Assembly (NCBI RefSeq): GCF_900107635.1
Contig: NZ_FNRD01000001.1
Location: 682,001-746,000, forward strand
From: Flavobacterium gillisiae
Lineage (GTDB): Bacteria > Bacteroidota > Bacteroidia > Flavobacteriales > Flavobacteriaceae
Direction: 5' to 3'
Length of the DNA: 64,000 nucleotides
Positions 1 through 64,000 of the stretch are shown in pieces; the stretch's first letter is position 1, and the number at the start of each line of letters is the position of its first letter. The notes beneath the pieces are model-generated. The model ran no database searches. It was not told the DNA's origin and saw only the letters and a program-made list of their open reading frames with translations. Position numbers and translations under genes: made by a program.

Positions 1-150
1 ATAAAACAAACCGTGAACTTGCAATGCTTCAATCATATAAGAAGAGCAAGTGGGAGCAAATCGGCAGGTTGCTGGCATAAGTGGTGAAAGCACAACTTGA
101 TAGAAGCGAACTAATACTATAAAAGGAAATATGAGAATTTTTGAAATCAT
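1..150 (-). CDS. yidD: YidD membrane protein insertion efficiency factor (partial, N-terminal 50 aa)
   Basis: Reading the minus strand from the ATG at 148-150 gives 50 codons that run off the window edge. The product has a short hydrophobic N-terminus ([17 protein letters not shown]) followed by [18 protein letters not shown], which is the signature Cys-rich motif of the YidD/DUF37 family. YidD is a small membrane-associated protein that assists YidC-dependent insertion of inner-membrane proteins. Family members are about 70-85 aa, so roughly the last third lies outside the window. It lies 52 bp downstream of cysS on the same strand, so the two may be co-transcribed. The identification rests on the motif and is firm; the ATG is the only suitable start. 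Confidence 0.9.
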
Positions 151-202
151 ATTTTAGATATTTAGTATTTTAATTTTTTAGTTAATCACTAAAAAAGGAT
201 CA

Positions 203-1681
<1,479 letters not shown>

Positions 1682-1694
1682 GTTTGTTTTTTTA

Positions 1695-1773
1695 GGAGCT
1701 GTTTCCTGCTTTCCGCTTCAATCTTTTTATTTTTAAGAAAAAATAAAAAGGATTTCCACTGCAATCAGGGCTA
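1695..1773. repeat. 79-bp dispersed intergenic repeat, copy A
   Basis: This stretch aligns without gaps to 22302-22380: both start GGAGC, carry a CAATCTTTT...AAAAGGATTTCCACTGC core with an A/T-rich hairpin in the middle, and end in GGGCTA. The two copies are about 84% identical by eye over 79 bp. Both lie in intergenic DNA (here between folE and cysS). The inverted repeat at the centre could form a stem-loop when transcribed. It resembles mobile palindromic intergenic elements of flavobacteria, but the family assignment is my inference. Confidence 0.75.
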
Positions 1774-1805
1774 AGGAATTGTGGGTAAATAAGAAATAAA
1801 TTACT

Positions 1806-2477
1806 TTAGAACTTTGTTTCTAATTTAATATAATCCAAAAACTCTCTACGAGCTTGAGGTTCTTTAAATTTTCCGCCAAATTCAGAAGTGACTGTGCTAC
1901 TTTCGATGTCACTGATTCCTCTTGAATTTACACAAAGATGTTTTGCATCAATAACGCAGGCAACGTCTTTTGTACCTAGAGCATTTTGTAATTCCTGAAC
2001 GATTTGCATTGTTAAGCGCTCTTGCACCTGTGGTCTTTTAGAATAGTACTCAACTATTCTATTCATTTTTGAAAGGCCAATTACAGTTCCATTAGAGATA
2101 TAAGCAACATGTGCTCTTCCTATAATCGGTAATAAATGGTGCTCACAAGTAGAGTAAACGATAATGTTTTTTTCAACTAACATTTCGCCGTATTTGTAAT
2201 TATTGTCGAATGTAGATGCTTTTGGTTTTCTTGCAGGATTCAATCCTCCAAAAATTTCTTTTACAAACATTTTAGCAACACGATTAGGTGTGCCTTTAAT
2301 GCTGTCATCAGTCAAGTCCATCCCAAGTGTAAGTAGGATACTTTCAACATCTTTTTTTATGCTTTCTATTTTTTCGTCATCAGTAATATCAAAAGCGTCT
2401 TCTCGTAAAGGGTTTGTTGCGCATGAACCAATATGATTATCTCCTATTTCGTCATGAATTTCTTCATTATGTTTCAT
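1806..2477 (-). CDS. folE: GTP cyclohydrolase I
   Basis: The enzyme converts GTP to 7,8-dihydroneopterin triphosphate, the first step of folate (tetrahydropterin) synthesis. The 223-aa protein has the zinc and active-site signature CEHHLLPIIGRAHVAYI, with Cys111, His113 and His114, and the second zinc cysteine Cys182 in AKHLCVNSRGI. The substrate-loop sequence GLSKMNRIVEYYSKRPQVQE is intact. The N-terminal ~35 residues are a variable acidic extension. Length and motifs are standard for type I FolE. It is on the same strand as the aminotransferase upstream and cysS downstream, but the gaps and a terminator-like hairpin at 2625-2655 suggest its own transcript. Confidence 0.97.
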   Translation of the reverse strand: MKHNEEIHDEIGDNHIGSCATNPLREDAFDITDDEKIESIKKDVESILLTLGMDLTDDSIKGTPNRVAKMFVKEIFGGLNPARKPKASTFDNNYKYGEMLVEKNIIVYSTCEHHLLPIIGRAHVAYISNGTVIGLSKMNRIVEYYSKRPQVQERLTMQIVQELQNALGTKDVACVIDAKHLCVNSRGISDIESSTVTSEFGGKFKEPQARREFLDYIKLETKF

Positions 2478-2624
2478 TAAAAGCTACTATTATAGTGGGT
2501 GTATATATTTAAGGCGTAAAGATAATTAATAAATACTAAAGAATTTCCATCCCTTTTAATAATTAATGATCGCTTTAACATTGTGATTGTGTAAAGGACT
2601 TTTTACGGTTTTGTATTAAAAACA

Positions 2625-2655
2625 AACGGCAATAACTTTATGGGTTATTGCCGTT
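2625..2655 (-). terminator. Rho-independent terminator after the aminotransferase gene
   Basis: AACGGCAATAAC and GTTATTGCCGTT form a perfect 12-bp stem with a 7-nt loop. On the minus strand the stem is followed by a T-rich tract. It lies 84 bp beyond the stop codon of the minus-strand aminotransferase gene. Confidence 0.75.
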
Positions 2656-2738
2656 GTAGTATATTGCTTTAATTATGAGAGTTATATCGCTATTTTTATA
2701 GTGATGTAGTATCTTTTATTGTCAAATTGTAGTGCTAA

Positions 2739-3932
2739 TTACTTTGCATTATAAACGACAATTGCTTCTTTAAGTATTTGTACTGCTTTAATTAATTCTT
2801 CTTTCTTTAATACATAAGCAATTCTAACTTGGTTTAAACCTACTCCAGGAGTAGAGTAAAACCCAGCTGCTGGTGCAACCATTACCGTTTCTCCATCAAG
2901 ATCGTAACTTTCGAGAAGCCATCTTGCAAAATCATCAGCATTTTCAATAGGAAGTTCAGCAATACAATAGAAAGCTCCTTTTGGAGTCGCTACTTTTGCA
3001 CCTTCAATTTTATGAAGTTCTGCGATAAGTGTATCTCTACGTTCTCGATACTCTGAGATTACTTCATCAAAATAACTTTGAGGAGTGTCAAGAGCGGCTT
3101 CACTAGCTACTTGAGCAAATGTTGGCGGACTTAATCTTGCTTGTGCAAATTTCATTGCAGCAGCCATTAATTCTTTGTTTTTTGAAACAATGCAACCAAT
3201 TCTTGCACCACACATACTGTATCTTTTGGATACAGAGTCAATCATGATAGCGTTTTCTTCCAGTCCAGGAATGTTCATTACAGAATAATGAATATCTCCA
3301 TCATAAGTAAACTCTCTGTAAACTTCATCAGCGATTAAAAACAGATCGTGTTTTTTTACTAAGTCAGCAAGCTGCATCATTTCCTCTTTTGAATACAAAT
3401 AACCTGTTGGGTTTCCTGGATTACAAATAAGGATTGCTTTTGTTTTTGGTGTAATTAGTTTTTCAAAATCAGCGATTGGAGGAAGTGCAAAACCAGTGTC
3501 AATTGATGAAATAACTGGAACTACATTAACTCCTGATGCAGTAGAAAAACCATTATAGTTAGCGTAAAATGGTTCAGGGATGATGATCTCATCTCCCGGA
3601 TCCATAGTGCTACCCATTGCAAAAAGCAAAGCTTCTGATCCACCTGTTGTAATGATGATGTCCTCAAAATTGATAGGTAATCCTTGATTTTTATAGAATT
3701 GAGATAGTTTCGTTCTGTAGCTTTCAAATCCGGCTGAATGGCTGTATTCTAATACTTTAATATCAAAATTCTTAACCGCATTCATAGCCACCTCAGGTGT
3801 CTTAATGTCCGGTTGTCCGATATTCAAGTGATATACTTTGTTTCCCTTTTTCTTTGCAATTTCAGAAAATGGAACTAATTTACGTATTGGAGATTCAGGC
3901 ATTTGTGTACCCTTGTTCGATATTTTTGGCAT
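2739..3932 (-). CDS. Pyridoxal phosphate-dependent class I/II aminotransferase
   Basis: This is a 397-aa fold-type I aminotransferase. Visible landmarks are the NPGNPTGY motif at 171-178, ADEVYREF at 201-208, and SVSKRYSMCGARIGC with the probable PLP-binding Lys236. The closest functional class is the aspartate/aromatic aminotransferase-like group (AspB/AspC-like). The exact substrate cannot be read from the sequence. The length is normal and the start MPKISNKGTQMPESPIRKLVP fits the family. It is transcribed divergently from the aspartyl protease gene at 4058, sharing a 125-bp promoter region. A strong terminator follows. Confidence 0.92.
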   Translation of the reverse strand: MPKISNKGTQMPESPIRKLVPFSEIAKKKGNKVYHLNIGQPDIKTPEVAMNAVKNFDIKVLEYSHSAGFESYRTKLSQFYKNQGLPINFEDIIITTGGSEALLFAMGSTMDPGDEIIIPEPFYANYNGFSTASGVNVVPVISSIDTGFALPPIADFEKLITPKTKAILICNPGNPTGYLYSKEEMMQLADLVKKHDLFLIADEVYREFTYDGDIHYSVMNIPGLEENAIMIDSVSKRYSMCGARIGCIVSKNKELMAAAMKFAQARLSPPTFAQVASEAALDTPQSYFDEVISEYRERRDTLIAELHKIEGAKVATPKGAFYCIAELPIENADDFARWLLESYDLDGETVMVAPAAGFYSTPGVGLNQVRIAYVLKKEELIKAVQILKEAIVVYNAK

Positions 3933-4057
3933 GATAGTAATTGTTGAAATGCAAATTTGCGATTTTTTTTTTGAACTAAATAAGCTATCTAGCCTATTTA
4001 TTGTTAAATGTGCAATATTCTTTAGTTTTTTCAGTAAATTTATAGAAATGTTACTCT

Positions 4058-5386
4058 ATGAAAAAACAGATCTTATTTTTTCTCCTTTTCATATACGCCC
4101 TCACTATTTCGGCACAGGGTGGATTTCGATTTAAAAAAGAGGTTAAGAAAATAAGTATTCCTTTTAAATTAATTAATAACCTAGTGTTTATTCCCATAAA
4201 TGTCAACGGCGTAGAGTTGACTTTTTTAGTTGATTCTGGAGTAAAAGAGACTATCCTGTTTAGTTTAGAAGAGGAAAGTGACCTCAATCTTAAAAATATT
4301 CAAAAAATCACTTTACGGGGTTTAGGTAGTGAAGAGGCTATTGACGGTTTAAAATCTGAGGGAAATTTATTGGAGGTTAAAGGAATGGAATCCCGCAATC
4401 ATCTTTTATATGTTATCGTCGATAAGGATTTTAGTCTGTCCTCACACATTGGAATTCCAGTAAATGGAATCATCGGGTCTCCTTTCTTTAAGAATAATTT
4501 ACTCGAAATTAATTACGAAAAAAGAAAAGTTATTTTTTATCAAGACAGTAGGAGAAACAGTAAAAGGATAGAAAGAAGATATAAAAAAGTTCCTATTACT
4601 ATTGAAAAATCAAAACCATATCTAAATGCTAATGTTGTTATTGATTCCAGTAGGTTTGCCGCAAAATTGCTTGTAGATGTTGGAAACAGTGATGCGATTT
4701 GGCTTTTTCAAAATGTTTCCGATAAAATACATGTTCCTACAATTAATTTTGATGATTATTTAGGTAAAGGTTTTAGCGGTGATGTAGAAGGAAAAAGAGC
4801 GCGAATTGCTGAATTTTTTATTTCAGACTTTAAATTTTTCAAACCTATAATAGCTTTTCCAGATTCCAGTTCGATAAAGCATGTAACCATGGTTCCTGAT
4901 CGGGTGGGTTCGGTTGGAGGAGAAATTTTAAGGAGATTCTCAGTCATTTTTGACTACCCAAATGAATTTTTGTATTTAAGGAAGAATAGACATTATGCTG
5001 CTCCATTTGTTTACAATAAAAGTGGAATTGAAATAAGGCATTCTGGCGTGCAATGGATTCAGGAGACAGTGCAGTTGCAAGCTTTTCCAATAAAGGTAGA
5101 CCATCTGGATACCAGTAGGGAAAGAAGTGCTACTAATTTAAAATACAAGTTTCAATTAAAGCCTATTTTTGAAATAGCCAATATTAGAAAAAATTCGCCG
5201 GCTGAAAATAGTGGCTTACAAAAAGGAGATGTGATTATTTCCATAAATAGAAATCCTGCCTATAAATATTCGCTACAGCAAATCAATTCACTCTTAAGAT
5301 CAGAAGAGGACAAATGGATAACCATAGAAATAGAAAGAGAGAAGCAAAAGCTTAAATTTAGATTCCAACTTATTGATATTTTGTAA
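4058..5386 (+). CDS. Secreted retropepsin-like aspartyl protease with C-terminal PDZ domain
   Basis: The 442-aa product begins with a signal peptide ending in SAQ. Two aspartyl-protease-like halves follow. The first has LTFLVDSGVKETILF near residue 55 (Asp-Ser-Gly). The second has AKLLVDVGNSDAIWLF near residue 207 (Asp-Val-Gly). The C-terminal ~90 residues form a PDZ domain (IANIRKNSPAENSGLQKGDVIISINRNP). This combination matches the Bacteroidota family of periplasmic or outer-surface aspartyl protease plus PDZ proteins. The second half has Val where the canonical motif has Ser or Thr, so its catalytic competence is uncertain. No partner is evident. It ends at a strong bidirectional hairpin shared with the converging DUF1573 gene. 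Confidence 0.85.
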   Translation: MKKQILFFLLFIYALTISAQGGFRFKKEVKKISIPFKLINNLVFIPINVNGVELTFLVDSGVKETILFSLEEESDLNLKNIQKITLRGLGSEEAIDGLKSEGNLLEVKGMESRNHLLYVIVDKDFSLSSHIGIPVNGIIGSPFFKNNLLEINYEKRKVIFYQDSRRNSKRIERRYKKVPITIEKSKPYLNANVVIDSSRFAAKLLVDVGNSDAIWLFQNVSDKIHVPTINFDDYLGKGFSGDVEGKRARIAEFFISDFKFFKPIIAFPDSSSIKHVTMVPDRVGSVGGEILRRFSVIFDYPNEFLYLRKNRHYAAPFVYNKSGIEIRHSGVQWIQETVQLQAFPIKVDHLDTSRERSATNLKYKFQLKPIFEIANIRKNSPAENSGLQKGDVIISINRNPAYKYSLQQINSLLRSEEDKWITIEIEREKQKLKFRFQLIDIL

Positions 5387-5391
5387 AACGA

Positions 5392-5427
5392 AAAACGTTC
5401 CTTGAAATAATTATCAAGGAACGTTTT
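5392..5427. terminator. Bidirectional terminator hairpin
   Basis: AAAACGTTCCTTGA and TCAAGGAACGTTTT form a perfect 14-bp stem with an 8-nt loop. It lies between two converging genes (stops at 5386 on plus and 5450 on minus) and has A/T tracts on both sides, so it can serve both directions. Confidence 0.9.
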
Positions 5428-5449
5428 AATTTTTTTAAGGTGACTAATA

Positions 5450-5839
5450 CTAATTAGCGATTACATCTCCTTTAATTTTTAAAGGAACTCTACCTTCGTC
5501 ATAATTGACAGCATTAGATTCTACCGTAATCGTTTTTCTGATAGGCCCTACAGCCATGTTATACTTCACTTCAATCTTACTTGATTTTCCAGGTAAAATA
5601 GTATCTGTTTGTTTAGATAGGATAGTAGAACTAGCAGTAGATTGAACAGAATATATAATTAGTGGGGTAGTACCAGTATTTGTAAATTCAAATACTCGAA
5701 CACCATTATCTTTTCCTTTAGTTATGGTTCCGTAATCAATAGTGTTGTTTTCCGCTTTGAATTCAATTTTAGCCCCGTTCTGCGAAAATCCAATACTTGT
5801 AAAGAATATGACCGCTATTATTGTTGCTATTTTTTTCAT
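5450..5839 (-). CDS. DUF1573 domain secreted protein
   Basis: The 129-aa protein has a signal peptide ending GFSQ. One Ig-like DUF1573 domain follows: IDYGTITKGKDNGVRVFEF, then TGTTPLIIYSVQST and the hydrophobic strand pattern ending in VPLKIKGDVI. DUF1573 proteins are common secreted or periplasmic beta-sandwich proteins of Bacteroidota, and their molecular role is not established. Length and pattern are typical of the single-domain form. It is monocistronic, bounded downstream by the hairpin at 5392-5427 and upstream by the divergent valS promoter region. Confidence 0.9.
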   Translation of the reverse strand: MKKIATIIAVIFFTSIGFSQNGAKIEFKAENNTIDYGTITKGKDNGVRVFEFTNTGTTPLIIYSVQSTASSTILSKQTDTILPGKSSKIEVKYNMAVGPIRKTITVESNAVNYDEGRVPLKIKGDVIAN

Positions 5840-5929
5840 AAGATTTTTTTTATAGATAAAAAGTAAATTTAGTTTCTTTTAATTAACCCACAAATTTTTA
5901 TTTCTCTTTTTATAGTGTACTTAATTATT

Positions 5930-5937
5930 TACTTTTG
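5930..5937 (+). promoter_or_regulatory. Candidate -7 promoter element of valS
   Basis: TACTTTTG matches the Bacteroidota sigma-A -7 consensus TAnnTTTG and lies about 60 bp before the valS ATG. The -33 region is only T-rich, without a clear TTG. It is a motif match only. Confidence 0.45.
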
Positions 5938-5999
5938 TTCCCTATATGAATTACAAATATCAGACCAAAGTTTAATTTTGGTTTTAACAGTTGCTTTTT

Positions 6000-8633
6000 A
6001 TGACAATTCCCGCACAATTTGACGCCAAGACTATTGAAGATAAATGGTATGACTACTGGATGAAAAATAATTATTTTCACTCTGAGCCAGACCACAGAAC
6101 GCCATATACCATTGTAATCCCTCCTCCAAATGTTACTGGAGTTTTACACATGGGACACATGTTAAACAATACGATTCAAGATGTCTTGATCAGAAGAGCA
6201 CGTCTAAAGGGCTTTAATGCTTGCTGGGTTCCTGGTACGGATCATGCTTCTATTGCTACCGAAGCTAAGGTTGTTGCTAAACTGAAAGCAGAGGGAATTA
6301 ATAAATCGGATTTAACTCGTGAGGAATTTTTGAAACACGCTTACGATTGGACTGACAAATATGGTGGCGTAATTCTAGAGCAGTTAAAAAAACTAGGAGC
6401 TTCATGTGACTGGGAACGTACTAAGTTTACTATGGATCCTGATATGTCAGCATCTGTAATTCGTTCTTTTGTTGATTTATATAACAAAGGACTAATTTAT
6501 CGTGGGTACCGAATGGTAAACTGGGATCCCGAAGCGAAGACGACTTTATCTGATGAAGAAGTTATTTTTGAAGAAAGACAAGGGAAATTATATTTCATAC
6601 AATATAAAATTGAAGGAAGTGAAGATTTCTTAACGATTGCTACGACACGTCCAGAAACAATTTTTGGAGACAGCGCTATTTGTATTAACCCAAATGACGA
6701 ACGTTTTGCTCATTTAAAAGGGAAGAAAGCGATTGTGCCTATTTGTGGTCGTGTGATTCCTATTATTGAAGATGAATATGTAGATATCGAATTTGGGACA
6801 GGATGTTTAAAAGTGACTCCTGCTCACGATATGAATGATAAAACTCTTGGAGAAAAACACAACTTAGAAATTATTGATATCTTCAATGAAGATGCAACAA
6901 TGAATAGTTTTGGTTTGCATTACCAAGGAAAAGACCGTTTTGTAGTTCGTGAAGAAGTTGCATTAGAATTAGAAACAATTGGTGCACTTACAAAAACAGA
7001 AATACACTTGAATAAAGTAGGGACTTCTGAAAGAACCAAAGCAGTTATCGAACCAAGATTATCAGATCAATGGTTCTTAAAAATGGAAGATTTAGTAAAA
7101 CCAGCAATACAATCTGTATTAGTGGACGGAGATATTAAATTGCATCCTAAACGTTTTGAGAATACTTACGCTCATTGGTTGAACAATATTCGCGATTGGA
7201 ATATATCTCGTCAATTGTGGTGGGGACAACAAATTCCGGCTTATTTCTACGGAGATGGAAAGGAAGATTTTGTAGTTGCTGAAAATATAGAAGACGCTTT
7301 GGCTTTAGCCAAAGAAAAGACTAAGAACTCTGGACTAAAAACGGAGGACTTAAAACAAGATGTTGATGCATTAGATACTTGGTTTTCATCTTGGCTGTGG
7401 CCAATGTCGGTTTTTGGTGGAATAATGGATCCTGAAAGTGAAGATTTTAAATATTATTATCCAACGAATGATTTAGTTACTGGACCGGATATTTTATTCT
7501 TTTGGGTAGCGAGAATGATCATTGCGGGATATGAGTATACGGGTAAAAAACCATTTACTAATGTTTATTTAACTGGATTAGTTCGTGATAAGCAAAGACG
7601 TAAAATGTCTAAATCATTAGGTAACTCACCAGATCCACTAGATTTGATTGAGAAATTTGGTGCTGATGGAGTTCGTGTAGGTTTGCTTTTGAGCGCTTCT
7701 GCAGGGAATGATATTATGTTTGATGAAGAATTATGCAACCAAGGAAAAGGGTTTACTAATAAAATTTGGAATGCTTTCAAACTGATAAAAGGATGGGAAG
7801 TATCTGATACTATTCCGCAGCCAGAATCTTCAAAAGTGGCTATTGAATGGTATGAAGCGAAGTTGCAACAAACCCTTTTGGAAATCGAAGACAATTTCGA
7901 AAAATACAGAATATCAGAAGCTTTAATGGGAACTTACAAATTAGTTTGGGATGATTTCTGTTCTTGGTTCTTAGAAATGATAAAACCGGCTTACCAACAG
8001 CCTATTGACAGCGTAACTTTTGCGAAAGCAATAGAAATGCTTGAAAATAATCTAAAAGTATTGCATCCGTTTATGCCATTCTTGACTGAGGAAATCTGGC
8101 AGATATTAGCAGAGAGAACTCCCGAAGAAGCATTAATTGTTTCAACATGGCCAGAATTAAAGCCTTTCGATGCTGCTCTAATTGCTGGTTTTGAAAATGC
8201 TGCAGAAGTGATTTCTGGAATTAGAACCATTCGTAAAGACAAGAATATTCCTTTCAAAGACGCGATTGAATTAAAAGCGATTAATAACGATTCAGCTTCT
8301 ACTTATTTTGATTCGGTTGTGACCAAATTAGGAAACATTACAGCATTAGAATATGTTTCTGAAAAAGTGGATGGTGCTTTATCGTTTAGAGTAAAATCGA
8401 ATGAATATTTTATTCCGATTACTGGAAACATCAACGTAGAAGAAGAAATTGCAAAATTAACTACGGAATTAAATTATACAAAAGGCTTCCTGAAATCAGT
8501 ACAAGGAAAATTGTCTAATGAAAAATTTGTAAATGGAGCTCCTGAGAAAGTTTTGGCAAATGAAAGACAAAAAGAAGCAGATGCTTTAGCTAAAATTGAA
8601 ACAATCGAGCAAAGTTTAGCTGGATTGAAATAA
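6000..8633 (+). CDS. valS: Valyl-tRNA synthetase
   Basis: This 877-aa class I synthetase charges tRNA-Val. The HIGH-type motif HMGH is at 50-53 in PPPNVTGVLHMGHMLN, and KMSKS is at 535-539 in RRKMSKSLGNSPDPLDL. The central editing (CP1) domain carries the TTRPETIFGD segment that recognises mischarged threonine. The anticodon-binding domain follows, and the C-terminal coiled-coil arm (EEEIAKLTTELNYTKGFLKSV...) is typical of ValRS. I chose ATG at 6000 (MTIPAQFDAKTIEDKWYDYW) over an in-frame TTG nine bases earlier. It is a single gene ending at a hairpin terminator. Confidence 0.98.
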   Translation: MTIPAQFDAKTIEDKWYDYWMKNNYFHSEPDHRTPYTIVIPPPNVTGVLHMGHMLNNTIQDVLIRRARLKGFNACWVPGTDHASIATEAKVVAKLKAEGINKSDLTREEFLKHAYDWTDKYGGVILEQLKKLGASCDWERTKFTMDPDMSASVIRSFVDLYNKGLIYRGYRMVNWDPEAKTTLSDEEVIFEERQGKLYFIQYKIEGSEDFLTIATTRPETIFGDSAICINPNDERFAHLKGKKAIVPICGRVIPIIEDEYVDIEFGTGCLKVTPAHDMNDKTLGEKHNLEIIDIFNEDATMNSFGLHYQGKDRFVVREEVALELETIGALTKTEIHLNKVGTSERTKAVIEPRLSDQWFLKMEDLVKPAIQSVLVDGDIKLHPKRFENTYAHWLNNIRDWNISRQLWWGQQIPAYFYGDGKEDFVVAENIEDALALAKEKTKNSGLKTEDLKQDVDALDTWFSSWLWPMSVFGGIMDPESEDFKYYYPTNDLVTGPDILFFWVARMIIAGYEYTGKKPFTNVYLTGLVRDKQRRKMSKSLGNSPDPLDLIEKFGADGVRVGLLLSASAGNDIMFDEELCNQGKGFTNKIWNAFKLIKGWEVSDTIPQPESSKVAIEWYEAKLQQTLLEIEDNFEKYRISEALMGTYKLVWDDFCSWFLEMIKPAYQQPIDSVTFAKAIEMLENNLKVLHPFMPFLTEEIWQILAERTPEEALIVSTWPELKPFDAALIAGFENAAEVISGIRTIRKDKNIPFKDAIELKAINNDSASTYFDSVVTKLGNITALEYVSEKVDGALSFRVKSNEYFIPITGNINVEEEIAKLTTELNYTKGFLKSVQGKLSNEKFVNGAPEKVLANERQKEADALAKIETIEQSLAGLK

Positions 8634-8656
8634 GAGATTAGTCTTTTTAAAATAGT

Positions 8657-8696
8657 AAAATCCCAATGCTGATCATTTTTTCAGGATTGGGATTTT
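8657..8696. terminator. Terminator after valS
   Basis: AAAATCCCAAT and ATTGGGATTTT form an 11-bp stem, with extra partial pairing in the loop, followed by a T tract. It is 23 bp after the valS stop and could also serve the converging minus-strand gene. Confidence 0.85.
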
Positions 8697-8778
8697 TTAT
8701 TTTTATTTCAAATTCAATCACTATTTTTGAGTATAATTTAGGATTAATTTTAACCTTATTTTAAATGTTTTTTTTTAA

Positions 8779-9342
8779 CTATTTCTTTTCTAAAAAATCA
8801 TTAACCAGAGAATAGTAATCTTCTCCATAATATTTCATGAAATCTCCATTTGGTTTGAGAATGAAAAAAGCTTTACAGTTTTCATGGAGGGTAAATACAT
8901 TATTGTAAAAAAAACCTGTATCTAAAATGAAATTTTCTTGACGTAAATCTTTAACGAAAGTATCTGCTGCATAAACAAAAAAGTCGGCAGCATTATACTT
9001 TTTACTTATTTCATTAGATAGACGAATACCATTTTCGCTAACTAACAAGTCATTCTTCTTGCTATGTCCTTCTGTAATACAGTTTGGCGCTTTTTGACTA
9101 TAATTTATCAAAATTGCTTTGTCTTTAGATAATACCGTATTTAGTTCCTTTGCTAGTACAGTTGTTATTTTGGCGTACTGACTTTCATCTAATTTACCTA
9201 CTAATGTTTTTGTACTAGCGATATATTCCTCATTGTATTTAGTATTAATAATAGAGTTTCTATTTGTTGTTTTTTGAGAAACACATGAAGTAACAGTGAA
9301 TGTTACAGTAATGTAAAATAAATGTTTTAAAGAAAAGATCAT
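8779..9342 (-). CDS. Hypothetical lipoprotein
   Basis: The 187-aa product has an N-terminal hydrophobic segment ending in a lipobox-like TVTSC (Cys20), so it is probably a membrane-anchored lipoprotein. The body alternates beta-like segments (DFFVYAADTFV, ENFILDTGFFYNNVFTL) and contains three cysteines. I recognise no catalytic motif or family. The late segment HENCKAFFILKPNGDFMKYYGEDYY is suggestive of a thioredoxin-like or redox-associated fold, but this is weak. It is monocistronic, with a possible promoter at 9488-9495. Confidence 0.7.
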   Translation of the reverse strand: MIFSLKHLFYITVTFTVTSCVSQKTTNRNSIINTKYNEEYIASTKTLVGKLDESQYAKITTVLAKELNTVLSKDKAILINYSQKAPNCITEGHSKKNDLLVSENGIRLSNEISKKYNAADFFVYAADTFVKDLRQENFILDTGFFYNNVFTLHENCKAFFILKPNGDFMKYYGEDYYSLVNDFLEKK

Positions 9343-9487
9343 CAGCTGTTATTTGAATTTGTTTTTTTGAAAAGTAGTAATTAGCTAGTATTGCGTCTTG
9401 TTTTTTATCACTTATGAAGGTTTGCTTTCCCTGTGAGTGAAAATGAATTAATTTGCTATACAGCACTGAATAAATTATTTACATATT

Positions 9488-9495
9488 CAAATATA
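9488..9495 (-). promoter_or_regulatory. Candidate -7 element upstream of the 8779 lipoprotein gene
   Basis: The minus strand reads TATATTTG, a perfect TAnnTTTG match, preceded by a TTTGTAAAATAAATAC stretch. A closely similar arrangement is found upstream of the unrelated gene at 19606 (20339-20346). The distance to the ATG is about 145 bp. Confidence 0.35.
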
Positions 9496-9617
9496 GTATT
9501 TATTTTACAAATAAATCGATGAGTCAGAAACAAAGAGGATAGGTCTAATTTTCTAAAATTTAAGCAATCGAGCTGTGTTTAGCAGGATTGAAATAAGTCA
9601 ATTATTAACATAAAAAC

Positions 9618-9648
9618 AACCCCAAAATTGAAATTCAATATTGGGGTT
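9618..9648 (-). terminator. Terminator after the 9672 lipoprotein gene
   Basis: AACCCCAA and TTGGGGTT pair, and an inner AATTG/CAAT extends the stem. On the minus strand the stem is followed by a T-rich run. It lies 24 bp beyond the stop codon at 9672. Confidence 0.75.
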
Positions 9649-9671
9649 TTCTATATAAATAAGTTTTAAAT

Positions 9672-10484
9672 TTAATAGTAAGTGTATTTTTTTTCTCCAA
9701 AAGGAGGCCTAATAGGACTTGAAAAATAAGTGTTAATTTGTTCTATTGGAAAACCATCAGAGTTATAATTGTATTTATAGGTGTCTGATTCATTACGAAT
9801 GACGTTGTTGACGTTATTTAAGTCTTGAATGTTGAAATGTCGATTAAAATTATTTGTAAACGAACCCGTGAAAAATAATTTATCGAATCCTATTATGTTG
9901 GTGTATTTATTAGGGCTCGTGTCATACTCATGTATTATGGTTGATGAAATCATTCCGTCAGTATTGAATTTTTCTCTTTTTACAATGTTCCCATCTTTAA
10001 AATAAATTTTCATTTTAGGGTATGGCGCAACTAACTGCCAATTATTGAGAGAATAAGAATAGATACCAATATCTACGGTATTATCAGGCTGATAAGTATA
10101 AACTAACTTATTTTGATTCATGGCCGGAAAAATTGTTCCGCTATTCGTGTCTTTATAAATTACCGTTTTTAACTTGTTATTCTCATATGTATATTCAGTG
10201 CTCACAATAAGCTGGTCATTGATGTATCCGTCTTCTTTTGTAATGTAATCTCCAGTATAGGTATAACTGATTTTATAAACTCCAATATAAAGATTACTTG
10301 TAACCTGGATGATTTTGTACCCGTTATAAGTGAATGCTGTTGTTAAACCATTTGTAGTATTTATCACTTCAATTGTTTTGAGTAGTGGTTTACTATTTTG
10401 TTTAATCGGTATATCAGTTTCGTCTGTTGAACACGAAGTGATAGTGAGCAATAAAAGTCCAAGTAGAATTATTATCTTTTTCAC
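9672..10484 (-). CDS. Hypothetical lipoprotein with YD-like beta repeats
   Basis: The 270-aa protein starts with MKKIIILLGLLLLTITSC, a lipoprotein signal with the lipobox Cys at 18. The body is rich in Tyr, Asn and Thr. It contains short repeated strand patterns such as AFTYNGYKI, KISYTYTGDYI, EYTYENNKL and KYNYNSDGFPIEQI, which resemble the YD/RHS-like beta repeats of Bacteroidota surface lipoproteins (DUF4595-type). No enzyme motif is visible. It is probably exposed at the outer membrane. It stands alone, with a terminator downstream and a long intergenic region upstream. Confidence 0.75.
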   Translation of the reverse strand: MKKIIILLGLLLLTITSCSTDETDIPIKQNSKPLLKTIEVINTTNGLTTAFTYNGYKIIQVTSNLYIGVYKISYTYTGDYITKEDGYINDQLIVSTEYTYENNKLKTVIYKDTNSGTIFPAMNQNKLVYTYQPDNTVDIGIYSYSLNNWQLVAPYPKMKIYFKDGNIVKREKFNTDGMISSTIIHEYDTSPNKYTNIIGFDKLFFTGSFTNNFNRHFNIQDLNNVNNVIRNESDTYKYNYNSDGFPIEQINTYFSSPIRPPFGEKKYTYY

Positions 10485-10924
10485 TTAATTTTTGTTTTAG
10501 AAAAGTGTGGCTAAATTTTATTCAATCATTAAAGGCATGAATTTACGGTAAACGAAACTACAATAGACAAAGATATGATAAAACAGATTTTAATAGTTTC
10601 GTTAATTTAAATTTTGAGAATAGTTTTATGTTTATATAATACCATTTGCACAATCTATTATATTACTTAAATCAGTATTTAATTAAAATTGTAAAACGTT
10701 AAATTTGTAGAAGGAACTCTAGAGAATGCTTTGTTAGAAGTAAAGAGCGCAAGTGTTTTTAATCTAAACTTTTAAGTACAGTGAAATGAAGACTTTTTAT
10801 CGACGAACGACATCGCCATTGTATTTCAAAGGGTATTTTTCCCTTTAAACGATTTATGTGTTATTTCGGACATATTGTTATATATTTTTGTCCTTATATT
10901 GTTAAATACCACATTAATAAACAT
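10485..10924. other. 440-bp intergenic region
   Basis: A divergent promoter region between the lipoprotein at 9672 and the small gene at 10925. Apart from a TAnnTTTG match at 10883-10890 I see no repeats, strong hairpins or coding potential. Confidence 0.6.
10883..10890 (+). promoter_or_regulatory. Candidate -7 element of the 10925 gene
   Basis: TATTTTTG matches TAnnTTTG 35 bp before the ATG. No clear -33 TTG is present. Confidence 0.35.
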
Positions 10925-11308
10925 ATGAAAGAAATATTTAGTTCTACTTATAGGATAGGCTATCTTGACGGATATTCAATGGGTTTAAACCCACATGAAT
11001 CATCTGAAGGTAATACGGAGACTGCATTTAGTGCGGGTTTTAAATCCGGACGTTTAGATTATGAAAACATGAATGGTTTAATTTGTTTCGGAATTCCGCA
11101 ACGAATTGTGACTGAAAAAGTTTTAGAAGACTTTCTCATCGCAGGTATGTTAGGTTTTGATGTCGATGCTGATGGCTACACAGCGAATCAAATGAATATA
11201 ATTTCAAAATGGTATGAAAGTGGTATTGAAAAATATGAGCCCAATCAATATGCTAATCTTTCAGCATTACTTAGTGAGAACGAAATCAAAATGAACCAAG
11301 CAATGTAA
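10925..11308 (+). CDS. Hypothetical small soluble protein
   Basis: The 127-aa product (start MKEIFSSTYRIGYLDGYSMG) has no signal peptide or membrane segment, so it is probably cytoplasmic. It contains two similar glycine-centred helical motifs, YRIGYLDGYSMG and AFSAGFKSGRLDYE, and a later AGMLGFDVDADGY segment. I do not recognise a family. An upstream in-frame ATG at 10856 would add 23 hydrophobic, Cys/Tyr-rich residues and overlap the likely promoter, so I prefer the ATG at 10925. A very strong hairpin terminator follows. Confidence 0.7.
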   Translation: MKEIFSSTYRIGYLDGYSMGLNPHESSEGNTETAFSAGFKSGRLDYENMNGLICFGIPQRIVTEKVLEDFLIAGMLGFDVDADGYTANQMNIISKWYESGIEKYEPNQYANLSALLSENEIKMNQAM

Positions 11309-11335
11309 GGTATATTTGAAATAGTTAAAAACTAA

Positions 11336-11369
11336 AAAACCGTAATAACGCATGCGCTATTACGGTTTT
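11336..11369. terminator. Bidirectional terminator
   Basis: AAAACCGTAATA and TATTACGGTTTT form a 12-bp stem with A and T tracts on both sides. It lies between the converging genes ending at 11308 and 11391. Confidence 0.9.
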
Positions 11370-11390
11370 TTCATGTCTTATTCTCTCTTC

Positions 11391-11939
11391 TTAAGCTAAT
11401 AAGAACAAGAAGATTAATGGAAATAGGATTCCCGCTACTGCTAGTTTCCATCCACGCTGTTTCCAACTAAATTTACCGGCTTTTACCATTATTGTTCCGC
11501 TTAGAGCAATGATGATTAGACTTAGGGCGAAAATATCTGAATAGTAAATCCAGAAATTAGAGGTGTTTTTATGTAAACTCATCGACTGACTGATGATCGG
11601 TGTTTTTATGAAGGAAACAATCTCTCCTTTTCCGGTTTTCATGTCTATTTCGACATCATGCTTTTCAAATGAAATTTTCAGATTTCCTTTTTTAACATTG
11701 TGACGGCGGAACTTGTCGTCTATTCCCAGTTTCGTACCTAAATCTTTAGCAAATTCTTCATTGATTTCGCTCTCTTTGGGCAGGGTAACTTCAATTAGTT
11801 TAGTCTCAGTAGTATATTTTTCAGGATGCCACATGTCGCGGTGATTCATCATAAGTCCTGATAAAGCAAAGGAAACGATGAGTCCAATATAGAAATAACC
11901 TAAATCTCTATGTAAATTTCTGAAGGTCTTTTTTTTCAT
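11391..11939 (-). CDS. PepSY-associated TM-helix protein
   Basis: The 182-aa membrane protein has an N-terminal helix (YFYIGLIVSFALSGLMMNHRDMWHP), a periplasmic PepSY-like portion, and two C-terminal helices (DIFALSLIIIALSGTIMV and KLAVAGILFPLIFLFLLA). PepSY_TM proteins accompany siderophore receptors in many Bacteroidota and Proteobacteria. A role in periplasmic reduction or release of iron from siderophores has been proposed for some. It follows the TonB siderophore receptor by 116 bp on the same strand, suggesting one operon. It is shorter than the classical ~380-500 aa PepSY_TM proteins, which fits the compact single-PepSY form. Confidence 0.85.
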   Translation of the reverse strand: MKKKTFRNLHRDLGYFYIGLIVSFALSGLMMNHRDMWHPEKYTTETKLIEVTLPKESEINEEFAKDLGTKLGIDDKFRRHNVKKGNLKISFEKHDVEIDMKTGKGEIVSFIKTPIISQSMSLHKNTSNFWIYYSDIFALSLIIIALSGTIMVKAGKFSWKQRGWKLAVAGILFPLIFLFLLA

Positions 11940-12055
11940 TGTAGGTGTTGAATTTGTATTTGCGAAAATAATATATTCCTGTTTAGAAAAGAAAAAACTT
12001 TTCTCTGTTTTTCAATAAGTAATCATTCAGAAAAAACTTTTTTAAATAGTTTGTT

Positions 12056-14458
12056 TTAAAACTTATATTTTAAGGAAGTTAGTACTTGACGTGGCGCAAT
12101 TGGGTTTACACTGTAGTTTTCATGAACGGTATAATCTAAAACGTTTCCTACGTTAGATAATTTACATAAGACAGAGAATTTACCCCATTCATAACCGGCA
12201 GATAGGTCTACGGTAGTATAATCATTTATAGGTACTTGTCTGTCTCTAAGAGTCACAACTTGAGTATCTGGGTCAATTAAGATTTGGTTGTTCCATCCAG
12301 CTACACGATTTCCTATGTAATTTGCCGATGATCCAATTGAGAGTCCTTTTAATATTCCTGATGGCACCGTGTAGAAGAAGCTTAGGTTAGCCGTGTTTGC
12401 TGGTGTTCTTGCTAGACGGTCTCCTACAATAAAGCTTCCGTTAAGGCCTGAAGTTTTTGTGTAGCGCATGTCATTATAACTATAACCTGCCATTAAGCGT
12501 AAACCTTCAGTAGGTCGAGCCGTGATATCCAGTTCTACTCCTTTACTTTTTGTAGCTCCACTTAAGACTTTTATACTTGAATCAGTATTATTTGATCCAT
12601 CTGCTTTAAATTCGGCAGTTTGGGCTAAGTTGCTATTTTCAATTTGGTACAAAGTGATGTTGGTACTCAACAACCCTTGCCAGAAATCTTTTTTGATTCC
12701 CAATTCATATTGGTCAATTAAAGAAGGTTTAATTACTTTTAGGTCGACCGTTGTACCAGAGTTTGGAGTAAAAGAATTAGAGTAACTAGCGAATAAGGCC
12801 ATGTCTTGAGTAGGTTGATAAACAAGTCCTAACTTAGGAGTAAAAGCATGATCGATACGTTTTGCATCAGTTGTAATAGTAGTTGGCGTTTTAGTTAAAT
12901 CATAAGTTTCAGCTTGAGCTTCTTGCCATGACCAACGCAATCCTGCCAACAGTTTGAATTTGTCAGTAAGCGAAATTAAATCTTGCGCATAAATTCCAAA
13001 ACGGTTTGTGTCTGTTTTTACTATTTTTGTGTTTGTTGCTTCTGGAATGGCACCACCTTGATCAAAATTATCAAAATCAAAAATGTTACCGCTACCATAA
13101 GTGTTAGGTGAGAATGTATAAGTATATGCTTGAGCATAAGAATTCTCAAAATCAACACCTGTATATAGTTGGTGTTTTATATTTCCAGTATTGAAATTTC
13201 CTTGTAAGCTGATTTGCTGTCCAAGTATTTGTTCTAGGTTTTTATTTTGTCCTAATGGTCTTTCCCAGTAGCCATCATTTGTTGGTTGGATGCGCTCTGT
13301 ACCTTTAGATGTTCTGTTATAGTTTTGAAAAGAAGAGTTGAAGTTTAGTTTCCAATCTTTATTGAACTCATGTTTCACTAACCCTGAAACACTGGCTTGT
13401 CTTGTTTGACCGTTAGACCATGTGGCACCTAAATAAGTGTTTCTAGGTACGTCAGCAATTTCTTTTCCAGTCATTCCAGTTCCAAAATCAGGAGTCCAAT
13501 CGTCGTGTAAATAATCTCCTTGCAATACAATTTCCGTTTTGTCACTTACTTTAAATAGTATCGATGGGTTGACATAATAACGTTCTTTTTTTACAATGTC
13601 TCTAAAGCTTTCTGAGTTTTCGTATGAACCTGTGAAGCGGTAAGCGATGGCATTGTTTAATGGACCATAAATATCAATAGATGGTTTGTAGAAGGCGTTG
13701 CTTCCCATTTGCATACTAATTTCTCCTCCGCTCTTGAAAGAAGGTTTTTTTGTAACCATATTCAAGATCCCTCCTGGAGCTACATTTCCAAATAAAAGAG
13801 CAGCGCTTCCTTTAAGTACTTCTATTCTTTCTAGAGAAGATACTTCTGGAAGGGAACCATTGCTAAAACGGAAACCGTTTTTAAACATATTATTAGAAGA
13901 CATATCATATCCTCGAGACCAGAATGATTCTTGGGCACCACCACGGGCCGAACCAACATAGACACCATTCACATTTCGAATAACATCGCTCAACCGTACC
14001 GCTTGCTGTTGTTCTATAATATGATGTCCTACTATTTGAATGCTTTGAGGTAGATCTATCGGCTTTATATCCAGACCTGATAAAACGGTTTCTTTTTTCT
14101 TGTTAGGAGTTTGCTTGATTTTAATCACTAATTCCTTCAGGGTCGTGATGTCTTCAATTAGTCTAAATTCCACAAAATTTGTTTGGTTGGCCAAAACTTT
14201 AATCTCTTTAGATTGTTTTTTCATGCCAACACCCTCAAGTGTTATTGTATGGTTTCCTGTAGGGAAATTGGCAAATTTAAAGTCGCCATTGGCATTCGTT
14301 TCAGTTGCTTTTGCGTCTTTACCTAATTTAATAGCTATTCCCGGAAGCGGAAATCCATCAGTAGAAAGTATTTTTCCTTCGATGATTCCATGTTCTTGTG
14401 CGTTTATATAAAGTGAAGTAAGTAATAGGATGAATAGGATTCTAATTCGACTGTTCAT
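12056..14458 (-). CDS. TonB-dependent siderophore receptor
   Basis: This 800-aa outer-membrane receptor imports ferric siderophores using TonB energy. A signal peptide ends at INAQ. A carboxypeptidase-regulatory-like domain follows (GIIEGKILSTDGFPLPGIAIKLGK, ~24-115). The plug domain comes next, with LPQSIQIVGHHIIEQQQAVRLSDVIRNV and the segment LERIEVLKGSAALLFGNVAPGGILNMVTKKP. The 22-strand barrel ends in LTSLKYKF with a C-terminal Phe. The plug motifs match the FhuA/FpvA-like siderophore receptor subfamily; the ligand is unknown. A palindrome at 14527-14541, about 70 bp upstream, probably binds an iron-responsive repressor. The PepSY membrane protein follows. Confidence 0.95.
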   Translation of the reverse strand: MNSRIRILFILLLTSLYINAQEHGIIEGKILSTDGFPLPGIAIKLGKDAKATETNANGDFKFANFPTGNHTITLEGVGMKKQSKEIKVLANQTNFVEFRLIEDITTLKELVIKIKQTPNKKKETVLSGLDIKPIDLPQSIQIVGHHIIEQQQAVRLSDVIRNVNGVYVGSARGGAQESFWSRGYDMSSNNMFKNGFRFSNGSLPEVSSLERIEVLKGSAALLFGNVAPGGILNMVTKKPSFKSGGEISMQMGSNAFYKPSIDIYGPLNNAIAYRFTGSYENSESFRDIVKKERYYVNPSILFKVSDKTEIVLQGDYLHDDWTPDFGTGMTGKEIADVPRNTYLGATWSNGQTRQASVSGLVKHEFNKDWKLNFNSSFQNYNRTSKGTERIQPTNDGYWERPLGQNKNLEQILGQQISLQGNFNTGNIKHQLYTGVDFENSYAQAYTYTFSPNTYGSGNIFDFDNFDQGGAIPEATNTKIVKTDTNRFGIYAQDLISLTDKFKLLAGLRWSWQEAQAETYDLTKTPTTITTDAKRIDHAFTPKLGLVYQPTQDMALFASYSNSFTPNSGTTVDLKVIKPSLIDQYELGIKKDFWQGLLSTNITLYQIENSNLAQTAEFKADGSNNTDSSIKVLSGATKSKGVELDITARPTEGLRLMAGYSYNDMRYTKTSGLNGSFIVGDRLARTPANTANLSFFYTVPSGILKGLSIGSSANYIGNRVAGWNNQILIDPDTQVVTLRDRQVPINDYTTVDLSAGYEWGKFSVLCKLSNVGNVLDYTVHENYSVNPIAPRQVLTSLKYKF

Positions 14459-14526
14459 AATTGTTTATTTGGAATGATTAAAAATAACAATGCAAATGTA
14501 GACTCTTCTTTTTGAATTATAAAACT

Positions 14527-14541
14527 TATTTAGACTAAATA
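14527..14541. promoter_or_regulatory. Candidate iron-responsive operator (7-1-7 palindrome)
   Basis: TATTTAGACTAAATA is a perfect palindrome with a 1-bp centre, located 69-83 bp upstream of the siderophore receptor ATG. The same TTTAGA/TCTAAA half-sites recur in the divergent imelysin/DUF4856 promoter region (31160-31464). The shared motif and the iron-uptake context suggest a Fur- or DtxR-family repressor site. The regulator is inferred, not seen. Confidence 0.6.
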
Positions 14542-14674
14542 TGAATAATAATTTTAACTTTTTTTTAGTAAATTGAAAATCAACTTTTTATGTATTCAGA
14601 TTAATTGTCTTTTTTACCAAAATCTAAAGGGTAGTTCAAAACGCTTTTTAGCGTCATAATTATAAACAAAATAA

Positions 14675-14702
14675 ACCTCTTCTAAAGTGATTAAAAAGAG
14701 GT
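14675..14702 (-). terminator. Possible terminator after topB
   Basis: ACCTCTT and AAGAGGT pair across a 14-nt loop. The minus strand continues with a T-rich stretch. The stem is short and lies about 175 bp past the topB stop, so support is moderate. Confidence 0.45.
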
Positions 14703-14876
14703 CTGTTTGTATTTTGTAGATAGATTGTGTTTAATCAAAAACGTATAGGTGCTTTCGCTTAATATGTGTTTTTAGGTAGGTAATGAGTTTATGGAGGTCA
14801 TTTTTATAGGTTGATCTATTCTTTTTAGTAAGACTCAAAGTTTAGACTATAAATTTAAAAACGGCACCGAAAGTTC

Positions 14877-17189
14877 TTAGCTATTTTCTTCCAATATTTT
14901 ATAAACCAGTTCTTTAGTTGGTTTTTGGTCTTTCAATTTTTCTCTGACCACATCAAAAGTAACTTTAAAATTACATCCTGATTTATAGTCGGTGCAACCG
15001 TAAGCGGTATTTCCTTTGATGACCGTTCCTTTTTGACATTTTGGACAAGGCAAAGCATCAGATTGTGTTTTGTTTTCTTTTGGTGGAGTAGGAGCAGCTA
15101 GTTTTTTAGGTTCTAATCTGAGTTTGAAGTTTTCATCAAAACGAAGTAAACCTTCTACTGTTCCCGCACTAGTTACGAAGTCTTTTAAATTTACTGTAGA
15201 CCCTTTTTGAAGTAAACGCAAATATTGGTTCTCAGATATTTTTTTGTCGGCAAAAGTATAAGGCAATACAAAATCACAACCCGCTTTATAGCCGGAGCAA
15301 CCGTAAGCTGATTTTCCTTTTAGAAGTGTCGCTTTTTTACATTTCGGACAAACTTCTGCCGAAATTCCTGCTGCTTTCTTTTTTTCAACTGTTGCCTCTT
15401 GTTTTTGAATACTTCCGGCATGCGAAATATTGGCACGCTTGGTTTCACTGCGCACTTCATACACCAAAGCTTCCACCATGCGTTTCATGTTATTGATAAA
15501 TGCAGCGGCGGTAAACGTTCCTTTTTCGATATCTTTCAACTGCTTTTCCCAAGATCCTGTCAATTCTGCTGACTTCACCAAATCATTTTGAATGGTGTCA
15601 ATCAACTGAATTCCAGTAGGCGTTGGTAGTACTTGTTTTTTGTTTCGAACAATGTATTGGCGTTTAAAAAGCGTTTCAATAATGTTCGCTCGTGTTGACG
15701 GACGGCCTATTCCGTTTTCTTTCATCAGTTCCCGTAAATCCTCATCATCGACTTGTTTCCCTGCTGTTTCCATCGCACGCAATAAGGTCGCCTCCGTAAA
15801 CTGATTAGGTGCTTTAGTTTCTTTTTCTAAAAAAGAAGGTTGGTGCGGCCCTTTTTCGCCTTTGACAAAGTCGGGCAATAAATCAGCTTCTTTTTCTTTG
15901 GCGTCTGGGTTTTCAAAAACGACGCGCCATCCTTTTTTTAGAATTACTTTTCCAGTGGTTTTGAACAACACATCAGCCGCTTTCCCTATTACGGTAGTAT
16001 TCGCTACTGAACAATCATCATAAAAAACGGCAATAAAACGTTTAGTGATGATGTCATACACCTGTTGCTGATTGTATTGCAAGTTGCTTTGAATTCCCGT
16101 TGGAATAATGGCGTGGTGATCTGTTACTTTTTTATCGTTGAAAACCTTGGTTGATTTTTTTATTTTTTTGCCTAAAAGTGGTTCCGTTAAAGCAGCATAA
16201 TTGGTAAGGTTTTGAAGAATACCAGGCACTTTCGGGTAGATATCGTTGGGTAAAAATGTGGTGTCGACTCTGGGATAAGTAACTACTTTTTGTTCGTACA
16301 AAGTTTGAACAATTTTCAAGGTTTCATCTGCCGAAAAGCCAAACTTAGTATTGCAATAGACTTGTAAGCCCGTTAAATCAAAAAGCTTTGGTGCAAACTC
16401 ATTTCCTTTCTTTTTTTCGATAGAGACAATTTCGAAATAACTTTCTTTTACTTTATTGGCTAAAAGTTCTCCGTCTTCTTTTTTCAAAAAACGACCTTCT
16501 TCGTAACTAAAAAGTGTTTCTCGATATAAGGTTTGTAGCTCCCAATAGGGTTGTGGTTTAAAATTTTCGATTTCTTTCCAGCGGTCTACAACCATCGCTA
16601 ATGTTGGCGTTTGTACGCGTCCAATAGACAGTACTTGTTTGTATCCACCGTGTTTTACGGTGTATAATCTGGTCGCATTCATACCCAATAACCAGTCGCC
16701 AATGGCTCTGGAAAAACCCGCATAGTATAAATTATCGTAGTTGGCTGATGGTTTTAAGTTTTCAAAACCCTCTCTGATGGCCTCGGTCGTTAAGGAAGAA
16801 ATCCATAGGCGTTGCACTTCGCCTTTATAATTGGCTTCGTTCATCACCCAGCGCTGAATGAGTTCTCCTTCTTGTCCCGCATCCCCGCAGTTGATGACCA
16901 AACTAGCTTTGTCAAATAAACTTTTTATGATTCTAAATTGCTTCTGGATACCCGAATTCTCCACGACTTTGGTTTCAAATTTTTCAGGAAGCATGGGCAG
17001 GTTGTTCAAATCCCAGCTTTTCCAATAGGATTTGTAATCGTTAGGTTCTTTTAAAGTACATAAATGCCCAAAGGTATAGGTGACAGCATAGCCATTACCT
17101 TCATAATAGCCATCATGTTTAGTATTGGCACCTAAAACGGATGCGATTTCTCGTGCTACACTTGGTTTTTCGGCAATACAGACCTTCAT
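14877..17189 (-). CDS. topB: DNA topoisomerase III (type IA)
   Basis: This 770-aa type IA topoisomerase relaxes or decatenates DNA by passing a single strand through a transient break. The N-terminal Toprim domain starts MKVCIAEKPSVAREIASVLGA and carries the acidic motif GDAGQEGEL at 102-110. SIGRVQTPTLAM is at 188-199, and the probable catalytic tyrosine is Tyr305 in VVTYPRVDTTFLP. Two C-terminal Cys-rich repeats (CPKCKKATLLKGKSAYGCSG near 615 and CPKCQKGTVIKGNTAYGCTD near 710) are zinc-ribbon-like Topo C-terminal modules. No plasmid or integrative-element genes surround it, so it looks chromosomal. Confidence 0.95.
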   Translation of the reverse strand: MKVCIAEKPSVAREIASVLGANTKHDGYYEGNGYAVTYTFGHLCTLKEPNDYKSYWKSWDLNNLPMLPEKFETKVVENSGIQKQFRIIKSLFDKASLVINCGDAGQEGELIQRWVMNEANYKGEVQRLWISSLTTEAIREGFENLKPSANYDNLYYAGFSRAIGDWLLGMNATRLYTVKHGGYKQVLSIGRVQTPTLAMVVDRWKEIENFKPQPYWELQTLYRETLFSYEEGRFLKKEDGELLANKVKESYFEIVSIEKKKGNEFAPKLFDLTGLQVYCNTKFGFSADETLKIVQTLYEQKVVTYPRVDTTFLPNDIYPKVPGILQNLTNYAALTEPLLGKKIKKSTKVFNDKKVTDHHAIIPTGIQSNLQYNQQQVYDIITKRFIAVFYDDCSVANTTVIGKAADVLFKTTGKVILKKGWRVVFENPDAKEKEADLLPDFVKGEKGPHQPSFLEKETKAPNQFTEATLLRAMETAGKQVDDEDLRELMKENGIGRPSTRANIIETLFKRQYIVRNKKQVLPTPTGIQLIDTIQNDLVKSAELTGSWEKQLKDIEKGTFTAAAFINNMKRMVEALVYEVRSETKRANISHAGSIQKQEATVEKKKAAGISAEVCPKCKKATLLKGKSAYGCSGYKAGCDFVLPYTFADKKISENQYLRLLQKGSTVNLKDFVTSAGTVEGLLRFDENFKLRLEPKKLAAPTPPKENKTQSDALPCPKCQKGTVIKGNTAYGCTDYKSGCNFKVTFDVVREKLKDQKPTKELVYKILEENS

Positions 17190-17360
17190 TTTTCTTACTG
17201 ATTTTGAGGGTGCAAATTAGGAATTTAGAAGTTGGTATGGAAATGAAATCTGCAGGAGTTATGAACGAGATGGTTTCCCTGAGAAGGAGCTAAGTATGGA
17301 AGGAAGATAAATTAATTGGAGAAGAATTAATAACACTAAGTTATTAAAGCAAACTAGGTT

Positions 17361-18320
17361 TTATTCAAGTTCTATATTACGAGCCTTGAGGACTCCGTTT
17401 TTCTTTATTATAACCAAGTCATCAACATAAGTTCCCCTTATAGGAATTGCTTTGTTGTTTGTTATTTTGTAATATTCGGACGGATATTCAGTTTCGATCT
17501 GATTAGGCGTTAATTTGGTAATATCAAACCAAACGGAGTCGTCAAATTTGATTTTTCGAGCTTGAATGATTTTTTCTTTTACGTTTTTATCGTATTTATA
17601 CGGATTTCCTGGGCTAGCCCATTTTCCATTTTTTACTTTATATAAATCAAAGTATTGGTATTTTAGGTGGTAAAGTTGTCCACAATATTCTCCCACAAAA
17701 AGTAAGACATTTTCATATTTACTAAAATTAGGAATGCCGTATTCATCAATGGCAGCAAAATTTATTGTGTCTTTCTGATAATTCCCATAAATGTTTTTTT
17801 CTATTTTGTACTCACTTTTAAACTCACCGTTAAATCCATGTAGAAAAATTACATCGCAATAGTTAGGGCCTTTTTCGTATTTTATATCGATCTTTTTTCC
17901 AATAAAAATATAAAATTTTGATGGCTTTTCTTGCTTACATTCAACATATGGAATACAAGGTTCGGGTTCCAATAGAATATTTATTTCCTTACTTTTAATT
18001 AAATCAGATACTGCAAATTTTTGTGTAACGTAAGTCAATGAAGAGAAAAATAATGAATCTGTTGGTTTAGCTGAAATACTAAAAAAACCTGTAGAATCGG
18101 TATGTGTTACGTATCTTTTGTTTTTTGTTAGTTCGGGATAACTATCCCATTTTTTTGTAAGCTTAGCCTTGTCTCTAAATTTTTTTAATGTGTCATTCAC
18201 TTGTACTGAAACGTAGTTATTACCTTTTTTAGCAAATGAAACAATTCCTTCAATTTTAGTGTCTTGAGCGGAACAAATTATTGAGAATGAAAATAGTAAT
18301 AAAAAATATTTTTTTTTCAA
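17361..18320 (-). CDS. Secreted hypothetical protein with carboxypeptidase-regulatory-like domain
   Basis: The 319-aa product has a signal peptide (LLLFSFSIICSAQ). An N-terminal segment follows that looks like a CarboxypepD_reg/peptidase-associated beta domain: IEGIVSFAKKGNNYVSVQVNDT, then HTDSTGFFSISAKPTDSLFFSSLTY. The remaining ~200 residues are Tyr- and Lys-rich with no recognised motif, and two cysteines (PCIPYVECKQ) might form a disulfide. Probably periplasmic or surface-exposed; function unknown. It stands alone, 171 bp upstream of topB on the same strand. Confidence 0.7.
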   Translation of the reverse strand: MKKKYFLLLFSFSIICSAQDTKIEGIVSFAKKGNNYVSVQVNDTLKKFRDKAKLTKKWDSYPELTKNKRYVTHTDSTGFFSISAKPTDSLFFSSLTYVTQKFAVSDLIKSKEINILLEPEPCIPYVECKQEKPSKFYIFIGKKIDIKYEKGPNYCDVIFLHGFNGEFKSEYKIEKNIYGNYQKDTINFAAIDEYGIPNFSKYENVLLFVGEYCGQLYHLKYQYFDLYKVKNGKWASPGNPYKYDKNVKEKIIQARKIKFDDSVWFDITKLTPNQIETEYPSEYYKITNNKAIPIRGTYVDDLVIIKKNGVLKARNIELE

Positions 18321-18430
18321 TATGATTTTTTTAAAAGTTTATGACATGTATTCTGCGCTAGCATCAGAATAGAATATGAAAATTTTGTTTATATGTAGAT
18401 TGAAAACCATCTAGAAATTAAATTTGTTAT

Positions 18431-18865
18431 TTATTTCAGCCAACCTTTTCTAATTCCAAAAGTGGAGAACCATACTAGAAAAACTCCAAAAATAATTACC
18501 AGTATCGGCATGACTTCTGTACCTGGGCCATAAACTTCTCGAGCATTTGTAAAAAATAGATTTTGAATCATTTGAGGGATGATGGCAAGAAGCGAAATAA
18601 TAAAGGCCGGCTTTGCCCATTTTTTCTTCATAAGCAATCCTACTGAACCAATAATTCCTCCGAATACCGCAAATGCAAAGGCAATGAACGTCCAAAGCGG
18701 GTAACTGTTGTACAGTTCTTGTTCGGCGAGGGATAATGTTTTTAATGCTTCACCAGTCATTGAAACTTGTAGATAAAAGGAGCTAACTCCCATTAAATTC
18801 CAGAGTAAAGAGAATATTGCTACTGCCCAAAACCACTTTGGGATTGTTGTTTTTTGATTTTCCAT
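18431..18865 (-). CDS. Four-helix integral membrane protein, unknown function
   Basis: The 144-aa protein has four clear hydrophobic helices: WFWAVAIFSLLWNLMGVSSFY, WTFIAFAFAVFGGIIGSVGLLM, AFIISLLAIIPQMIQNLFF and MPILVIIFGVFLVWFSTFGI. Small proteins of this shape are common in Bacteroidota and have no established role. No charged pore or catalytic motif is evident. It is separated by more than 100 bp from both neighbours and is probably its own transcript. Confidence 0.75.
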   Translation of the reverse strand: MENQKTTIPKWFWAVAIFSLLWNLMGVSSFYLQVSMTGEALKTLSLAEQELYNSYPLWTFIAFAFAVFGGIIGSVGLLMKKKWAKPAFIISLLAIIPQMIQNLFFTNAREVYGPGTEVMPILVIIFGVFLVWFSTFGIRKGWLK

Positions 18866-19019
18866 TAGAGTTCTTTGTTAAAGGTTAAAATTGGTTTTAG
18901 GTAAATTAAATGGTCTTTTTTTTTTGATAAGAGCTTAATTTTTTAGATTCTTCTATTAGCATAGCTTTCATTTTTTACTTTATGAACTCAAAGAAATAAT
19001 AAGCTGTTTCTATAATTTA

Positions 19020-19472
19020 CTACACTCCAAATTGTGTTAGATGATGATCAATATGTTTGTAAAACAAGTTGTTCCATTCCTGCGCGGTCAATTTTCCAAA
19101 AGAGTGAGATTCTTTATTATCAAAATGGCTTTCTCCTAAGGTCTGAGTTTTTTTAAGATATTCAATTAATTTCTTTTTCTCCTCTTCAAATTCTCTTGTA
19201 CTTGTAATTAAAAATTGAGGTGCTGTTCTACCATTTTTTGGATATGGCTTATCACTTACAACGGCTTTTTTTACAAACGTTTTTAATAAAAATCTTTTAA
19301 AGGAATTCGGTTTGGGGTATTTGTCGGTATAAACCATTTCATAGGTTACGGTGCAATGGGCAAGCATTTGAGATACATTCATTTTTCCCCATAAATTTTT
19401 CGTTGTTGGAGATAGTTGGTTTATGCGATTTATAATTTTTGTTGTTTCAGCTAAATCAAAAATATATTTCAT
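19020..19472 (-). CDS. DUF1569 (DinB-like) protein
   Basis: The 150-aa soluble protein matches the DUF1569 pattern: an N-terminal LSPTTKNLWGKMNVSQMLAHC segment and a C-terminal LTAQEWNNLFYKHIDHHLTQFGV segment. Histidines in MLAHC (His40) and HIDHHL sit where DinB-like four-helix bundles bind a divalent metal. The family is related to DinB/YfiT putative metal-dependent hydrolases; the substrate is unknown. Length is typical. No operon partner. Confidence 0.85.
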   Translation of the reverse strand: MKYIFDLAETTKIINRINQLSPTTKNLWGKMNVSQMLAHCTVTYEMVYTDKYPKPNSFKRFLLKTFVKKAVVSDKPYPKNGRTAPQFLITSTREFEEEKKKLIEYLKKTQTLGESHFDNKESHSFGKLTAQEWNNLFYKHIDHHLTQFGV

Positions 19473-19605
19473 TTTAATTATTTTAAATTTTTTGGATTGG
19501 TTTTGAAGCTGGGGATATATAATGCTGTAAGAAGTCGGGAGACTATGCTAGTAATCGAAGCTTTTAATATGGAACACTTCGTATAGCAGGTCTGTTAGTG
19601 GCTCA

Positions 19606-20262
19606 CTATTTTGGTAAAAAGTAGTTGTTAAAAACTCTTTTTATTAAGTCCCAAATAGCAGTTGTATTTTCAGGTGTAACATTTAATTGAATTACTACAC
19701 TGATTATTGTACCCACAAATAGATTAACCCAGTCAAATTTACCTAAATCTTTAGCAGTTTCACTTAAGTGGTCAAGTCTTAATATTATCGCGTTTTGCTG
19801 ATTCAAAATTAGAGGAATTTCAGATAGACAATTTTTTAGAACATCTATTTTTTCTGAAATTTCGTTATATTCAGAAAATGAAAATTTTTGATTATTAAAG
19901 TTATTAAGTAATTTTATTTCAGAAATTTCATTTTTGAATTGTTTCCAAAGGTTTGGAGATGTCACTTCTCTTTGCAAATAATCTAGCCAATTGATAAAAA
20001 CATTTAAAGTTTGATTCCAATCAATTTGAGAAGTGCAATCAGTCATTTGTTCGTAACCAGGTGAATAATTTACATATAACGTATTATTATACTCTGAATC
20101 AAGAAAACGAAAATTAAATCCTTTGTTGGCTTTATATTCTATGTAAGTTGTATAACTTCCCATCACATCATCTTCAATTATTTCAAACTGATTATGAGAA
20201 AAGAATTCAAAATTTTGGATTATTTCAAATAATGAATTTTTTTGAGATGTAAGTAATTTCAT
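19606..20262 (-). CDS. Hypothetical protein with C-terminal hydrophobic segment
   Basis: The 218-aa product (start MKLLTSQKNSLFEIIQNFEF) is Asn- and Phe-rich. The middle is predicted helical (ISEKIDVLKNCLSEIPLILNQQNAIILRLDHL), and a hydrophobic stretch WVNLFVGTIISVVIQLNV lies near the C-terminus. I recognise no family. The upstream in-frame start at 20316 would add 18 residues, but the promoter-like element at 20339-20346 favours the shorter form only weakly. The very low G+C and isolated position are compatible with an accessory gene. Confidence 0.65.
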   Translation of the reverse strand: MKLLTSQKNSLFEIIQNFEFFSHNQFEIIEDDVMGSYTTYIEYKANKGFNFRFLDSEYNNTLYVNYSPGYEQMTDCTSQIDWNQTLNVFINWLDYLQREVTSPNLWKQFKNEISEIKLLNNFNNQKFSFSEYNEISEKIDVLKNCLSEIPLILNQQNAIILRLDHLSETAKDLGKFDWVNLFVGTIISVVIQLNVTPENTTAIWDLIKRVFNNYFLPK

Positions 20263-20338
20263 GTTTATTTCGTTTTTTATTAGTTTGCCTTTAAATTGAA
20301 TATACAAGCTCAACAATAGCGCTTGTCAACTCTTTATT

Positions 20339-20346
20339 CAAATATA
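20339..20346 (-). promoter_or_regulatory. Candidate -7 element of the 19606 gene
   Basis: The minus strand reads TATATTTG (TAnnTTTG), preceded by TTTGTAAATAAAATAG. The arrangement closely resembles the one at 9488-9511. Confidence 0.35.
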
Positions 20347-20407
20347 TACTATTTTATTTACAAATAATTAATTAAATAGCTGAAATCATTTTTAATGTTT
20401 AAACCAA

Positions 20408-20436
20408 AAAAAAACCTTGCTGTGGGCAAGGTTTTT
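20408..20436. terminator. Terminator after the DUF6265 gene
   Basis: AAAAAACCTTGC and GCAAGGTTTTTT form a perfect 12-bp stem with a 5-nt loop. It lies 22 bp past the minus-strand stop at 20458. Confidence 0.9.
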
Positions 20437-20457
20437 TATAAAGTATTGTAGATATTT

Positions 20458-20952
20458 CTATTTAGTTCTTCGCATAACATATTTTTCAGAACTGGGTTTC
20501 CCTGATTGAATACCTGATATTTCAGCTACTAGACTGTCTTTCGAAACTTGGGTGTAACTGATTTTTTGTGGGTAATCGTGTGCGGGGTTAGTAAAAACAA
20601 GTTGGTTTTCTTTCGTCTCCGCAAGAAGGAAGGCGACTGGTTTATCATCGTTTTGACCTCTTACATTAGCATTGTAACTTAATTGCTCTCCTATTTGTTG
20701 CAAGACTATTGTTTCATAATGAATGGTGTCTTTTCCTTTTAGAAAAAAAGAGCTCCCATTATAAGTACTGTCGTTTACTTTTTTCCAGGTTTCGGTAAGT
20801 GTTCCGTCCTCGGACTTGGTTTCCCATTGTCCTAGTAGCCAACGTGCCGTTTTGATTTTATCTTTTTCGTTGTTGTCAGTTCCGGTATCGTCTGATTTTT
20901 TACAAGAAACGAAGATTGTTATTAGAACTAGAAAAGTAATTTTTTTATACAT
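20458..20952 (-). CDS. DUF6265-type lipoprotein
   Basis: The 164-aa protein starts MYKKITFLVLITIFVSCKK, a lipoprotein signal with Cys17. The body carries a lipocalin-like pattern: WLLGQWETKSEDGTLTETW, then STYNGSSFFLKGKDTIHYETIVL, then VFTNPAHDYPQKISY. These WxxGxW...E.W and NPxHDYPxxIxY segments match DUF6265. A small-ligand-binding beta-barrel fold is likely, but the ligand is unknown. I rejected the upstream ATG at 21033 because it precedes the signal peptide. It is monocistronic. Confidence 0.85.
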   Translation of the reverse strand: MYKKITFLVLITIFVSCKKSDDTGTDNNEKDKIKTARWLLGQWETKSEDGTLTETWKKVNDSTYNGSSFFLKGKDTIHYETIVLQQIGEQLSYNANVRGQNDDKPVAFLLAETKENQLVFTNPAHDYPQKISYTQVSKDSLVAEISGIQSGKPSSEKYVMRRTK

Positions 20953-21159
20953 AGTGTTTTGAGATTGAGTTGTACTACAATGACGGTGCGAAATTATGAA
21001 AAAGATCGTAAATAGCCCAGATAAAAGCGGCATCCTTTTTATCCTGAAATTGGTTCTGGGAAGTGCACTAATTCTTGGATAAAAAGATAGAGCGGATAGC
21101 TGGAAATAGCTCCAAAAAAAACTGTCAGGAAACTAGAGTTAACTATAAACTATTTTTCG

Positions 21160-21167
21160 TAATTTTG
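21160..21167 (+). promoter_or_regulatory. Candidate -7 element of prfA
   Basis: TAATTTTG matches TAnnTTTG 26 bp before the prfA start. The -33 region is A/T-rich without a clear TTG. Confidence 0.5.
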
Positions 21168-21192
21168 CACTCCAAATATAAGGACTAATAAT

Positions 21193-22269
21193 ATGTTAGA
21201 TAGACTTCAAATAGTAAAACAACGTTTCGATGAGATTTCGGATTTAATCATTCAACCGGATGTTATTTCTGATCAGAAGCGTTATGTGCAATTGAATCAA
21301 GAATATAAGACTTTGAAAGCTTTGGCTGAAAAGCGCGATGAATACGTGCTTTTGATGGCTAATATTGAAGAAGCAAATGAAATCATAGCCGACAATAGTG
21401 ATGCAGATATGACCGAAATGGCCAAGATGCAACTCGATGAGGCAAAGGAAAGATTACCGGAATTAGAGGAAGAAATCAAATTCATGTTAATCCCAAAAGA
21501 TCCTGAAGATGCTAAAAACGTGATGGTGGAGATTCGTGCCGGTACAGGTGGGGATGAAGCGAGTATTTTTGCAGGAGATTTGTTCCGTATGTACACTAAA
21601 TATTGTGAAAACCGCGGATGGAGAACATCTGTAGTGGATATGAATGAAGGTACATCTGGTGGATTTAAAGAGGTGATTTTTGAAGTTACAGGTGAAGATG
21701 TTTATGGAACTTTGAAGTTTGAAGCAGGTGTACACCGTGTACAACGGGTACCACAAACAGAAACTCAAGGACGTGTGCATACATCAGCAGCGACTGTTAT
21801 GGTGTTGCCAGAAGCAGAGGAATTTGATGTGCAAATCGATATGAATGATGTACGTGTAGATTTTTTCTGTTCTTCAGGACCAGGTGGACAATCAGTAAAT
21901 ACAACAAAATCAGCCGTTCGTTTAACGCACATTCCAACAGGATTAGTAGCGCAATGTCAGGATCAGAAATCACAGCATAAAAATAAAGACAAGGCATTTG
22001 GCGTTTTACGTTCCCGTTTATACGAACAGGAATTAGCTAAAAAACAAGCTGAAGATGCTACTAAACGTACTTCTCAAGTGAGTTCTGGTGACCGTTCTGC
22101 AAAGATTCGTACTTACAATTACGCACAAGGTCGTGTAACGGATCACAGAGTAGGATTGACTTTGTATGATCTAGGAAATATCATGAATGGTGACATTCAG
22201 AAAATTGTTGACGAGTTAGCGTTAGTTAACAACATGGAAAAATTAAAAGAAGCCAGCGAAGTTTTTTAA
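21193..22269 (+). CDS. prfA: Peptide chain release factor 1
   Basis: This 358-aa class I release factor recognises UAA/UAG stop codons and triggers peptidyl-tRNA hydrolysis. The GGQ catalytic loop is at 231-233 in [12 protein letters not shown]. The PxT codon-recognition tripeptide is PQT at 187-189 in [19 protein letters not shown], marking it as RF1 rather than RF2 (SPF). The rest of domain 3 ([14 protein letters not shown]) is intact. Length is normal. It ends 6 bp before a terminator. Confidence 0.97.
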
Positions 22270-22275
22270 TATAAT

Positions 22276-22294
22276 AGCCTCATTTATTGAGGCT
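22276..22294 (+). terminator. Terminator after prfA
   Basis: AGCCTCA and TGAGGCT pair with a 5-nt loop and are followed by eight T residues. It starts immediately after the prfA stop. Confidence 0.9.
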
Positions 22295-22301
22295 TTTTTT
22301 T

Positions 22302-22380
22302 GGAGCAATTTCCCGCTATTCGTTACAATCTTTTCTTTTTTAAATAAAAAAGAAAAGGATTTCCACTGCTATCGGGGCTA
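22302..22380. repeat. 79-bp dispersed intergenic repeat, copy B
   Basis: Ungapped partner of the repeat at 1695-1773, with the same GGAGC start, A/T-rich inverted core and CCACTGC...GGGCTA end. It sits directly behind the prfA terminator and before pyrF. Confidence 0.75.
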
Positions 22381-22465
22381 GAGAATAGAATATAATTCAA
22401 GAAAGTGCAATTAAGGTCTTATGGGAAAACCTGAAACTTTAAATTTTTAAACTTTAAACTTTTTT

Positions 22466-23287
22466 ATGACGACACAACAACTTATTGAGCAAATCAAAAT
22501 AAAAAAATCATTTCTAGCCGTAGGATTAGATGTTGATTTAGATAAAATTCCGAAACACCTTTTAGAACTCGAAGACCCCATTTTTGAATTCAACAAAGCG
22601 ATAATTGATGCGACTCATGATTTATGTGTCGCCTATAAACCCAACACCGCTTTCTATGAAGCGTATGGAATTAAAGGATGGATGTCTTTACAAAAAACAA
22701 TCAATTATATCAACGAAACCTATCCAGATATCTTCACGATTGCCGATGCTAAACGTGGCGATATAGGTAATACGTCCTCGATGTATGCCAAAGCTTTTTT
22801 TGAGGATTTAAACTTCGATAGCGTTACTGTTGCACCCTATATGGGAAAAGATTCAGTAGAGCCATTCCTTGCTTTTGAAAACAAACATACCATTATGCTT
22901 GCCTTAACCTCTAATGAAGGCGCTTTTGACTTTCAAACGCTTACTGTGGACGGAAAGGAATTGTACAAGCAAGTGCTGGAAACGTCTAAAACATGGAAAA
23001 ACTGCGAAAATTTAATGTATGTAGTTGGTGCTACTAAAGCCGAATATTTCACTGAAATCCGTAAGATTGTTCCAGACAGTTTCTTACTTGTTCCCGGAGT
23101 AGGAGCACAGGGAGGAAGTCTTTCTGAAGTATGCAAATACGGAATGAATGCTAATGTAGGATTACTGATTAATTCTTCTAGAGGAATTATCTATGCTTCA
23201 AACGGAACTGACTTTGCCGAAAAAGCAAGAGCAGAAGCTTTGAAAATGCAACAGGAAATGGAAGGAATAATTAGTCTAAAGTTTTAG
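22466..23287 (+). CDS. pyrF: Orotidine 5'-phosphate decarboxylase (type 2)
   Basis: The enzyme decarboxylates OMP to UMP, the last step of de novo pyrimidine synthesis. The 273-aa product has [15 protein letters not shown] at the N-terminus and the catalytic [10 protein letters not shown] segment at 94-103 with Lys96. The phosphate-binding [10 protein letters not shown] loop is in the C-terminal half. The length (about 270 aa) and VPGVGAQGG motif mark it as the longer type 2 PyrF. It is followed by 770 bp of non-coding repeat DNA. Confidence 0.96.
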
Positions 23288-23324
23288 GTTTAAATTTTTT
23301 TGGAGTGTCCAAAAAAAAAGGATT

Positions 23325-23985
23325 CTTAATTTTTCTTAATGCCTAAATGGTTTAAATTTTTAGGCTTGTACTCAATTTAAAATTGAAATGTTTTTTGAAC
23401 CATTAAGATATTAAGGTTCATTAAGTGTTTTGTGGTTATGTCCTTTACGGTTAAAAAAATTGAAACACATAGAATCATAGAATAAAAGAGAATGTTTGAG
23501 TTCAATACTTGAATTCACATAGCTATGTTATCTTTAAAAAAGTGGAATACCTTTTTAAGATTAAAAATCTATGTTTCTATGTGTTTAAAAAAAATCTTTT
23601 GGGACATTGCGTAGATCTTTGCTGTTAAATTTATAAAGCCTTAATTTTTCTTAATACCTAAATGGTTTAAATTTTTAAGCTTGTACTCAATTTAAAATTG
23701 AAATGTTTTTTGAACCATTAAGATATTAAGGTTCATTAAGTGTTTTGTGGTTATGTCGTTTACGGTTAAAAAAATTGAAACACATAGAATCATAGAATAA
23801 AAGAGAATGTTTGAGTTCAATACTTGAATTCACATAGCTATGTTATCTTTAAAAAAGTGGAATACCTTTTTAAGATTAAAAATCTATGTTTCTATGTGTT
23901 TAAAAAAAATATTATGGGACATTGCGTAGATCTTTGCTGTTAAATTTATAAAGCCTTAATTTTTCTTAATACCTAAATGGTTTAA
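23325..23985. repeat. 315-bp intergenic tandem repeat (2 full copies plus 30-bp third start)
   Basis: Copy 1 (23326-23640) and copy 2 (23641-23955) have the same length and differ at only a handful of positions; a partial third copy ends at 23985. The constant period is seen from CCTAAATGG at 23342, 23657 and 23972. Each unit contains an imperfect inverted repeat (in copy 1, AAACACATAGAATCATAG at 23463-23480 against CTATGTTTCTATGTGTTT at 23569-23586) and internal TTAAG-rich motifs. No coding frame crosses it. It fills nearly all of the 773-bp gap between pyrF and the binding-protein gene. Confidence 0.92.
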
Positions 23986-24004
23986 TAACTTTGTAAGCTT
24001 TGCG

Positions 24005-24022
24005 TCCCGATAGCTATCGGGA
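24005..24022. repeat. Perfect 18-bp palindrome
   Basis: TCCCGATAGCTATCGGGA is a perfect inverted repeat 38 bp before the next gene. The CCCGAT...ATCGGG arms recur inside the 45-bp repeats at 43214-43404, so it may belong to a dispersed palindromic family. Confidence 0.7.
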
Positions 24023-24060
24023 TTGCGGATAAGAAAACCTTTGTGTTTAAATAAAACAAT

Positions 24061-24861
24061 ATGAAAACCCTAACAGACCAGCTCGGAACAACACATACTT
24101 TTGAAACTTCGCCTCAGCGTATAATTTCGTTAGTTCCTTCTCAAACGGAATTACTTTATGATTTGGGTCAGGAAGCAAAAATCATCGGAATTACTAAATT
24201 CTGTGTGCATCCGTATCATTTTAAATCAACCAAGAAGAGTGTCGGCGGTACTAAAAAAGTGCATTATGAAAAAATCCGTTTATTAAATCCGGATCTTATC
24301 ATTTGCAATAAGGAAGAAAATACCCAGGAAATTGTTGAAAGACTAAGTGAAATTTGTCCGGTGTGGGTGACGAATATCATTACCGTAGAAGATAATTTTC
24401 AGATGATCACTGATTTTGGCCAGCTTTTTAACTGTAGAACTGAAGCACAAAAGTGGAATGATAAATTGGCTTTTGCTTTAAGCGATTTTAAAAATTTCAT
24501 CAAAGATAAAACAGTAAAAAAAGTAGCTTATTTTATTTGGAAAAACCCTTATATGGCTGCGGGTTCAGACAATTTCATCAATGAATTGTTGAAGTTGAAT
24601 CACTTCAAAAACATATATGATGATAAAGGACGTTACCCTGAAATTGAACTTGAAAAAATGAAGACAGAAGGCGATCCAGAAATTGTTTTTCTTTCGTCTG
24701 AACCTTTTCCGTTTAAGAAAGAGGATGGATACGAAATAGGACAATACACGAACAAAGCGCAAACAATTCTAGTAGATGGCGAAATGTTCTCTTGGTACGG
24801 CAGCCGACTTTTAAAAGCATTTGATTATTTCAAAATGCTGCGTAAAAATTTAGAAAAATAG
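24061..24861 (+). CDS. Helical-backbone periplasmic metal-chelate-binding protein (BtuF/FhuD-like)
   Basis: The 266-aa product matches the cluster A-II/ABC substrate-binding fold: PQRIISLVPSQTELLYDLGQEAKIIGITKFCVHP, then VGGTKKVHYEKIRLLNPDLIICNKEENTQEIVERL, and the late PEIVFLSSEPFPFKKED. This fold binds cobalamin, heme or ferric siderophores for an ABC importer. No signal peptide is visible; MKTLTDQLGTTHTF starts directly with the fold, as in many annotated Bacteroidota members, so the localisation is uncertain. No permease or ATPase genes are adjacent. It lies beside the TonB receptor operon (converging), consistent with a shared transport task. Confidence 0.88.
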   Translation: MKTLTDQLGTTHTFETSPQRIISLVPSQTELLYDLGQEAKIIGITKFCVHPYHFKSTKKSVGGTKKVHYEKIRLLNPDLIICNKEENTQEIVERLSEICPVWVTNIITVEDNFQMITDFGQLFNCRTEAQKWNDKLAFALSDFKNFIKDKTVKKVAYFIWKNPYMAAGSDNFINELLKLNHFKNIYDDKGRYPEIELEKMKTEGDPEIVFLSSEPFPFKKEDGYEIGQYTNKAQTILVDGEMFSWYGSRLLKAFDYFKMLRKNLEK

Positions 24862-24908
24862 TTTTTTCTTTTCCTGAAGTGACAATTCTCCTTTTTAACA
24901 TTATTAAA

Positions 24909-24956
24909 AAACCATTTATAAATTAAGATCTGATCCTTAATTTATAAATGGTTTTA
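24909..24956. terminator. Strong bidirectional terminator
   Basis: A perfect 20-bp stem (24909-24928 against 24937-24956) with an 8-nt loop separates the converging genes ending at 24861 and 24980. Confidence 0.92.
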
Positions 24957-24979
24957 AATTTTAATACTTCTTCGATGTT

Positions 24980-27418
24980 TTAAAATACAAACTCCAGAGT
25001 AGTATAAAAAGTTCTAGCATCTGACGGAATGATTCCCGGCCCAGGATATCCTGTAGCTCTTCTTGTAAAATAACTGTTGTTTGTGAAATTAGTTACTCCA
25101 GCTTCTAGTTTCCATTTTTTCCATTTGTAAGATGCAGAAAAGTCGGCAACATAATAAGAAGGGATTTCTCCAAATATCCCGTAAGTGTTATCATTGATGT
25201 CTGTTTTGCTATTGTTCGCTTCTGTATATTGCGAAGAAACATAGGTGAATTGCAGGCTAGACATGAAATTTTTATATCCAATACCTGTTCCCGTTTTGAT
25301 GTTAAAAAGAGGGACAAATTCGACTTTGTTTCCTTCTATATTGGGCGCATCCGATTTTAAGTATTGTGAATCGGTTAAGGCGATGTTAGAAAACACATTC
25401 CAGATAAAGTTTTCTTTTCGTTCAAAGAAAGTTTTGTTTAAACTCCAGTCAAACATGGTTTCAAAACCATAAGTAACGGCAGTACCTATATTAGAACGGT
25501 AACGTACTACAGCCGCAGATCCATTTGGATTACGGGTTTCATATTCACCAATTTTGTCGTTGTAATACAAGCCGTAAATACTGGCGTCAAAAGTTACTTT
25601 GTTGCCTAGTTGTCCACGTACACCAATGTCTGAAGTAAATCCTTTTTCATCGCTTATGTTGGGATCAATCACATTACTTGGACTCACGGTACGGATGTCG
25701 TTAAAAGTCACTGAGCGGTAATTTTGAGATACGTTTCCGTAAAATTCAATTTGGTTTTGAGGCTTGTAACTCAACCCAACACCTAATAATACAAAATTCC
25801 TGTCTTTGACATTGTTCTCTTGTTGATTTTCGTCAAGGATAACATTTCCAGCTAAGTCTAGGTTTATTTTTCGGTAATATCCTTCGGCTTGCGTACGTAT
25901 TTTTTCAAATCTAAAGCCTGGTGTAATAGAGAAGTTTGACGATATTTTGAAAATATTTTCTCCAAAAATAGCAAGGTTTAAATTCGGGAAGGTATAATCT
26001 GACTGGTTTGCATAGAACGGGAATTCGTTATTGGCTAAATTAAAATTGGCATCACTACCTGAGCTACCCGGTCCTTGTAATCCGGTATTTTTTGATTGAT
26101 AGTATTTAGCTCCAATTAAAAAGGCACTTCTATTGTCGTTAATGCTGTAGCGTTTTAAGTAACGTGCTTCGGCTCCCCAGTTCACAAAATCACCTACGAT
26201 TAAATCCCGAACGGTTCCTTCAGCATCAGAACTTGAAACACGGTTTGAGAGATATCCTACCGTTTTTCTACTGGCATCTAAACCAAATAACTGTAAGGAA
26301 AAGTCAGCATCGTTATTGAACTTATGCTCTAATTTTAAAGCGAATAGATTCCAATCTACAGCAAACCAGTTTCTGGTTCTGTTGCTTTGTTTGGGATCTT
26401 GGTTGAACATGAAATCAGTTAAACCACCAGCTTGTTGAGCTAAGTAATTAAAATAGGTATAATCAAAATGCAAAGAAGTTTTGTCATTCAATTGATAGTT
26501 AAGATTAGCGTAATAATTCTTGCTTTCAAACTCGGAGTTGGGTCTAAAACCATTTCCTTGTTTGTGATTGTAAAAACTGTAGTAGCTAAATTTCTTGTTG
26601 GTTCCGCTAACGGAAGTGAAATTAGTAAACAAACCATAAGATCCTACCGTATTTCTAGATGTAAATTCAAAAGGTTTTTTAACCGGTGATTTTATCTTGA
26701 AGTTCACCAAACCTCCAAACTGGGTTCCGTATTGCAAAGAGGCAGCGCCTCTAACGACTTGTATTTCTTCTAAAGCTTCTGTGGGTGTCGCGTAGTAACT
26801 TTCAGGGTATCCTAGAACATCTGCGCTAATATCATAACCGTTTTGGCGGGTGTTGAAATTTGAGGTTCTGTTTGGGTCTAATCCACGACCACCTATACTT
26901 AGTTGTAGTCCACCATCGGAGCTTTCGTTAATTGTTAGGCCCACTACTTGAGCAAATATTTGACGGGCATTGTTGGTTGCTTTATTAGCGGTCAATTTAT
27001 TTATAGATACGACCTCAGTCTTTTTACCGGCATAAATCGCAGTACCCTCAATATCTTTCAGCTTGTGAAGTGCAAATATTTTTTCGTTTTGTTTCTTGAT
27101 GATTACTTCAGAAAGGTTGTTGATTTTAGTCAACGCAATCGTCAGGGTGCTTCCAGTTGTAATACTGTTTTGTTCTACAATAGAATAGCCCTCTTTGAAG
27201 AAAACAAAATCAAAGCTTCCTGATTTTTTTAAATCAATTTCAAAAGCGCCTAAAGCGTCTGTAAATACTTTCGTATTGGACGTTTTATTGTATATTTCTA
27301 CAGCTATTAATTTTTTTCCGTTTCCATCAGTAACTACACCCGCAATTTTATTTTGGGCAAAACTACCTACAGAAAACAATAAAAGGATGAGAATACTAAA
27401 ATCCCTTAATCGTGTCAT
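24980..27418 (-). CDS. TonB-dependent receptor (FecA-like)
   Basis: This outer-membrane TonB receptor is about 812 aa. I place the start at MTRLRDFSILILLLFSVGSFAQ because it gives a clean signal peptide; an upstream ATG at 27457 would add 13 residues. An N-terminal carboxypeptidase-regulatory-like domain (NKIAGVVTDGNGKKLIAVEIYN) is followed by the plug, with LQLSIGGRGLDPNRTSNFNT and EALEEIQVVRGAASLQYGTQ. The plug pattern and length fit the Fe(III)-dicitrate/FecA-like group. The barrel ends in FYTTLEFVF. The start codon overlaps the end of the HTTM gene by 23 bp, so translation is probably coupled. Last gene of a four-gene operon. Confidence 0.93.
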   Translation of the reverse strand: MTRLRDFSILILLLFSVGSFAQNKIAGVVTDGNGKKLIAVEIYNKTSNTKVFTDALGAFEIDLKKSGSFDFVFFKEGYSIVEQNSITTGSTLTIALTKINNLSEVIIKKQNEKIFALHKLKDIEGTAIYAGKKTEVVSINKLTANKATNNARQIFAQVVGLTINESSDGGLQLSIGGRGLDPNRTSNFNTRQNGYDISADVLGYPESYYATPTEALEEIQVVRGAASLQYGTQFGGLVNFKIKSPVKKPFEFTSRNTVGSYGLFTNFTSVSGTNKKFSYYSFYNHKQGNGFRPNSEFESKNYYANLNYQLNDKTSLHFDYTYFNYLAQQAGGLTDFMFNQDPKQSNRTRNWFAVDWNLFALKLEHKFNNDADFSLQLFGLDASRKTVGYLSNRVSSSDAEGTVRDLIVGDFVNWGAEARYLKRYSINDNRSAFLIGAKYYQSKNTGLQGPGSSGSDANFNLANNEFPFYANQSDYTFPNLNLAIFGENIFKISSNFSITPGFRFEKIRTQAEGYYRKINLDLAGNVILDENQQENNVKDRNFVLLGVGLSYKPQNQIEFYGNVSQNYRSVTFNDIRTVSPSNVIDPNISDEKGFTSDIGVRGQLGNKVTFDASIYGLYYNDKIGEYETRNPNGSAAVVRYRSNIGTAVTYGFETMFDWSLNKTFFERKENFIWNVFSNIALTDSQYLKSDAPNIEGNKVEFVPLFNIKTGTGIGYKNFMSSLQFTYVSSQYTEANNSKTDINDNTYGIFGEIPSYYVADFSASYKWKKWKLEAGVTNFTNNSYFTRRATGYPGPGIIPSDARTFYTTLEFVF

Positions 27419-28763
27419 TGAAAGGCAGTATCCAAGTTTTGTGTTTGAAATTTTCATTTTCGTTAGCTAGATTTATTTTTGGGTCTATATATTTTTGGCT
27501 TAATCTTCCGTTTAGTGCTACATAGCTTTCTACATAAACTTCCGGATTATTAAGGCCTTGTTTTTGATAATAATCGTGTAAATAATGAGCATATTCCAAA
27601 ATGAAATCGGGCTGGAAAGCCATTTGTTTTTCTTGAAATGTGGTCAAAAAGTGACTGTTGTTGATGGTGATTTCCTTTTTAGAAACTGCATCTTTTACTT
27701 TAAATGTGGCATATCCTGCTTTTTCCATTAACATAACGCGCCACGAGAATCGGAAACCTTCTTCAGTCCAAAACAACTCATTGGGATAACATAAATAACG
27801 AAACGGGAATAGTAACTGAAACGCAATAAAGCAGCTTATAAAAACTAATTTTGTTTTATATAGAGAGTTAAGAGCGGGTATTTTTTCTTTTCCATTTTCG
27901 AATATTAAAATAGGAATGGAAATCAGTTTCCCTAAAAAGGACAATGCTTTTTTATGGAAATTAGCATCAAAGAAAATCAAAGAACTGATGATCATTACAT
28001 AAGGGAAAACGCCAATTGGGAATAATATTTTAGTTAGAATATGAAATACAACAACTAAAATAAAACCGAATATTCGGGTTCTTTTGTAAAGTAATAAGAC
28101 CACAATTCCGAGGTCATAGATAGCTCCAGTCCAGCTAAACACATAATGCACCCAGTTTTCATTTAGTAATGAACCTATTAATGGGAGATTAGAGTTATTA
28201 GGCAACCATATTTTAAGTGGCATAGCTTCCAATAGCCAGTCGGAGTTTAGTTTTGCTAATCCAGCGTAGAAGTAAACAATAGCCAATAATAATTTTAAAA
28301 TGTCAATATTCCAACGTGGAACCTTCTCAAATCGGATTTTTTCATTCTTTAAAGCATCCACTGAAAAATAACAGTTTGCTGGTAAAAATAACAGCACAAG
28401 ACTAATAATAGTGATGAAATAATAATGATTAAGGTAAGTTGTCTTGTCTAGTAGTTCGATGTAGGTAAAGCTCAAGAAAAAGGCAGCGATAGCCCACTTG
28501 TATTTATATCCTATTGCGACAAATAAAGCAGCGAGTCCAGCAATGATAAAAAGTAAATAGGTGTAGTTCCCAAAAGGTTTTACCCACTGAAACCCGTAAT
28601 ACGTAAAATGAAATTGCGGATCAATATAGAATTTCTTAATCCATCCGTAACTCGCAAAGCGAATTAAACTCAATAGCATCATCAAACCAAACGCTAGCCT
28701 AAAAAAAGCTAGCGTCGAGGCATTTGAATACGTATTCAGATATTTTTTAATTTGGGTACTCAT
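27396..28763 (-). CDS. HTTM (vitamin K-dependent gamma-carboxylase-like) membrane protein
   Basis: The 455-aa product has multiple transmembrane helices: FFRLAFGLMMLLSLIRFASYG, YLLFIIAGLAALFVAIGY, IDILKLLLAIVYFYAGLAKL and others. The horizontally transferred transmembrane (HTTM) family pattern is visible in YFYAGLAKLNSDWL and LLFPFRYLCYPNELFWTEEG, with a C-terminal soluble region (KMAFQPDFILEYAHYLHDYY) resembling the VKGC lumenal domain. Homologues include gamma-glutamyl carboxylases, but bacterial HTTM functions are mostly unknown. It sits 2 bp after the imelysin gene and overlaps the TonB receptor, so it is a core part of this iron-type operon. Confidence 0.88.
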   Translation of the reverse strand: MSTQIKKYLNTYSNASTLAFFRLAFGLMMLLSLIRFASYGWIKKFYIDPQFHFTYYGFQWVKPFGNYTYLLFIIAGLAALFVAIGYKYKWAIAAFFLSFTYIELLDKTTYLNHYYFITIISLVLLFLPANCYFSVDALKNEKIRFEKVPRWNIDILKLLLAIVYFYAGLAKLNSDWLLEAMPLKIWLPNNSNLPLIGSLLNENWVHYVFSWTGAIYDLGIVVLLLYKRTRIFGFILVVVFHILTKILFPIGVFPYVMIISSLIFFDANFHKKALSFLGKLISIPILIFENGKEKIPALNSLYKTKLVFISCFIAFQLLFPFRYLCYPNELFWTEEGFRFSWRVMLMEKAGYATFKVKDAVSKKEITINNSHFLTTFQEKQMAFQPDFILEYAHYLHDYYQKQGLNNPEVYVESYVALNGRLSQKYIDPKINLANENENFKHKTWILPFNDTIKGF

Positions 28764-28765
28764 AA

Positions 28766-29884
28766 TTAATCACCGTCTCCATCAACATAGTCAATAGTAA
28801 TGTTTAAAGCTTGCATCATGTCTAGTTTAGTATAGATTACATTTTGTTGTAACGCATCGTAAGCTAGGATCATTTTTGCATTATCTGTATTTATCTGACT
28901 TGAGAAGCTGTTGTTTAGAGTAGCATTTACTGCAAAAATAGCGGTAAATTGATTGTTGATAATCGTGCTCAGATTTTGGCCGTTACGAACAGTTTTAAGG
29001 TAATCCAAATAAGATGCTAAACCTTCTCCTGAGGTGGTTTTATTAAAGTGTTTTCCGTTAAAGAAATCTTGTGAAGCTTGAATGGCCGTGTTTAATAACT
29101 CTTTTGAAACATCGTTTTTATAAAAACCTTCTACTTTCTCTGGGTATTTTACCCCGCCAGAGAAAACCCCTGCTGGAATTCCAAGTTTTCCAGAACGTAC
29201 ATTTTTCTCTAAATTCTTTACGAAGTTATTTGTAGTAATGTTTACTGAACTGCTTACAGAAGTTCCGCTATTGGCAATGTAACTGTTTCTATAACTTGAA
29301 TTCCAGTCTGCTAATACAGTATCTGCACTTGACTTTAAGCGCGTAACGACATCGGTTAAGTATTTTTTATAGTTTGCTGCATTTACGTTAGTGGTATAAC
29401 GAGCTACAATTAACGCATCAGTAGTATTTGATCCATTAATCAAATAATCCAAAGCAGGGAAACCTTGTTTGTCAAATTGAGACAACAATGCCAAGTTGTA
29501 TCCACCTGCACTAACATTAGCCTCAATGCCTGCGGCATTAGTAGGGTAAGTATTAGCGCTCTCTTTTAAGTTGATTTCCTCTGATTTTCCAAAACTGTAA
29601 ATAGCAACATATTGATATGCTTTATAAGCTTCTAGCCAAGAGGTTCTCACAGCTTGAAGATTTGTCGTGGTTGAAACACTGTTAAAAGCAGTAATATTCG
29701 TTGCTAATATTTCGATTTTAGCTTGGTAATTAACATAACTAGGGATAATGATATTGTCTGCCCAGTTAGTCAAAAGCACTGTTCTATTATAGTTGTTGCC
29801 GTCTGTGCCAGCGTTACTATCGTCACTTGAAGAACAAGCTGCAATAGTTAGTAAAGCACCAAAGAATATAAATAGTTTCTTCAT
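28766..29884 (-). CDS. Imelysin family lipoprotein lacking the GxHxxE motif
   Basis: The 372-aa lipoprotein (lipobox Cys17 in LLTIAACSSS) matches the imelysin/insulin-cleaving peptidase (M75) fold: RTVLLTNWADNIIIPSYVNYQAKI, TSWLEAYKAYQYVAIYSFGKSE and the C-terminal ILAYDALQQNVIYTKLDMMQALNITIDYVDGDGD. Imelysins are iron-associated periplasmic or surface proteins. The signature GxHxxE is replaced by GFPALD (141-146): the His is Pro and the Glu is Asp. This copy may therefore bind differently from its divergent paralogue at 31473. I chose the ATG at 29884 for the signal peptide. It lies 2 bp before the HTTM gene and 59 bp after the DUF4856 gene. Confidence 0.9.
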   Translation of the reverse strand: MKKLFIFFGALLTIAACSSSDDSNAGTDGNNYNRTVLLTNWADNIIIPSYVNYQAKIEILATNITAFNSVSTTTNLQAVRTSWLEAYKAYQYVAIYSFGKSEEINLKESANTYPTNAAGIEANVSAGGYNLALLSQFDKQGFPALDYLINGSNTTDALIVARYTTNVNAANYKKYLTDVVTRLKSSADTVLADWNSSYRNSYIANSGTSVSSSVNITTNNFVKNLEKNVRSGKLGIPAGVFSGGVKYPEKVEGFYKNDVSKELLNTAIQASQDFFNGKHFNKTTSGEGLASYLDYLKTVRNGQNLSTIINNQFTAIFAVNATLNNSFSSQINTDNAKMILAYDALQQNVIYTKLDMMQALNITIDYVDGDGD

Positions 29885-29943
29885 TTTAAAATATTTTTTG
29901 CAAAAATACAAAACCAATTGTACTTATTTGTATTAATTCTAAA

Positions 29944-31149
29944 TTAATTTACCGTTGCAGCCTGTGCAACTGTGAAGCCAAATTTAGTAGCAATTTGTAC
30001 TGATATGCTGTCTAACTTTGTTCCAAGGGTGTCAATATCCCAAAATCCATTTGTACCGCTTATCATAGTAGCTAACATCGCATCAACTTCTGCTTTTGTA
30101 AAATAAGGTTTGTCAGTACCTGGTTTGTTAGTGTATCGCAATGAAATGATAAAACCGTATGCTTCTGAAAGGGCGTGAAAAGCTTTGGCACCTTTATCGG
30201 TTGTTAATTTTCCTTTTCCTTCTTGAAGATAGAAAACGGCTCTAACCGCTGGTACTATAGCCAGTTTGGCTTTGATGATATCAATTTGTGCATCACGAGT
30301 AGTATAATCATTGGCTACAATTGCCGCTCTACCTGTGCGAAAAGCTAGGTTGATATCTGCTTTTACAGTATTGAAATCAGTATCAGCATTTACTTGGTCT
30401 ATGTAACTACTCCAAAATTTTGTACCATCTACACCATAGATGTAACCGTAAGCCTCATCCCAAGTATGTTCCATTGTAGTGTACGTTTTACTGTCTTCTA
30501 AAACTTTATTGGTGTTGTTTATTTTATTGGTCCCTTCGTCTAATTTATTTTTGCTTAAATAATTATTGACAATTTGATCCATGAAAGAAGCTCCCATCAT
30601 CCCTTTTAGTAAGACTTGTTGTGGCTCTAATCCATTGGATGCAAACAATCTTTTGCTGGTGCCATCAAGATAAGAACCTGCTACTCCTGCTGAGGCTGCT
30701 GTACCCAGACTTGCTGTATTTGCCAACGTTAGTTGGGTTTCAAAGAAAGCTTGAACACTTATTTTTTCAGTAGTTGTTCCGCCACCTAGAAATAATTGAA
30801 AGTAGTCTTTTGAAGCTGCAGTCTTATCTTTTAATTGTTTTCCCGATGTATTTAGAGCAGTAGTTTCAAAGGCGTTGTTTGTATTAGAATACATATTGGT
30901 CAAAACAGACTGACTTGCCACTGTTCCATTTGTAGCAGCAGTTTTGATGTTATTTCCCATTTCTTCAAGCATAAGTAAACGACTGCTTTGTCCAGAAAAG
31001 TCTACTGTTGTTGAACTGCTTCTTTCAAATGTGTAAGTTGCTGGAACGGTATAATTAGGAGTTTGTTCTGAATTATCATCATTTGAACATGAGGTAATTG
31101 TTAACGCTGTCATTAGTAACGTTGAGAGTAGAACTTTATTTAGTGTCAT
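29944..31149 (-). CDS. DUF4856 lipoprotein
   Basis: The 401-aa lipoprotein has its lipobox Cys at 21 (LTITSCSNDD). The body matches DUF4856: YTFERSSSTTVDFSGQSSRLLMLEEM, then QVLLKGMMGASFMDQIVNNYLS, then MEHTWDEAYGYIYG and AFHALSEAYGFIISLRYT. DUF4856 proteins co-occur with imelysins in Bacteroidota and probably share a helical imelysin-like fold; their biochemical role is unknown. It is the first gene of the leftward operon (DUF4856, imelysin, HTTM, TonB receptor), and its promoter region carries several TTTAGA/TCTAAA palindromes. Confidence 0.9.
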   Translation of the reverse strand: MTLNKVLLSTLLMTALTITSCSNDDNSEQTPNYTVPATYTFERSSSTTVDFSGQSSRLLMLEEMGNNIKTAATNGTVASQSVLTNMYSNTNNAFETTALNTSGKQLKDKTAASKDYFQLFLGGGTTTEKISVQAFFETQLTLANTASLGTAASAGVAGSYLDGTSKRLFASNGLEPQQVLLKGMMGASFMDQIVNNYLSKNKLDEGTNKINNTNKVLEDSKTYTTMEHTWDEAYGYIYGVDGTKFWSSYIDQVNADTDFNTVKADINLAFRTGRAAIVANDYTTRDAQIDIIKAKLAIVPAVRAVFYLQEGKGKLTTDKGAKAFHALSEAYGFIISLRYTNKPGTDKPYFTKAEVDAMLATMISGTNGFWDIDTLGTKLDSISVQIATKFGFTVAQAATVN

Positions 31150-31159
31150 AACAGTTGTT

Positions 31160-31464
31160 TATTTAGATTGAATAAGAATAAATTTTATGCAAATATATAA
31201 CTCAATTTTAGAATTCCAAAACTTTGTTTAGAATTTTTCTAAATAATATTTATTCGTTCAGATCAACAAGTTACAAGAGGTGTAGGGATGTTTTTTGAAG
31301 CTACATCTTCGAACAAAAAAGATAGGATTTGGATATTTATCCTAAATAACAGTAAATAAGATTGTTGTAAATGTTTCTTAATTTTTATTTAAAATTAATC
31401 TAAATAAGATTTTGTCGTTTAAATAAAAGCATATACTTTCGCTTAAATTTAATTAATCTAAATA
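31160..31464. promoter_or_regulatory. Divergent promoter with array of TTTAGA/TCTAAA operators
   Basis: The 323-bp gap between the divergent DUF4856 and imelysin genes contains four related elements: TATTTAGA at 31160-31167; the palindrome TTTAGAATTTTTCTAAA at 31227-31243; the imperfect palindrome TATTT...TAAATA at 31386-31406; and TCTAAATA at 31457-31464. The same half-sites form the palindrome upstream of the siderophore receptor (14527-14541). The spacing and duplication suggest a metal-responsive repressor (Fur or DtxR family) controlling both arms. Binding has not been shown. Confidence 0.6.
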
Positions 31465-31472
31465 ACAATACT

Positions 31473-32642
31473 ATGAATAAAGTGCTTTTGAGAACATCAT
31501 TATTTTTATTAATCGGAGGTTTAATATTCTCATGTAATAACGATGATAATGCTTCAACTGATTCTAATGTCACTAAAAAAGAAGTTGTCGAAAACTATGC
31601 GAATATTGCTTACGCCAATTATAAACAAGCTTATGATGATGCTGTTGTTTTAGAAACAGCGATAAATACTTTTACGAATGCTCCAACTCAAGCTAATTTT
31701 GATACAGCTAAATCAAAATGGAAACAATCAAGAGAGAGTTACGGTACTACAGAAGCTTTTCGTTTTGCTAATGGTCCCATTGATGATGAAAACGGACCAG
31801 AGAGCTTAATGAACGCTTGGCCGTTAGATGAAAATTATATCGATTATGTAGAAGGAGCGAGTACTTCAGGTATTATTAACAATCCAGTTTTATTCCCCAT
31901 TATTGACAAGGCTTTCTTAGAAGCTCAAAATGAAAATGGTGGAGAAAAGAATATTAGTGTGGGTTACCATGCTATTGAATTTCTACTTTGGGGACAGGAT
32001 TTGACTGCGCCTTCTGAGAAAAAAGCGGGATTACGCCCTTTTACTGATTATGTTGTGGGTGGAACTGCTGCTAATCCATTACGTAGAGCGGCTTATTTAA
32101 AAGTTTGTGCTGACCTTTTGACGGATCATTTGGACTATATGGTAAACCAATGGAAAGTAGATGGAACATATAGAAAAACGTTTTTAGCATTATCTGATGA
32201 TCAAGCAATCAAGAATATATATTTAGGAATAACAACTCTTGTTTCAGCTGAATTACCTGTTGAGCGTATGTATGTTGCTTTAGGAAATGCAGATCAAGAA
32301 GATGAACATTCTTGTTTTAGTGATAATACACACAGAGATATTGCTTTGAATTTACAAGGTGTTATTAATGTTTACCAAGGAAAATATGGCATTATTGACG
32401 GTCCTTCGTTAGAAGATTTAGTAATGCAAGCTAATGTAGCTGTTTACAATGATACTAATGTTGCTGTTAATGCTTCTTTAACCAAAGTAGCTGCTATTCA
32501 AACCCCTTTTGATTTAGCCATTTCTGGTGGAATCGACTCTGTTGAAGGTGCTAAGGTTAATGTTGCTGTTGTAGCACTTAAAAACTTAGGCGCTAATTTA
32601 TTGGCTGGAGCTGTTAAAATAGGAATTATCGTTAATGGGTAA
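31473..32642 (+). CDS. Imelysin family lipoprotein with canonical GxHxxE motif
   Basis: The 389-aa lipoprotein has its lipobox Cys at 21 (GGLIFSCNND). The imelysin (M75) fold shows WKQSRESYGTTEAFRFANGPID near 83-104 and the signature GYHAIE at 164-169 (ISVGYHAIEFLLWGQDL). The C-terminal region is VERMYVALGNADQEDEHSCFSDNTHRD. Imelysins of this type are iron-regulated and implicated in iron binding or uptake. It begins the rightward transcript diverging from the DUF4856 gene and is followed by the di-heme oxidoreductase gene. The paired positive and divergent imelysin copies in one locus are notable. Confidence 0.95.
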   Translation: MNKVLLRTSLFLLIGGLIFSCNNDDNASTDSNVTKKEVVENYANIAYANYKQAYDDAVVLETAINTFTNAPTQANFDTAKSKWKQSRESYGTTEAFRFANGPIDDENGPESLMNAWPLDENYIDYVEGASTSGIINNPVLFPIIDKAFLEAQNENGGEKNISVGYHAIEFLLWGQDLTAPSEKKAGLRPFTDYVVGGTAANPLRRAAYLKVCADLLTDHLDYMVNQWKVDGTYRKTFLALSDDQAIKNIYLGITTLVSAELPVERMYVALGNADQEDEHSCFSDNTHRDIALNLQGVINVYQGKYGIIDGPSLEDLVMQANVAVYNDTNVAVNASLTKVAAIQTPFDLAISGGIDSVEGAKVNVAVVALKNLGANLLAGAVKIGIIVNG

Positions 32643-32664
32643 TTTAAGAATATTTGTATAATCT

Positions 32665-32691
32665 AAAGTGTCCTTTTTTTAAGGACACTTT
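32665..32691 (+). terminator. Hairpin between imelysin and di-heme genes
   Basis: AAAGTGTCCTT and AAGGACACTTT form a perfect 11-bp stem followed by a T tract. It lies 22 bp past the imelysin stop and 17 bp before the next start, so it may partly attenuate read-through into the di-heme gene. Confidence 0.8.
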
Positions 32692-32707
32692 TTTCTGTTT
32701 TAAAATA

Positions 32708-34108
32708 ATGAAGAATAGTGTAAAGATTTTGTTTTTGTTGATTGGTTTTCAATTCTATAGCTGTAGTAATAGTGATGATAAATACATTACGCTTACTGCC
32801 GAAGAAGGAGAACAATACTCAGGTGGTGAAACTACCTTTTTTAATGCTACCGAGGAGGCTTTTGGTTTTTCGGCGCCTAATTTGACTTTTGATGAACAAA
32901 GTGATTTCGGAATCGGGAATTCCTTTTTTCGTCAAAGTTGGGTAACAGCTCCGGCCTCTACAACCGCCAGAGATGGTTTAGGACCTTTTTTTAATGCTAC
33001 ATCATGTTCTAGTTGTCATTTTAAAGACGGTAGAGGTAGAGCACCATTAGTTGATGGAGAAACGGCACATGGTTTATTGTTGCGTTTAAGTGTAGCTGGT
33101 GTCAACAGTAATGGTAGTTCGTTTTCGGATCCTATTTATGGGGGACAATTACAGGATAATGCCGTTTTAGGACAAACTGTAAAAGGAAAATTCAATATTG
33201 TTTATCAGGATATAACAGAGACTTTTGAAGATGGAACTGTAGTAATACTTAGAAAACCCAATTATCAAATTAATAGTTTGGGTTACGGTGAATTTGCTTC
33301 AGGTATAAAAGTATCTCCTAGAGTAGCCAATCAAATGATCGGTTTAGGCTTATTAGAAGCAATTGATGAAAGCACATTACTTAAATGGGCAGATCCTAAC
33401 GACAATAATAAGGACGGAATTTCAGGAAAATTAAATTATGTATATGATATCGCTTCTAATTCAAAGACAATAGGGCGCTTTGGCTGGAAAGCAAATCAAC
33501 CCAATGTTCGTCAACAAGTAGCTGCTGCTTTTTCTGGTGATATCGGAATCACATCTAGTTTGTTTCCAACAGAAAACTGTCCCCCAGGTGTAGATTGTGA
33601 TGTAATTCCTAACGGAGGTAGTCCAGAAATCACAGATTCTAATCTAAACAAGGTAGCCTTGTATTCGAGTACGCTTGCTGTTCCTGCCAGAAGAAATTAC
33701 ACAGAGCAAAATGTATTGGAAGGAAAGAAAATATTCGAAACAATTAATTGTACGAGTTGTCATATTGCTAAAGTACAAACCGGAAATACACATGCGATTA
33801 CAGCGTTGCGCAATCAAACCATTAGACCGTATACAGATTTGTTGCTGCATGACATGGGAACTGGTTTAGCGGATAACGCACCCGATTTTGAGGCTTCGGG
33901 TAGTGAATGGAGAACGCAGCCTTTATGGGGAATTGGTTTAATCAGCACCGTAAATAAACACACTAATTTAATGCATGATGGTAGAGCAAGAAACGTTACT
34001 GAAGCTATTTTATGGCATGGTGGAGAAGCTCAGAATGCAAAGAATAGCTTTAAAAAACTAGCTGTAACAGATAGAAATAAGCTAGTGGAATTTATAAATT
34101 CACTATAA
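32708..34108 (+). CDS. Di-heme oxidoreductase (DUF1111/DHOR) lipoprotein
   Basis: This 466-aa cytochrome c-like protein has two CxxCH heme-binding motifs, CSSCH at 100-104 and CTSCH at 348-352, plus a lipoprotein signal with Cys19 (IGFQFYSCSNSD). The family pattern RQSWVTAPASTTARDGLGPFFNATSC and DNAPDFEASGSEWRTQPLWGIGL is typical of DHOR/thiol-oxidoreductase-like proteins. The earlier in-frame ATG at 32654 overlaps the preceding hairpin, so I use 32708. Its position beside an imelysin resembles iron-uptake modules in which a periplasmic cytochrome may change iron redox state; that role is inference. Confidence 0.93.
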   Translation: MKNSVKILFLLIGFQFYSCSNSDDKYITLTAEEGEQYSGGETTFFNATEEAFGFSAPNLTFDEQSDFGIGNSFFRQSWVTAPASTTARDGLGPFFNATSCSSCHFKDGRGRAPLVDGETAHGLLLRLSVAGVNSNGSSFSDPIYGGQLQDNAVLGQTVKGKFNIVYQDITETFEDGTVVILRKPNYQINSLGYGEFASGIKVSPRVANQMIGLGLLEAIDESTLLKWADPNDNNKDGISGKLNYVYDIASNSKTIGRFGWKANQPNVRQQVAAAFSGDIGITSSLFPTENCPPGVDCDVIPNGGSPEITDSNLNKVALYSSTLAVPARRNYTEQNVLEGKKIFETINCTSCHIAKVQTGNTHAITALRNQTIRPYTDLLLHDMGTGLADNAPDFEASGSEWRTQPLWGIGLISTVNKHTNLMHDGRARNVTEAILWHGGEAQNAKNSFKKLAVTDRNKLVEFINSL

Positions 34109-34123
34109 TAATGTTATAAACAA

Positions 34124-34161
34124 AAAAAAGGGACTCTGATGATTTTCAGAATCCCTTTTTT
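34124..34161 (+). terminator. Terminator after the di-heme gene
   Basis: AAAAAAGGGACTCTGA pairs with TCAGAATCCCTTTTTT (one mismatch) over a 6-nt loop and ends in a T tract. Confidence 0.88.
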
Positions 34162-34201
34162 GTTTCGAAATAAGGTTGAATAATTTTAAACTTCTAAATA
34201 T

Positions 34202-34354
34202 TTAATATTCACATTCTTCCAGAATCAATTCTTCTTCAGGAATTGTAACTTTTGAAATAAGATCAGTATCGATATTAAAATTTAATTCAGAAAGTATTTT
34301 GTATTCTCTTTGGAGTTTTTCAATTTCACTTTTCTCTTGCAGTAATCCAATCAT
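34202..34354 (-). CDS. Small acidic coiled-coil protein (50 aa), unknown
   Basis: The minus-strand frame from ATG at 34352-34354 encodes 50 aa: an N-terminal charged helix (GLLQEKSEIEKLQREYKIL) followed by an acidic tail ending EECEY. It has no signal peptide. The heptad-like spacing suggests a coiled coil. It vaguely resembles the short KSE-KLQ-containing proteins common in Flavobacteriaceae, but I cannot assign a family. Strand and frame are coherent and no overlapping gene competes for the space, so it is a plausible small gene. Confidence 0.6.
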   Translation of the reverse strand: MIGLLQEKSEIEKLQREYKILSELNFNIDTDLISKVTIPEEELILEECEY

Positions 34355-34458
34355 GGTGGTATTTTTTCGGCAAATTTACGGTATACTATCACAAATTAGG
34401 CATTAAAAAATGTTAAGATTGGGATTTAAAATTAAAGTGCTATTTTTACCAAAAAAAA

Positions 34459-35244
34459 GTGCTTAATTATACCATTTACAAAAATCCGGTCAGTACCCAA
34501 TGGGTAACTTTTGTTCATGGTGCAGGGGGAAGTTCATCGATTTGGTTCAAACAAATCAGGGATTTTCAAAAACAGTATAATGTGCTGTTATTGGATTTGC
34601 GCGGTCATGGAAATTCTAAATCATCGCTAAAAACCGCGTTCAAACAAAAATATACTTTTTCGGCTCTTGCCAATGATATTTTGGAGGTTTTAGATTTTCT
34701 AAAAATTGAAAAGTCACATTTTGTTGGAATTTCTTTGGGTACAATTCTAATCAGGCAATTAGCTGAAATGCATCCGCAGAGAGTACAAAGTATGATACTT
34801 GGCGGTGCAATCTTAAAAATGAATTTTCGCTCACAGATATTAATGCGTTTGGGTAACACCTTCAAGTATGTTTTGCCTTATTTAGTTTTATATCGATTTT
34901 TTGCCTTTGTGATTATGCCTAAAAAAAACCACAAGCAATCGCGTATTCTTTTTATAAATGAAGCAAAGAAATTATACCATAAAGAATTTTTGAAATGGTT
35001 CAAACTTACCGCCGAAATTAACCCTATTCTTAAATGGTTTCGTCAGGTCGAATTAAATATTCCTACGCTCTATGTTATGGGTGAAGAAGACTATATGTTT
35101 TTACCGTCAGTGAGAAAAGTAGTAGAGAGTCATTATAAGTCCTCAAAATTATTTGTTGTTGCTAACTGTGGTCATGTGGTAAACGTAGAACAGCCCAATG
35201 TTTTTAACGACGCGGTTCTTTCTTTTATGAGTGGAACTAAATAA
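34459..35244 (+). CDS. Alpha/beta hydrolase
   Basis: The 261-aa protein is a canonical alpha/beta hydrolase. It has an oxyanion HGAGGSSSIW segment at 20-29, nucleophile Ser92 in GISLG (FVGISLGTILIRQL), acid Asp211 in YVMGEEDYMFLP, and His239 in NCGHVVNVEQP. A helical lid sits around 125-185. Substrate is unknown; lid and size fit esterases or meta-cleavage-product-like hydrolases. The start is GTG at 34459, because no ATG occurs before the oxyanion loop. No signal peptide. It is flanked by terminators and is monocistronic. Confidence 0.93.
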   Translation: MLNYTIYKNPVSTQWVTFVHGAGGSSSIWFKQIRDFQKQYNVLLLDLRGHGNSKSSLKTAFKQKYTFSALANDILEVLDFLKIEKSHFVGISLGTILIRQLAEMHPQRVQSMILGGAILKMNFRSQILMRLGNTFKYVLPYLVLYRFFAFVIMPKKNHKQSRILFINEAKKLYHKEFLKWFKLTAEINPILKWFRQVELNIPTLYVMGEEDYMFLPSVRKVVESHYKSSKLFVVANCGHVVNVEQPNVFNDAVLSFMSGTK

Positions 35245-35249
35245 AAAAA

Positions 35250-35274
35250 TGCCGGTACTCTATGAATACCGGCA
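35250..35274 (+). terminator. Terminator after the hydrolase gene
   Basis: TGCCGGTA and TACCGGCA form an 8-bp GC-rich stem immediately after the stop codon. Confidence 0.75.
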
Positions 35275-35419
35275 GTTCTTTAACTAACCAAAACCAAATA
35301 ATAAATAACCAGTTTATTACTCTGCAAAGATGGTTCAATTGTGAGCTAATTGTTGTTAAGTTTTTGTTATTAGTTTGTTGTACAAAAGTTAAGTTTTTAC
35401 ACTTTCTTTTATGAGAATT

Positions 35420-36142
35420 TTACTTTTTATCTTGTAAGGCAAAGACTTTCTTAAGAACATCAGAAGTTCTTGCGTTTAAATTGCCTCTAATATTTTTTTC
35501 TTCTACGGTAATCATTTTAAAAACACCATCAAGCGCTTTGTTTGTAACGTAATCTGTAATATCTGGATTTACCTTAGAAACGAATGGCAGTGTATTGTAT
35601 TTTGTAATAATATTTCCCCAAATTACATCAGCACCAACTTTACCAATAGAGGTTTGTACCACGGGACTAAATTTGGCGTATAATGCGGTTGTTGTACTAG
35701 TTTGTAAATAATTAGTAGCCGAATTGTCGGCACCTAATAAAATACTTTTGGCGTCAGTAATACTCATGTTTTTTATGGCTGAAACAAAAATTGGCGTTGC
35801 TTCTTTTACAGCATCTTCGGCAGCACGATTTAGTGCTTTGATACCGTCGTCAGCTAAGCTGCTCATTCCCATTTTGCGCAAAGTTTGGTCTACTTTAACT
35901 AATTCTTCGGGCATTAAAATCTTGACAGCTTCATTTTTATAAAATCCGTCAGCCTGGGTTAATTTAGAAACTTGCTCTGTAACTCCTTTATTTAAGGCTT
36001 CTTTTAGTCCAGCTGCAATATCTAAACCCGAATTTGAACTGCTAATAGCGGTCGCTTTATCAGTAGCTTTTTTTAGTAAATCTTTGAATTGTGCGGAACT
36101 AATTAAAGGAACAAACAACAATAGTAATAGTAGCTTTTTCAT
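35420..36142 (-). CDS. DUF4197 secreted protein (paralogue 1)
   Basis: The 240-aa protein has a signal peptide (KKLLLLLLFVPLISSAQ) and the DUF4197 pattern: GLKEALNKGVTEQVSKLTQADGFYKNEAVKILMPEEL, then GIKALNRAAEDAVKEATPIFVSAIKNMS, then DVIWGNIITKYNTLPFVSKVNPDITDYVT. Function is unknown; the family is helical and periplasmic or surface-associated. A very similar copy at 37244 flanks purU on the other side, indicating a local duplication. I chose the second ATG (36142) because it opens the signal peptide. Confidence 0.9.
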   Translation of the reverse strand: MKKLLLLLLFVPLISSAQFKDLLKKATDKATAISSSNSGLDIAAGLKEALNKGVTEQVSKLTQADGFYKNEAVKILMPEELVKVDQTLRKMGMSSLADDGIKALNRAAEDAVKEATPIFVSAIKNMSITDAKSILLGADNSATNYLQTSTTTALYAKFSPVVQTSIGKVGADVIWGNIITKYNTLPFVSKVNPDITDYVTNKALDGVFKMITVEEKNIRGNLNARTSDVLKKVFALQDKK

Positions 36143-36183
36143 TTTTTTAAATTTATTCAATAGGATTTTGTTCTAAAATAGTT

Positions 36184-37038
36184 TTAGGAAAAAACAACGG
36201 TTTTATTAGAATATACCATCACTTTTCTTTCGGCATGTAGTTTTATGGCTCTTGCCAAAACAGTGCGCTCTAAATCTTTTCCTTTCATGATAAAATCATC
36301 TACAGAATTGATATGAGAAACCCTAGTAATGTCTTGCTCAATAATTGGGCCTTCATCTAATTCCTCAGTAACATAATGACTGGTCGCACCAATGATTTTT
36401 ACTCCTCTTTTAAAAGCCGAATGATACGGTTTAGCTCCTGGAAAAGCAGGTAAAAAGGAATGGTGAATATTGATGATTTTATTTTCGTAAAGCGAAATCA
36501 AATCAGGCGTGATGATTTGCATGTAACGCGCTAGGACAATAAAATTAATCTTATGCTTTTGGAGTAATTCAATCTGTTGCTTTTCTCCTTCTACCTTGTT
36601 GTCTTTCGTAAAAGGAACATGATAAAACGGAATGTTGAATTGATCAGCGATGGGTTTTAAATCCATATGATTGGATATAATCAAAGGAATTTCGACATTT
36701 AGTTCTCCAGCGCTGTAACGCCCTAAAATATCATACAAGCAATGATTGTATTTAGAAACAAACAATGCCATTTTAGGTTTTACCTCCTTGTTGTAGAGAT
36801 CCCAGGACATATTGAAATCAGTGGCAATGGTTTGCTGAAAATCGGCTCTTATGGCTTCTACGCTACTTGCTGGATTAGTAAGTTCACTTTCCAGTCGCAT
36901 AAAAAACACATTTTGCTCCATATCGACATGCTGATCTAAATAAGTGATGTTTCCTTCTACTTTTAATATAAAATTAGTCACGGTTGCAATAATTCCTTTT
37001 TGGTCTTTGCAATGTATAAGCAGGGTGATTTTTTGCAT
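36184..37038 (-). CDS. purU: Formyltetrahydrofolate deformylase
   Basis: The enzyme hydrolyses 10-formyl-THF to THF and formate, balancing the one-carbon pool. The 284-aa protein has an N-terminal ACT domain (MQKITLLIHCKDQKGIIATV, 1-~85). A formyltransferase-type catalytic domain follows with Asn190 and His192 in NIHHSFLPAFPGAKPY and Asp228 in EELDEGP. Length is standard. It lies between two DUF4197 paralogues on the same strand, but the gaps (41 and 205 bp) do not show a functional link. Confidence 0.96.
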   Translation of the reverse strand: MQKITLLIHCKDQKGIIATVTNFILKVEGNITYLDQHVDMEQNVFFMRLESELTNPASSVEAIRADFQQTIATDFNMSWDLYNKEVKPKMALFVSKYNHCLYDILGRYSAGELNVEIPLIISNHMDLKPIADQFNIPFYHVPFTKDNKVEGEKQQIELLQKHKINFIVLARYMQIITPDLISLYENKIINIHHSFLPAFPGAKPYHSAFKRGVKIIGATSHYVTEELDEGPIIEQDITRVSHINSVDDFIMKGKDLERTVLARAIKLHAERKVMVYSNKTVVFS

Positions 37039-37243
37039 TATTGTTGGTTCTTATAATTTTTAATCCTTTTTTAGGGTAACAAAAAAAGTTTAGTTTTGAT
37101 TTTCTATTTTCACTCAATGGAGGAAAGGAAAATCAAAACTAAACCATTTTACCTAAAATAAACAGATAAAGGATGTTTTAAATCTATGTTTACTTATGAT
37201 TTTTTGTGTGAATTTGAACTAGCATAGTTACAAGCAAAAAGAA

Positions 37244-37954
37244 TTACATCTTCTTGTCCTGCATAGCAAAAACTCTTTGTAATAAAACGGAGGTTCTTGA
37301 GCTAAGACTAGTTCTGATATTTTTTTCTTCAACAGCCACCATTTTAAAAACCCCATTCATTGCTTGATTGGTTACATAGTCAGTCAAATCCGGATTTACC
37401 TTATTTACCAGTGGAATGCTATTGTATTTAGTGATGATGTTCGTCCACACTTTGTCAGCGCCTACTTTAGTAAAAGAGTTTTTTATTACTGGATTAAATT
37501 TCCCGTATAAAGCAGTAGAAGTACTGTTTTGTAAATAGCTTGTTGCTGCACTTTCGTTACCCATCAAGATACCTCTGGCATCTGCAAATGACATACTTGT
37601 TACTGCATCTACAAATATGGGAGTTGCTTCCTTCACTGCGTCTTCTGCCGCACGATTCAACACTTTAAGACCTTCATCAGCTAGAGAGCTAAGACCAATG
37701 CTTCTTAATCCAGCATCGACTTTTCTCAATTCTTCCGGTAGAAGAATCTTCACCGCTTCATTTTTGTAAAAACCATCAGTCGCAGTCAACTTAGTTACTT
37801 GTTTAGAAATACCGTTATTCAGGGCTTCTTTTAGTCCTCCTGAAATATCAAGGAAACCTGTTCCGTCCGTCTGTGGAAACTGATTCATTACTTGTTGCAT
37901 CTCAGCGCAACCAAAAAGAGAAAATACCATTGTTAAAAGCAAAAATTTTTTCAT
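37244..37954 (-). CDS. DUF4197 lipoprotein (paralogue 2)
   Basis: The 236-aa product is closely similar to the protein at 35420: EALNNGISKQVTKLTATDGFYKNEAVKILLPEEL, VLNRAAEDAVKEATPIFVDAV and YNSIPLVNKVNPDLTDYVTNQAMNGVFKMVAVEEKNI. It differs in having a lipobox (MKKFLLLTMVFSLFGC, Cys16) rather than a plain signal peptide, so the copies probably reside in different compartments. An ATG two codons upstream is an alternative start. Function unknown. Confidence 0.9.
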   Translation of the reverse strand: MKKFLLLTMVFSLFGCAEMQQVMNQFPQTDGTGFLDISGGLKEALNNGISKQVTKLTATDGFYKNEAVKILLPEELRKVDAGLRSIGLSSLADEGLKVLNRAAEDAVKEATPIFVDAVTSMSFADARGILMGNESAATSYLQNSTSTALYGKFNPVIKNSFTKVGADKVWTNIITKYNSIPLVNKVNPDLTDYVTNQAMNGVFKMVAVEEKNIRTSLSSRTSVLLQRVFAMQDKKM

Positions 37955-38170
37955 ATTCATCGTTTTATTAGTTTACTTCAGCTGCGTTACCATTTGGCTC
38001 CAGCCAAAAATACTACTTCTTCAAATATAAAGCCACTATTTGTTTTTTGGAGCAGAAACTTTAGGTTTTTTTAAGAAGATGTTTGTTTCAATTATGAATG
38101 TTAATTTTTAGGTAACTTATATCAAAAGAACAATTGGTTTATCTACAGCAATATTTAATCGACTTAAATG

Positions 38171-38206
38171 AAGAAAGGGATTTAACAGAAGTTAAATCCC
38201 TTTCTT
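38171..38206 (-). terminator. Terminator after the frameshifted gene
   Basis: AAGAAAGGGATTTAAC and GTTAAATCCCTTTCTT form a perfect 16-bp stem with a 4-nt loop, 20 bp past the minus-strand stop at 38227. Confidence 0.88.
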
Positions 38207-38226
38207 ATTGAAATTAAAGTGAAGCA

Positions 38227-39451
38227 CTATTTTTTTAATTCAAATTTCCCGCCTTGATTGCAGTAAATTAAATTAGAATTAGATTCGAATTTTTTATAAC
38301 ATGAATCTGCTGTTTTTTCAACTAATATGAAGTTGCTTTGGTAAGAAATGTAAATTAATTCAACCCCGTTGTTTGTTGTTATAGTCGTTTTATCGTCAAC
38401 AAAAATAAAATCAACTTCACCATTATCTTTATAAATCCATACTTTTGGTTTTGTAGGATCGTTAGAACTCAAGATACTTCCTTCTGAAGCATTTGTAAAG
38501 CGATCTACTTTTAATTTTCCAGTTTGTGTTTTTCCATTTTGTATTACACTACCGTTGATGTAAATATAATAAGCTGAATCATAAGTTAGGTTATCAACTT
38601 TTACACCAGAGTTTTTTGAATTAACAGTAATAAAGCTATCGATAGTAGCTTTTGCCTCTGTTGGCCACATACTGAACATTCCGGCACCTTGTTTAGCTGT
38701 TTCTAAATAGTCTAAAGACTTGTCGAAGTCGTTTAGAAGTAGTTGAGTAAGTGATAGATTAAGGTAGATAACCTTGTTATAATCTTTTGTTTTTATTTTT
38801 TTATATTCTTTAGCTACATAAGTTAAATAAAATTTTTCCATTTCATTTAAGTATGTTCGATCTGTTGAATTAGTTTCGGTCTTTTTTAAAAACTCATCTG
38901 TTTTAGTGTTAAATGCGACAAGTTCAGCGAATTCTTCTGCTTTGTCAAAAAAACCATAATTAAAAGAAATCTCTTTTTCGCTAATGATGATGTTATTATC
39001 AGTTAAATATTTATACCCGATATTATTTAAATCATTTGTTAAACTTGTGTACGGTTTTCCATTATAAGTAGGAGAATATAACATAGCATTAGATCCTTTC
39101 TCATATAGTATCTCGTTGTTTTTTCCTAAAACTAAATATTTGAAATCTCCATCTAATAAATATTGACCATTACTCGCTTTTTTATAAGTAGCACCTTTGT
39201 ATCCCATTAAAACTCTAACATCTGGATTAATGGTGTCTTTTTTAGAATAATCTTCGATTGTATTTCTTGTTAGCAAAATCAGCGTTCCAAGTGTCATCAC
39301 CTTGAATGATAATGTTGTAAGTCAGAATGTTTTTGAATAATTCGGATTTCGGAATGTTAATTTTAATTTTTTTCTTTTCTGTATCTGCTTTTTGAGCATA
39401 GGAAGCACTACTAATCGCAGTTAATAATAAGAATAAGATTATTTTTTTCAT
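38227..39451 (-). pseudogene. Frameshifted secreted-protein gene (or sequencing error)
   Basis: The minus-strand frame starting at 39451 encodes a signal peptide (ILFLLLTAISSASYAQ) and runs to a stop at 39242 (69 aa). A second frame from 39300 down to 38227 (357 aa) continues with no signal peptide of its own. The two overlap by 59 nt. Removing one A from the AAA at 39263-39265 joins them seamlessly (…WNADFANKNTIEDYSKKDTINPD…). The simplest reading is one ~400-aa secreted protein interrupted by a single +1 base, either a genuine mutation or an assembly error. The C-terminal part is Lys- and Asn-rich, with no recognised domain. Function unknown. Confidence 0.75.
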
Positions 39452-39737
39452 ATTTTTTTTTCAAAAGTATAATTCTAATCAATTATTGTCAAATTTTTAC
39501 TACTTTTTTTAGTAAAAAAAAAATAATATTTATTTGATTATCGTGAAAAAATAATTTTTATCATTAAACTTTATATTAATACTCTTTTAAGCTAGTAATT
39601 GGTATTTAAAATTTATAATTAAGCTGTTATAACTATCAAAGTTGTATTTAATTATTTTGTTAACTTAAAATAACGAAGAGGAAACAATTATTAAAAAAAT
39701 GTGTAAATTGCACTCTTAAAATTATCATATTCTCAAA

Positions 39738-42700
39738 ATGAATCCACAAACACCCTATATCCCTAAGAATAAAGTAAGAATTGTTACTGCAGCCTCTCTT
39801 TTTGATGGTCATGACGCAGCTATTAATATAATGCGAAGAATTATTCAATCTACCGGTGTTGAGGTAATTCACCTTGGTCATGACCGCAGTGTCGAAGAAG
39901 TAGTGAATACTGCGATTCAAGAAGATGCAAATGCGATCGCATTGACATCTTATCAAGGAGGTCATAATGAGTATTTTAAATACATGTATGATTTGCTTGT
40001 CGAAAAAGGAGCAGGACACATTAAGATATTTGGAGGCGGAGGCGGAGTGATCTTGCCTTCTGAAATTGAAGAATTACAAGCCTATGGAATTACCCGTATT
40101 TACGCACCAGATGATGGTCGTTCTATGGGATTACAAGGAATGATAAATGATTTGGTTGAGCGTTCCGATTTTCCAACAGGAGATAAGCTGACCAATGAAG
40201 TGGAACAATTAGCGTCAAAAAATCCAACAGCGATCGCAAGAATTATTTCTGCGGCAGAGAATTTTCCGGAAATTGCGAAACCAGCTTTGGCTGCTATTCA
40301 TAAAATGAACGAAACTTGCACTACACCAGTTCTTGGAATTACTGGAACAGGAGGTTCAGGGAAATCCTCTTTAGTGGATGAGTTGGTTCGTCGTTTTCTA
40401 ATCGATTTTCCAGAGAAAACAATTGGTTTGATTTCTGTAGATCCATCAAAACGAAAAACAGGAGGAGCGCTTCTAGGAGACAGAATCCGAATGAATGCAA
40501 TCAATAGTCCTAGAGTATATATGCGTTCTTTAGCAACGCGTCAATCTAATTTGGCCTTGTCTAAATATGTAGCCGATGCAATCCAAGTGATCAAAGCAGC
40601 TAAGTATGACATTATCATTTTAGAAACTTCTGGTATCGGTCAGTCGGATACAGAGATTATGGATCATTCAGATGTATCATTATATGTAATGACACCGGAG
40701 TTTGGTGCTGCAACTCAATTAGAGAAAATCGACATGCTTGATTTTGCTGATTTAGTAGCATTAAACAAGTTTGACAAACGTGGAGCTTTAGATGCTATTC
40801 GCGATGTTAAAAAACAATACCAACGCAACCATAATCTATGGGATGTGAATCCTGATGAAATGCCCGTTTTCGGAACTATTGCTTCACAGTTCAATGATCC
40901 AGGAATGAATACGTTGTACAAAGCGATTATGGATAAGGTTGTTGAAAAAACAAATTCCGATTTGAAATCAACATTCGAAATCACTCGTGAAATGAGCGAG
41001 AAGATTTACGTTATTCCACCACATAGAACTCGTTACCTATCTGAGATTGCGGAAAGCAACCGTCATTATGATGAAACGGCGGTGACTCAAGAACAAGTGG
41101 CTCAAAAACTATACGGTATTTTTAAAACATTGGAAACAGTTTCAGGAAAATTACCTGTTATTACAAAAGCTGGAATTGATGATGCCTCTGTATTACCAAC
41201 TGCAATTGAATCTGAAAAAGTAGGAGTTGCTGAAAATAAAATTTTCCTGAATCTGTTACTGAATCAATTCGATAAAGTGAAAATGGATTTAGATCCGTAC
41301 AACTGGGAAATCATATTGACTTGGAATGAAAAAGTAAATAAATATAAAAATCCTGTTTATACTTTTAAAGTACGTGATAGAGAAATAAAAATGGCGACAC
41401 ATACAGAGTCCCTTTCTCATTCTCAAATCCCGAAAATTGCTTTACCAAAGTACCATGCTTGGGGAGATATTCTACGTTGGTGTTTACAGGAGAATGTTCC
41501 TGGAGAATTTCCTTTTACCGCTGGTTTATATCCTTTTAAACGTGAAGGAGAAGATCCTTCTCGTATGTTTGCAGGTGAAGGTGGGCCGGAAAGAACAAAC
41601 AAACGTTTCCATTACGTAAGTGCGGGTTTGCCGGCAAAACGATTGTCAACCGCTTTTGATAGTGTGACTTTATATGGAAATGATCCTCACATCCGTCCTG
41701 ATATTTACGGAAAAATCGGGAATGCGGGAGTTTCTATCTGTTGTTTAGATGATGCTAAAAAATTGTATTCTGGTTTTGATTTGGTTCATGCCATGACATC
41801 AGTGAGTATGACTATCAACGGGCCAGCGCCTATGTTGTTAGGTTTTTTCATGAATGCAGCCATCGATCAGCAATGTGAGTATTACATTAAAGAAAACGGT
41901 TTAGAAAAAGAAGTTGCCGTAAAAATCAATGCTATATATAAAGGAAAAGGGGTTGAAAGACCACATTACCAAGGTGATTTACCGGCTGGAAATAGCGGTT
42001 TAGGATTGATGCTTTTGGGTGTGACTGGAGATCAGGTTTTACCTATGGATGTTTATAATGAAATAAAAGCGAGAACCTTGTCACAAGTTCGTGGAACCGT
42101 TCAAGCAGATATTTTAAAAGAAGACCAGGCACAAAACACCTGTATTTTTTCTACTGAATTTGCATTGCGCTTAATGGGTGATGTGCAGGAATATTTCATC
42201 ACTAAAAACGTAAGGAACTTTTATTCGGTTTCTATATCAGGTTATCACATTGCTGAAGCAGGTGCCAATCCAATTACACAATTGGCTTTCACACTTTCAA
42301 ATGGATTTACGTATGTAGAGTACTATTTAAGTCGCGGAATGAGCATCAATGATTTCGGACCTAACTTATCGTTCTTCTTTTCGAATGGAGTAGATCCTGA
42401 ATATGCAGTTATTGGTCGTGTAGCACGTAAAATTTGGGCGAAAGCCATGAAAAATAAATATGGCGCTAATGAACGCGCTCAAATGTTGAAATACCATATT
42501 CAAACATCAGGTCGTTCTTTGCACGCACAAGAAATTGATTTCAATGATATCCGTACGACTTTACAGGCCTTGTACGCGATTTATGACAACTGTAATTCAT
42601 TGCATACGAATGCGTACGATGAAGCAATCACAACGCCAACGGAGGAATCTGTGCGTCGTGCGATGGCGATTCAGTTGATTATCAATAAAGAATTAGGTCT

Positions 42701-43190
42701 GGCTAAAAATGAGAATCCAATTCAAGGTGCTTTTATCATCGAAGAATTAACTGATTTGGTTGAAGCTGCCGTATTGTTAGAATTTGACAGAATCACTGAA
42801 CGTGGTGGCGTTCTAGGAGCTATGGAAACTATGTACCAACGTTCTAAAATTCAGGAAGAAAGTTTGTATTATGAAACGTTGAAACACACTGGAGAATTCC
42901 CAATCATAGGAGTGAATACGTTCTTGAGTTCGAAAGGATCGCCAACAGTTATTCCTGCTGAGGTTATTCGTGCTACTGAAGAAGAGAAAAAATACCAAAT
43001 CACAATGTTAGATAATTTGCATAAAGCAAATCACGACCAAGTAGATGAGATTTTGAATACAATTCAAGAAGCGGCGATTAGTAACGAAAACTTATTCGAT
43101 CATTTAATGGAAGCGACTAAGGTTTGTTCTTTGGGACAAATCACTGCTGCGTTATTTGAAGTAGGTGGTCAATACAGAAGAAATATGTAA
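39738..43190 (+). CDS. icmF: IcmF: fused acyl-CoA mutase with GTPase chaperone
   Basis: This 1150-aa fusion enzyme isomerises isobutyryl-CoA to n-butyryl-CoA (some homologues act on isovaleryl/pivalyl-CoA) using adenosylcobalamin. Domain order is: B12-binding (residues ~12-145, with DGHDAA at 23-28), MeaB-like GTPase (Walker A GTGGSGKS at 202-209) and the large mutase domain (~530-1150). The GTPase protects and reloads the cofactor. The B12-first, GTPase-in-middle arrangement separates IcmF from methylmalonyl-CoA mutase, whose B12 domain is C-terminal. Substrate specificity cannot be fixed here. It is a single gene preceded by an A/T-rich promoter region. Confidence 0.95.
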
Positions 43191-43200
43191 GCAGAGAACC

Positions 43201-43404
43201 GCTTTTTTGCAGAGCAAAAAAGCGTGTGAATCGCTTATCCTGATTTTTATCGGGATCTCATCGAGCGGCGATTTTGTTTATTTTGCTCTGCAAAAAAGCG
43301 TGTGAATCGCTTATCCCGATGTCTATCGGGATCTCTTAAAGCAGAGTGTTAATTGCTCTGCAAAAAAGCATGTGAATCGCTTATCTCGATTTTTATCGGG
43401 ATCT
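43201..43404. repeat. Three 45-bp palindromic repeats downstream of icmF
   Basis: Near-identical units start with GCAAAAAAGCGTGTGAATCG and end ATCGGGATCT at 43214-43258, 43290-43334 and 43360-43404. Each contains a CCCGAT...ATCGGG-type inverted repeat (imperfect in copies 1 and 3). Copies 2 and 3 are preceded by TTGCTCT. The first copy begins inside a perfect 10-bp inverted repeat (43201-43223). They resemble dispersed bacterial palindromic (REP-like) units, and their arms match the palindrome at 24005-24022. Confidence 0.85.
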
Positions 43405-43411
43405 TTTACCG

Positions 43412-43439
43412 AAAAACCTTCCATTTATGGAAGGTTTTT
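43412..43439. terminator. Terminator after icmF
   Basis: AAAAACCTTCCAT and ATGGAAGGTTTTT form a perfect 13-bp stem ending in T residues. Confidence 0.85.
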
Positions 43440-44159
43440 TCATTTCTAGTATGCGCTACTATTAGAGTAGTAGAGGTTCAATATTTTAAAAGTAATAGCG
43501 GTTTATGGAACTTTAGAAAACCTACTGTAGTAACATGGTATAAATTTAAAAAAGCGTTCTAAAACAATGAAATAGTAATGTCTTGAGCTATTTACCAACT
43601 ATTAGTAGTTTAACCGTAATACTATTCTTAGGTTAACAATTAATTTGTAATACAAAAGCTAATAAACTAATTATCAATACTTTAACAAGGCTAAAGTTGT
43701 TAATATTGTGTTTTTGTAATGGGTTTCTTTAATGACCCTGTTTTTTATCGGCGATAATAGGATTTTGTCTATTTGGAGATGTTTTTATTCTTTTTTTTTT
43801 GATTAATGGGTAACTTTATTTAACAATAAAAAGCAATTCATTTTTTAATAACGACATTTTTTAATAAGGATTTTTTTTAGTTTAAAACTTTTCTTTTCGA
43901 ATATTGGTTTTATCACAAATTGGAAATAATGTTTATTTTTTTTAACGCTGCCCCAAGCTTTTTTTTATCAATTCTCCTACTTTAATTTTAATTATTGAGC
44001 TTTTAGAAGTTCAAAAGAAGGGTTTTGTTAGTAGCAAAATATCCTTTAACTGACGGTCCACTTCATATTTTTTATGAAGGTGTTTTTTCTTAATAGTTTC
44101 TTCCCTGAGTCTATAAACTACCTATATAACATGTTTTATGAAGTAAAAATACTATTATT
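43440..44159. other. Long A/T-rich leader region of the first T9SS cargo gene
   Basis: No gene is supported in these ~720 bp; a 69-codon frame at 43353-43562 runs through the repeats and terminator and is rejected. The last ~35 bp (CCTATATAA...AAAATACTATTATT before the ATG) closely match the sequence before the gene at 48705, as do a few upstream patches such as AAAATATCCTTT. This suggests a duplicated leader or promoter. Confidence 0.6.
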
Positions 44160-47100
44160 ATGAAAAAGATTACAATTTTATCGAAGCTAAAAGTATGGCA
44201 AGAGTATTGTCAAACTTTTTCCTGCCGTTTAAAAGCAGGTTTTTCAGATTTTTTTGAAACGAGTAGATCTACGAAGAGACTCGTTTTTTATGTAACGCTG
44301 CTACTTTTAGGGATTGGTTTTATATCAAATTCCTATGGGCAGGATGTAGGTTCATCTGCTGTTAAAGCTAATTTTGGAATTGATGGGGATGCTTATTCAG
44401 GCTTGTTTAAGTTTCAAACTAATCCACCACCTAATCCAGCTATTTCGGGACCATATGATGATTGGTTTTTAGGTGCATCTGGTTTAGGGGTGATAGATCA
44501 GGCAATACCACCTTTTTCAAATCCGGCTTCAGACGCAATTCCGAATCCGATGACAAATACGTCTTTTCAGCGAAGACAATCCATATTTGCCCCTACGGCT
44601 CCATTTCCTTTTCCTGTAGTTCCTCTTGAAGGTTATAAAGATGACGATCCTTCAACTTGGTCAGGAAAATATCTATGGCTGGATGCGGTTTACGGACGCG
44701 ATACTTACGTAAAGGGAGGTAGTGCCGAAACATCCTATTTTGCAGGCGGCGCAGATAAAAATTCAGATAATCCGAATAGCTGGACTATTGGGACTGCGGG
44801 AAGTGTTCCTCAAAAAACTGACATCATTGATGTATATGCACATCTAAGAGGGCAAGATATTAGAATACCTTTTTCAGATGTGCCAGACCACAAAGATCCT
44901 AGACCTTTTGGGACCCTATGGGCTTATGCGGGAGCTTCTTTAGTGGTTACCAACGGTAACAAGCATGTCGATTTTGAATTCTTCCGTACTGCATTATCTA
45001 AACCGGCAGACTTGTCTGTTCCTGGAGCGACCGGTCCTGATGGAGGTCGAACCGCATTTACTTTTGACCCACTAGACGGTTCTGTTGCGATTCCGGGAAC
45101 CATCATTATTTCGGTAGATTACATCAATGGGGGAAATGTTCCTTCTATTAGGGTCAGAGTTTGGATGAGTCAAGCGACTTTTGATGGATATACTACAAAG
45201 GTGAATAGCCCTTTTAATGTTGATAAAAGTGTAGCTTTCGAAAAAGGTACCGGTTCAGGGGTTTATGGTTATGCTGCCATTAATCCTATAGGATCGGGTG
45301 TAAATATGTGGGGTAGGGTTAATGATGATTTTGCTACATTTGAAAACTCTCGTACACAAGCACCACCATGGCATACATGGGAAGGAACTACGCCAACAGA
45401 TGTAGATATGTATACTCGATATCAGTTTGTTGAAATAGGAATTAATCTAACGGCTTTTGGATTGGATAAACGTGGGGAACAAAGTCCATGTAGCAATTTA
45501 CTGGGTAGTTTATTGGTTAAAACGCGTAGTAGTGGTGGTGGACCAAATGAGAGCGCTTTTGGCAGTGAGTTGAAAGACTTTGCCGGGCCTTATTTGTTTG
45601 GATTTACTGGAGAACAACCAGAGATCGCTGCGAAACCCCTCGTTAAATGCGAAAATGGCGCAACAGGTAAGGCTACATTTGACCTGAACGAAGCTATTGA
45701 CACAGAGAATAGTACAGCAGAAACGACAATAACATTCCATAACAACGAAATTGACGCAGAGGAAGGGGATAATCCAATTATTTCTCCAGAAAGTTACGAC
45801 CTGGAAATTGCTAATAGTCCGAAAACAATTTGGGTACGTAGTCTTCGTCCTGGTAGCGAATGTGATAATGTTACTTCTTTTACGGTTACCGTGAATGCAA
45901 ATCCAACGGTTACGGTAAATAGCCCAACGATTTGTGCAGATGCTATAAGTGCAACTATTACGGCGACACCAAGTCCAGCAGGAACATATACATATAAATG
46001 GACAGTTCCGGCAACAGCGACAGATCCAGGCAATGTAGCCAGTTTTGATGCCAGTGTAGCGGGAGAATATAGTGTGGTGATTACCGATGGAACCAGTACA
46101 AAATGTACAGGAACCGGAAAAGGCAAATTGACAATCAATGCGAATCCAACGGTTACGGTAAATAGCCCAACGATTTGTGCATCTGATAAAACTGGAAAAA
46201 TCACAGCGACACCAAGTCCAGCAGGAACATATACATATAAATGGACAGTTCCGGCAACAGCGACAGATCCAGGCAATGTAGCCAGTTTTGATGCCAGTGT
46301 AGCAGGTAAATATACAGTAGTGATTACTGACGGAACCAGTACAAAATGTACAGGAACAGGATTTGGTAATTTGACTATCAATGCGAATCCAACGGTTACG
46401 GTAAATAGCCCAACGATTTGTGCATCTGATAAAACTGGAAAAATCACAGCGACACCAAGTCCAGCAGGAACATATACATATAAATGGACAGTTCCGGCAA
46501 CAGCGACAGATCCAGGCAATGTAGCCAGTTTTGATGCCAGTGTAGCAGGTAAATATACAGTAGTGATTACTGACGGAACCAATACAAAATGTACAGGAAC
46601 TGGAAATGGAACATTGACCATTAATGCAAATCCAACCTGTGAAATTACTGGAGAACAAACCATTTGTGCCGGAGATAGTTCTACATTTACTGCAGTTGCA
46701 GGAATGAAAAGCTACTCATGGACTGGACCTGGAGGTTTCACTTCAACTGATCGTGAAATCACGGTGACAGTTGCAGGTATTTACGAAGTTACAATCACCA
46801 ATTCAAATGATTGTTCAAGTAAATGTTCAAGAGAACTTACCGTTGAATCTTGCGGAGGACCATTATGTACTTATACTCAAGGAGCTTATGGTAATTCTGG
46901 AGGTAAATATTGTGATGGAACAGACGCAGGAATTTCCACTACTAATCTAATTGCACAAGCATTAGCTAATGCCGGAAATTCAATTACTATTGGTAAACCT
47001 GGTCAGTCTGTTATCATGAGTTTAGGGGATGAAGGTTGTATCATTAAAGTAATGCCAGGGGGAGGTAAAGCTAGCGAACTTCCAGCAGTTAATATTGGTA

Positions 47101-47876
47101 TTTGTTCATTGACCCCTCCGTATTTGAAAAATGGCAGAATTAATAACGTACTTCTTTCACAAACCATTGCTATGGCGTTGAATATCAATATAACCAGTCC
47201 TTCAGATTTAGGAGGTTTTATATTGCAAGCAGGTACTTTGGCAACAGCCAAACCAGCTGGAGGATGTGGATCTGATATTCCAAAAGTGAGAGTATGTGGT
47301 TATTATGAAGGCGATATTTGGGTGCCAACTGTAAATGAATATACTTACAGAACATTCAGCGCCGCTGTTATTAATGCTATTACAGCTGATGGAAACGGAA
47401 AGAAAACCGTTGCCGGATTGTTAGATTTAGCAAACCGAGCTTTAGCTAATGTTGACGGAACTAAAAACATGGAGGATGGTGTATCATTATCTGAAATTGC
47501 AGGTGCCGTTGGTTCCATAAATGAAGTGTTTGACGAATGTGCTATATTCATAGGTTGGGATGTTTCTAAATGTTCTCCTGAACCAGTAGATTCTAGCACG
47601 ACTTCAAAAATTGAACTTGCTGGTTTTACAGCTAGTCCGGTTCCTTTCAGAGACGTTCTTAAAATCAAATATAATTTTGATTACGTGTCTAATGTGAAAA
47701 TTGAAGTATTCAATCCACAAGGAAAAGTGGTACTTACAAAATTGGACACAAATAGTTACTTGAACAAAGAAATCTCGTTAACACTTAGCTCTAACATAGA
47801 GCAAGAACAGGTTTATATTGTGAAACTGACTACTGATAGAGGAAGCAGTACTAAAACAGTAATGTCTTCACAATAG
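44160..47876 (+). CDS. T9SS type A cargo protein with three tandem ~81-aa repeats (putative adhesin)
   Basis: The 1238-aa secreted protein has an unusually long N-terminal cytoplasmic tail before its hydrophobic signal segment (LVFYVTLLLLGIGFISNSYG, ending ~60). A ~500-aa Asp/Gly/Pro-rich globular region follows. Three tandem Ig/PKD-like repeats come next (579-659, 660-740, 741-821; the last two almost identical), then a fourth divergent PKD-like domain (822-895). It ends with a T9SS type A sorting domain (~1155-1238, FTASPVPFRDVLKIKYNF ... YIVKLTTDRGSSTKTVM) that directs type IX export to the cell surface. Its closest relative here is the 48705 protein. Probable surface adhesin; ligand unknown. 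Confidence 0.88.
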   Translation: MKKITILSKLKVWQEYCQTFSCRLKAGFSDFFETSRSTKRLVFYVTLLLLGIGFISNSYGQDVGSSAVKANFGIDGDAYSGLFKFQTNPPPNPAISGPYDDWFLGASGLGVIDQAIPPFSNPASDAIPNPMTNTSFQRRQSIFAPTAPFPFPVVPLEGYKDDDPSTWSGKYLWLDAVYGRDTYVKGGSAETSYFAGGADKNSDNPNSWTIGTAGSVPQKTDIIDVYAHLRGQDIRIPFSDVPDHKDPRPFGTLWAYAGASLVVTNGNKHVDFEFFRTALSKPADLSVPGATGPDGGRTAFTFDPLDGSVAIPGTIIISVDYINGGNVPSIRVRVWMSQATFDGYTTKVNSPFNVDKSVAFEKGTGSGVYGYAAINPIGSGVNMWGRVNDDFATFENSRTQAPPWHTWEGTTPTDVDMYTRYQFVEIGINLTAFGLDKRGEQSPCSNLLGSLLVKTRSSGGGPNESAFGSELKDFAGPYLFGFTGEQPEIAAKPLVKCENGATGKATFDLNEAIDTENSTAETTITFHNNEIDAEEGDNPIISPESYDLEIANSPKTIWVRSLRPGSECDNVTSFTVTVNANPTVTVNSPTICADAISATITATPSPAGTYTYKWTVPATATDPGNVASFDASVAGEYSVVITDGTSTKCTGTGKGKLTINANPTVTVNSPTICASDKTGKITATPSPAGTYTYKWTVPATATDPGNVASFDASVAGKYTVVITDGTSTKCTGTGFGNLTINANPTVTVNSPTICASDKTGKITATPSPAGTYTYKWTVPATATDPGNVASFDASVAGKYTVVITDGTNTKCTGTGNGTLTINANPTCEITGEQTICAGDSSTFTAVAGMKSYSWTGPGGFTSTDREITVTVAGIYEVTITNSNDCSSKCSRELTVESCGGPLCTYTQGAYGNSGGKYCDGTDAGISTTNLIAQALANAGNSITIGKPGQSVIMSLGDEGCIIKVMPGGGKASELPAVNIGICSLTPPYLKNGRINNVLLSQTIAMALNINITSPSDLGGFILQAGTLATAKPAGGCGSDIPKVRVCGYYEGDIWVPTVNEYTYRTFSAAVINAITADGNGKKTVAGLLDLANRALANVDGTKNMEDGVSLSEIAGAVGSINEVFDECAIFIGWDVSKCSPEPVDSSTTSKIELAGFTASPVPFRDVLKIKYNFDYVSNVKIEVFNPQGKVVLTKLDTNSYLNKEISLTLSSNIEQEQVYIVKLTTDRGSSTKTVMSSQ
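45894..46622 (+). repeat. Three 243-bp in-frame tandem repeats
   Basis: Each unit begins AATGCAAATCC or AATGCGAATCC (45894, 46137, 46380), and the pattern restarts at 46623 before diverging. Units 2 and 3 are nearly identical over 243 bp, indicating recent duplication or gene conversion. The high G+C of the repeats produces long minus-strand shadow frames. Confidence 0.93.
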
Positions 47877-47930
47877 TAGAATTAATGATCTAATCCTATA
47901 AAATATAGAGAAGGATTATATACCAAAATT

Positions 47931-47959
47931 AAACCCCGAAAGTTTTACTTTCGGGGTTT
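47931..47959 (+). terminator. Terminator after the first T9SS cargo gene
   Basis: AAACCCCGAAAGT and ACTTTCGGGGTTT form a perfect 13-bp stem followed by T residues. Confidence 0.9.
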
Positions 47960-48704
47960 TTTTATGTTGTTTTTTTTACTGTTAAATTTCTGTATGTAAA
48001 AGCAATAATATAATCAGTAAATGTATTGATTATCAATTAGTTATGTGGTTTGTGAGCGGCGATTTTAGCGTACTAATTTTCTGAATTAAAAGTTTTTTAT
48101 CCGGTATATTTGTATATTGTCGGACATTTAATTTAAATATAAAATGGCTTTTATTTTATTGATTATCTTTGAGTACTCAAATGAATTGACTGCCATATTA
48201 TTAAGTAAAATGGTATAATGGTATAATGGTAAAAAAGAATGTAGTTATTGTTCCCCACAATAAAATATCCTTTTGATGAAGGTATCTTCAAAATATTTTG
48301 AAGGTGTTTAAATGTTACAGTACCTTTTACTGACCCAAAAGAAAATCTACTGTTACACTTCTTATTTAGTATTAATTTTAAACAATGGTTGTTTACAATC
48401 CTTTTGCTAGTTAAAATTCGTATTTCCCCACAAAAAGTGTTTTTTTAATGATTGAAAACCTGATAATTTATTTTTAGGTTGGACACTTATTGTGTGAAAG
48501 TTTTAGCTACCGAAATGTTCTTAATCTATTTTTTTCTGTCCCTTATTTTTTAAGATTATTGCTGCCCCTTAATGGTTTGTAAAAGTATTTATTTCAAGGA
48601 ATAAATAGCTTTTTGATGGTGTGCTTCATAGTTGTTTTTGTGAAGATTGTTTTTTTCCAAGTCTTTAAATTTCCTATATAATATGACATAAAAATACTAT
48701 TATT
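47960..48704. other. Long A/T-rich leader region of the second T9SS cargo gene
   Basis: About 745 bp without a gene. It contains short duplicated patches (TGGTATAATGGTATAATGGTA near 48210-48235) and a leader end (AAAAATACTATTATT before the ATG) shared with the 44160 gene. No classical promoter was identified. Confidence 0.55.
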
Positions 48705-51700
48705 ATGAAAAAGAATACAATTTCGAAAATTTTCGACGGTTTTTCTGGTAAAATAATAAGTTGCCATTTAATGAAAAACACTATTTCTAAATTAGATAAT
48801 TTGACATCTAACGAGAGAAATTCTATTGATTACCTAACAAGATTGTGGGCCAATTGCTGGCGACAGTCACTTGCTATGCCTCTTATGGTGGTGGCAATTT
48901 TAATGATTGGTTATACGGTTGAGGCGCAAAATATTCTGGGTCGTGCTCCAGTTGCGTTTCCTAAGGGTGGGTTTGCTATTGATGGGAATGCATTTGTTAA
49001 TTATCCTGGGCCACCCGCAACAGATAATACAGCATGGGGTGATTTTTTATTCGAACCAGGTTATGTAGAAACTGTTCCAAATATCTATAAAGCAAAAAGC
49101 CCGGGAGGGATATTTGTGCCTGTGCCACCTACATACCTTTATCCGGACGGAGTATTACCACCTGAATTCTATGTATACCCTGGTTTTACTACTTTTTTAA
49201 GAGATAATATTACAAGTCAAGATCCAACGAGTTTCTTAATGAGTAATAAAATTGATCATAATGTGTCCGATTTTAAGTGGGGCGTGGGTTCTTCACCAGA
49301 CAAAAATGAAATTCAAAATGCAATTGCACATTTCAGTTTTGGAGACCCTAGTATTCAATTAGTAGTGAATGGTGTACCGCAAGTTAAAAGTAATGGTGAT
49401 CCTATAGTAGGAAATGTAAATGATTTATGGATGATTTTTGCGGCAGACCGTCAAGTGACTAATGGAAGTAGTTATATCGATTTTGAGATTCTGCAAAAAC
49501 GATTAAACATGAGAACAGACGGAATTGATAATAAAGGATTCGCTTATGGTGGATTTGACAGTGAGGCTGGTACTACTAGTGGTCGTACAAATGGAGATCT
49601 TTTAGTGACTGTCGAGTTTACTCAAGGTGGTGGAGCCGCAAATGTTGTAGTTAGAAAATGGAATGGAATAGAGTATATAGTATTTACTCCTACTCCGGGG
49701 ACAATTTTTGCTACAAATAATGACGTACAAACAATAGTTCCTTATCCTATTTATAATCAAGCTCCTATCTCCACTACTCCTGTTCCTGTATGGGCATATG
49801 CGCCAAATCAATGGGCAGAAGGAGCTGTTAATGTGAGTAAATTTTTTCCAGAAAATCCTTGTTTTACTATTAGCACCTTGTTTGTAAGAACCAGAACTTC
49901 TGGTTCTTCCGGTCAATCAGAATTAAAGGATTTCCCAGGAGCTCCTTTTCAATTATTTTTGGATTTGACACCAACAGCTACTGCTGTGGCTACTAATGTT
50001 TCTTGTTTTGGAGGAGCAACGGGTGCTATAGATTTGACAATCAAAGGAGGAACAGCTCCATTTACTTATGCCTGGACAAAAGTTGGTGATCCCACATTTA
50101 GTGCTGCTACCGAAGACTTAACAGGTCTTGCAATAGGTACTTATAATGTGACTGTAACAAGTAATAGCGGTTGTACAACAACAGCAACAGCTACAATCAC
50201 CCAGCCGGCAGCGGCCGTTACAACAAGTGGCACACATACGAATGTGCTTTGCTTTGGTGCCAGCACAGGAAGTGTTACTGTTAACTTCAGCGGCGGAACA
50301 TCACCTTACACGGTGAGCTTCAATGGCGGAGCCTATACTACACAAGTTTCCGGTGTTGTTTACAGCGGTCTTGCAGCAGGTACTTATGCCTGGATAGTAA
50401 GAGATGCCAATGGTACAACCGGTGGTTGTACAGCAAGCGGATCAGAAACAATAACCCAGCCTGCAGCGGCCGTTACAACAAGTGGCACACATACGAATGT
50501 GCTTTGCTTTGGTGCCAGCACAGGAAGTGTTACTGTTAACTTCAGCGGCGGAACATCACCTTACACGGTGAGCTTCAATGGCGGAGCCTATACTACACAA
50601 GTTTCCGGTGTTGTTTACAGCGGTCTTGCAGCAGGTACTTATGCCTGGATAGTAAGAGATGCCAATGGTACAACCGGTGGTTGTACAGCAAGCGGATCAG
50701 AAACAATAACCCAACCAGATGCCTTGTCAGCCAGTGCTACTCCATCTGCTGAAAGCTGTATAGGGGCCGATGGATCTATTAGTTTAACGGTAAGTGGTGG
50801 TGCGGCTCCATATAAATATTTATGGAGTAATGGTGCAACATCTAAAGACGTGAGTGGGTTGTCCCCTGGTGCTTATACAGTAGTAATAACTGATGCTAAC
50901 GGTTGTGTGAAAAATTCAGGAGCAACAGTAAATGCACCTGATAATTGTGCACACATCTTCCCTACCCAAACCACATGTTGTAATTATTTGAAAGGAGATA
51001 CACAAGTATTCGTCTTGAAAAATGTTTGTGTTACACTAGGTACGAAAGGGAATAATCCTAATGTAATTTCTAATGCAATTCCTGGAGTTTTCTTTTATTA
51101 TGGAGATTTTACAGCTACATCAGGTGATCAGACAACAATTATTGTTGATCAGACAAGTTTCAATGTTAATGGTAAATTTGATCCTCAAAATATCAGTAAC
51201 GTCAGATTGTTTGTAGATGACTGTCAAACTGTAGCGCCAAGTTTGATTACAATTATTGCAAAAGGTCCAAATAAAGGCAATGTTACAATAGTATTTACCC
51301 CAATAGTAGGGAAAAAATATGTTGTCTCTGTGAAATATGATACTAAATCTATAATTGGCTCAACTTTTCAAACAGGAGCGTATGCCACATTCGGTATGAA
51401 CATAAAAGTAGGTGTTAATCCTTATGGACCTCGTGTAAGTGTTGGTAAAATAAATCTTGTAAAAGACTGTTCAGATAACACTCCATCACCTGGAAGTTGT
51501 TCGTTTAGTGCTACAGTTGCACCAGTTGACACAACAACTGCTAAAACAACTGAAGTTGCAGGATTTACAGCTAGTCCGGTTCCTTTTGAAGATCAGTTGA
51601 CTATTAAATATGATTTTGATTATGTTTCTAAAGTAAATATTGAAGTGTTTGATGCCCAAGGAGGTAAAATACATTCTCAATTGGATACTAATAGTTATTT

Positions 51701-51815
51701 AGGCAAAGAAGTGGTACTTAAACTCAATGTAAAAAGAGGACAAGAACAAGTTTATATTGTCAAACTGACTACTGATAGAGGAAGCAGCACTAAAAAAGTA
51801 ATGTCTTCTAAATAA
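48705..51815 (+). CDS. SprB-repeat T9SS type A cargo protein (putative adhesin)
   Basis: The 1036-aa secreted protein shares the long N-terminal tail, a hydrophobic signal (SLAMPLMVVAILMIGYTVEAQ, ending ~75) and an FAIDGNAF...DFLF start of the globular region with the 44160 protein. SprB-type repeats occupy roughly 421-745 (four copies; copies 2 and 3 identical). The consensus is VSCFGGATGAIDLTIKGG...PFTYAWT...LAIGTYNVTVT. The C-terminal ~85 residues form a T9SS type A sorting domain matching that of 44160. SprB repeats are hallmarks of flavobacterial cell-surface adhesins, some used in gliding. No porin or plug partners are adjacent. Confidence 0.9.
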   Translation: MKKNTISKIFDGFSGKIISCHLMKNTISKLDNLTSNERNSIDYLTRLWANCWRQSLAMPLMVVAILMIGYTVEAQNILGRAPVAFPKGGFAIDGNAFVNYPGPPATDNTAWGDFLFEPGYVETVPNIYKAKSPGGIFVPVPPTYLYPDGVLPPEFYVYPGFTTFLRDNITSQDPTSFLMSNKIDHNVSDFKWGVGSSPDKNEIQNAIAHFSFGDPSIQLVVNGVPQVKSNGDPIVGNVNDLWMIFAADRQVTNGSSYIDFEILQKRLNMRTDGIDNKGFAYGGFDSEAGTTSGRTNGDLLVTVEFTQGGGAANVVVRKWNGIEYIVFTPTPGTIFATNNDVQTIVPYPIYNQAPISTTPVPVWAYAPNQWAEGAVNVSKFFPENPCFTISTLFVRTRTSGSSGQSELKDFPGAPFQLFLDLTPTATAVATNVSCFGGATGAIDLTIKGGTAPFTYAWTKVGDPTFSAATEDLTGLAIGTYNVTVTSNSGCTTTATATITQPAAAVTTSGTHTNVLCFGASTGSVTVNFSGGTSPYTVSFNGGAYTTQVSGVVYSGLAAGTYAWIVRDANGTTGGCTASGSETITQPAAAVTTSGTHTNVLCFGASTGSVTVNFSGGTSPYTVSFNGGAYTTQVSGVVYSGLAAGTYAWIVRDANGTTGGCTASGSETITQPDALSASATPSAESCIGADGSISLTVSGGAAPYKYLWSNGATSKDVSGLSPGAYTVVITDANGCVKNSGATVNAPDNCAHIFPTQTTCCNYLKGDTQVFVLKNVCVTLGTKGNNPNVISNAIPGVFFYYGDFTATSGDQTTIIVDQTSFNVNGKFDPQNISNVRLFVDDCQTVAPSLITIIAKGPNKGNVTIVFTPIVGKKYVVSVKYDTKSIIGSTFQTGAYATFGMNIKVGVNPYGPRVSVGKINLVKDCSDNTPSPGSCSFSATVAPVDTTTAKTTEVAGFTASPVPFEDQLTIKYDFDYVSKVNIEVFDAQGGKIHSQLDTNSYLGKEVVLKLNVKRGQEQVYIVKLTTDRGSSTKKVMSSK
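50211..50720 (+). repeat. Two identical 255-bp SprB repeat units
   Basis: Unit 1 (50211-50465) and unit 2 (50466-50720) are identical over about 248 bp, each encoding 85 aa (one SprB module). Their codon use (GCGGCC, GGCGGAGCC, AGCGGC) is clearly more G+C-rich than the flanking gene, implying recent amplification or import by recombination. Confidence 0.95.
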
Positions 51816-51836
51816 TTAATTTAACCAATTTAAATT

Positions 51837-51865
51837 AAAAGCATCCGCCAAAAGCGGGTGCTTTT
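51837..51865 (+). terminator. Terminator after the SprB-repeat gene
   Basis: AAAAGCATCCGC and GCGGGTGCTTTT form a 12-bp stem (one G-T pair) followed by T residues. Confidence 0.9.
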
Positions 51866-51927
51866 TTGGTATCGTCCCGTCGTGATATAGGTTGACCTTT
51901 TAGTGATTTAATTTTTGGAATTGCTAT

Positions 51928-52116
51928 TCACCACCGAAACTTGACGCAGGTATCACTATAAATTTTTCCTTTGACTTCAGAGCAAAAAGTATTCCTCTGT
52001 GGAATCAATTCCATCAGCGTACTACTAATTCTAAAAAAAATATCGTGTCGCTCTTTGAGTTGGTCTTCCCTTGCACAGCCTAGCATGACCATGTATAATT
52101 TGAGTTTTTTATCCAT
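51928..52116 (-). CDS. Short DUF1543-domain protein, possibly truncated
   Basis: The 62-aa product KLYMVMLGCAREDQLKERHDIFFRISSTLMELIPQRNTF matches the DUF1543 pattern (LG...R....EQHDVFF.I...L.DLIP). Full-length DUF1543 proteins are usually longer and may carry two copies of the module, so this frame, which ends shortly after KIYSDTC, may be a truncated remnant. The start at 52116 is consistent with the family. It diverges from the small lipoprotein at 52203. Confidence 0.6.
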   Translation of the reverse strand: MDKKLKLYMVMLGCAREDQLKERHDIFFRISSTLMELIPQRNTFCSEVKGKIYSDTCVKFRW

Positions 52117-52202
52117 AATTCAAAGTCACATAATTTTCACAAAATAAACTTTGGCACAGTTCGTGGATATACGCAATCAAAGAAACCAATAAAATAAAAA
52201 AC

Positions 52203-52700
52203 ATGAAAAAGATAATTACACTTTTAGCCATTACAGGGTTGTTGACTTTGCAAAGTTGCACAACATCAGGTAGTTTTGAAATTGCGCCTATTGCGACAAC
52301 CGAAGTTTTTGAAGTAACGACTTCATTCAATTCCACAAATAATTTCAGTCGATTGGTAACCTTTAATCCTCCAATTTATTCTTCAGATGTGGTTCTGACG
52401 TATCGATTGTCTGGATCGAATTCACAAGGAGACGTGTGGGAATTATTACCAGAAACCTACTATTTTAATAATGGAGCATTGGATTTTGGTTTTAAATTTG
52501 ATTATACTAATCGCGATGTAAGAATATATATGATTGGAAATGATTTACAATCTGTATCTACAAACTTCAGACTTAATCAGGTAATTCGAATTGTTATTGT
52601 GCCTGCGAGCTACGCCAAGTCAATAAACAAAAATAGTTACTCTGATGTGATTACAGCCTTAAACATAAAGGATAGCCAAATTCAGAAAATTGATCTTTAA
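52203..52700 (+). CDS. Small lipoprotein (paralogue of 52903)
   Basis: The 165-aa lipoprotein has its lipobox Cys at 19 (LLTLQSCTTSG). The body contains DVVLTYRLSGSN, WELLPETYYFNNGALDFGFKFDYTNRDVRIYMIG and the C-terminal INKNSYSDVITALNIKDSQIQKI. The same segments occur in order in the next gene, so the two form a tandem pair. Function is unknown; it lacks the collagen-like stretch of its partner. Confidence 0.85.
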   Translation: MKKIITLLAITGLLTLQSCTTSGSFEIAPIATTEVFEVTTSFNSTNNFSRLVTFNPPIYSSDVVLTYRLSGSNSQGDVWELLPETYYFNNGALDFGFKFDYTNRDVRIYMIGNDLQSVSTNFRLNQVIRIVIVPASYAKSINKNSYSDVITALNIKDSQIQKIDL

Positions 52701-52712
52701 TAAAAAATAATA

Positions 52713-52740
52713 AAAAAGGGAACTGAGAGGTTTCCTTTTT
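52713..52740 (+). terminator. Terminator after the 52203 gene
   Basis: AAAAAGGGAAC and GTTTCCTTTTT pair with one mismatch over a short loop, followed by T residues. Confidence 0.7.
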
Positions 52741-52902
52741 ATACATCAAAACGAAAGGGTAAATCGTATTTTTTTCTCTCGTTATAAAATTATTTTTTTA
52801 TTTAAATACCTGATTACCTGAAAAATAATGATGTAAATTGTGACTTTGGTATAATTAATGCATAATAAATAGTAGTGAAATAACCATTTAAAAGAGATAA
52901 AT

Positions 52903-53424
52903 ATGAAAAAGATAAGTACAATTTTGGCAATTATTGGAATGATTGTCCTTTCAAGTTGTTCAGGGCCAGAAGGGCCTCCAGGATATGACGGACTTGATGG
53001 ACAAGATGGTTTAGTGGGCGAAGTTTTCGAACTTAAAAATGTTAACTTCAGCTATAACGCAACAGATGGTTATACTATTTATAGAGCATTGAATCCAAAG
53101 ATTTTTGCTTCTGATGTAGTACTGATTTACAGAATGAGGGGAACTATCGATGCTAACACTCCAATTTGGCAACTTATTCCCAGAACTCTTTTTCTACCGC
53201 AAGGTGAGCTAGATTATGATTTTGATTTTAGCAAGGAAGATTTTACGATCTATGCCGGAGGTAACTATGACTTAAGTACTACACCATCATACTTAAACAA
53301 TCAAACCTTTCGCATTGTAATTGTTCCTGGTAGTTTTTCTACTTCAATTAATAAAAATAATTATGCAGATGTAATTACTGCTCTAAATATAAAAGAAAGC
53401 CAAATTCAGAATATTAATTTTTAA
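52903..53424 (+). CDS. Small lipoprotein with collagen-like stretch
   Basis: The 173-aa lipoprotein (lipobox Cys19 in IVLSSCSGPEG) carries a short collagen-like Gly-X-Y run (GPEGPPGYDGLDGQDGLVGE) directly behind the anchor, then the same body as the 52203 protein (DVVLIYRMRGT, WQLIPRTLFLPQGELDYDFDF, INKNNYADVITALNIKESQIQNI). Collagen-like stalks are common in Bacteroidota surface lipoproteins and probably act as spacers. Function of the globular part is unknown. Confidence 0.88.
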   Translation: MKKISTILAIIGMIVLSSCSGPEGPPGYDGLDGQDGLVGEVFELKNVNFSYNATDGYTIYRALNPKIFASDVVLIYRMRGTIDANTPIWQLIPRTLFLPQGELDYDFDFSKEDFTIYAGGNYDLSTTPSYLNNQTFRIVIVPGSFSTSINKNNYADVITALNIKESQIQNINF

Positions 53425-53441
53425 TGTTTTGGGTATTGCAC

Positions 53442-53473
53442 AAAAAAAGGAAATCCCCCGATTTCCTTTTTTT
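53442..53473. terminator. Terminator after the collagen-like lipoprotein gene
   Basis: AAAAAAAGGAAATC and GATTTCCTTTTTTT form a perfect 14-bp stem. It may also serve the converging TerC gene. Confidence 0.9.
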
Positions 53474-53538
53474 TATGCTTTAATTTTAAATGTTTGCCTA
53501 CGGACCTAATAAATCATAGGTAAGCGAAGCGGTATTGT

Positions 53539-54495
53539 TTAGTTTTCTTCTGCTGGCTTCTGTTTACTCATTCGTAAGGAAACTACAATTCCCGCTAAAA
53601 GTGAAAAGGCAATAAAAACCAAGGAAGCCCACTCTGGAATTTCAATAAACTCATGGAGTAACATTTTAAGACCTACGAAACTTAATATAGCAATAAGGCT
53701 AAATTCTAAATAACTAAATTTTTCAAGCATATTAGCCAGAAAGAAATACATGGATCGCAATCCTAATATGGCAAATATGTTAGAGCTAAAAACTAAAAAC
53801 GGATCGCTTGTAATCGCTAGAATTGCAGGAACACTGTCAATAGCAAATACCACATCCATAACTTCAATGACTACCAAAGCCACAAATAAAGGAGTAGCGG
53901 CGGTGATATGTCGTCTTTTTACAAAAAAATGTTCTTTATCGATATGATTTGAAATAGGAACTAACCTTTTTAGACCTTTATATACAAATGATTTTTTAGG
54001 CTCAAATTGTTCTTCTCCGTTTGAGAATAGCATTTTCATTGCCGTGAAAATAAGGAAGAAGCCAAAAAGATAAGTAGCCCAAAAGAATTTATGTATTAAT
54101 AAAACACCAAAAAAGATCATTAATCCCCTAAAAACGATGGCGCCCAATATGCCCCAGAATAAAACTCTGTGTTGGTATTTTTGCGGAATCTTAAAAGACG
54201 AAAAGATGATGGCAATGACAAATATATTATCGACACTAAGCGATAATTCGATTAAATATCCAGTAATGAATTTTATCGATGCGGCAAGAGGTTTAAGTCC
54301 GTCCGGGTTAGCAATATACTCGTTAGCATATATCCAATAGATAACTCCTGAGAAGAGAAAAGAAAGTGTCACCCAGATTATGGTCCACTTAGTAGCTTCT
54401 TTTGTGCTGATAATGTGGGGTGTTTTATTGAAGACACCTAGATCTAATGCAAGAATGATAATAACGATAACAAAGAAAGAAATCCAGACAATCAT
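53539..54495 (-). CDS. TerC family integral membrane protein
   Basis: The 318-aa membrane protein has about eight helices and the TerC pattern: VIIILALDLGVFNK near the start, LIELSLSVDNIFVIAIIFSSF with a conserved Asp in the membrane, and VALVVIEVMDVVFAIDSVPAILAIT. TerC proteins are implicated in metal (Mn) homeostasis and tellurite resistance. The conserved acidic residues in helices 3 and 6 are present. It is monocistronic and not linked to ter genes. Confidence 0.93.
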   Translation of the reverse strand: MIVWISFFVIVIIILALDLGVFNKTPHIISTKEATKWTIIWVTLSFLFSGVIYWIYANEYIANPDGLKPLAASIKFITGYLIELSLSVDNIFVIAIIFSSFKIPQKYQHRVLFWGILGAIVFRGLMIFFGVLLIHKFFWATYLFGFFLIFTAMKMLFSNGEEQFEPKKSFVYKGLKRLVPISNHIDKEHFFVKRRHITAATPLFVALVVIEVMDVVFAIDSVPAILAITSDPFLVFSSNIFAILGLRSMYFFLANMLEKFSYLEFSLIAILSFVGLKMLLHEFIEIPEWASLVFIAFSLLAGIVVSLRMSKQKPAEEN

Positions 54496-54738
54496 AAATC
54501 GAGTTATTTATTGATTGACAAAGATACTTTTTGATTTCTAACTTCGAAAGTTATTCCTATAAAGTTGAATCTTAAGACAAAAGGAGTCTTGTAGTTTAAT
54601 TGAAATGTCAATATGAAAATATACGAGCTAAATATTAATAGGTTGTCAAAAAACAAGGGTATTATTACGAAAACCATAATTTAATTGGGTTTACCCTAAA
54701 AAAATAGAGGTATAATTTTATAAAAGCATTATTTGAAT

Positions 54739-54746
54739 TATATTTG
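54739..54746 (+). promoter_or_regulatory. Candidate -7 element of glnN
   Basis: TATATTTG matches TAnnTTTG 42 bp before the ATG. A -33 TTG is not clear. Confidence 0.5.
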
Positions 54747-54787
54747 CACCTCAATAATAGGGGTTTAATATTTTAAATATAATTTTT

Positions 54788-56977
54788 ATGTCAACAATAC
54801 GTTTCCAAGCTTTGAGAGAGGCTTCTACAAGAAAACCAGTTCAATTTGAAGAATCAGGAAGAAAATCTGCTATTTTCGGTTCAAATGTGTTTAATGATAA
54901 GGCAATGAAGCAGTATTTGACTTCAGATGCTTTTAAAGGAGTTCAAGGTGCGGTGCAGCATGGAACTAAAATAGACAGAAAGTTAGCGGACTATATTGCA
55001 ATGGGTATGAAAGAATGGGCCTTAGCTAAAGGAGTAACTCATTATACGCACTGGTTTCAACCATTGACAGGAGCTACTGCTGAAAAACATGATGCTTTCT
55101 TTGAAACCTCATATGATGGTAGTGATCCAGTAGAAAAATTTGGAGGTGCACAATTGGTACAACAAGAACCAGATGCATCTAGTTTTCCTAATGGAGGAAT
55201 TAGAAATACTTTTGAAGCAAGAGGATATACAGCTTGGGATCCTACATCTCCAGCATTCATTTTTGGAACTACATTATGTATTCCAACGGTTTTTATCTCT
55301 TATACAGGAGAAGCTTTAGATTATAAAACACCTTTGTTGCGCGCTTTGCAAGTTATGGATGAAGCAGCTACAGACGTTTGTAAATATTTTGATAAAAATG
55401 TAAAGAAAGTTACTGCAACCCTAGGATGGGAGCAAGAATATTTCTTGATAGACAGAGCTTTGGCTGAATCTCGTCCTGACTTGATGATGACAGGAAGAAC
55501 TTTGTTAGGACATACATCTGCTAAAGGACAACAATTAGATGACCATTACTTTGGATCTATTCCTACTCGTGCTTTAACGTATATGAGAGATCTTGAGCAA
55601 GAATGTATGTTACTTGGAATACCAGTAAAAACACGTCATAATGAGGTTGCGCCAAATCAATTTGAGTTTGCACCAATTTTTGAAGAAACAAACCTAGCGG
55701 TAGACCACAACTGTTTATTAATGGATGTAATGCAAAAAGTGGCTGAACGTCATGATTTAAAAGTATTACTACATGAAAAACCATTCAAAGGTGTTAATGG
55801 TTCAGGAAAACATAATAACTGGTCATTAGCAACTGATACTGGAGTGAATTTATTGAGTCCAAGTAAGACACCAATGACAAACTTACAGTTTTTGACTTTC
55901 TTTATCAATACTATAAAAGCAGTACATGACCATGAGTCTTTGTTAAGAGGAGCCATTGCAACTGCGGGTAATGATCATAGATTAGGTGCAAATGAAGCGC
56001 CACCGGCAATTATTTCTGTATTTATTGGAGAACAATTGACTAAGGTGTTAGCTGAATTAGAAGGCGTAACTGCTGGTAAATTATCTCCTGAAGAAAAAAC
56101 AGATTTAAAGTTAAATGTTGTAGGTAAAATTCCAGACGTTCTTTTAGACAATACGGATAGAAACAGAACTTCACCATTTGCTTTTACAGGAAATAAATTT
56201 GAGTTTAGAGCGGTAGGTTCTAATTCAAACTGTTCTAATTCAATGACGACATTAAATGCGATTGTTGCAAAACAATTGAAAGACTTCAAGAAAGAAGTTG
56301 ATACTTTAATCGAGTCAAAAGACATGAAGAAAGACGATGCAATTTTCAATGTTTTGAGAGAATACATCAAACATTCTAAAAAAATCCTTTTTGAAGGAGA
56401 CGGATATAGTGAAGCATGGGAAATAGAAGCTGGGAAAAGAGGATTGAGTAACTTCAAAACGACTCCTTTAGCATTAAAAGCAAGAGCGTCTAAACAAGCG
56501 TTAGATTTGTTCTCTGATTTAGGGATCATGAATCATGTTGAAGTTGAAGCGCGTTACGAAATTGAATTGGAAGAGTACACTAAGAAAATTCAAATTGAAG
56601 GTAGAGTATTAGGTGATATTGCTACAAACCACGTAATTCCAACGGCTATTCGTTACCAAAACACTTTGATAGAAAACGTAAAAGGATTGAAAGATATTTT
56701 TGGAGCTGATTTTGAAACAATTGCTAAAGAGCAAATCATTATTATTAAATCAATTTCTAAGCACATAGAAGGAATCAATTCTAAGGTTCTTGAAATGACT
56801 AATGAAAGAAAGAAAGCAAATGTATTGACTGATGGTCAAGAAATGGCTGAAGCTTACTGTGATAAAGTAAAACCTTATTTTGAGGTGATACGTGAGCATT
56901 GTGATAAATTAGAGCTTTTAGTTGATAATGAACTATGGACTTTAACTAAATACAGAGAATTGTTGTTTACGAAATAG
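54788..56977 (+). CDS. glnN: Glutamine synthetase type III
   Basis: This 729-aa ATP-dependent ligase makes glutamine from glutamate and ammonia. It is the large GSIII form typical of Bacteroidota: N-terminal MSTIRFQALREASTRKPV, the ATP/glutamate region TATLGWEQEYFLIDRAL, EVAPNQFEFAPIFEETNLAVDHN, HEKPFKGVNGSGKHNNWSLAT, and RTSPFAFTGNKFEFRAVGS. Length matches the family. It is a single gene with its own promoter and terminator. Nitrogen regulation could not be read from the sequence. Confidence 0.97.
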   Translation: MSTIRFQALREASTRKPVQFEESGRKSAIFGSNVFNDKAMKQYLTSDAFKGVQGAVQHGTKIDRKLADYIAMGMKEWALAKGVTHYTHWFQPLTGATAEKHDAFFETSYDGSDPVEKFGGAQLVQQEPDASSFPNGGIRNTFEARGYTAWDPTSPAFIFGTTLCIPTVFISYTGEALDYKTPLLRALQVMDEAATDVCKYFDKNVKKVTATLGWEQEYFLIDRALAESRPDLMMTGRTLLGHTSAKGQQLDDHYFGSIPTRALTYMRDLEQECMLLGIPVKTRHNEVAPNQFEFAPIFEETNLAVDHNCLLMDVMQKVAERHDLKVLLHEKPFKGVNGSGKHNNWSLATDTGVNLLSPSKTPMTNLQFLTFFINTIKAVHDHESLLRGAIATAGNDHRLGANEAPPAIISVFIGEQLTKVLAELEGVTAGKLSPEEKTDLKLNVVGKIPDVLLDNTDRNRTSPFAFTGNKFEFRAVGSNSNCSNSMTTLNAIVAKQLKDFKKEVDTLIESKDMKKDDAIFNVLREYIKHSKKILFEGDGYSEAWEIEAGKRGLSNFKTTPLALKARASKQALDLFSDLGIMNHVEVEARYEIELEEYTKKIQIEGRVLGDIATNHVIPTAIRYQNTLIENVKGLKDIFGADFETIAKEQIIIIKSISKHIEGINSKVLEMTNERKKANVLTDGQEMAEAYCDKVKPYFEVIREHCDKLELLVDNELWTLTKYRELLFTK

Positions 56978-57000
56978 TAAGCAAACAAACTTATTGATTA

Positions 57001-57032
57001 AAAATGCCTATCCAGTTTTGGATAGGCATTTT
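57001..57032 (+). terminator. Terminator after glnN
   Basis: AAAATGCCTATCCA and TGGATAGGCATTTT form a perfect 14-bp stem followed by T residues. Confidence 0.92.
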
Positions 57033-57735
57033 TTATTGTTCTGATTTTAATATTTGGAAGAATAATTTCTCACTTCATAATTGAAAATTTAAGCGCTATT
57101 TTTTGAATAGAGATTGTCTTATTTTAAAATGTATTAAGGTAATTATTGGATGGTTTTATGGCCAATAAAAAAGAAAAATAACTTTATGTTATCAAAATAG
57201 ATGGTATTTTAAATTCTAATTCGTGAATTTTTCCTTAACCGCTGTTGTCACTACCGAGACCTAAATAATTAATTATTAATGTCTTACTATTTAATGAATC
57301 TAAGAATTTAGATTTTAAGTGGTAAATTCTTTAGACTTAGTTTTTTTTTCCGAGTTTTCATTCAATTTATTTTTTGTTCGCGATTAATTTGCGGGAAATT
57401 TCCGAGGTGGTCGTTCAAAATAGATGTTTTTCATCGAGAAATTGTTTCTCTTTGTCGAAAAAGTAGAAGATGTTAATACTTAAGGTTCAGATGGTTTGGA
57501 TTTCACCTTATGTTTTTTCTACATTTGAATTAAGATAATTGATTAAGACATATCCGATATAAATACTTCTATTTTAAGGTTAATATATCATAAATTCTTA
57601 CACTGCAGAGTAACTATAAATACCTTCGTTACTTCAAATACCACCTCCTTTTTTTATCTTAAATCCTGCCCTGGGTTATATGTTATAATTACCTACATCT
57701 GAATATGTATTAATAACCAATTAAATATATTTATT
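57033..57735. other. 703-bp upstream region of the curli locus
   Basis: No gene is supported. The region is A/T-rich and must contain the csgA promoter, but no strong TAnnTTTG match lies close to the start codon. No CsgD-like regulator is encoded nearby. Its length suggests complex control. Confidence 0.55.
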
Positions 57736-58611
57736 ATGAAAAAAGTAATTTTAAGCATCTCCGCGATGCTATTCGGAACAGCAATGTGCTTAGCACAATC
57801 AACAGCGCCTCATGGAGCTTCAGCTTCAGCATATGTAGCGCATTACAGTTCAGTTATGTCAACAGGTAACGGTAATGACGCTACTATTTCACAAGTAGGT
57901 ACCCAGCACCAGTCAAATGTCATTCAAGACGGAAAAAATGGTTTAGTTCTTGGGGATGGATGGAAAAACGAAGCTTGGGTTACTCAAACTGGTTTAAATC
58001 AAGTAGCAGTAATTGGATCTCATGGTGATAAAAACGATGCTAGAATAGTGCAAGAAAAGAGATTTAATATGGCTACAATTGATCAAGGAGTGGGGTATGC
58101 AGAAAAAAATAGTGCTACTGCTAGACAAGACGGAGTTAGAAATGAGTCTATGCAAACTCAACGTTATGATAAAAATACTGCCCTTGTTGTACAAGACGGG
58201 AAAAGAAATGAGGCTGTACAAGATCAAAGAACTATGACTAACATGGCGAAAGGAAGTAACGCTGTTATTCGTCAAAATGGTGAGAGAAATCGTGCTGAAC
58301 AAACTCAAAAAGGAGAAAATAATGATGCGAGAACTGTCCAAACAGGGGAGTTTAACGACTCAGAAACGACTCAAACCGGTAATGGTAATGATGATATAAC
58401 TACTCAGTCAGGTGATTGGAATGAAGCATGGACTATTCAAACTGGTGATAAAAATGAGGCTATTACTAGACAAAATGGTGACTTTAATATGTCTGATATT
58501 ACTCAAACGGGTGATAAAAACTTCGCTAGAGTTAGACAATTTAATGATTATCAAATCAGTACTGTAACTCAAATGGGGAACAACAATGGTGCTAACGTTT
58601 ATCAATTCTAA
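57736..58611 (+). CDS. csgA: CsgA-like curlin major subunit
   Basis: The 291-aa protein has a signal peptide (FGTAMCLAQ). It then has about ten to twelve curlin-type repeats of ~22 residues rich in Asn, Gln, Gly and Asp, such as TGNGNDATISQVGTQHQSNV, RTVQTGEFNDSETTQTGN and WTIQTGDKNEAITRQNGD. The alternating NxA...QxG pattern forms the beta-arcade of functional amyloids. It is longer than the ~150-aa E. coli CsgA, as is common in Bacteroidota. First gene of the curli cluster; a hairpin directly behind it probably reduces transcription of the downstream genes. Confidence 0.92.
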   Translation: MKKVILSISAMLFGTAMCLAQSTAPHGASASAYVAHYSSVMSTGNGNDATISQVGTQHQSNVIQDGKNGLVLGDGWKNEAWVTQTGLNQVAVIGSHGDKNDARIVQEKRFNMATIDQGVGYAEKNSATARQDGVRNESMQTQRYDKNTALVVQDGKRNEAVQDQRTMTNMAKGSNAVIRQNGERNRAEQTQKGENNDARTVQTGEFNDSETTQTGNGNDDITTQSGDWNEAWTIQTGDKNEAITRQNGDFNMSDITQTGDKNFARVRQFNDYQISTVTQMGNNNGANVYQF

Positions 58612-58620
58612 TAACATATA

Positions 58621-58655
58621 AAAAAGAGGTAGTTTAAAAAGAATTACCTCTTTTT
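58621..58655 (+). terminator. Hairpin between csgA and the csgB-like gene
   Basis: AAAAAGAGGTA and TACCTCTTTTT form an 11-bp stem with a 13-nt loop, followed by a long T run. Partial termination would keep the major subunit in excess over the assembly factors. Confidence 0.8.
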
Positions 58656-58672
58656 TTTTAATATAAAACATC

Positions 58673-59212
58673 ATGAAAACTAAAATATATATTCTTTTTA
58701 TTATGTTTTCATTTTCAGAGATTGCTTTCTGTCAAAATGATAATGAGGAAAAGGAGAGTAAAGCTTTTAATTCATTAACTGACTTTTCTAAAGATTTGCG
58801 ATATCATTTAATAACCCAAATTGATTATGCAAATAAAAAGAGTAGTTCAGAAAGGAATTTTCAACAAAACAGTAGTTTAAATATCAATCAAATTGGGAAT
58901 TATAATACAGTTGCAGTGAATATAAAAGCGCAATCAGTAGATCTTGATATTTTACAATATGGAGATGAAAATACATTTCAATTAGACAATCAAGTCGATA
59001 ACTTCAAACAAAAGGTAGTTCAGGTAGGACAAAAAAATACTATTAGAGATGTTTCTCGTCATACTAATACCGGTATTGATGTAAATATGGAGTTTATTCA
59101 AAAAGGGAATAATCAAAATATTCACAACTATGGAACTAATTCTATGTCAAAAGATATGAAAGTTATTCAAAAAGGCGACGGTGCTTCAGTCTTTATTATT
59201 AATCATAAATAA
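58673..59212 (+). CDS. csgB: CsgB-like minor curlin/nucleator
   Basis: The 179-aa protein has a signal peptide (MFSFSEIAFCQ) and several curlin-like repeats (NINQIGNYNTVAVNIKAQS, ILQYGDENTFQLDNQ, VVQVGQKNTIRDV, FIQKGNNQNIHNYG, VIQKGDGAS). It has fewer repeats than csgA and more variation, consistent with a CsgB-type nucleator or minor subunit. The assignment as nucleator is by position and size; sequence alone cannot separate CsgA from CsgB roles. It is 7 bp upstream of the csgH/csgE gene. Confidence 0.85.
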   Translation: MKTKIYILFIMFSFSEIAFCQNDNEEKESKAFNSLTDFSKDLRYHLITQIDYANKKSSSERNFQQNSSLNINQIGNYNTVAVNIKAQSVDLDILQYGDENTFQLDNQVDNFKQKVVQVGQKNTIRDVSRHTNTGIDVNMEFIQKGNNQNIHNYGTNSMSKDMKVIQKGDGASVFIINHK

Positions 59213-59219
59213 GCGAATA

Positions 59220-59621
59220 ATGAAAACCAGTAATCAATTTAAAGTGTTTTTTGTTTTTTTATTATTTACTGTAGGATGTTATTCGCAAACAACAAATACA
59301 AAAGTTAAGGCTAGAATAGTATATGAAGAAAATGATGGAATCATTAAAATTACTGGTACAGCCGAAAATTTAACGGACATACTACAAAGCATGTCTTATA
59401 GCTTGTCAGTGATAAAAAAAAACAGATCTAGTAATAATACATCTAATAATGTACAAGAAGGCTTTTTTAGCTTAGATCCTAATGAAAATAAAAATTTATC
59501 TACTACTCAAATTAACCTTGGTAATGAAGATGAAGTGATTGTTTTGCTGCTTTTTTATGATGAAAGCAAAAAACTTATAGGGAAGGACAGAGTCGTATTT
59601 GGTGATGAAAAAAAAAAGTAG
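59220..59621 (+). CDS. CsgH/CsgC-like domain, N-terminal part of split CsgE gene
   Basis: The 133-aa product has a signal peptide (VFFVFLLFTVGCYSQ) and an Ig-like beta-sandwich (VKARIVYEENDGIIKITGTA, EGFFSLDPNENKNLSTTQIN, VIVLLLFYDESKKLIGKDRV). This matches the CsgH/CsgC curli-inhibitor fold. The frame ends at TAG after a run of ten A residues. A one-base shift in the A run (reading GAA AAA AAA AAA GTA GAA) continues directly into the CsgE domain. The gene is therefore most likely a CsgH-CsgE fusion split by a frameshift, or expressed by -1 slippage. Confidence 0.82.
   Translation: MKTSNQFKVFFVFLLFTVGCYSQTTNTKVKARIVYEENDGIIKITGTAENLTDILQSMSYSLSVIKKNRSSNNTSNNVQEGFFSLDPNENKNLSTTQINLGNEDEVIVLLLFYDESKKLIGKDRVVFGDEKKK
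59608..59621 (+). other. A10 homopolymer with A AAA AAG slippery heptamer before a stop codon
   Basis: Positions 59608-59617 are ten A residues followed by GTAG. In the zero frame the ribosome reads AAA AAG and then TAG (59619-59621). The heptamer A AAA AAG (59612-59618) is the classical bacterial -1 slippery site, and the -1 frame continues without a stop into CsgE. Either programmed slippage or a homopolymer sequencing error could explain this. It is the key ambiguous site of the curli locus. Confidence 0.8.
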
Positions 59622-59683
59622 AAACACTACCAGTTGATGGTTTTGAATTAAGAGGAATAGTTTCAGACGAGACGAAAACTAAA

Positions 59684-59947
59684 ATGGGAAAGGACTTCTA
59701 TGATTTATATTATTATTTATATAATGAGTATAAAATTAACTCCAATAAACTTGTGGTGATTAATGAAGAATTTAGCTTTTCAAGAAATACAAAAATATCG
59801 ATTAACATAAATAATGAAGTTGTTAATGAGTTTTTATCTCGACCAGATGAAGAATATATAGAGGCAATGGCTCAGCAATCGATTTATCAAACCTATCTAT
59901 ATTTAAAGAATTTGGAAAAGGAAAGTAAATATTTTACACAGTATTAA
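59684..59947 (+). CDS. csgE: CsgE curli assembly factor domain
   Basis: The frame encodes GKDFYDLYYYLYNEYKINSNKLVVINEEFSFSRNTKISI and LSRPDEEYIEAMAQQSIYQTYLYLKNL. It aligns with the E. coli CsgE pattern (GHDFYRAFSDKWESDY...LTINERPS...ITITVN). CsgE gates the CsgG channel and presents CsgA. The domain has no signal peptide of its own, and its first ATG at 59684 lies inside the domain. It must be expressed as the C-terminal half of the 59220 gene, through the -1 frame shared from 59612. Confidence 0.82.
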   Translation: MGKDFYDLYYYLYNEYKINSNKLVVINEEFSFSRNTKISININNEVVNEFLSRPDEEYIEAMAQQSIYQTYLYLKNLEKESKYFTQY

Positions 59948-59962
59948 TTTAATATATGATTT

Positions 59963-60364
59963 ATGAAACTTTTATTTTCTCTTGCTATACTTTTATTTTC
60001 ACTATCAGTCTTTGCACAAGAATTAGTGTATAAACCACGAAATCCAGCTTTTGGAGGAGATACATTTAATTATCAATGGATGATTGGTTCTGCAGAGTCT
60101 CAAAATAAATTTAAAGATAAAGAACTACAAAGCGACGAGCTGACTGAATTACAACAATTCACAGAGGATTTGAACTCGCAATTATTGAGTTCAGTTTCAA
60201 GATCCTTATTTACACAGCAGTTTGGAACAGAGGGAATATCTGTTGGGAGTTATGTTTTTGGGAGTTTGTCTGTTGAGGTATATCCTTCTTCAGGAGGTTT
60301 AACAGTTGATATTCTAGATACAAAAACAGGTGAACAAACTCAAGTAATCATTCCAAATCGATAA
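59963..60364 (+). CDS. csgF: CsgF curli assembly factor
   Basis: The 133-aa product has a signal peptide (LLFSLSVFAQ) followed by the CsgF N-terminus LVYKPRNPAFGGDTFNYQWMIGSAESQNKFKD, which parallels the E. coli FRNPNFGGNP...LLNSAQAQNSYKD segment that plugs into the CsgG pore. The C-terminal strand region (VEVYPSSGGLTVDILDTKTGEQTQVIIP) matches. CsgF docks CsgB and CsgA at the outer membrane. Gap to csgE is 15 bp, to csgG 18 bp, so one operon. Confidence 0.95.
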   Translation: MKLLFSLAILLFSLSVFAQELVYKPRNPAFGGDTFNYQWMIGSAESQNKFKDKELQSDELTELQQFTEDLNSQLLSSVSRSLFTQQFGTEGISVGSYVFGSLSVEVYPSSGGLTVDILDTKTGEQTQVIIPNR

Positions 60365-60382
60365 TTATACGCCAAAACAATT

Positions 60383-61741
60383 ATGAACTTAAAATCCTAC
60401 TTAATAATTTCGATAGTTTTTCTGTTTTTCAGTTGTGGAGCTTATTATAATCAGCCTACAGGTATTGAAAAAGCAATTATTGGTGAGAGTACACCCGCTA
60501 CAACTCTTTTAAAAGAGTTGCCTAAACCTAAAGAACCCATTGTCGTTGGCCTTTATAAATTTAGGGATCAAACCGGCCAGTACAAAGCTTCTGAAACCGG
60601 AAGTAATTTTAGTACCGCTGTAACACAAGGTGCTACCTCAATATTAATTAAAGCACTTGAAGATTCAAAATGGTTTGTACCTATTGAAAGGGAAAATATA
60701 AGTAATTTACTTCAGGAAAGAAATTTAATACGCTCTACAAGACAAGAATATACAAAGGATGTAGATCCAAATGTACCTCAAATTACTCCTTTACTTTACG
60801 CTGGAGTTTTGCTTGAAGGAGGTATTGTCTCATATGATTCTAATATTATTACTGGTGGTTTTGGGGCTCGGTATTTTGGCACAGGAGGAGCGATAAAATA
60901 CAGACAGGATAGGGTAACTATTTACCTTAGAATGGTATCTACTTCTAATGGAAAAATATTAAAGTCAATCTATATATCAAAAACCATATTGTCGCAAGCC
61001 ATCGATCAAAGTCTTTTTAAGTATGTGAATTTTAAAAGACTCCTTGAAGTTGAAACAGGATACACTACTAATGAACCGGTACAAATGGCAGTGAAAGAAG
61101 CAATTGAAAAAGCAGTTGTAACTTTAGTTTTAGAAGGAATAAAAGATGGAATTTGGGAGGCTGATATTCCGCAACCAGAAATTGATACACTGTTAAAAAA
61201 CTATGCTAAAGAAAACGAAGAGGCTGATGTTACCGCAATTTATGGAAGGAAACTGGAAGAAAGAAGATCAAAGTTTGCAATAGAATTCTCAGGAGGAGTG
61301 ACACTAATTGATGGTGATTATCTCGATCCGCTATTGAGACCCATGGGACGTGGAGCACTGAAATATTTCATAAGTCCTGGTTTGAATATAAGCGCATCTA
61401 CGAATGTTTTTAAATTGGCTAATAAAGGTCAATCAGAGAAAGGATACGCTTCCTTTGACCTTAATGCCGAAGTTATTTTACTACCAAAAGATAAGTTTAG
61501 TCCGTATTTCTTTGGCGGTGGGGGTTTTGGACTAAACGATGATTTTGATAATGTACATGCCAAAGTGCAATATGGATTGGGACTTGAGTATTTAGTTTCT
61601 GATAATATTGGTTTAAAAATTTATGGAGAGCATAATTTAAACTTTAGCGATAATATTGATTATATCATTAGAGGTTCAAGGGATGATTATTATTATCGCT
61701 TTGGATTTGGGGCAACGTACTATTTCTCTAAAAAAAAATGA
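60383..61741 (+). CDS. csgG: CsgG curli secretion channel with extra C-terminal domain
   Basis: The 452-aa lipoprotein (lipobox Cys18 in FLFFSCGAY) contains the CsgG channel core (1-~262): VGLYKFRDQTGQYKASETGSNFSTAVTQGAT, then WFVPIERENISNLLQERNLI and YAGVLLEGGIVSYDSN. CsgG is the outer-membrane nonameric channel exporting CsgA. Constriction-type residues Asn75 and Phe76 (SNF) are present; the upstream Tyr of E. coli CsgG is not obvious here. An additional ~155-aa C-terminal domain (295-452) alternates beta strands ending in YYRFGFGATYYFSKKK, like a small outer-membrane barrel. E. coli CsgG (262 aa) lacks it. Confidence 0.94.
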   Translation: MNLKSYLIISIVFLFFSCGAYYNQPTGIEKAIIGESTPATTLLKELPKPKEPIVVGLYKFRDQTGQYKASETGSNFSTAVTQGATSILIKALEDSKWFVPIERENISNLLQERNLIRSTRQEYTKDVDPNVPQITPLLYAGVLLEGGIVSYDSNIITGGFGARYFGTGGAIKYRQDRVTIYLRMVSTSNGKILKSIYISKTILSQAIDQSLFKYVNFKRLLEVETGYTTNEPVQMAVKEAIEKAVVTLVLEGIKDGIWEADIPQPEIDTLLKNYAKENEEADVTAIYGRKLEERRSKFAIEFSGGVTLIDGDYLDPLLRPMGRGALKYFISPGLNISASTNVFKLANKGQSEKGYASFDLNAEVILLPKDKFSPYFFGGGGFGLNDDFDNVHAKVQYGLGLEYLVSDNIGLKIYGEHNLNFSDNIDYIIRGSRDDYYYRFGFGATYYFSKKK

Positions 61742-61818
61742 AAAATAAAATAAGCGCACCTTAATTAATGTTTCAAATAAATGATTTTTTATTCTCAATA
61801 AACCCAAAATCGATAATA

Positions 61819-63312
61819 ATGAAAGATATATATATAAGATTTAGTTTAGTTTTCTTGGTTTTAATGATGTCTTGTTCAGAAGATAAATTTGCAGGAGAAG
61901 AATTTGGTACCGTTGAGGGTAAAGTAGTGAGTGCTATAGATTTTAAGCCTTTAGTAAATGTAAAAGTGTTTTCAAGCCCAAATACAAGTATTGTATTTAC
62001 AGATGAAGAGGGGAAGTTTGTAGTTGATAATGTAAAAGTGGGAGATTATTCTTTTGAAGCTCAAAAAGATGGATATATTGCTAAATTTGAGGCTGCTACA
62101 GTAAATGCTAATAAAACGACTAATTTAGTTTTTGAACTTAAATTATCAACGACTAACAATAAGGCTCCAACGGCGCCTGTCTTAGTGTCACCCACTGAGA
62201 ATGCGATTAATCAAGCTCTAGAAGTAAACCTAACCTGGACAGCTACTGATCCTGAAAAAGATAGTCTTAAATATGAAGTTATTTTAAGAAAAGACAGTAG
62301 TAATGACGTCGTAATTTATTCAGACATCTCTAAATTAAATTACACTTTAAAAGGATTGACCTATAGTACAAAGTATTATTGGCAGGTTTCAGTTTCAGAC
62401 GGTATTAATTCTCCAGTTTTAAGCGCTATTCGAACTTTTACCACAACAGCTTTTCCAAATGCAAGATTTCTATTTGTTAAGAAGGAAAGTGATAATTATG
62501 TGATTTATTCGGGAGACGAAAATGGAAATCAATTGCAATTAACTAACTCTAGTATTAATAGCTGGCGACCAAGAAAAAATAACCAAGTTAAAAAGATAGC
62601 CTTTATTAGATCGAGTGGTGCGCAAAATCATATTTACACCATGAACCCAGATGGTTCAGGTATTTTAAAAGTGACTAATTCAGTTCCTATAGCTGGATTT
62701 AATTCTGATTTTATTACCTACTCATGGAATGCATCTGGAAGTCAGATTATCTACCCTTATTTTGACAAATTATATCGAATTAACAATGATGGAAGCGGAT
62801 TAACGATGATTTATCAAACGCCAAATGGAAAGTTTATATCAGAATGTGATTGGAGTAATGATGGAGCAAAAATTGCATTAAAAGTAAATAATGCTAGCGG
62901 TTATAATGCTGAAATATATGTTATCAATACTGCCGGAACAGTCATTAATCAAGTTGTATCTGGTACAACTGGTGCTATTGGAGGTTTGAATTTTGCTGTA
63001 AATGGGGAGAAATTGGTTTTCACAAGAGATGTATCAGGTTTTGAAGCAGCTAATTATAGACAATTAGATACTAAGGTTTTTCAACATATTTTAAGTACTA
63101 ACTTCACTTCTGAAATTGGGTTAGATAAACCTCAAGGAACCGTAGATTTAGATGTAAGGTATTCACCTAATGAGGCAGAATTAATTTTAATGAATACTTC
63201 AAATGATGGTATATCTGTCAAAAATATAGTGAAATACACTCCGTCGATAACTAATCTGAGCGTAATAAGAACGATTCTTTTTAAAGACGCAAGTATGCCA
63301 GATTGGGAATAA
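61819..63312 (+). CDS. Curli-locus lipoprotein with CarboxypepD_reg, Fn3-like and TolB-like repeats
   Basis: The 497-aa lipoprotein (lipobox Cys18 in FLVLMMSCSEDK) has three regions: a CarboxypepD_reg domain (VEGKVVSAIDFKPLVNVKVF, 30-105), a fibronectin-III-like domain (LTWTATDPEKDSLKYEVIL, ~115-215), and PD40/TolB-like beta-propeller repeats (HIYTMNPDGSGILKVTNS, KLYRINNDGSGLTMIYQT, EIYVINTAG...). Its position directly behind csgG suggests a role in curli anchoring or cell-surface organisation; this is inference. Start chosen at the ATG opening the signal peptide. Confidence 0.82.
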   Translation: MKDIYIRFSLVFLVLMMSCSEDKFAGEEFGTVEGKVVSAIDFKPLVNVKVFSSPNTSIVFTDEEGKFVVDNVKVGDYSFEAQKDGYIAKFEAATVNANKTTNLVFELKLSTTNNKAPTAPVLVSPTENAINQALEVNLTWTATDPEKDSLKYEVILRKDSSNDVVIYSDISKLNYTLKGLTYSTKYYWQVSVSDGINSPVLSAIRTFTTTAFPNARFLFVKKESDNYVIYSGDENGNQLQLTNSSINSWRPRKNNQVKKIAFIRSSGAQNHIYTMNPDGSGILKVTNSVPIAGFNSDFITYSWNASGSQIIYPYFDKLYRINNDGSGLTMIYQTPNGKFISECDWSNDGAKIALKVNNASGYNAEIYVINTAGTVINQVVSGTTGAIGGLNFAVNGEKLVFTRDVSGFEAANYRQLDTKVFQHILSTNFTSEIGLDKPQGTVDLDVRYSPNEAELILMNTSNDGISVKNIVKYTPSITNLSVIRTILFKDASMPDWE

Positions 63313-63345
63313 ATTAATCTTTACTGGATTTTAAAAAAAAAAGCC

Positions 63346-63470
63346 TGTAGCAGTAGCCTGCCCCCAAAAGTTAGACACTATTTGGGGGCATTTTTATGGA
63401 AAGAAAAGTTAGGTGTGATTATGTATTTATGTTCGAATGTGTACATCTAGTTTTTGCGAAGAATTTATAA
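63346..63470 (+). mobile_element. IS3-family remnant (left end and orfA fragment)
   Basis: TGTAGCAGTAGCCTGCCCCC begins a terminal-inverted-repeat-like sequence, with CCCCCAAAA...TTTGGGGG as an internal palindrome. A frame starting at 63396 (MERKVRCDYVFMFECVHLVF) resembles the start of IS3-type OrfA but stops after 24 residues. The remainder of the element is absent. I read this as an old, truncated IS3 insertion between the curli locus and the next gene. Confidence 0.7.
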
Positions 63471-63543
63471 ATTTTATTGGATTTATGATACAATTTCGTT
63501 TTCTTGTACGTTATTTGAAAAATAACGATTAAATTTTTTTACA

Positions 63544-64000
63544 TGAAAATCAAGTGCTTTTTAATTTTATTGTTTTTTGATATAGTGGCTTTATCTGCCC
63601 AAGATAAACTAGAATTGTTTTTTGATTTTAATAAAGAGATTATTAATGAAAAATCAAATGAGGGGTTCGGAAATTGGTTGAAAAATTCAAAAGACAAAGA
63701 AGTCACAAAAATTTATGGGTTTTGCGATAGCGTTGGTACGAATGTGTACAATAAGGACTTGTCTATAAGAAGAGTTAATAATGTGCTTTCTCTTTTGAAT
63801 TCTAATCAAATTCAGATTAATGAAAAAGTAGAATTAAATAATTTTGGGGAAGATTTTTTACAGTCCAAAATACAAAGTGATAACCGGAAAGTTGAAGTCT
63901 TTTTTAAAACGGTTTTGCCGATTGCGATAGAAAAGGAATATTCAAAAAAGACTGCTATTGAAAAAGAGGTAGGTGACTCAAAAATAGGCGACCTGTTTAA
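63544..64000 (+). CDS. OmpA-like domain protein (partial)
   Basis: The product starts MKIKCFLILLFFDIVALSAQDKL (signal peptide). It continues into an OmpA/MotB-like segment: ELFFDFNKEIINEKSN, then TKIYGFCDSVGTNVYNKDLSIRRVNNVLSLL. OmpA-like domains bind peptidoglycan. It runs past the window end, so its full length is unknown. It lies behind the IS3 remnant. Confidence 0.82.

Follow-up and report, generated by a model that had tools for sequence, protein, structure and literature searches.

A leftward operon of four genes in Flavobacterium gillisiae, encoding a DUF4856 lipoprotein, an imelysin (imelysin A or M75A), a homologue of the vitamin K-dependent gamma-carboxylase (VKGC; GGCX in humans) and a TonB-dependent receptor (TBDR), recurs across the phylum Bacteroidota more often than expected by chance and is preceded by Fur-box-like sites. 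With slightly less than even confidence, we propose that it constitutes a Fur-controlled outer-membrane system for iron acquisition during iron starvation, in which a menaquinol-dependent carboxylase-like enzyme would modify a co-encoded lipoprotein. The operon was analysed within a window of 64 kb, and positions given below are those of this window.

Gene order, conservation and Fur-box-like sites

The six genes placed by the first-pass annotation were recovered from the list of open reading frames (ORFs) together with the Pfam matches (Table 1). ORF calls take the first start codon, and the true start may be further downstream; for imelysin A it is likely the ATG at about 29884 (MKKLFIFF). 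The leftward genes are close or overlapping. By the ORF calls, the receptor ORF begins at 27457, before VKGC has ended (27396), and VKGC begins at 28763, next to the end of imelysin A (28766). A single region of 323 bases (31150–31472) divides the leftward from the rightward genes, in agreement with the promoter region common to both directions that had been suggested earlier, and the two Fur-box matches that rank highest in the window both lie there.

Table 1. Genes and Fur-box-like sites of the locus in window coordinates
Feature	Position	Strand	Basis and remarks
TonB-dependent receptor	24980..27457	-	Pfam E 4e-29; closes the leftward operon
VKGC/GGCX-like membrane enzyme (HTTM + VKGC lumenal domain)	27396..28763	-	Pfam, phmmer, predicted fold, residues
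Imelysin A (M75A) lipoprotein, putatively IPPA-like	28766..29917	-	Pfam E 7e-23
DUF4856 lipoprotein	29944..31149	-	Pfam E 8e-131; opens the leftward operon
Imelysin B (M75B), LruB/ICMP-like lipoprotein	31473..32642	+	Pfam E 5e-65; GYHAIE
DHOR (DUF1111) di-haem oxidoreductase, putative lipoprotein	32654..34108	+	Pfam E 4e-107; two CxxCH
Fur-box-like 19-mer	31226..31244	.	differs from the Riemerella consensus at 2 positions; about 77 bases upstream of the DUF4856 start
Second Fur-box-like 19-mer	31387..31405	.	2 mismatches; about 68 bases upstream of the imelysin B start
Weaker Fur-box-like site	29926..29944	.	perhaps a chance match, with 3 mismatches; located between DUF4856 and imelysin A

Among 198 genomes of the phylum, VKGC was found in 46, M75 in 47 and both in 41 (hypergeometric 2e-30, kinship ignored); one M75 fragment below the cut-off (G105:C3) was excluded from these counts. 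An imelysin gene lies before 39 of the 52 VKGC genes, and in all 39 of these loci a TonB receptor adjoins VKGC and the order is M75A-VKGC-TBDR; one survey locus (L069) is at a contig edge. DUF4856 belongs to the same operon in 31 of its 33 matches in the survey. The complete order DUF4856-M75A-VKGC-TBDR was observed in 69 of the 80 named loci; of the named loci, L123, L187 and L191 are at contig edges. All 47 M75-linked rows of a 61-member VKGC tree, and three others with them, are set apart from the rest by a branch with 100/99 support. Conservation of the DUF4856, HTTM and imelysin neighbourhood, which had been set beforehand as a test of the proposed locus, is thus borne out across the phylum. 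There are exceptions to this arrangement: two Roseivirga loci keep DUF4856-VKGC with neither M75A nor a receptor nearby, a VKGC of the M75-linked clade stands alone in one genome, and DUF4856 is absent from five named loci. Therefore, neither lipoprotein is an obligatory partner everywhere. Moreover, a second VKGC clade adjoins ribF and has no M75 partner, and the fold is therefore not tied to iron.

Fur boxes were searched for with the Riemerella consensus (PMC5609570), and the sites in the window are Fur-box-like by sequence. The operon has a box with up to three mismatches ahead of it in 71 of the 78 named loci scanned (L123 and L187 were left out), compared with 31 of 7,800 shuffles, each made by first-order resampling of the stretch concerned; the control inside genes of the window was unmatched in composition. 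In the survey, a box at a shuffle p of up to 0.05 was present in 29 of 38 loci. A clear box was missing from the stretch scanned in the other nine. In seven of these no DUF4856 is recognised and the scan covered only the stretch before M75A; the remaining two are L083 (p 0.8) and L089 (p 0.06). We predict that the operon is a member of the Fur regulon and that Fur would bind there in Flavobacterium gillisiae.

The four genes RAYM_09779-09794 of Riemerella anatipestifer have consecutive numbers and are annotated as TonB receptor, vitamin K-dependent gamma-carboxylase, imelysin and hypothetical protein; iron restriction induces them, and they appear among the Fur-regulated genes (PMC5609570). 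They are equated here with the operon of the window by annotation and gene order only. The paper mentions carboxylase a single time, in a table, and its Fur-box table has none of the four genes. The iron response anticipated for the locus is therefore seen through this one paper and in another genus, in genes matched by annotation and order.

The VKGC-like enzyme and its exported neighbours

The first-pass annotation described the membrane protein as a polytopic HTTM protein of unknown chemistry. It turns out to be a homologue of GGCX with intact catalytic residues. The HTTM (PF05090, E 6e-81, 272 bits) and VKGC_lumenal (PF22777, E 5e-60, 202 bits) domains are present in one chain, both far above the curated cut-offs of 27.7 bits. 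The protein is a full-length VKGC/GGCX homologue (phmmer E about 1e-42 to human GGCX). With human GGCX it shares the membrane domain and the start of the lumenal domain, and its predicted fold has a TM of 0.82 to human GGCX structures; model pLDDT falls below 50 in the loop 109–111, before the active-site Asn/His, and in the stretch 330–343. Residues N112, H113 and K171 correspond to human N159, H160 and K218. These three and the further human residues W223, G259, F286, F294, F299 and M402 (for catalytic and quinone-pocket roles see PMC12589487) are invariant in 41 of 41 survey and 81 of 81 named-locus sequences, two overlapping sets which have some genomes in common and both contain the window sequence. 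The window VKGC is a predicted menaquinol-dependent gamma-carboxylase-like enzyme. Alignments comprised, besides the window protein, 27 of the 40 M75-linked or orphan survey VKGCs (A1), 39 of the 80 named VKGCs (A5) and 55 of the 73 named DUF4856 proteins (A4); in A1–A3 the final residue is missing from all members except the window protein, their reference sequences being one codon short.

There are also clear differences from the human enzyme. The window VKGC has 455 residues and ends just beyond the position aligned with human residue 505, so that the propeptide-binding part is absent. Human K217 and R436 are not kept, nor is the C99–C450 disulphide, whose cysteines are replaced by F53 and Y/F/H394 in the window and the named loci. 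Substrate choice must therefore differ from that of human GGCX. In addition, the bacterial protein would reside in the inner membrane, likely use menaquinone, and has no known Gla-domain substrate. A vitamin K cycle with VKOR is unsupported, since the genome of the window has no VKOR match, and VKOR is present in 7 of the 39 genomes with an iron-linked VKGC, against about 8 expected.

Imelysin A (M75, 82 bits in Pfam) has GFPALD where GxHxxE is expected, the His being lost and Asp replacing Glu; the IPPA-like pattern is GxxxxE, and relatives carry D or E at this position, or other residues in a few cases. Glu237, Lys244 and Glu263 are invariant in 115 of 115 M75A sequences. As we read the alignments, Lys244 and Glu263 have a Lys and a Glu as their counterparts in 3n8u, a solved imelysin, and Glu237 has a Glu in IPPA (3pf0). 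The protein ends in DGD, which is nearly invariant in imelysins of this kind (76 of 77, with one DAD, and 42 of 42). This ending was considered as a VKGC-specific tag and rejected: the 42 include three DHOR-linked imelysins, two further DHOR-linked ones (L143 and L170) share this ending, and the alignment with the solved IPPA chain reaches ...TDG, one residue short of its end. It is therefore a mark of the imelysin kind and not of VKGC linkage; PMC3143127 does not mention DGD. By eye, no Glu-rich, Gla-like segment stands out in the M75A or DUF4856 alignments.

The DUF4856 model is mostly helical (mean pLDDT 91.9) and has no Foldseek match at E 0.001. The possibility that DUF4856 is a hidden imelysin found no clear support. 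In VIA-align, imelysins appear at Z 4.1–4.5 among unrelated helical rows of equal or higher Z, and the match in the DUF4856–imelysin profile comparison is limited to the signal peptide or a weak stretch and is not meaningful; the DUF4856 profile gave no matches at E 1 to the sequences of solved structures. No mention of DUF4856 was found in the open-licence PMC papers searched.

The receptor has a CarbopepD_reg-like N-terminal domain and is FecA/siderophore-receptor-like, the nearest NCBIfam models being TIGR01783 (siderophore, E 1e-35) and FecA (ferric dicitrate, E 1e-21), both below cut-off. Iron, one of the two cargoes proposed in the first-pass annotation, fits the neighbourhood, the Fur boxes and the Riemerella table. 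For haem as cargo little was found; a neighbouring Peripla_BP_2 protein has a below-cut-off match to the haem-binding IsdE, among others.

Proposed mechanism and competing explanations

We envisage that DUF4856 and imelysin A, as exported lipoproteins, would act with the FecA-like receptor to collect iron or an iron complex and pass it on. In the inner membrane, VKGC would use menaquinol and O2 to generate a strong base, as human GGCX does with vitamin K hydroquinone, and this base could drive the carboxylation of one or more glutamates of imelysin A or DUF4856 to gamma-carboxyglutamate (Gla), an extra metal ligand. Imelysin B and DHOR would form a second module with its own Fur box, put beside the operon in some Flavobacterium. 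The more specific proposal, that Bacteroidota perform menaquinone-dependent gamma-carboxylation under Fur and that Gla in imelysin or DUF4856 creates a high-affinity iron site feeding the TonB receptor, is possible but somewhat less probable. If true, it would assign a native substrate and a function to a prokaryotic vitamin K-dependent carboxylase and hint that the chemistry has long served to capture metals.

An unlikely alternative, though one to be taken seriously, retains the iron system but directs the quinol/O2 strong-base chemistry of VKGC to a small molecule, e.g. the ligand of the receptor, or restricts it to epoxidation of menaquinol. The lack of a propeptide-binding domain, the replacement of K217 and R436, the related clade beside ribF and the loci devoid of one or both lipoproteins all speak for such a role. 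However, the invariance of the Glu-binding N159 and H160 and of the base K218 fits a Glu substrate, and we know of no small-molecule chemistry in the VKGC family. Alternatively, VKGC might be catalytically idle and help the lipoproteins or the receptor to assemble or dock at the inner membrane. A Leptospira VKGC orthologue studied by Rishavy and colleagues is reported to have an altered activity suggesting a non-carboxylation role, but the sequence of an inactive enzyme should drift, whereas the nine key residues are invariant in both sequence sets, divergent members included; we therefore regard idleness as improbable.

The first-pass annotation had also joined both imelysins and the two-haem protein into a single pathway of surface capture, redox and import. 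Imelysin B has the GxHxxE motif (GYHAIE at 164) and matches a solved imelysin of the insulin-cleaving metalloproteinase type (phmmer 1e-56), but scores 183 bits with the LruB model, below its equivalog cut-off of 850; DHOR matches PF06537 with 359 bits (cut-off 22) and has haem motifs at 118 (CSSCH) and 366 (CTSCH). The two modules do keep company within the genus: of the eight genomes in which an M75B-type imelysin exceeds 200 bits and a canonical VKGC exceeds 190 bits, counted by hand and including that of the window, seven hold both within about 12 kb. The named loci display three arrangements (divergent upstream, same-strand downstream and opposite-strand downstream), and a Fur-box-like site with up to three mismatches is present at 10 of 17 M75B starts, a count that has no shuffle control and in which divergent pairs share a stretch. 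Across the phylum, however, the pair and the operon occur within 10 kb of each other in only 3 of 198 genomes, all of them Flavobacterium, and a DHOR-linked imelysin is present in only 7 of the 39 genomes with the imelysin–VKGC pair and absent from 32. Imelysin B and DHOR are thus a separate module and were rejected as core parts, and we see little chance for a pathway that needs them. Smaller still is the chance that the metal is not iron (e.g. copper or manganese), or that the imelysins serve mainly in peroxide defence and Fur control is incidental. The Leptospira operon of imelysin, cytochrome-c-domain peroxidase and imelysin is indeed also induced by H2O2, but these imelysins are induced by iron limitation too (PMC7567364), and the Fur boxes, the Riemerella iron response (PMC5609570), the resemblance of the receptor to FecA and siderophore receptors and the literature linking imelysins with iron (PMC3143127) all point to iron.

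Relation to known systems

The imelysin B/DHOR pair resembles loci of the Pseudomonas aeruginosa PA4370-PA4373 type (PMC3143127) and the Leptospira LruB locus (PMC7567364), in which imelysins that respond to Fur or iron accompany a haem-peroxidase-type partner, named in PMC7567364 as a thiol peroxidase with a cytochrome-c-like domain. In contrast to these imelysin/DUF1111 operons, imelysin A of Bacteroidota is paired with VKGC and not with DHOR, DUF4856 is added, and the DHOR module is separate. The EfeUOB/M ferrous iron uptake systems also use an M75/imelysin protein (PMC9174327, PMC3143127), but no EfeU (Ftr1-like) permease was found among the ten window proteins scanned with Pfam, which include a TonB receptor and VKGC in its place.

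In the open-licence PMC literature, no role for a bacterial VKGC was found in the titles and abstract beginnings among the matches listed, and among papers on carboxylase, imelysin and TonB a carboxylase and an imelysin occur together in PMC5609570 only. The operon, the Fur box and the clade tie the bacterial VKGC described here to iron acquisition, with candidate substrates encoded adjacent to it. DUF4856 gains a context, and imelysins are seen to pair not only with DHOR peroxidases. The operon is also present in Zobellia uliginosa (locus L150), in Flavobacterium rakeshii (locus L130, where DUF4856 is missing) and in Bizionia argentinensis (locus L175). In B. argentinensis an imelysin-like gene falls in an mliR mutant, and another receptor rises with iron (PMC9478572).

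Conservation of the operon and its neighbours

ORF calls and Pfam matches placed the six genes where the first-pass annotation had put them, the leftward and rightward groups being separated by an AT-rich intergenic region of 323 bases.

Features of the window, with one ORF of a related locus
Feature	Position	Orientation	Remarks
Tandem repeat (315 bases)	23325-23985		2.1 copies, 98% matches; between OMPdecase-like and Peripla_BP_2 genes
TroA-like/Peripla_BP_2 protein	24061-24861	convergent with operon	no evident signal peptide (by eye)
DUF4856, imelysin A, VKGC, TonB receptor		leftward	in this order
Fur-box match	31226		2 mismatches
Fur-box match	31387		2 mismatches
Imelysin B, DHOR (DUF1111)		rightward	
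DUF4197 ORF	35420-36160		
Formyl-transferase ORF			between the DUF4197 ORFs; sub-cut-off ACT match
DUF4197 ORF	37244-37960		
L143 ORF	4799-6997		732 residues; membrane/flavodoxin/reductase-like (domains by eye); before imelysin A

We searched 198 genomes drawn across the phylum for the component genes. The survey gave 52 VKGC-lumenal matches in 46 genomes, 33 to DUF4856 and 57 above cut-off to M75 (imelysin) in 47 genomes; DHOR, the di-haem oxidoreductase, was present in 37. A same-strand M75 gene lies within 2 kb of 39 of the 52 VKGC genes, and 31 of the 33 DUF4856 matches belong to an M75-VKGC operon, so that the association of DUF4856, HTTM protein and imelysin proposed from the window is borne out. 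The remaining M75 genes were within 2 kb of DHOR (17) or at a contig end (one). A TonB receptor related to that of the window follows VKGC in all 39 VKGC-linked loci. Eight of these have no Pfam DUF4856 match, and seven hold a DUF4856-resembling ORF or weak match in that position; six of the seven entered an alignment, 29 of whose 31 members match DUF4856 at E values up to 1. No DUF4856-like ORF was found at the eighth, L091, where a Fur-box-like site lies directly 5' of imelysin A.

The best 80 of 570 confirmed candidate loci (the named set) come mostly from Flavobacteriaceae, with Roseivirga, Fulvivirga, Lewinella and Balneolaceae in addition, and 69 contain all four genes in order. Gene order is changed in one of the 11 exceptions (L147). 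DUF4856 is missing from four Flavobacterium loci (L128, L130, L132, L133) and from one of Winogradskyella (L143), and contig ends cut three named loci (L123, L187, L191). VKGC matches were found in 36 of 101 genomes of the window's own genus; 17 exceeded 190 bits, 16 of them with an M75 gene within 4 kb (hand count). Therefore, the distribution of the operon is patchy even within the genus.

Two small ORFs also precede imelysin A in L143. The other two exceptions, the Roseivirga loci L146 and L156, have DUF4856 and VKGC only, with imelysin and receptor absent nearby, and should be helpful in deciding which lipoprotein VKGC acts on. A Peripla_BP_2 gene adjoins the operon in L112, L123 and L126, as in the window.

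The first-pass annotation had joined both gene groups in a single pathway, which goes too far: in 3/198 genomes, all of the window's genus, imelysin B and DHOR lie 10 kb or less from the operon, and a DHOR-linked imelysin is present in only 7 of the 39 genomes with an M75-VKGC pair. Within the genus, seven of eight genomes holding both have them within about 12 kb. Among the named loci the pair takes three positions: upstream and divergent in L126, L128, L130, L132 and L133, downstream in the operon's own orientation in L131, and downstream in the opposite orientation in L143 and L170. This repeated adjacency suggests a related function; the modules are usually apart, which shows that neither requires the other next door.

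Fur boxes and the iron response

The window and the related loci were compared with the Riemerella Fur consensus (PMC5609570). Both best matches in the window lie in the shared promoter, and shuffled versions of this region equalled them in 2/1,000 cases. A site with three or fewer mismatches precedes the operon in 71 of 78 named loci (shuffles, 31/7,800), at a median of 94 bases from the listed start, and 10 of 17 imelysin B starts have such a site. The shuffle p was 0.05 or less in 29 of 38 survey loci and higher in nine; three of the 29 exceed 50% G+C (L084, L087, L098).

In PMC5609570, the Riemerella genes RAYM_09779, 09784, 09789 and 09794 are annotated, in that order, as TonB receptor, vitamin K-dependent gamma-carboxylase, imelysin and hypothetical protein. 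Their printed ratios are 2.11, 2.64, 3.07 and 2.41 for -Fe/+Fe and 1.90, 1.39, 1.93 and 1.36 for fur mutant against wild type (+Fe), the significance rule being stated in log2. In the fur mutant, iron restriction still raises them (2.70, 2.77, 2.92 and 3.07); on these data Fur is therefore not their sole control. The Fur-box table of that source contains none of the four, so their Fur regulation is taken as listed, not as direct binding. The function of the operon is very probably iron acquisition, which the lipoproteins and the receptor would most likely carry out.

Glu237, Lys244 and Glu263 of imelysin A are kept in 115/115 VKGC-linked sequences; DHOR-linked relatives (n = 5) vary at both Glu positions. 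DUF4856 gave no known-fold match in structure searches with its predicted model; its Tyr39, Lys182, Tyr249, Tyr307, His325 and Glu329 are nearly invariant (101–104 of 104) and could bind metal. IPPA-like imelysins of both VKGC-linked and DHOR-linked loci, imelysin A of the window (28766-29917) among them, end in a nearly invariant Asp-Gly-Asp, which may be a docking tail; the final residues of the solved IPPA are disordered.

VKGC as a homologue of human GGCX

The HTTM protein, previously described as of unknown chemistry, was under-read. It matches Pfam HTTM and the VKGC lumenal domain far above cut-off, and in a phmmer search against solved structures its residues 8–448 aligned with 54–505 of the human gamma-glutamyl carboxylase GGCX (E about 1e-42). 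Structure prediction with the window sequence and 39 of its named relatives gave a model of mean pLDDT 85.4 (under 50 at residues 109–111, 330–343 and 453–455). This model matches structures of GGCX (query-normalised TM up to 0.82), and the best unrelated hit has an E of 0.05.

According to PMC12589487, K218 of GGCX acts as the base, H160, N159 and Y395 sit by the substrate Glu, N158 and R436 by the backbone of the Gla domain, and F286, F294, F299, W223, M401 and others surround the quinone. K218, H160, N159, W223, G259, F286, F294, F299 and M402 are invariant in 41/41 survey and 81/81 named VKGCs (both sets include the window and some genomes are common to them). K217 is replaced by Ala, N158 by Leu, M401 by Val and C99 by Phe; C450 is not conserved, R436 is Gln in 34/41 and 81/81, and GGCX past residue about 505 has no counterpart in the window protein. 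Judged from these residues, the chemistry therefore looks intact, but GGCX-type substrate docking does not.

VKGC would most likely modify one lipoprotein during its passage across the periplasm. That it is catalytically active on a protein encoded alongside it we consider possible, at somewhat less than an even chance. As expected in Bacteroidota, menaquinone is the probable cofactor; the window's genome has no VKOR match, so any epoxide would need another route of reduction, or new synthesis would have to make up for it. The operon appears as a new variant within imelysin iron systems, carrying an unexpected enzyme.

A tree was built from 61 VKGCs. Its 47 M75-linked rows, including the long branch L099, all share one side of a branch (support 100/99) with three others, two from Roseivirga and the lone gene L065; the M75-linked group is best read as having a single origin followed by losses of linkage. 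Seven ribF-linked VKGCs form a separate group (support 100/100) and retain K218 and H160. These lie directly 3' of ribF, which carries FAD synthetase and riboflavin kinase domains, at L063, L064, L066, L067, L068, L070 and L071, and further neighbours are common to several of the seven loci.
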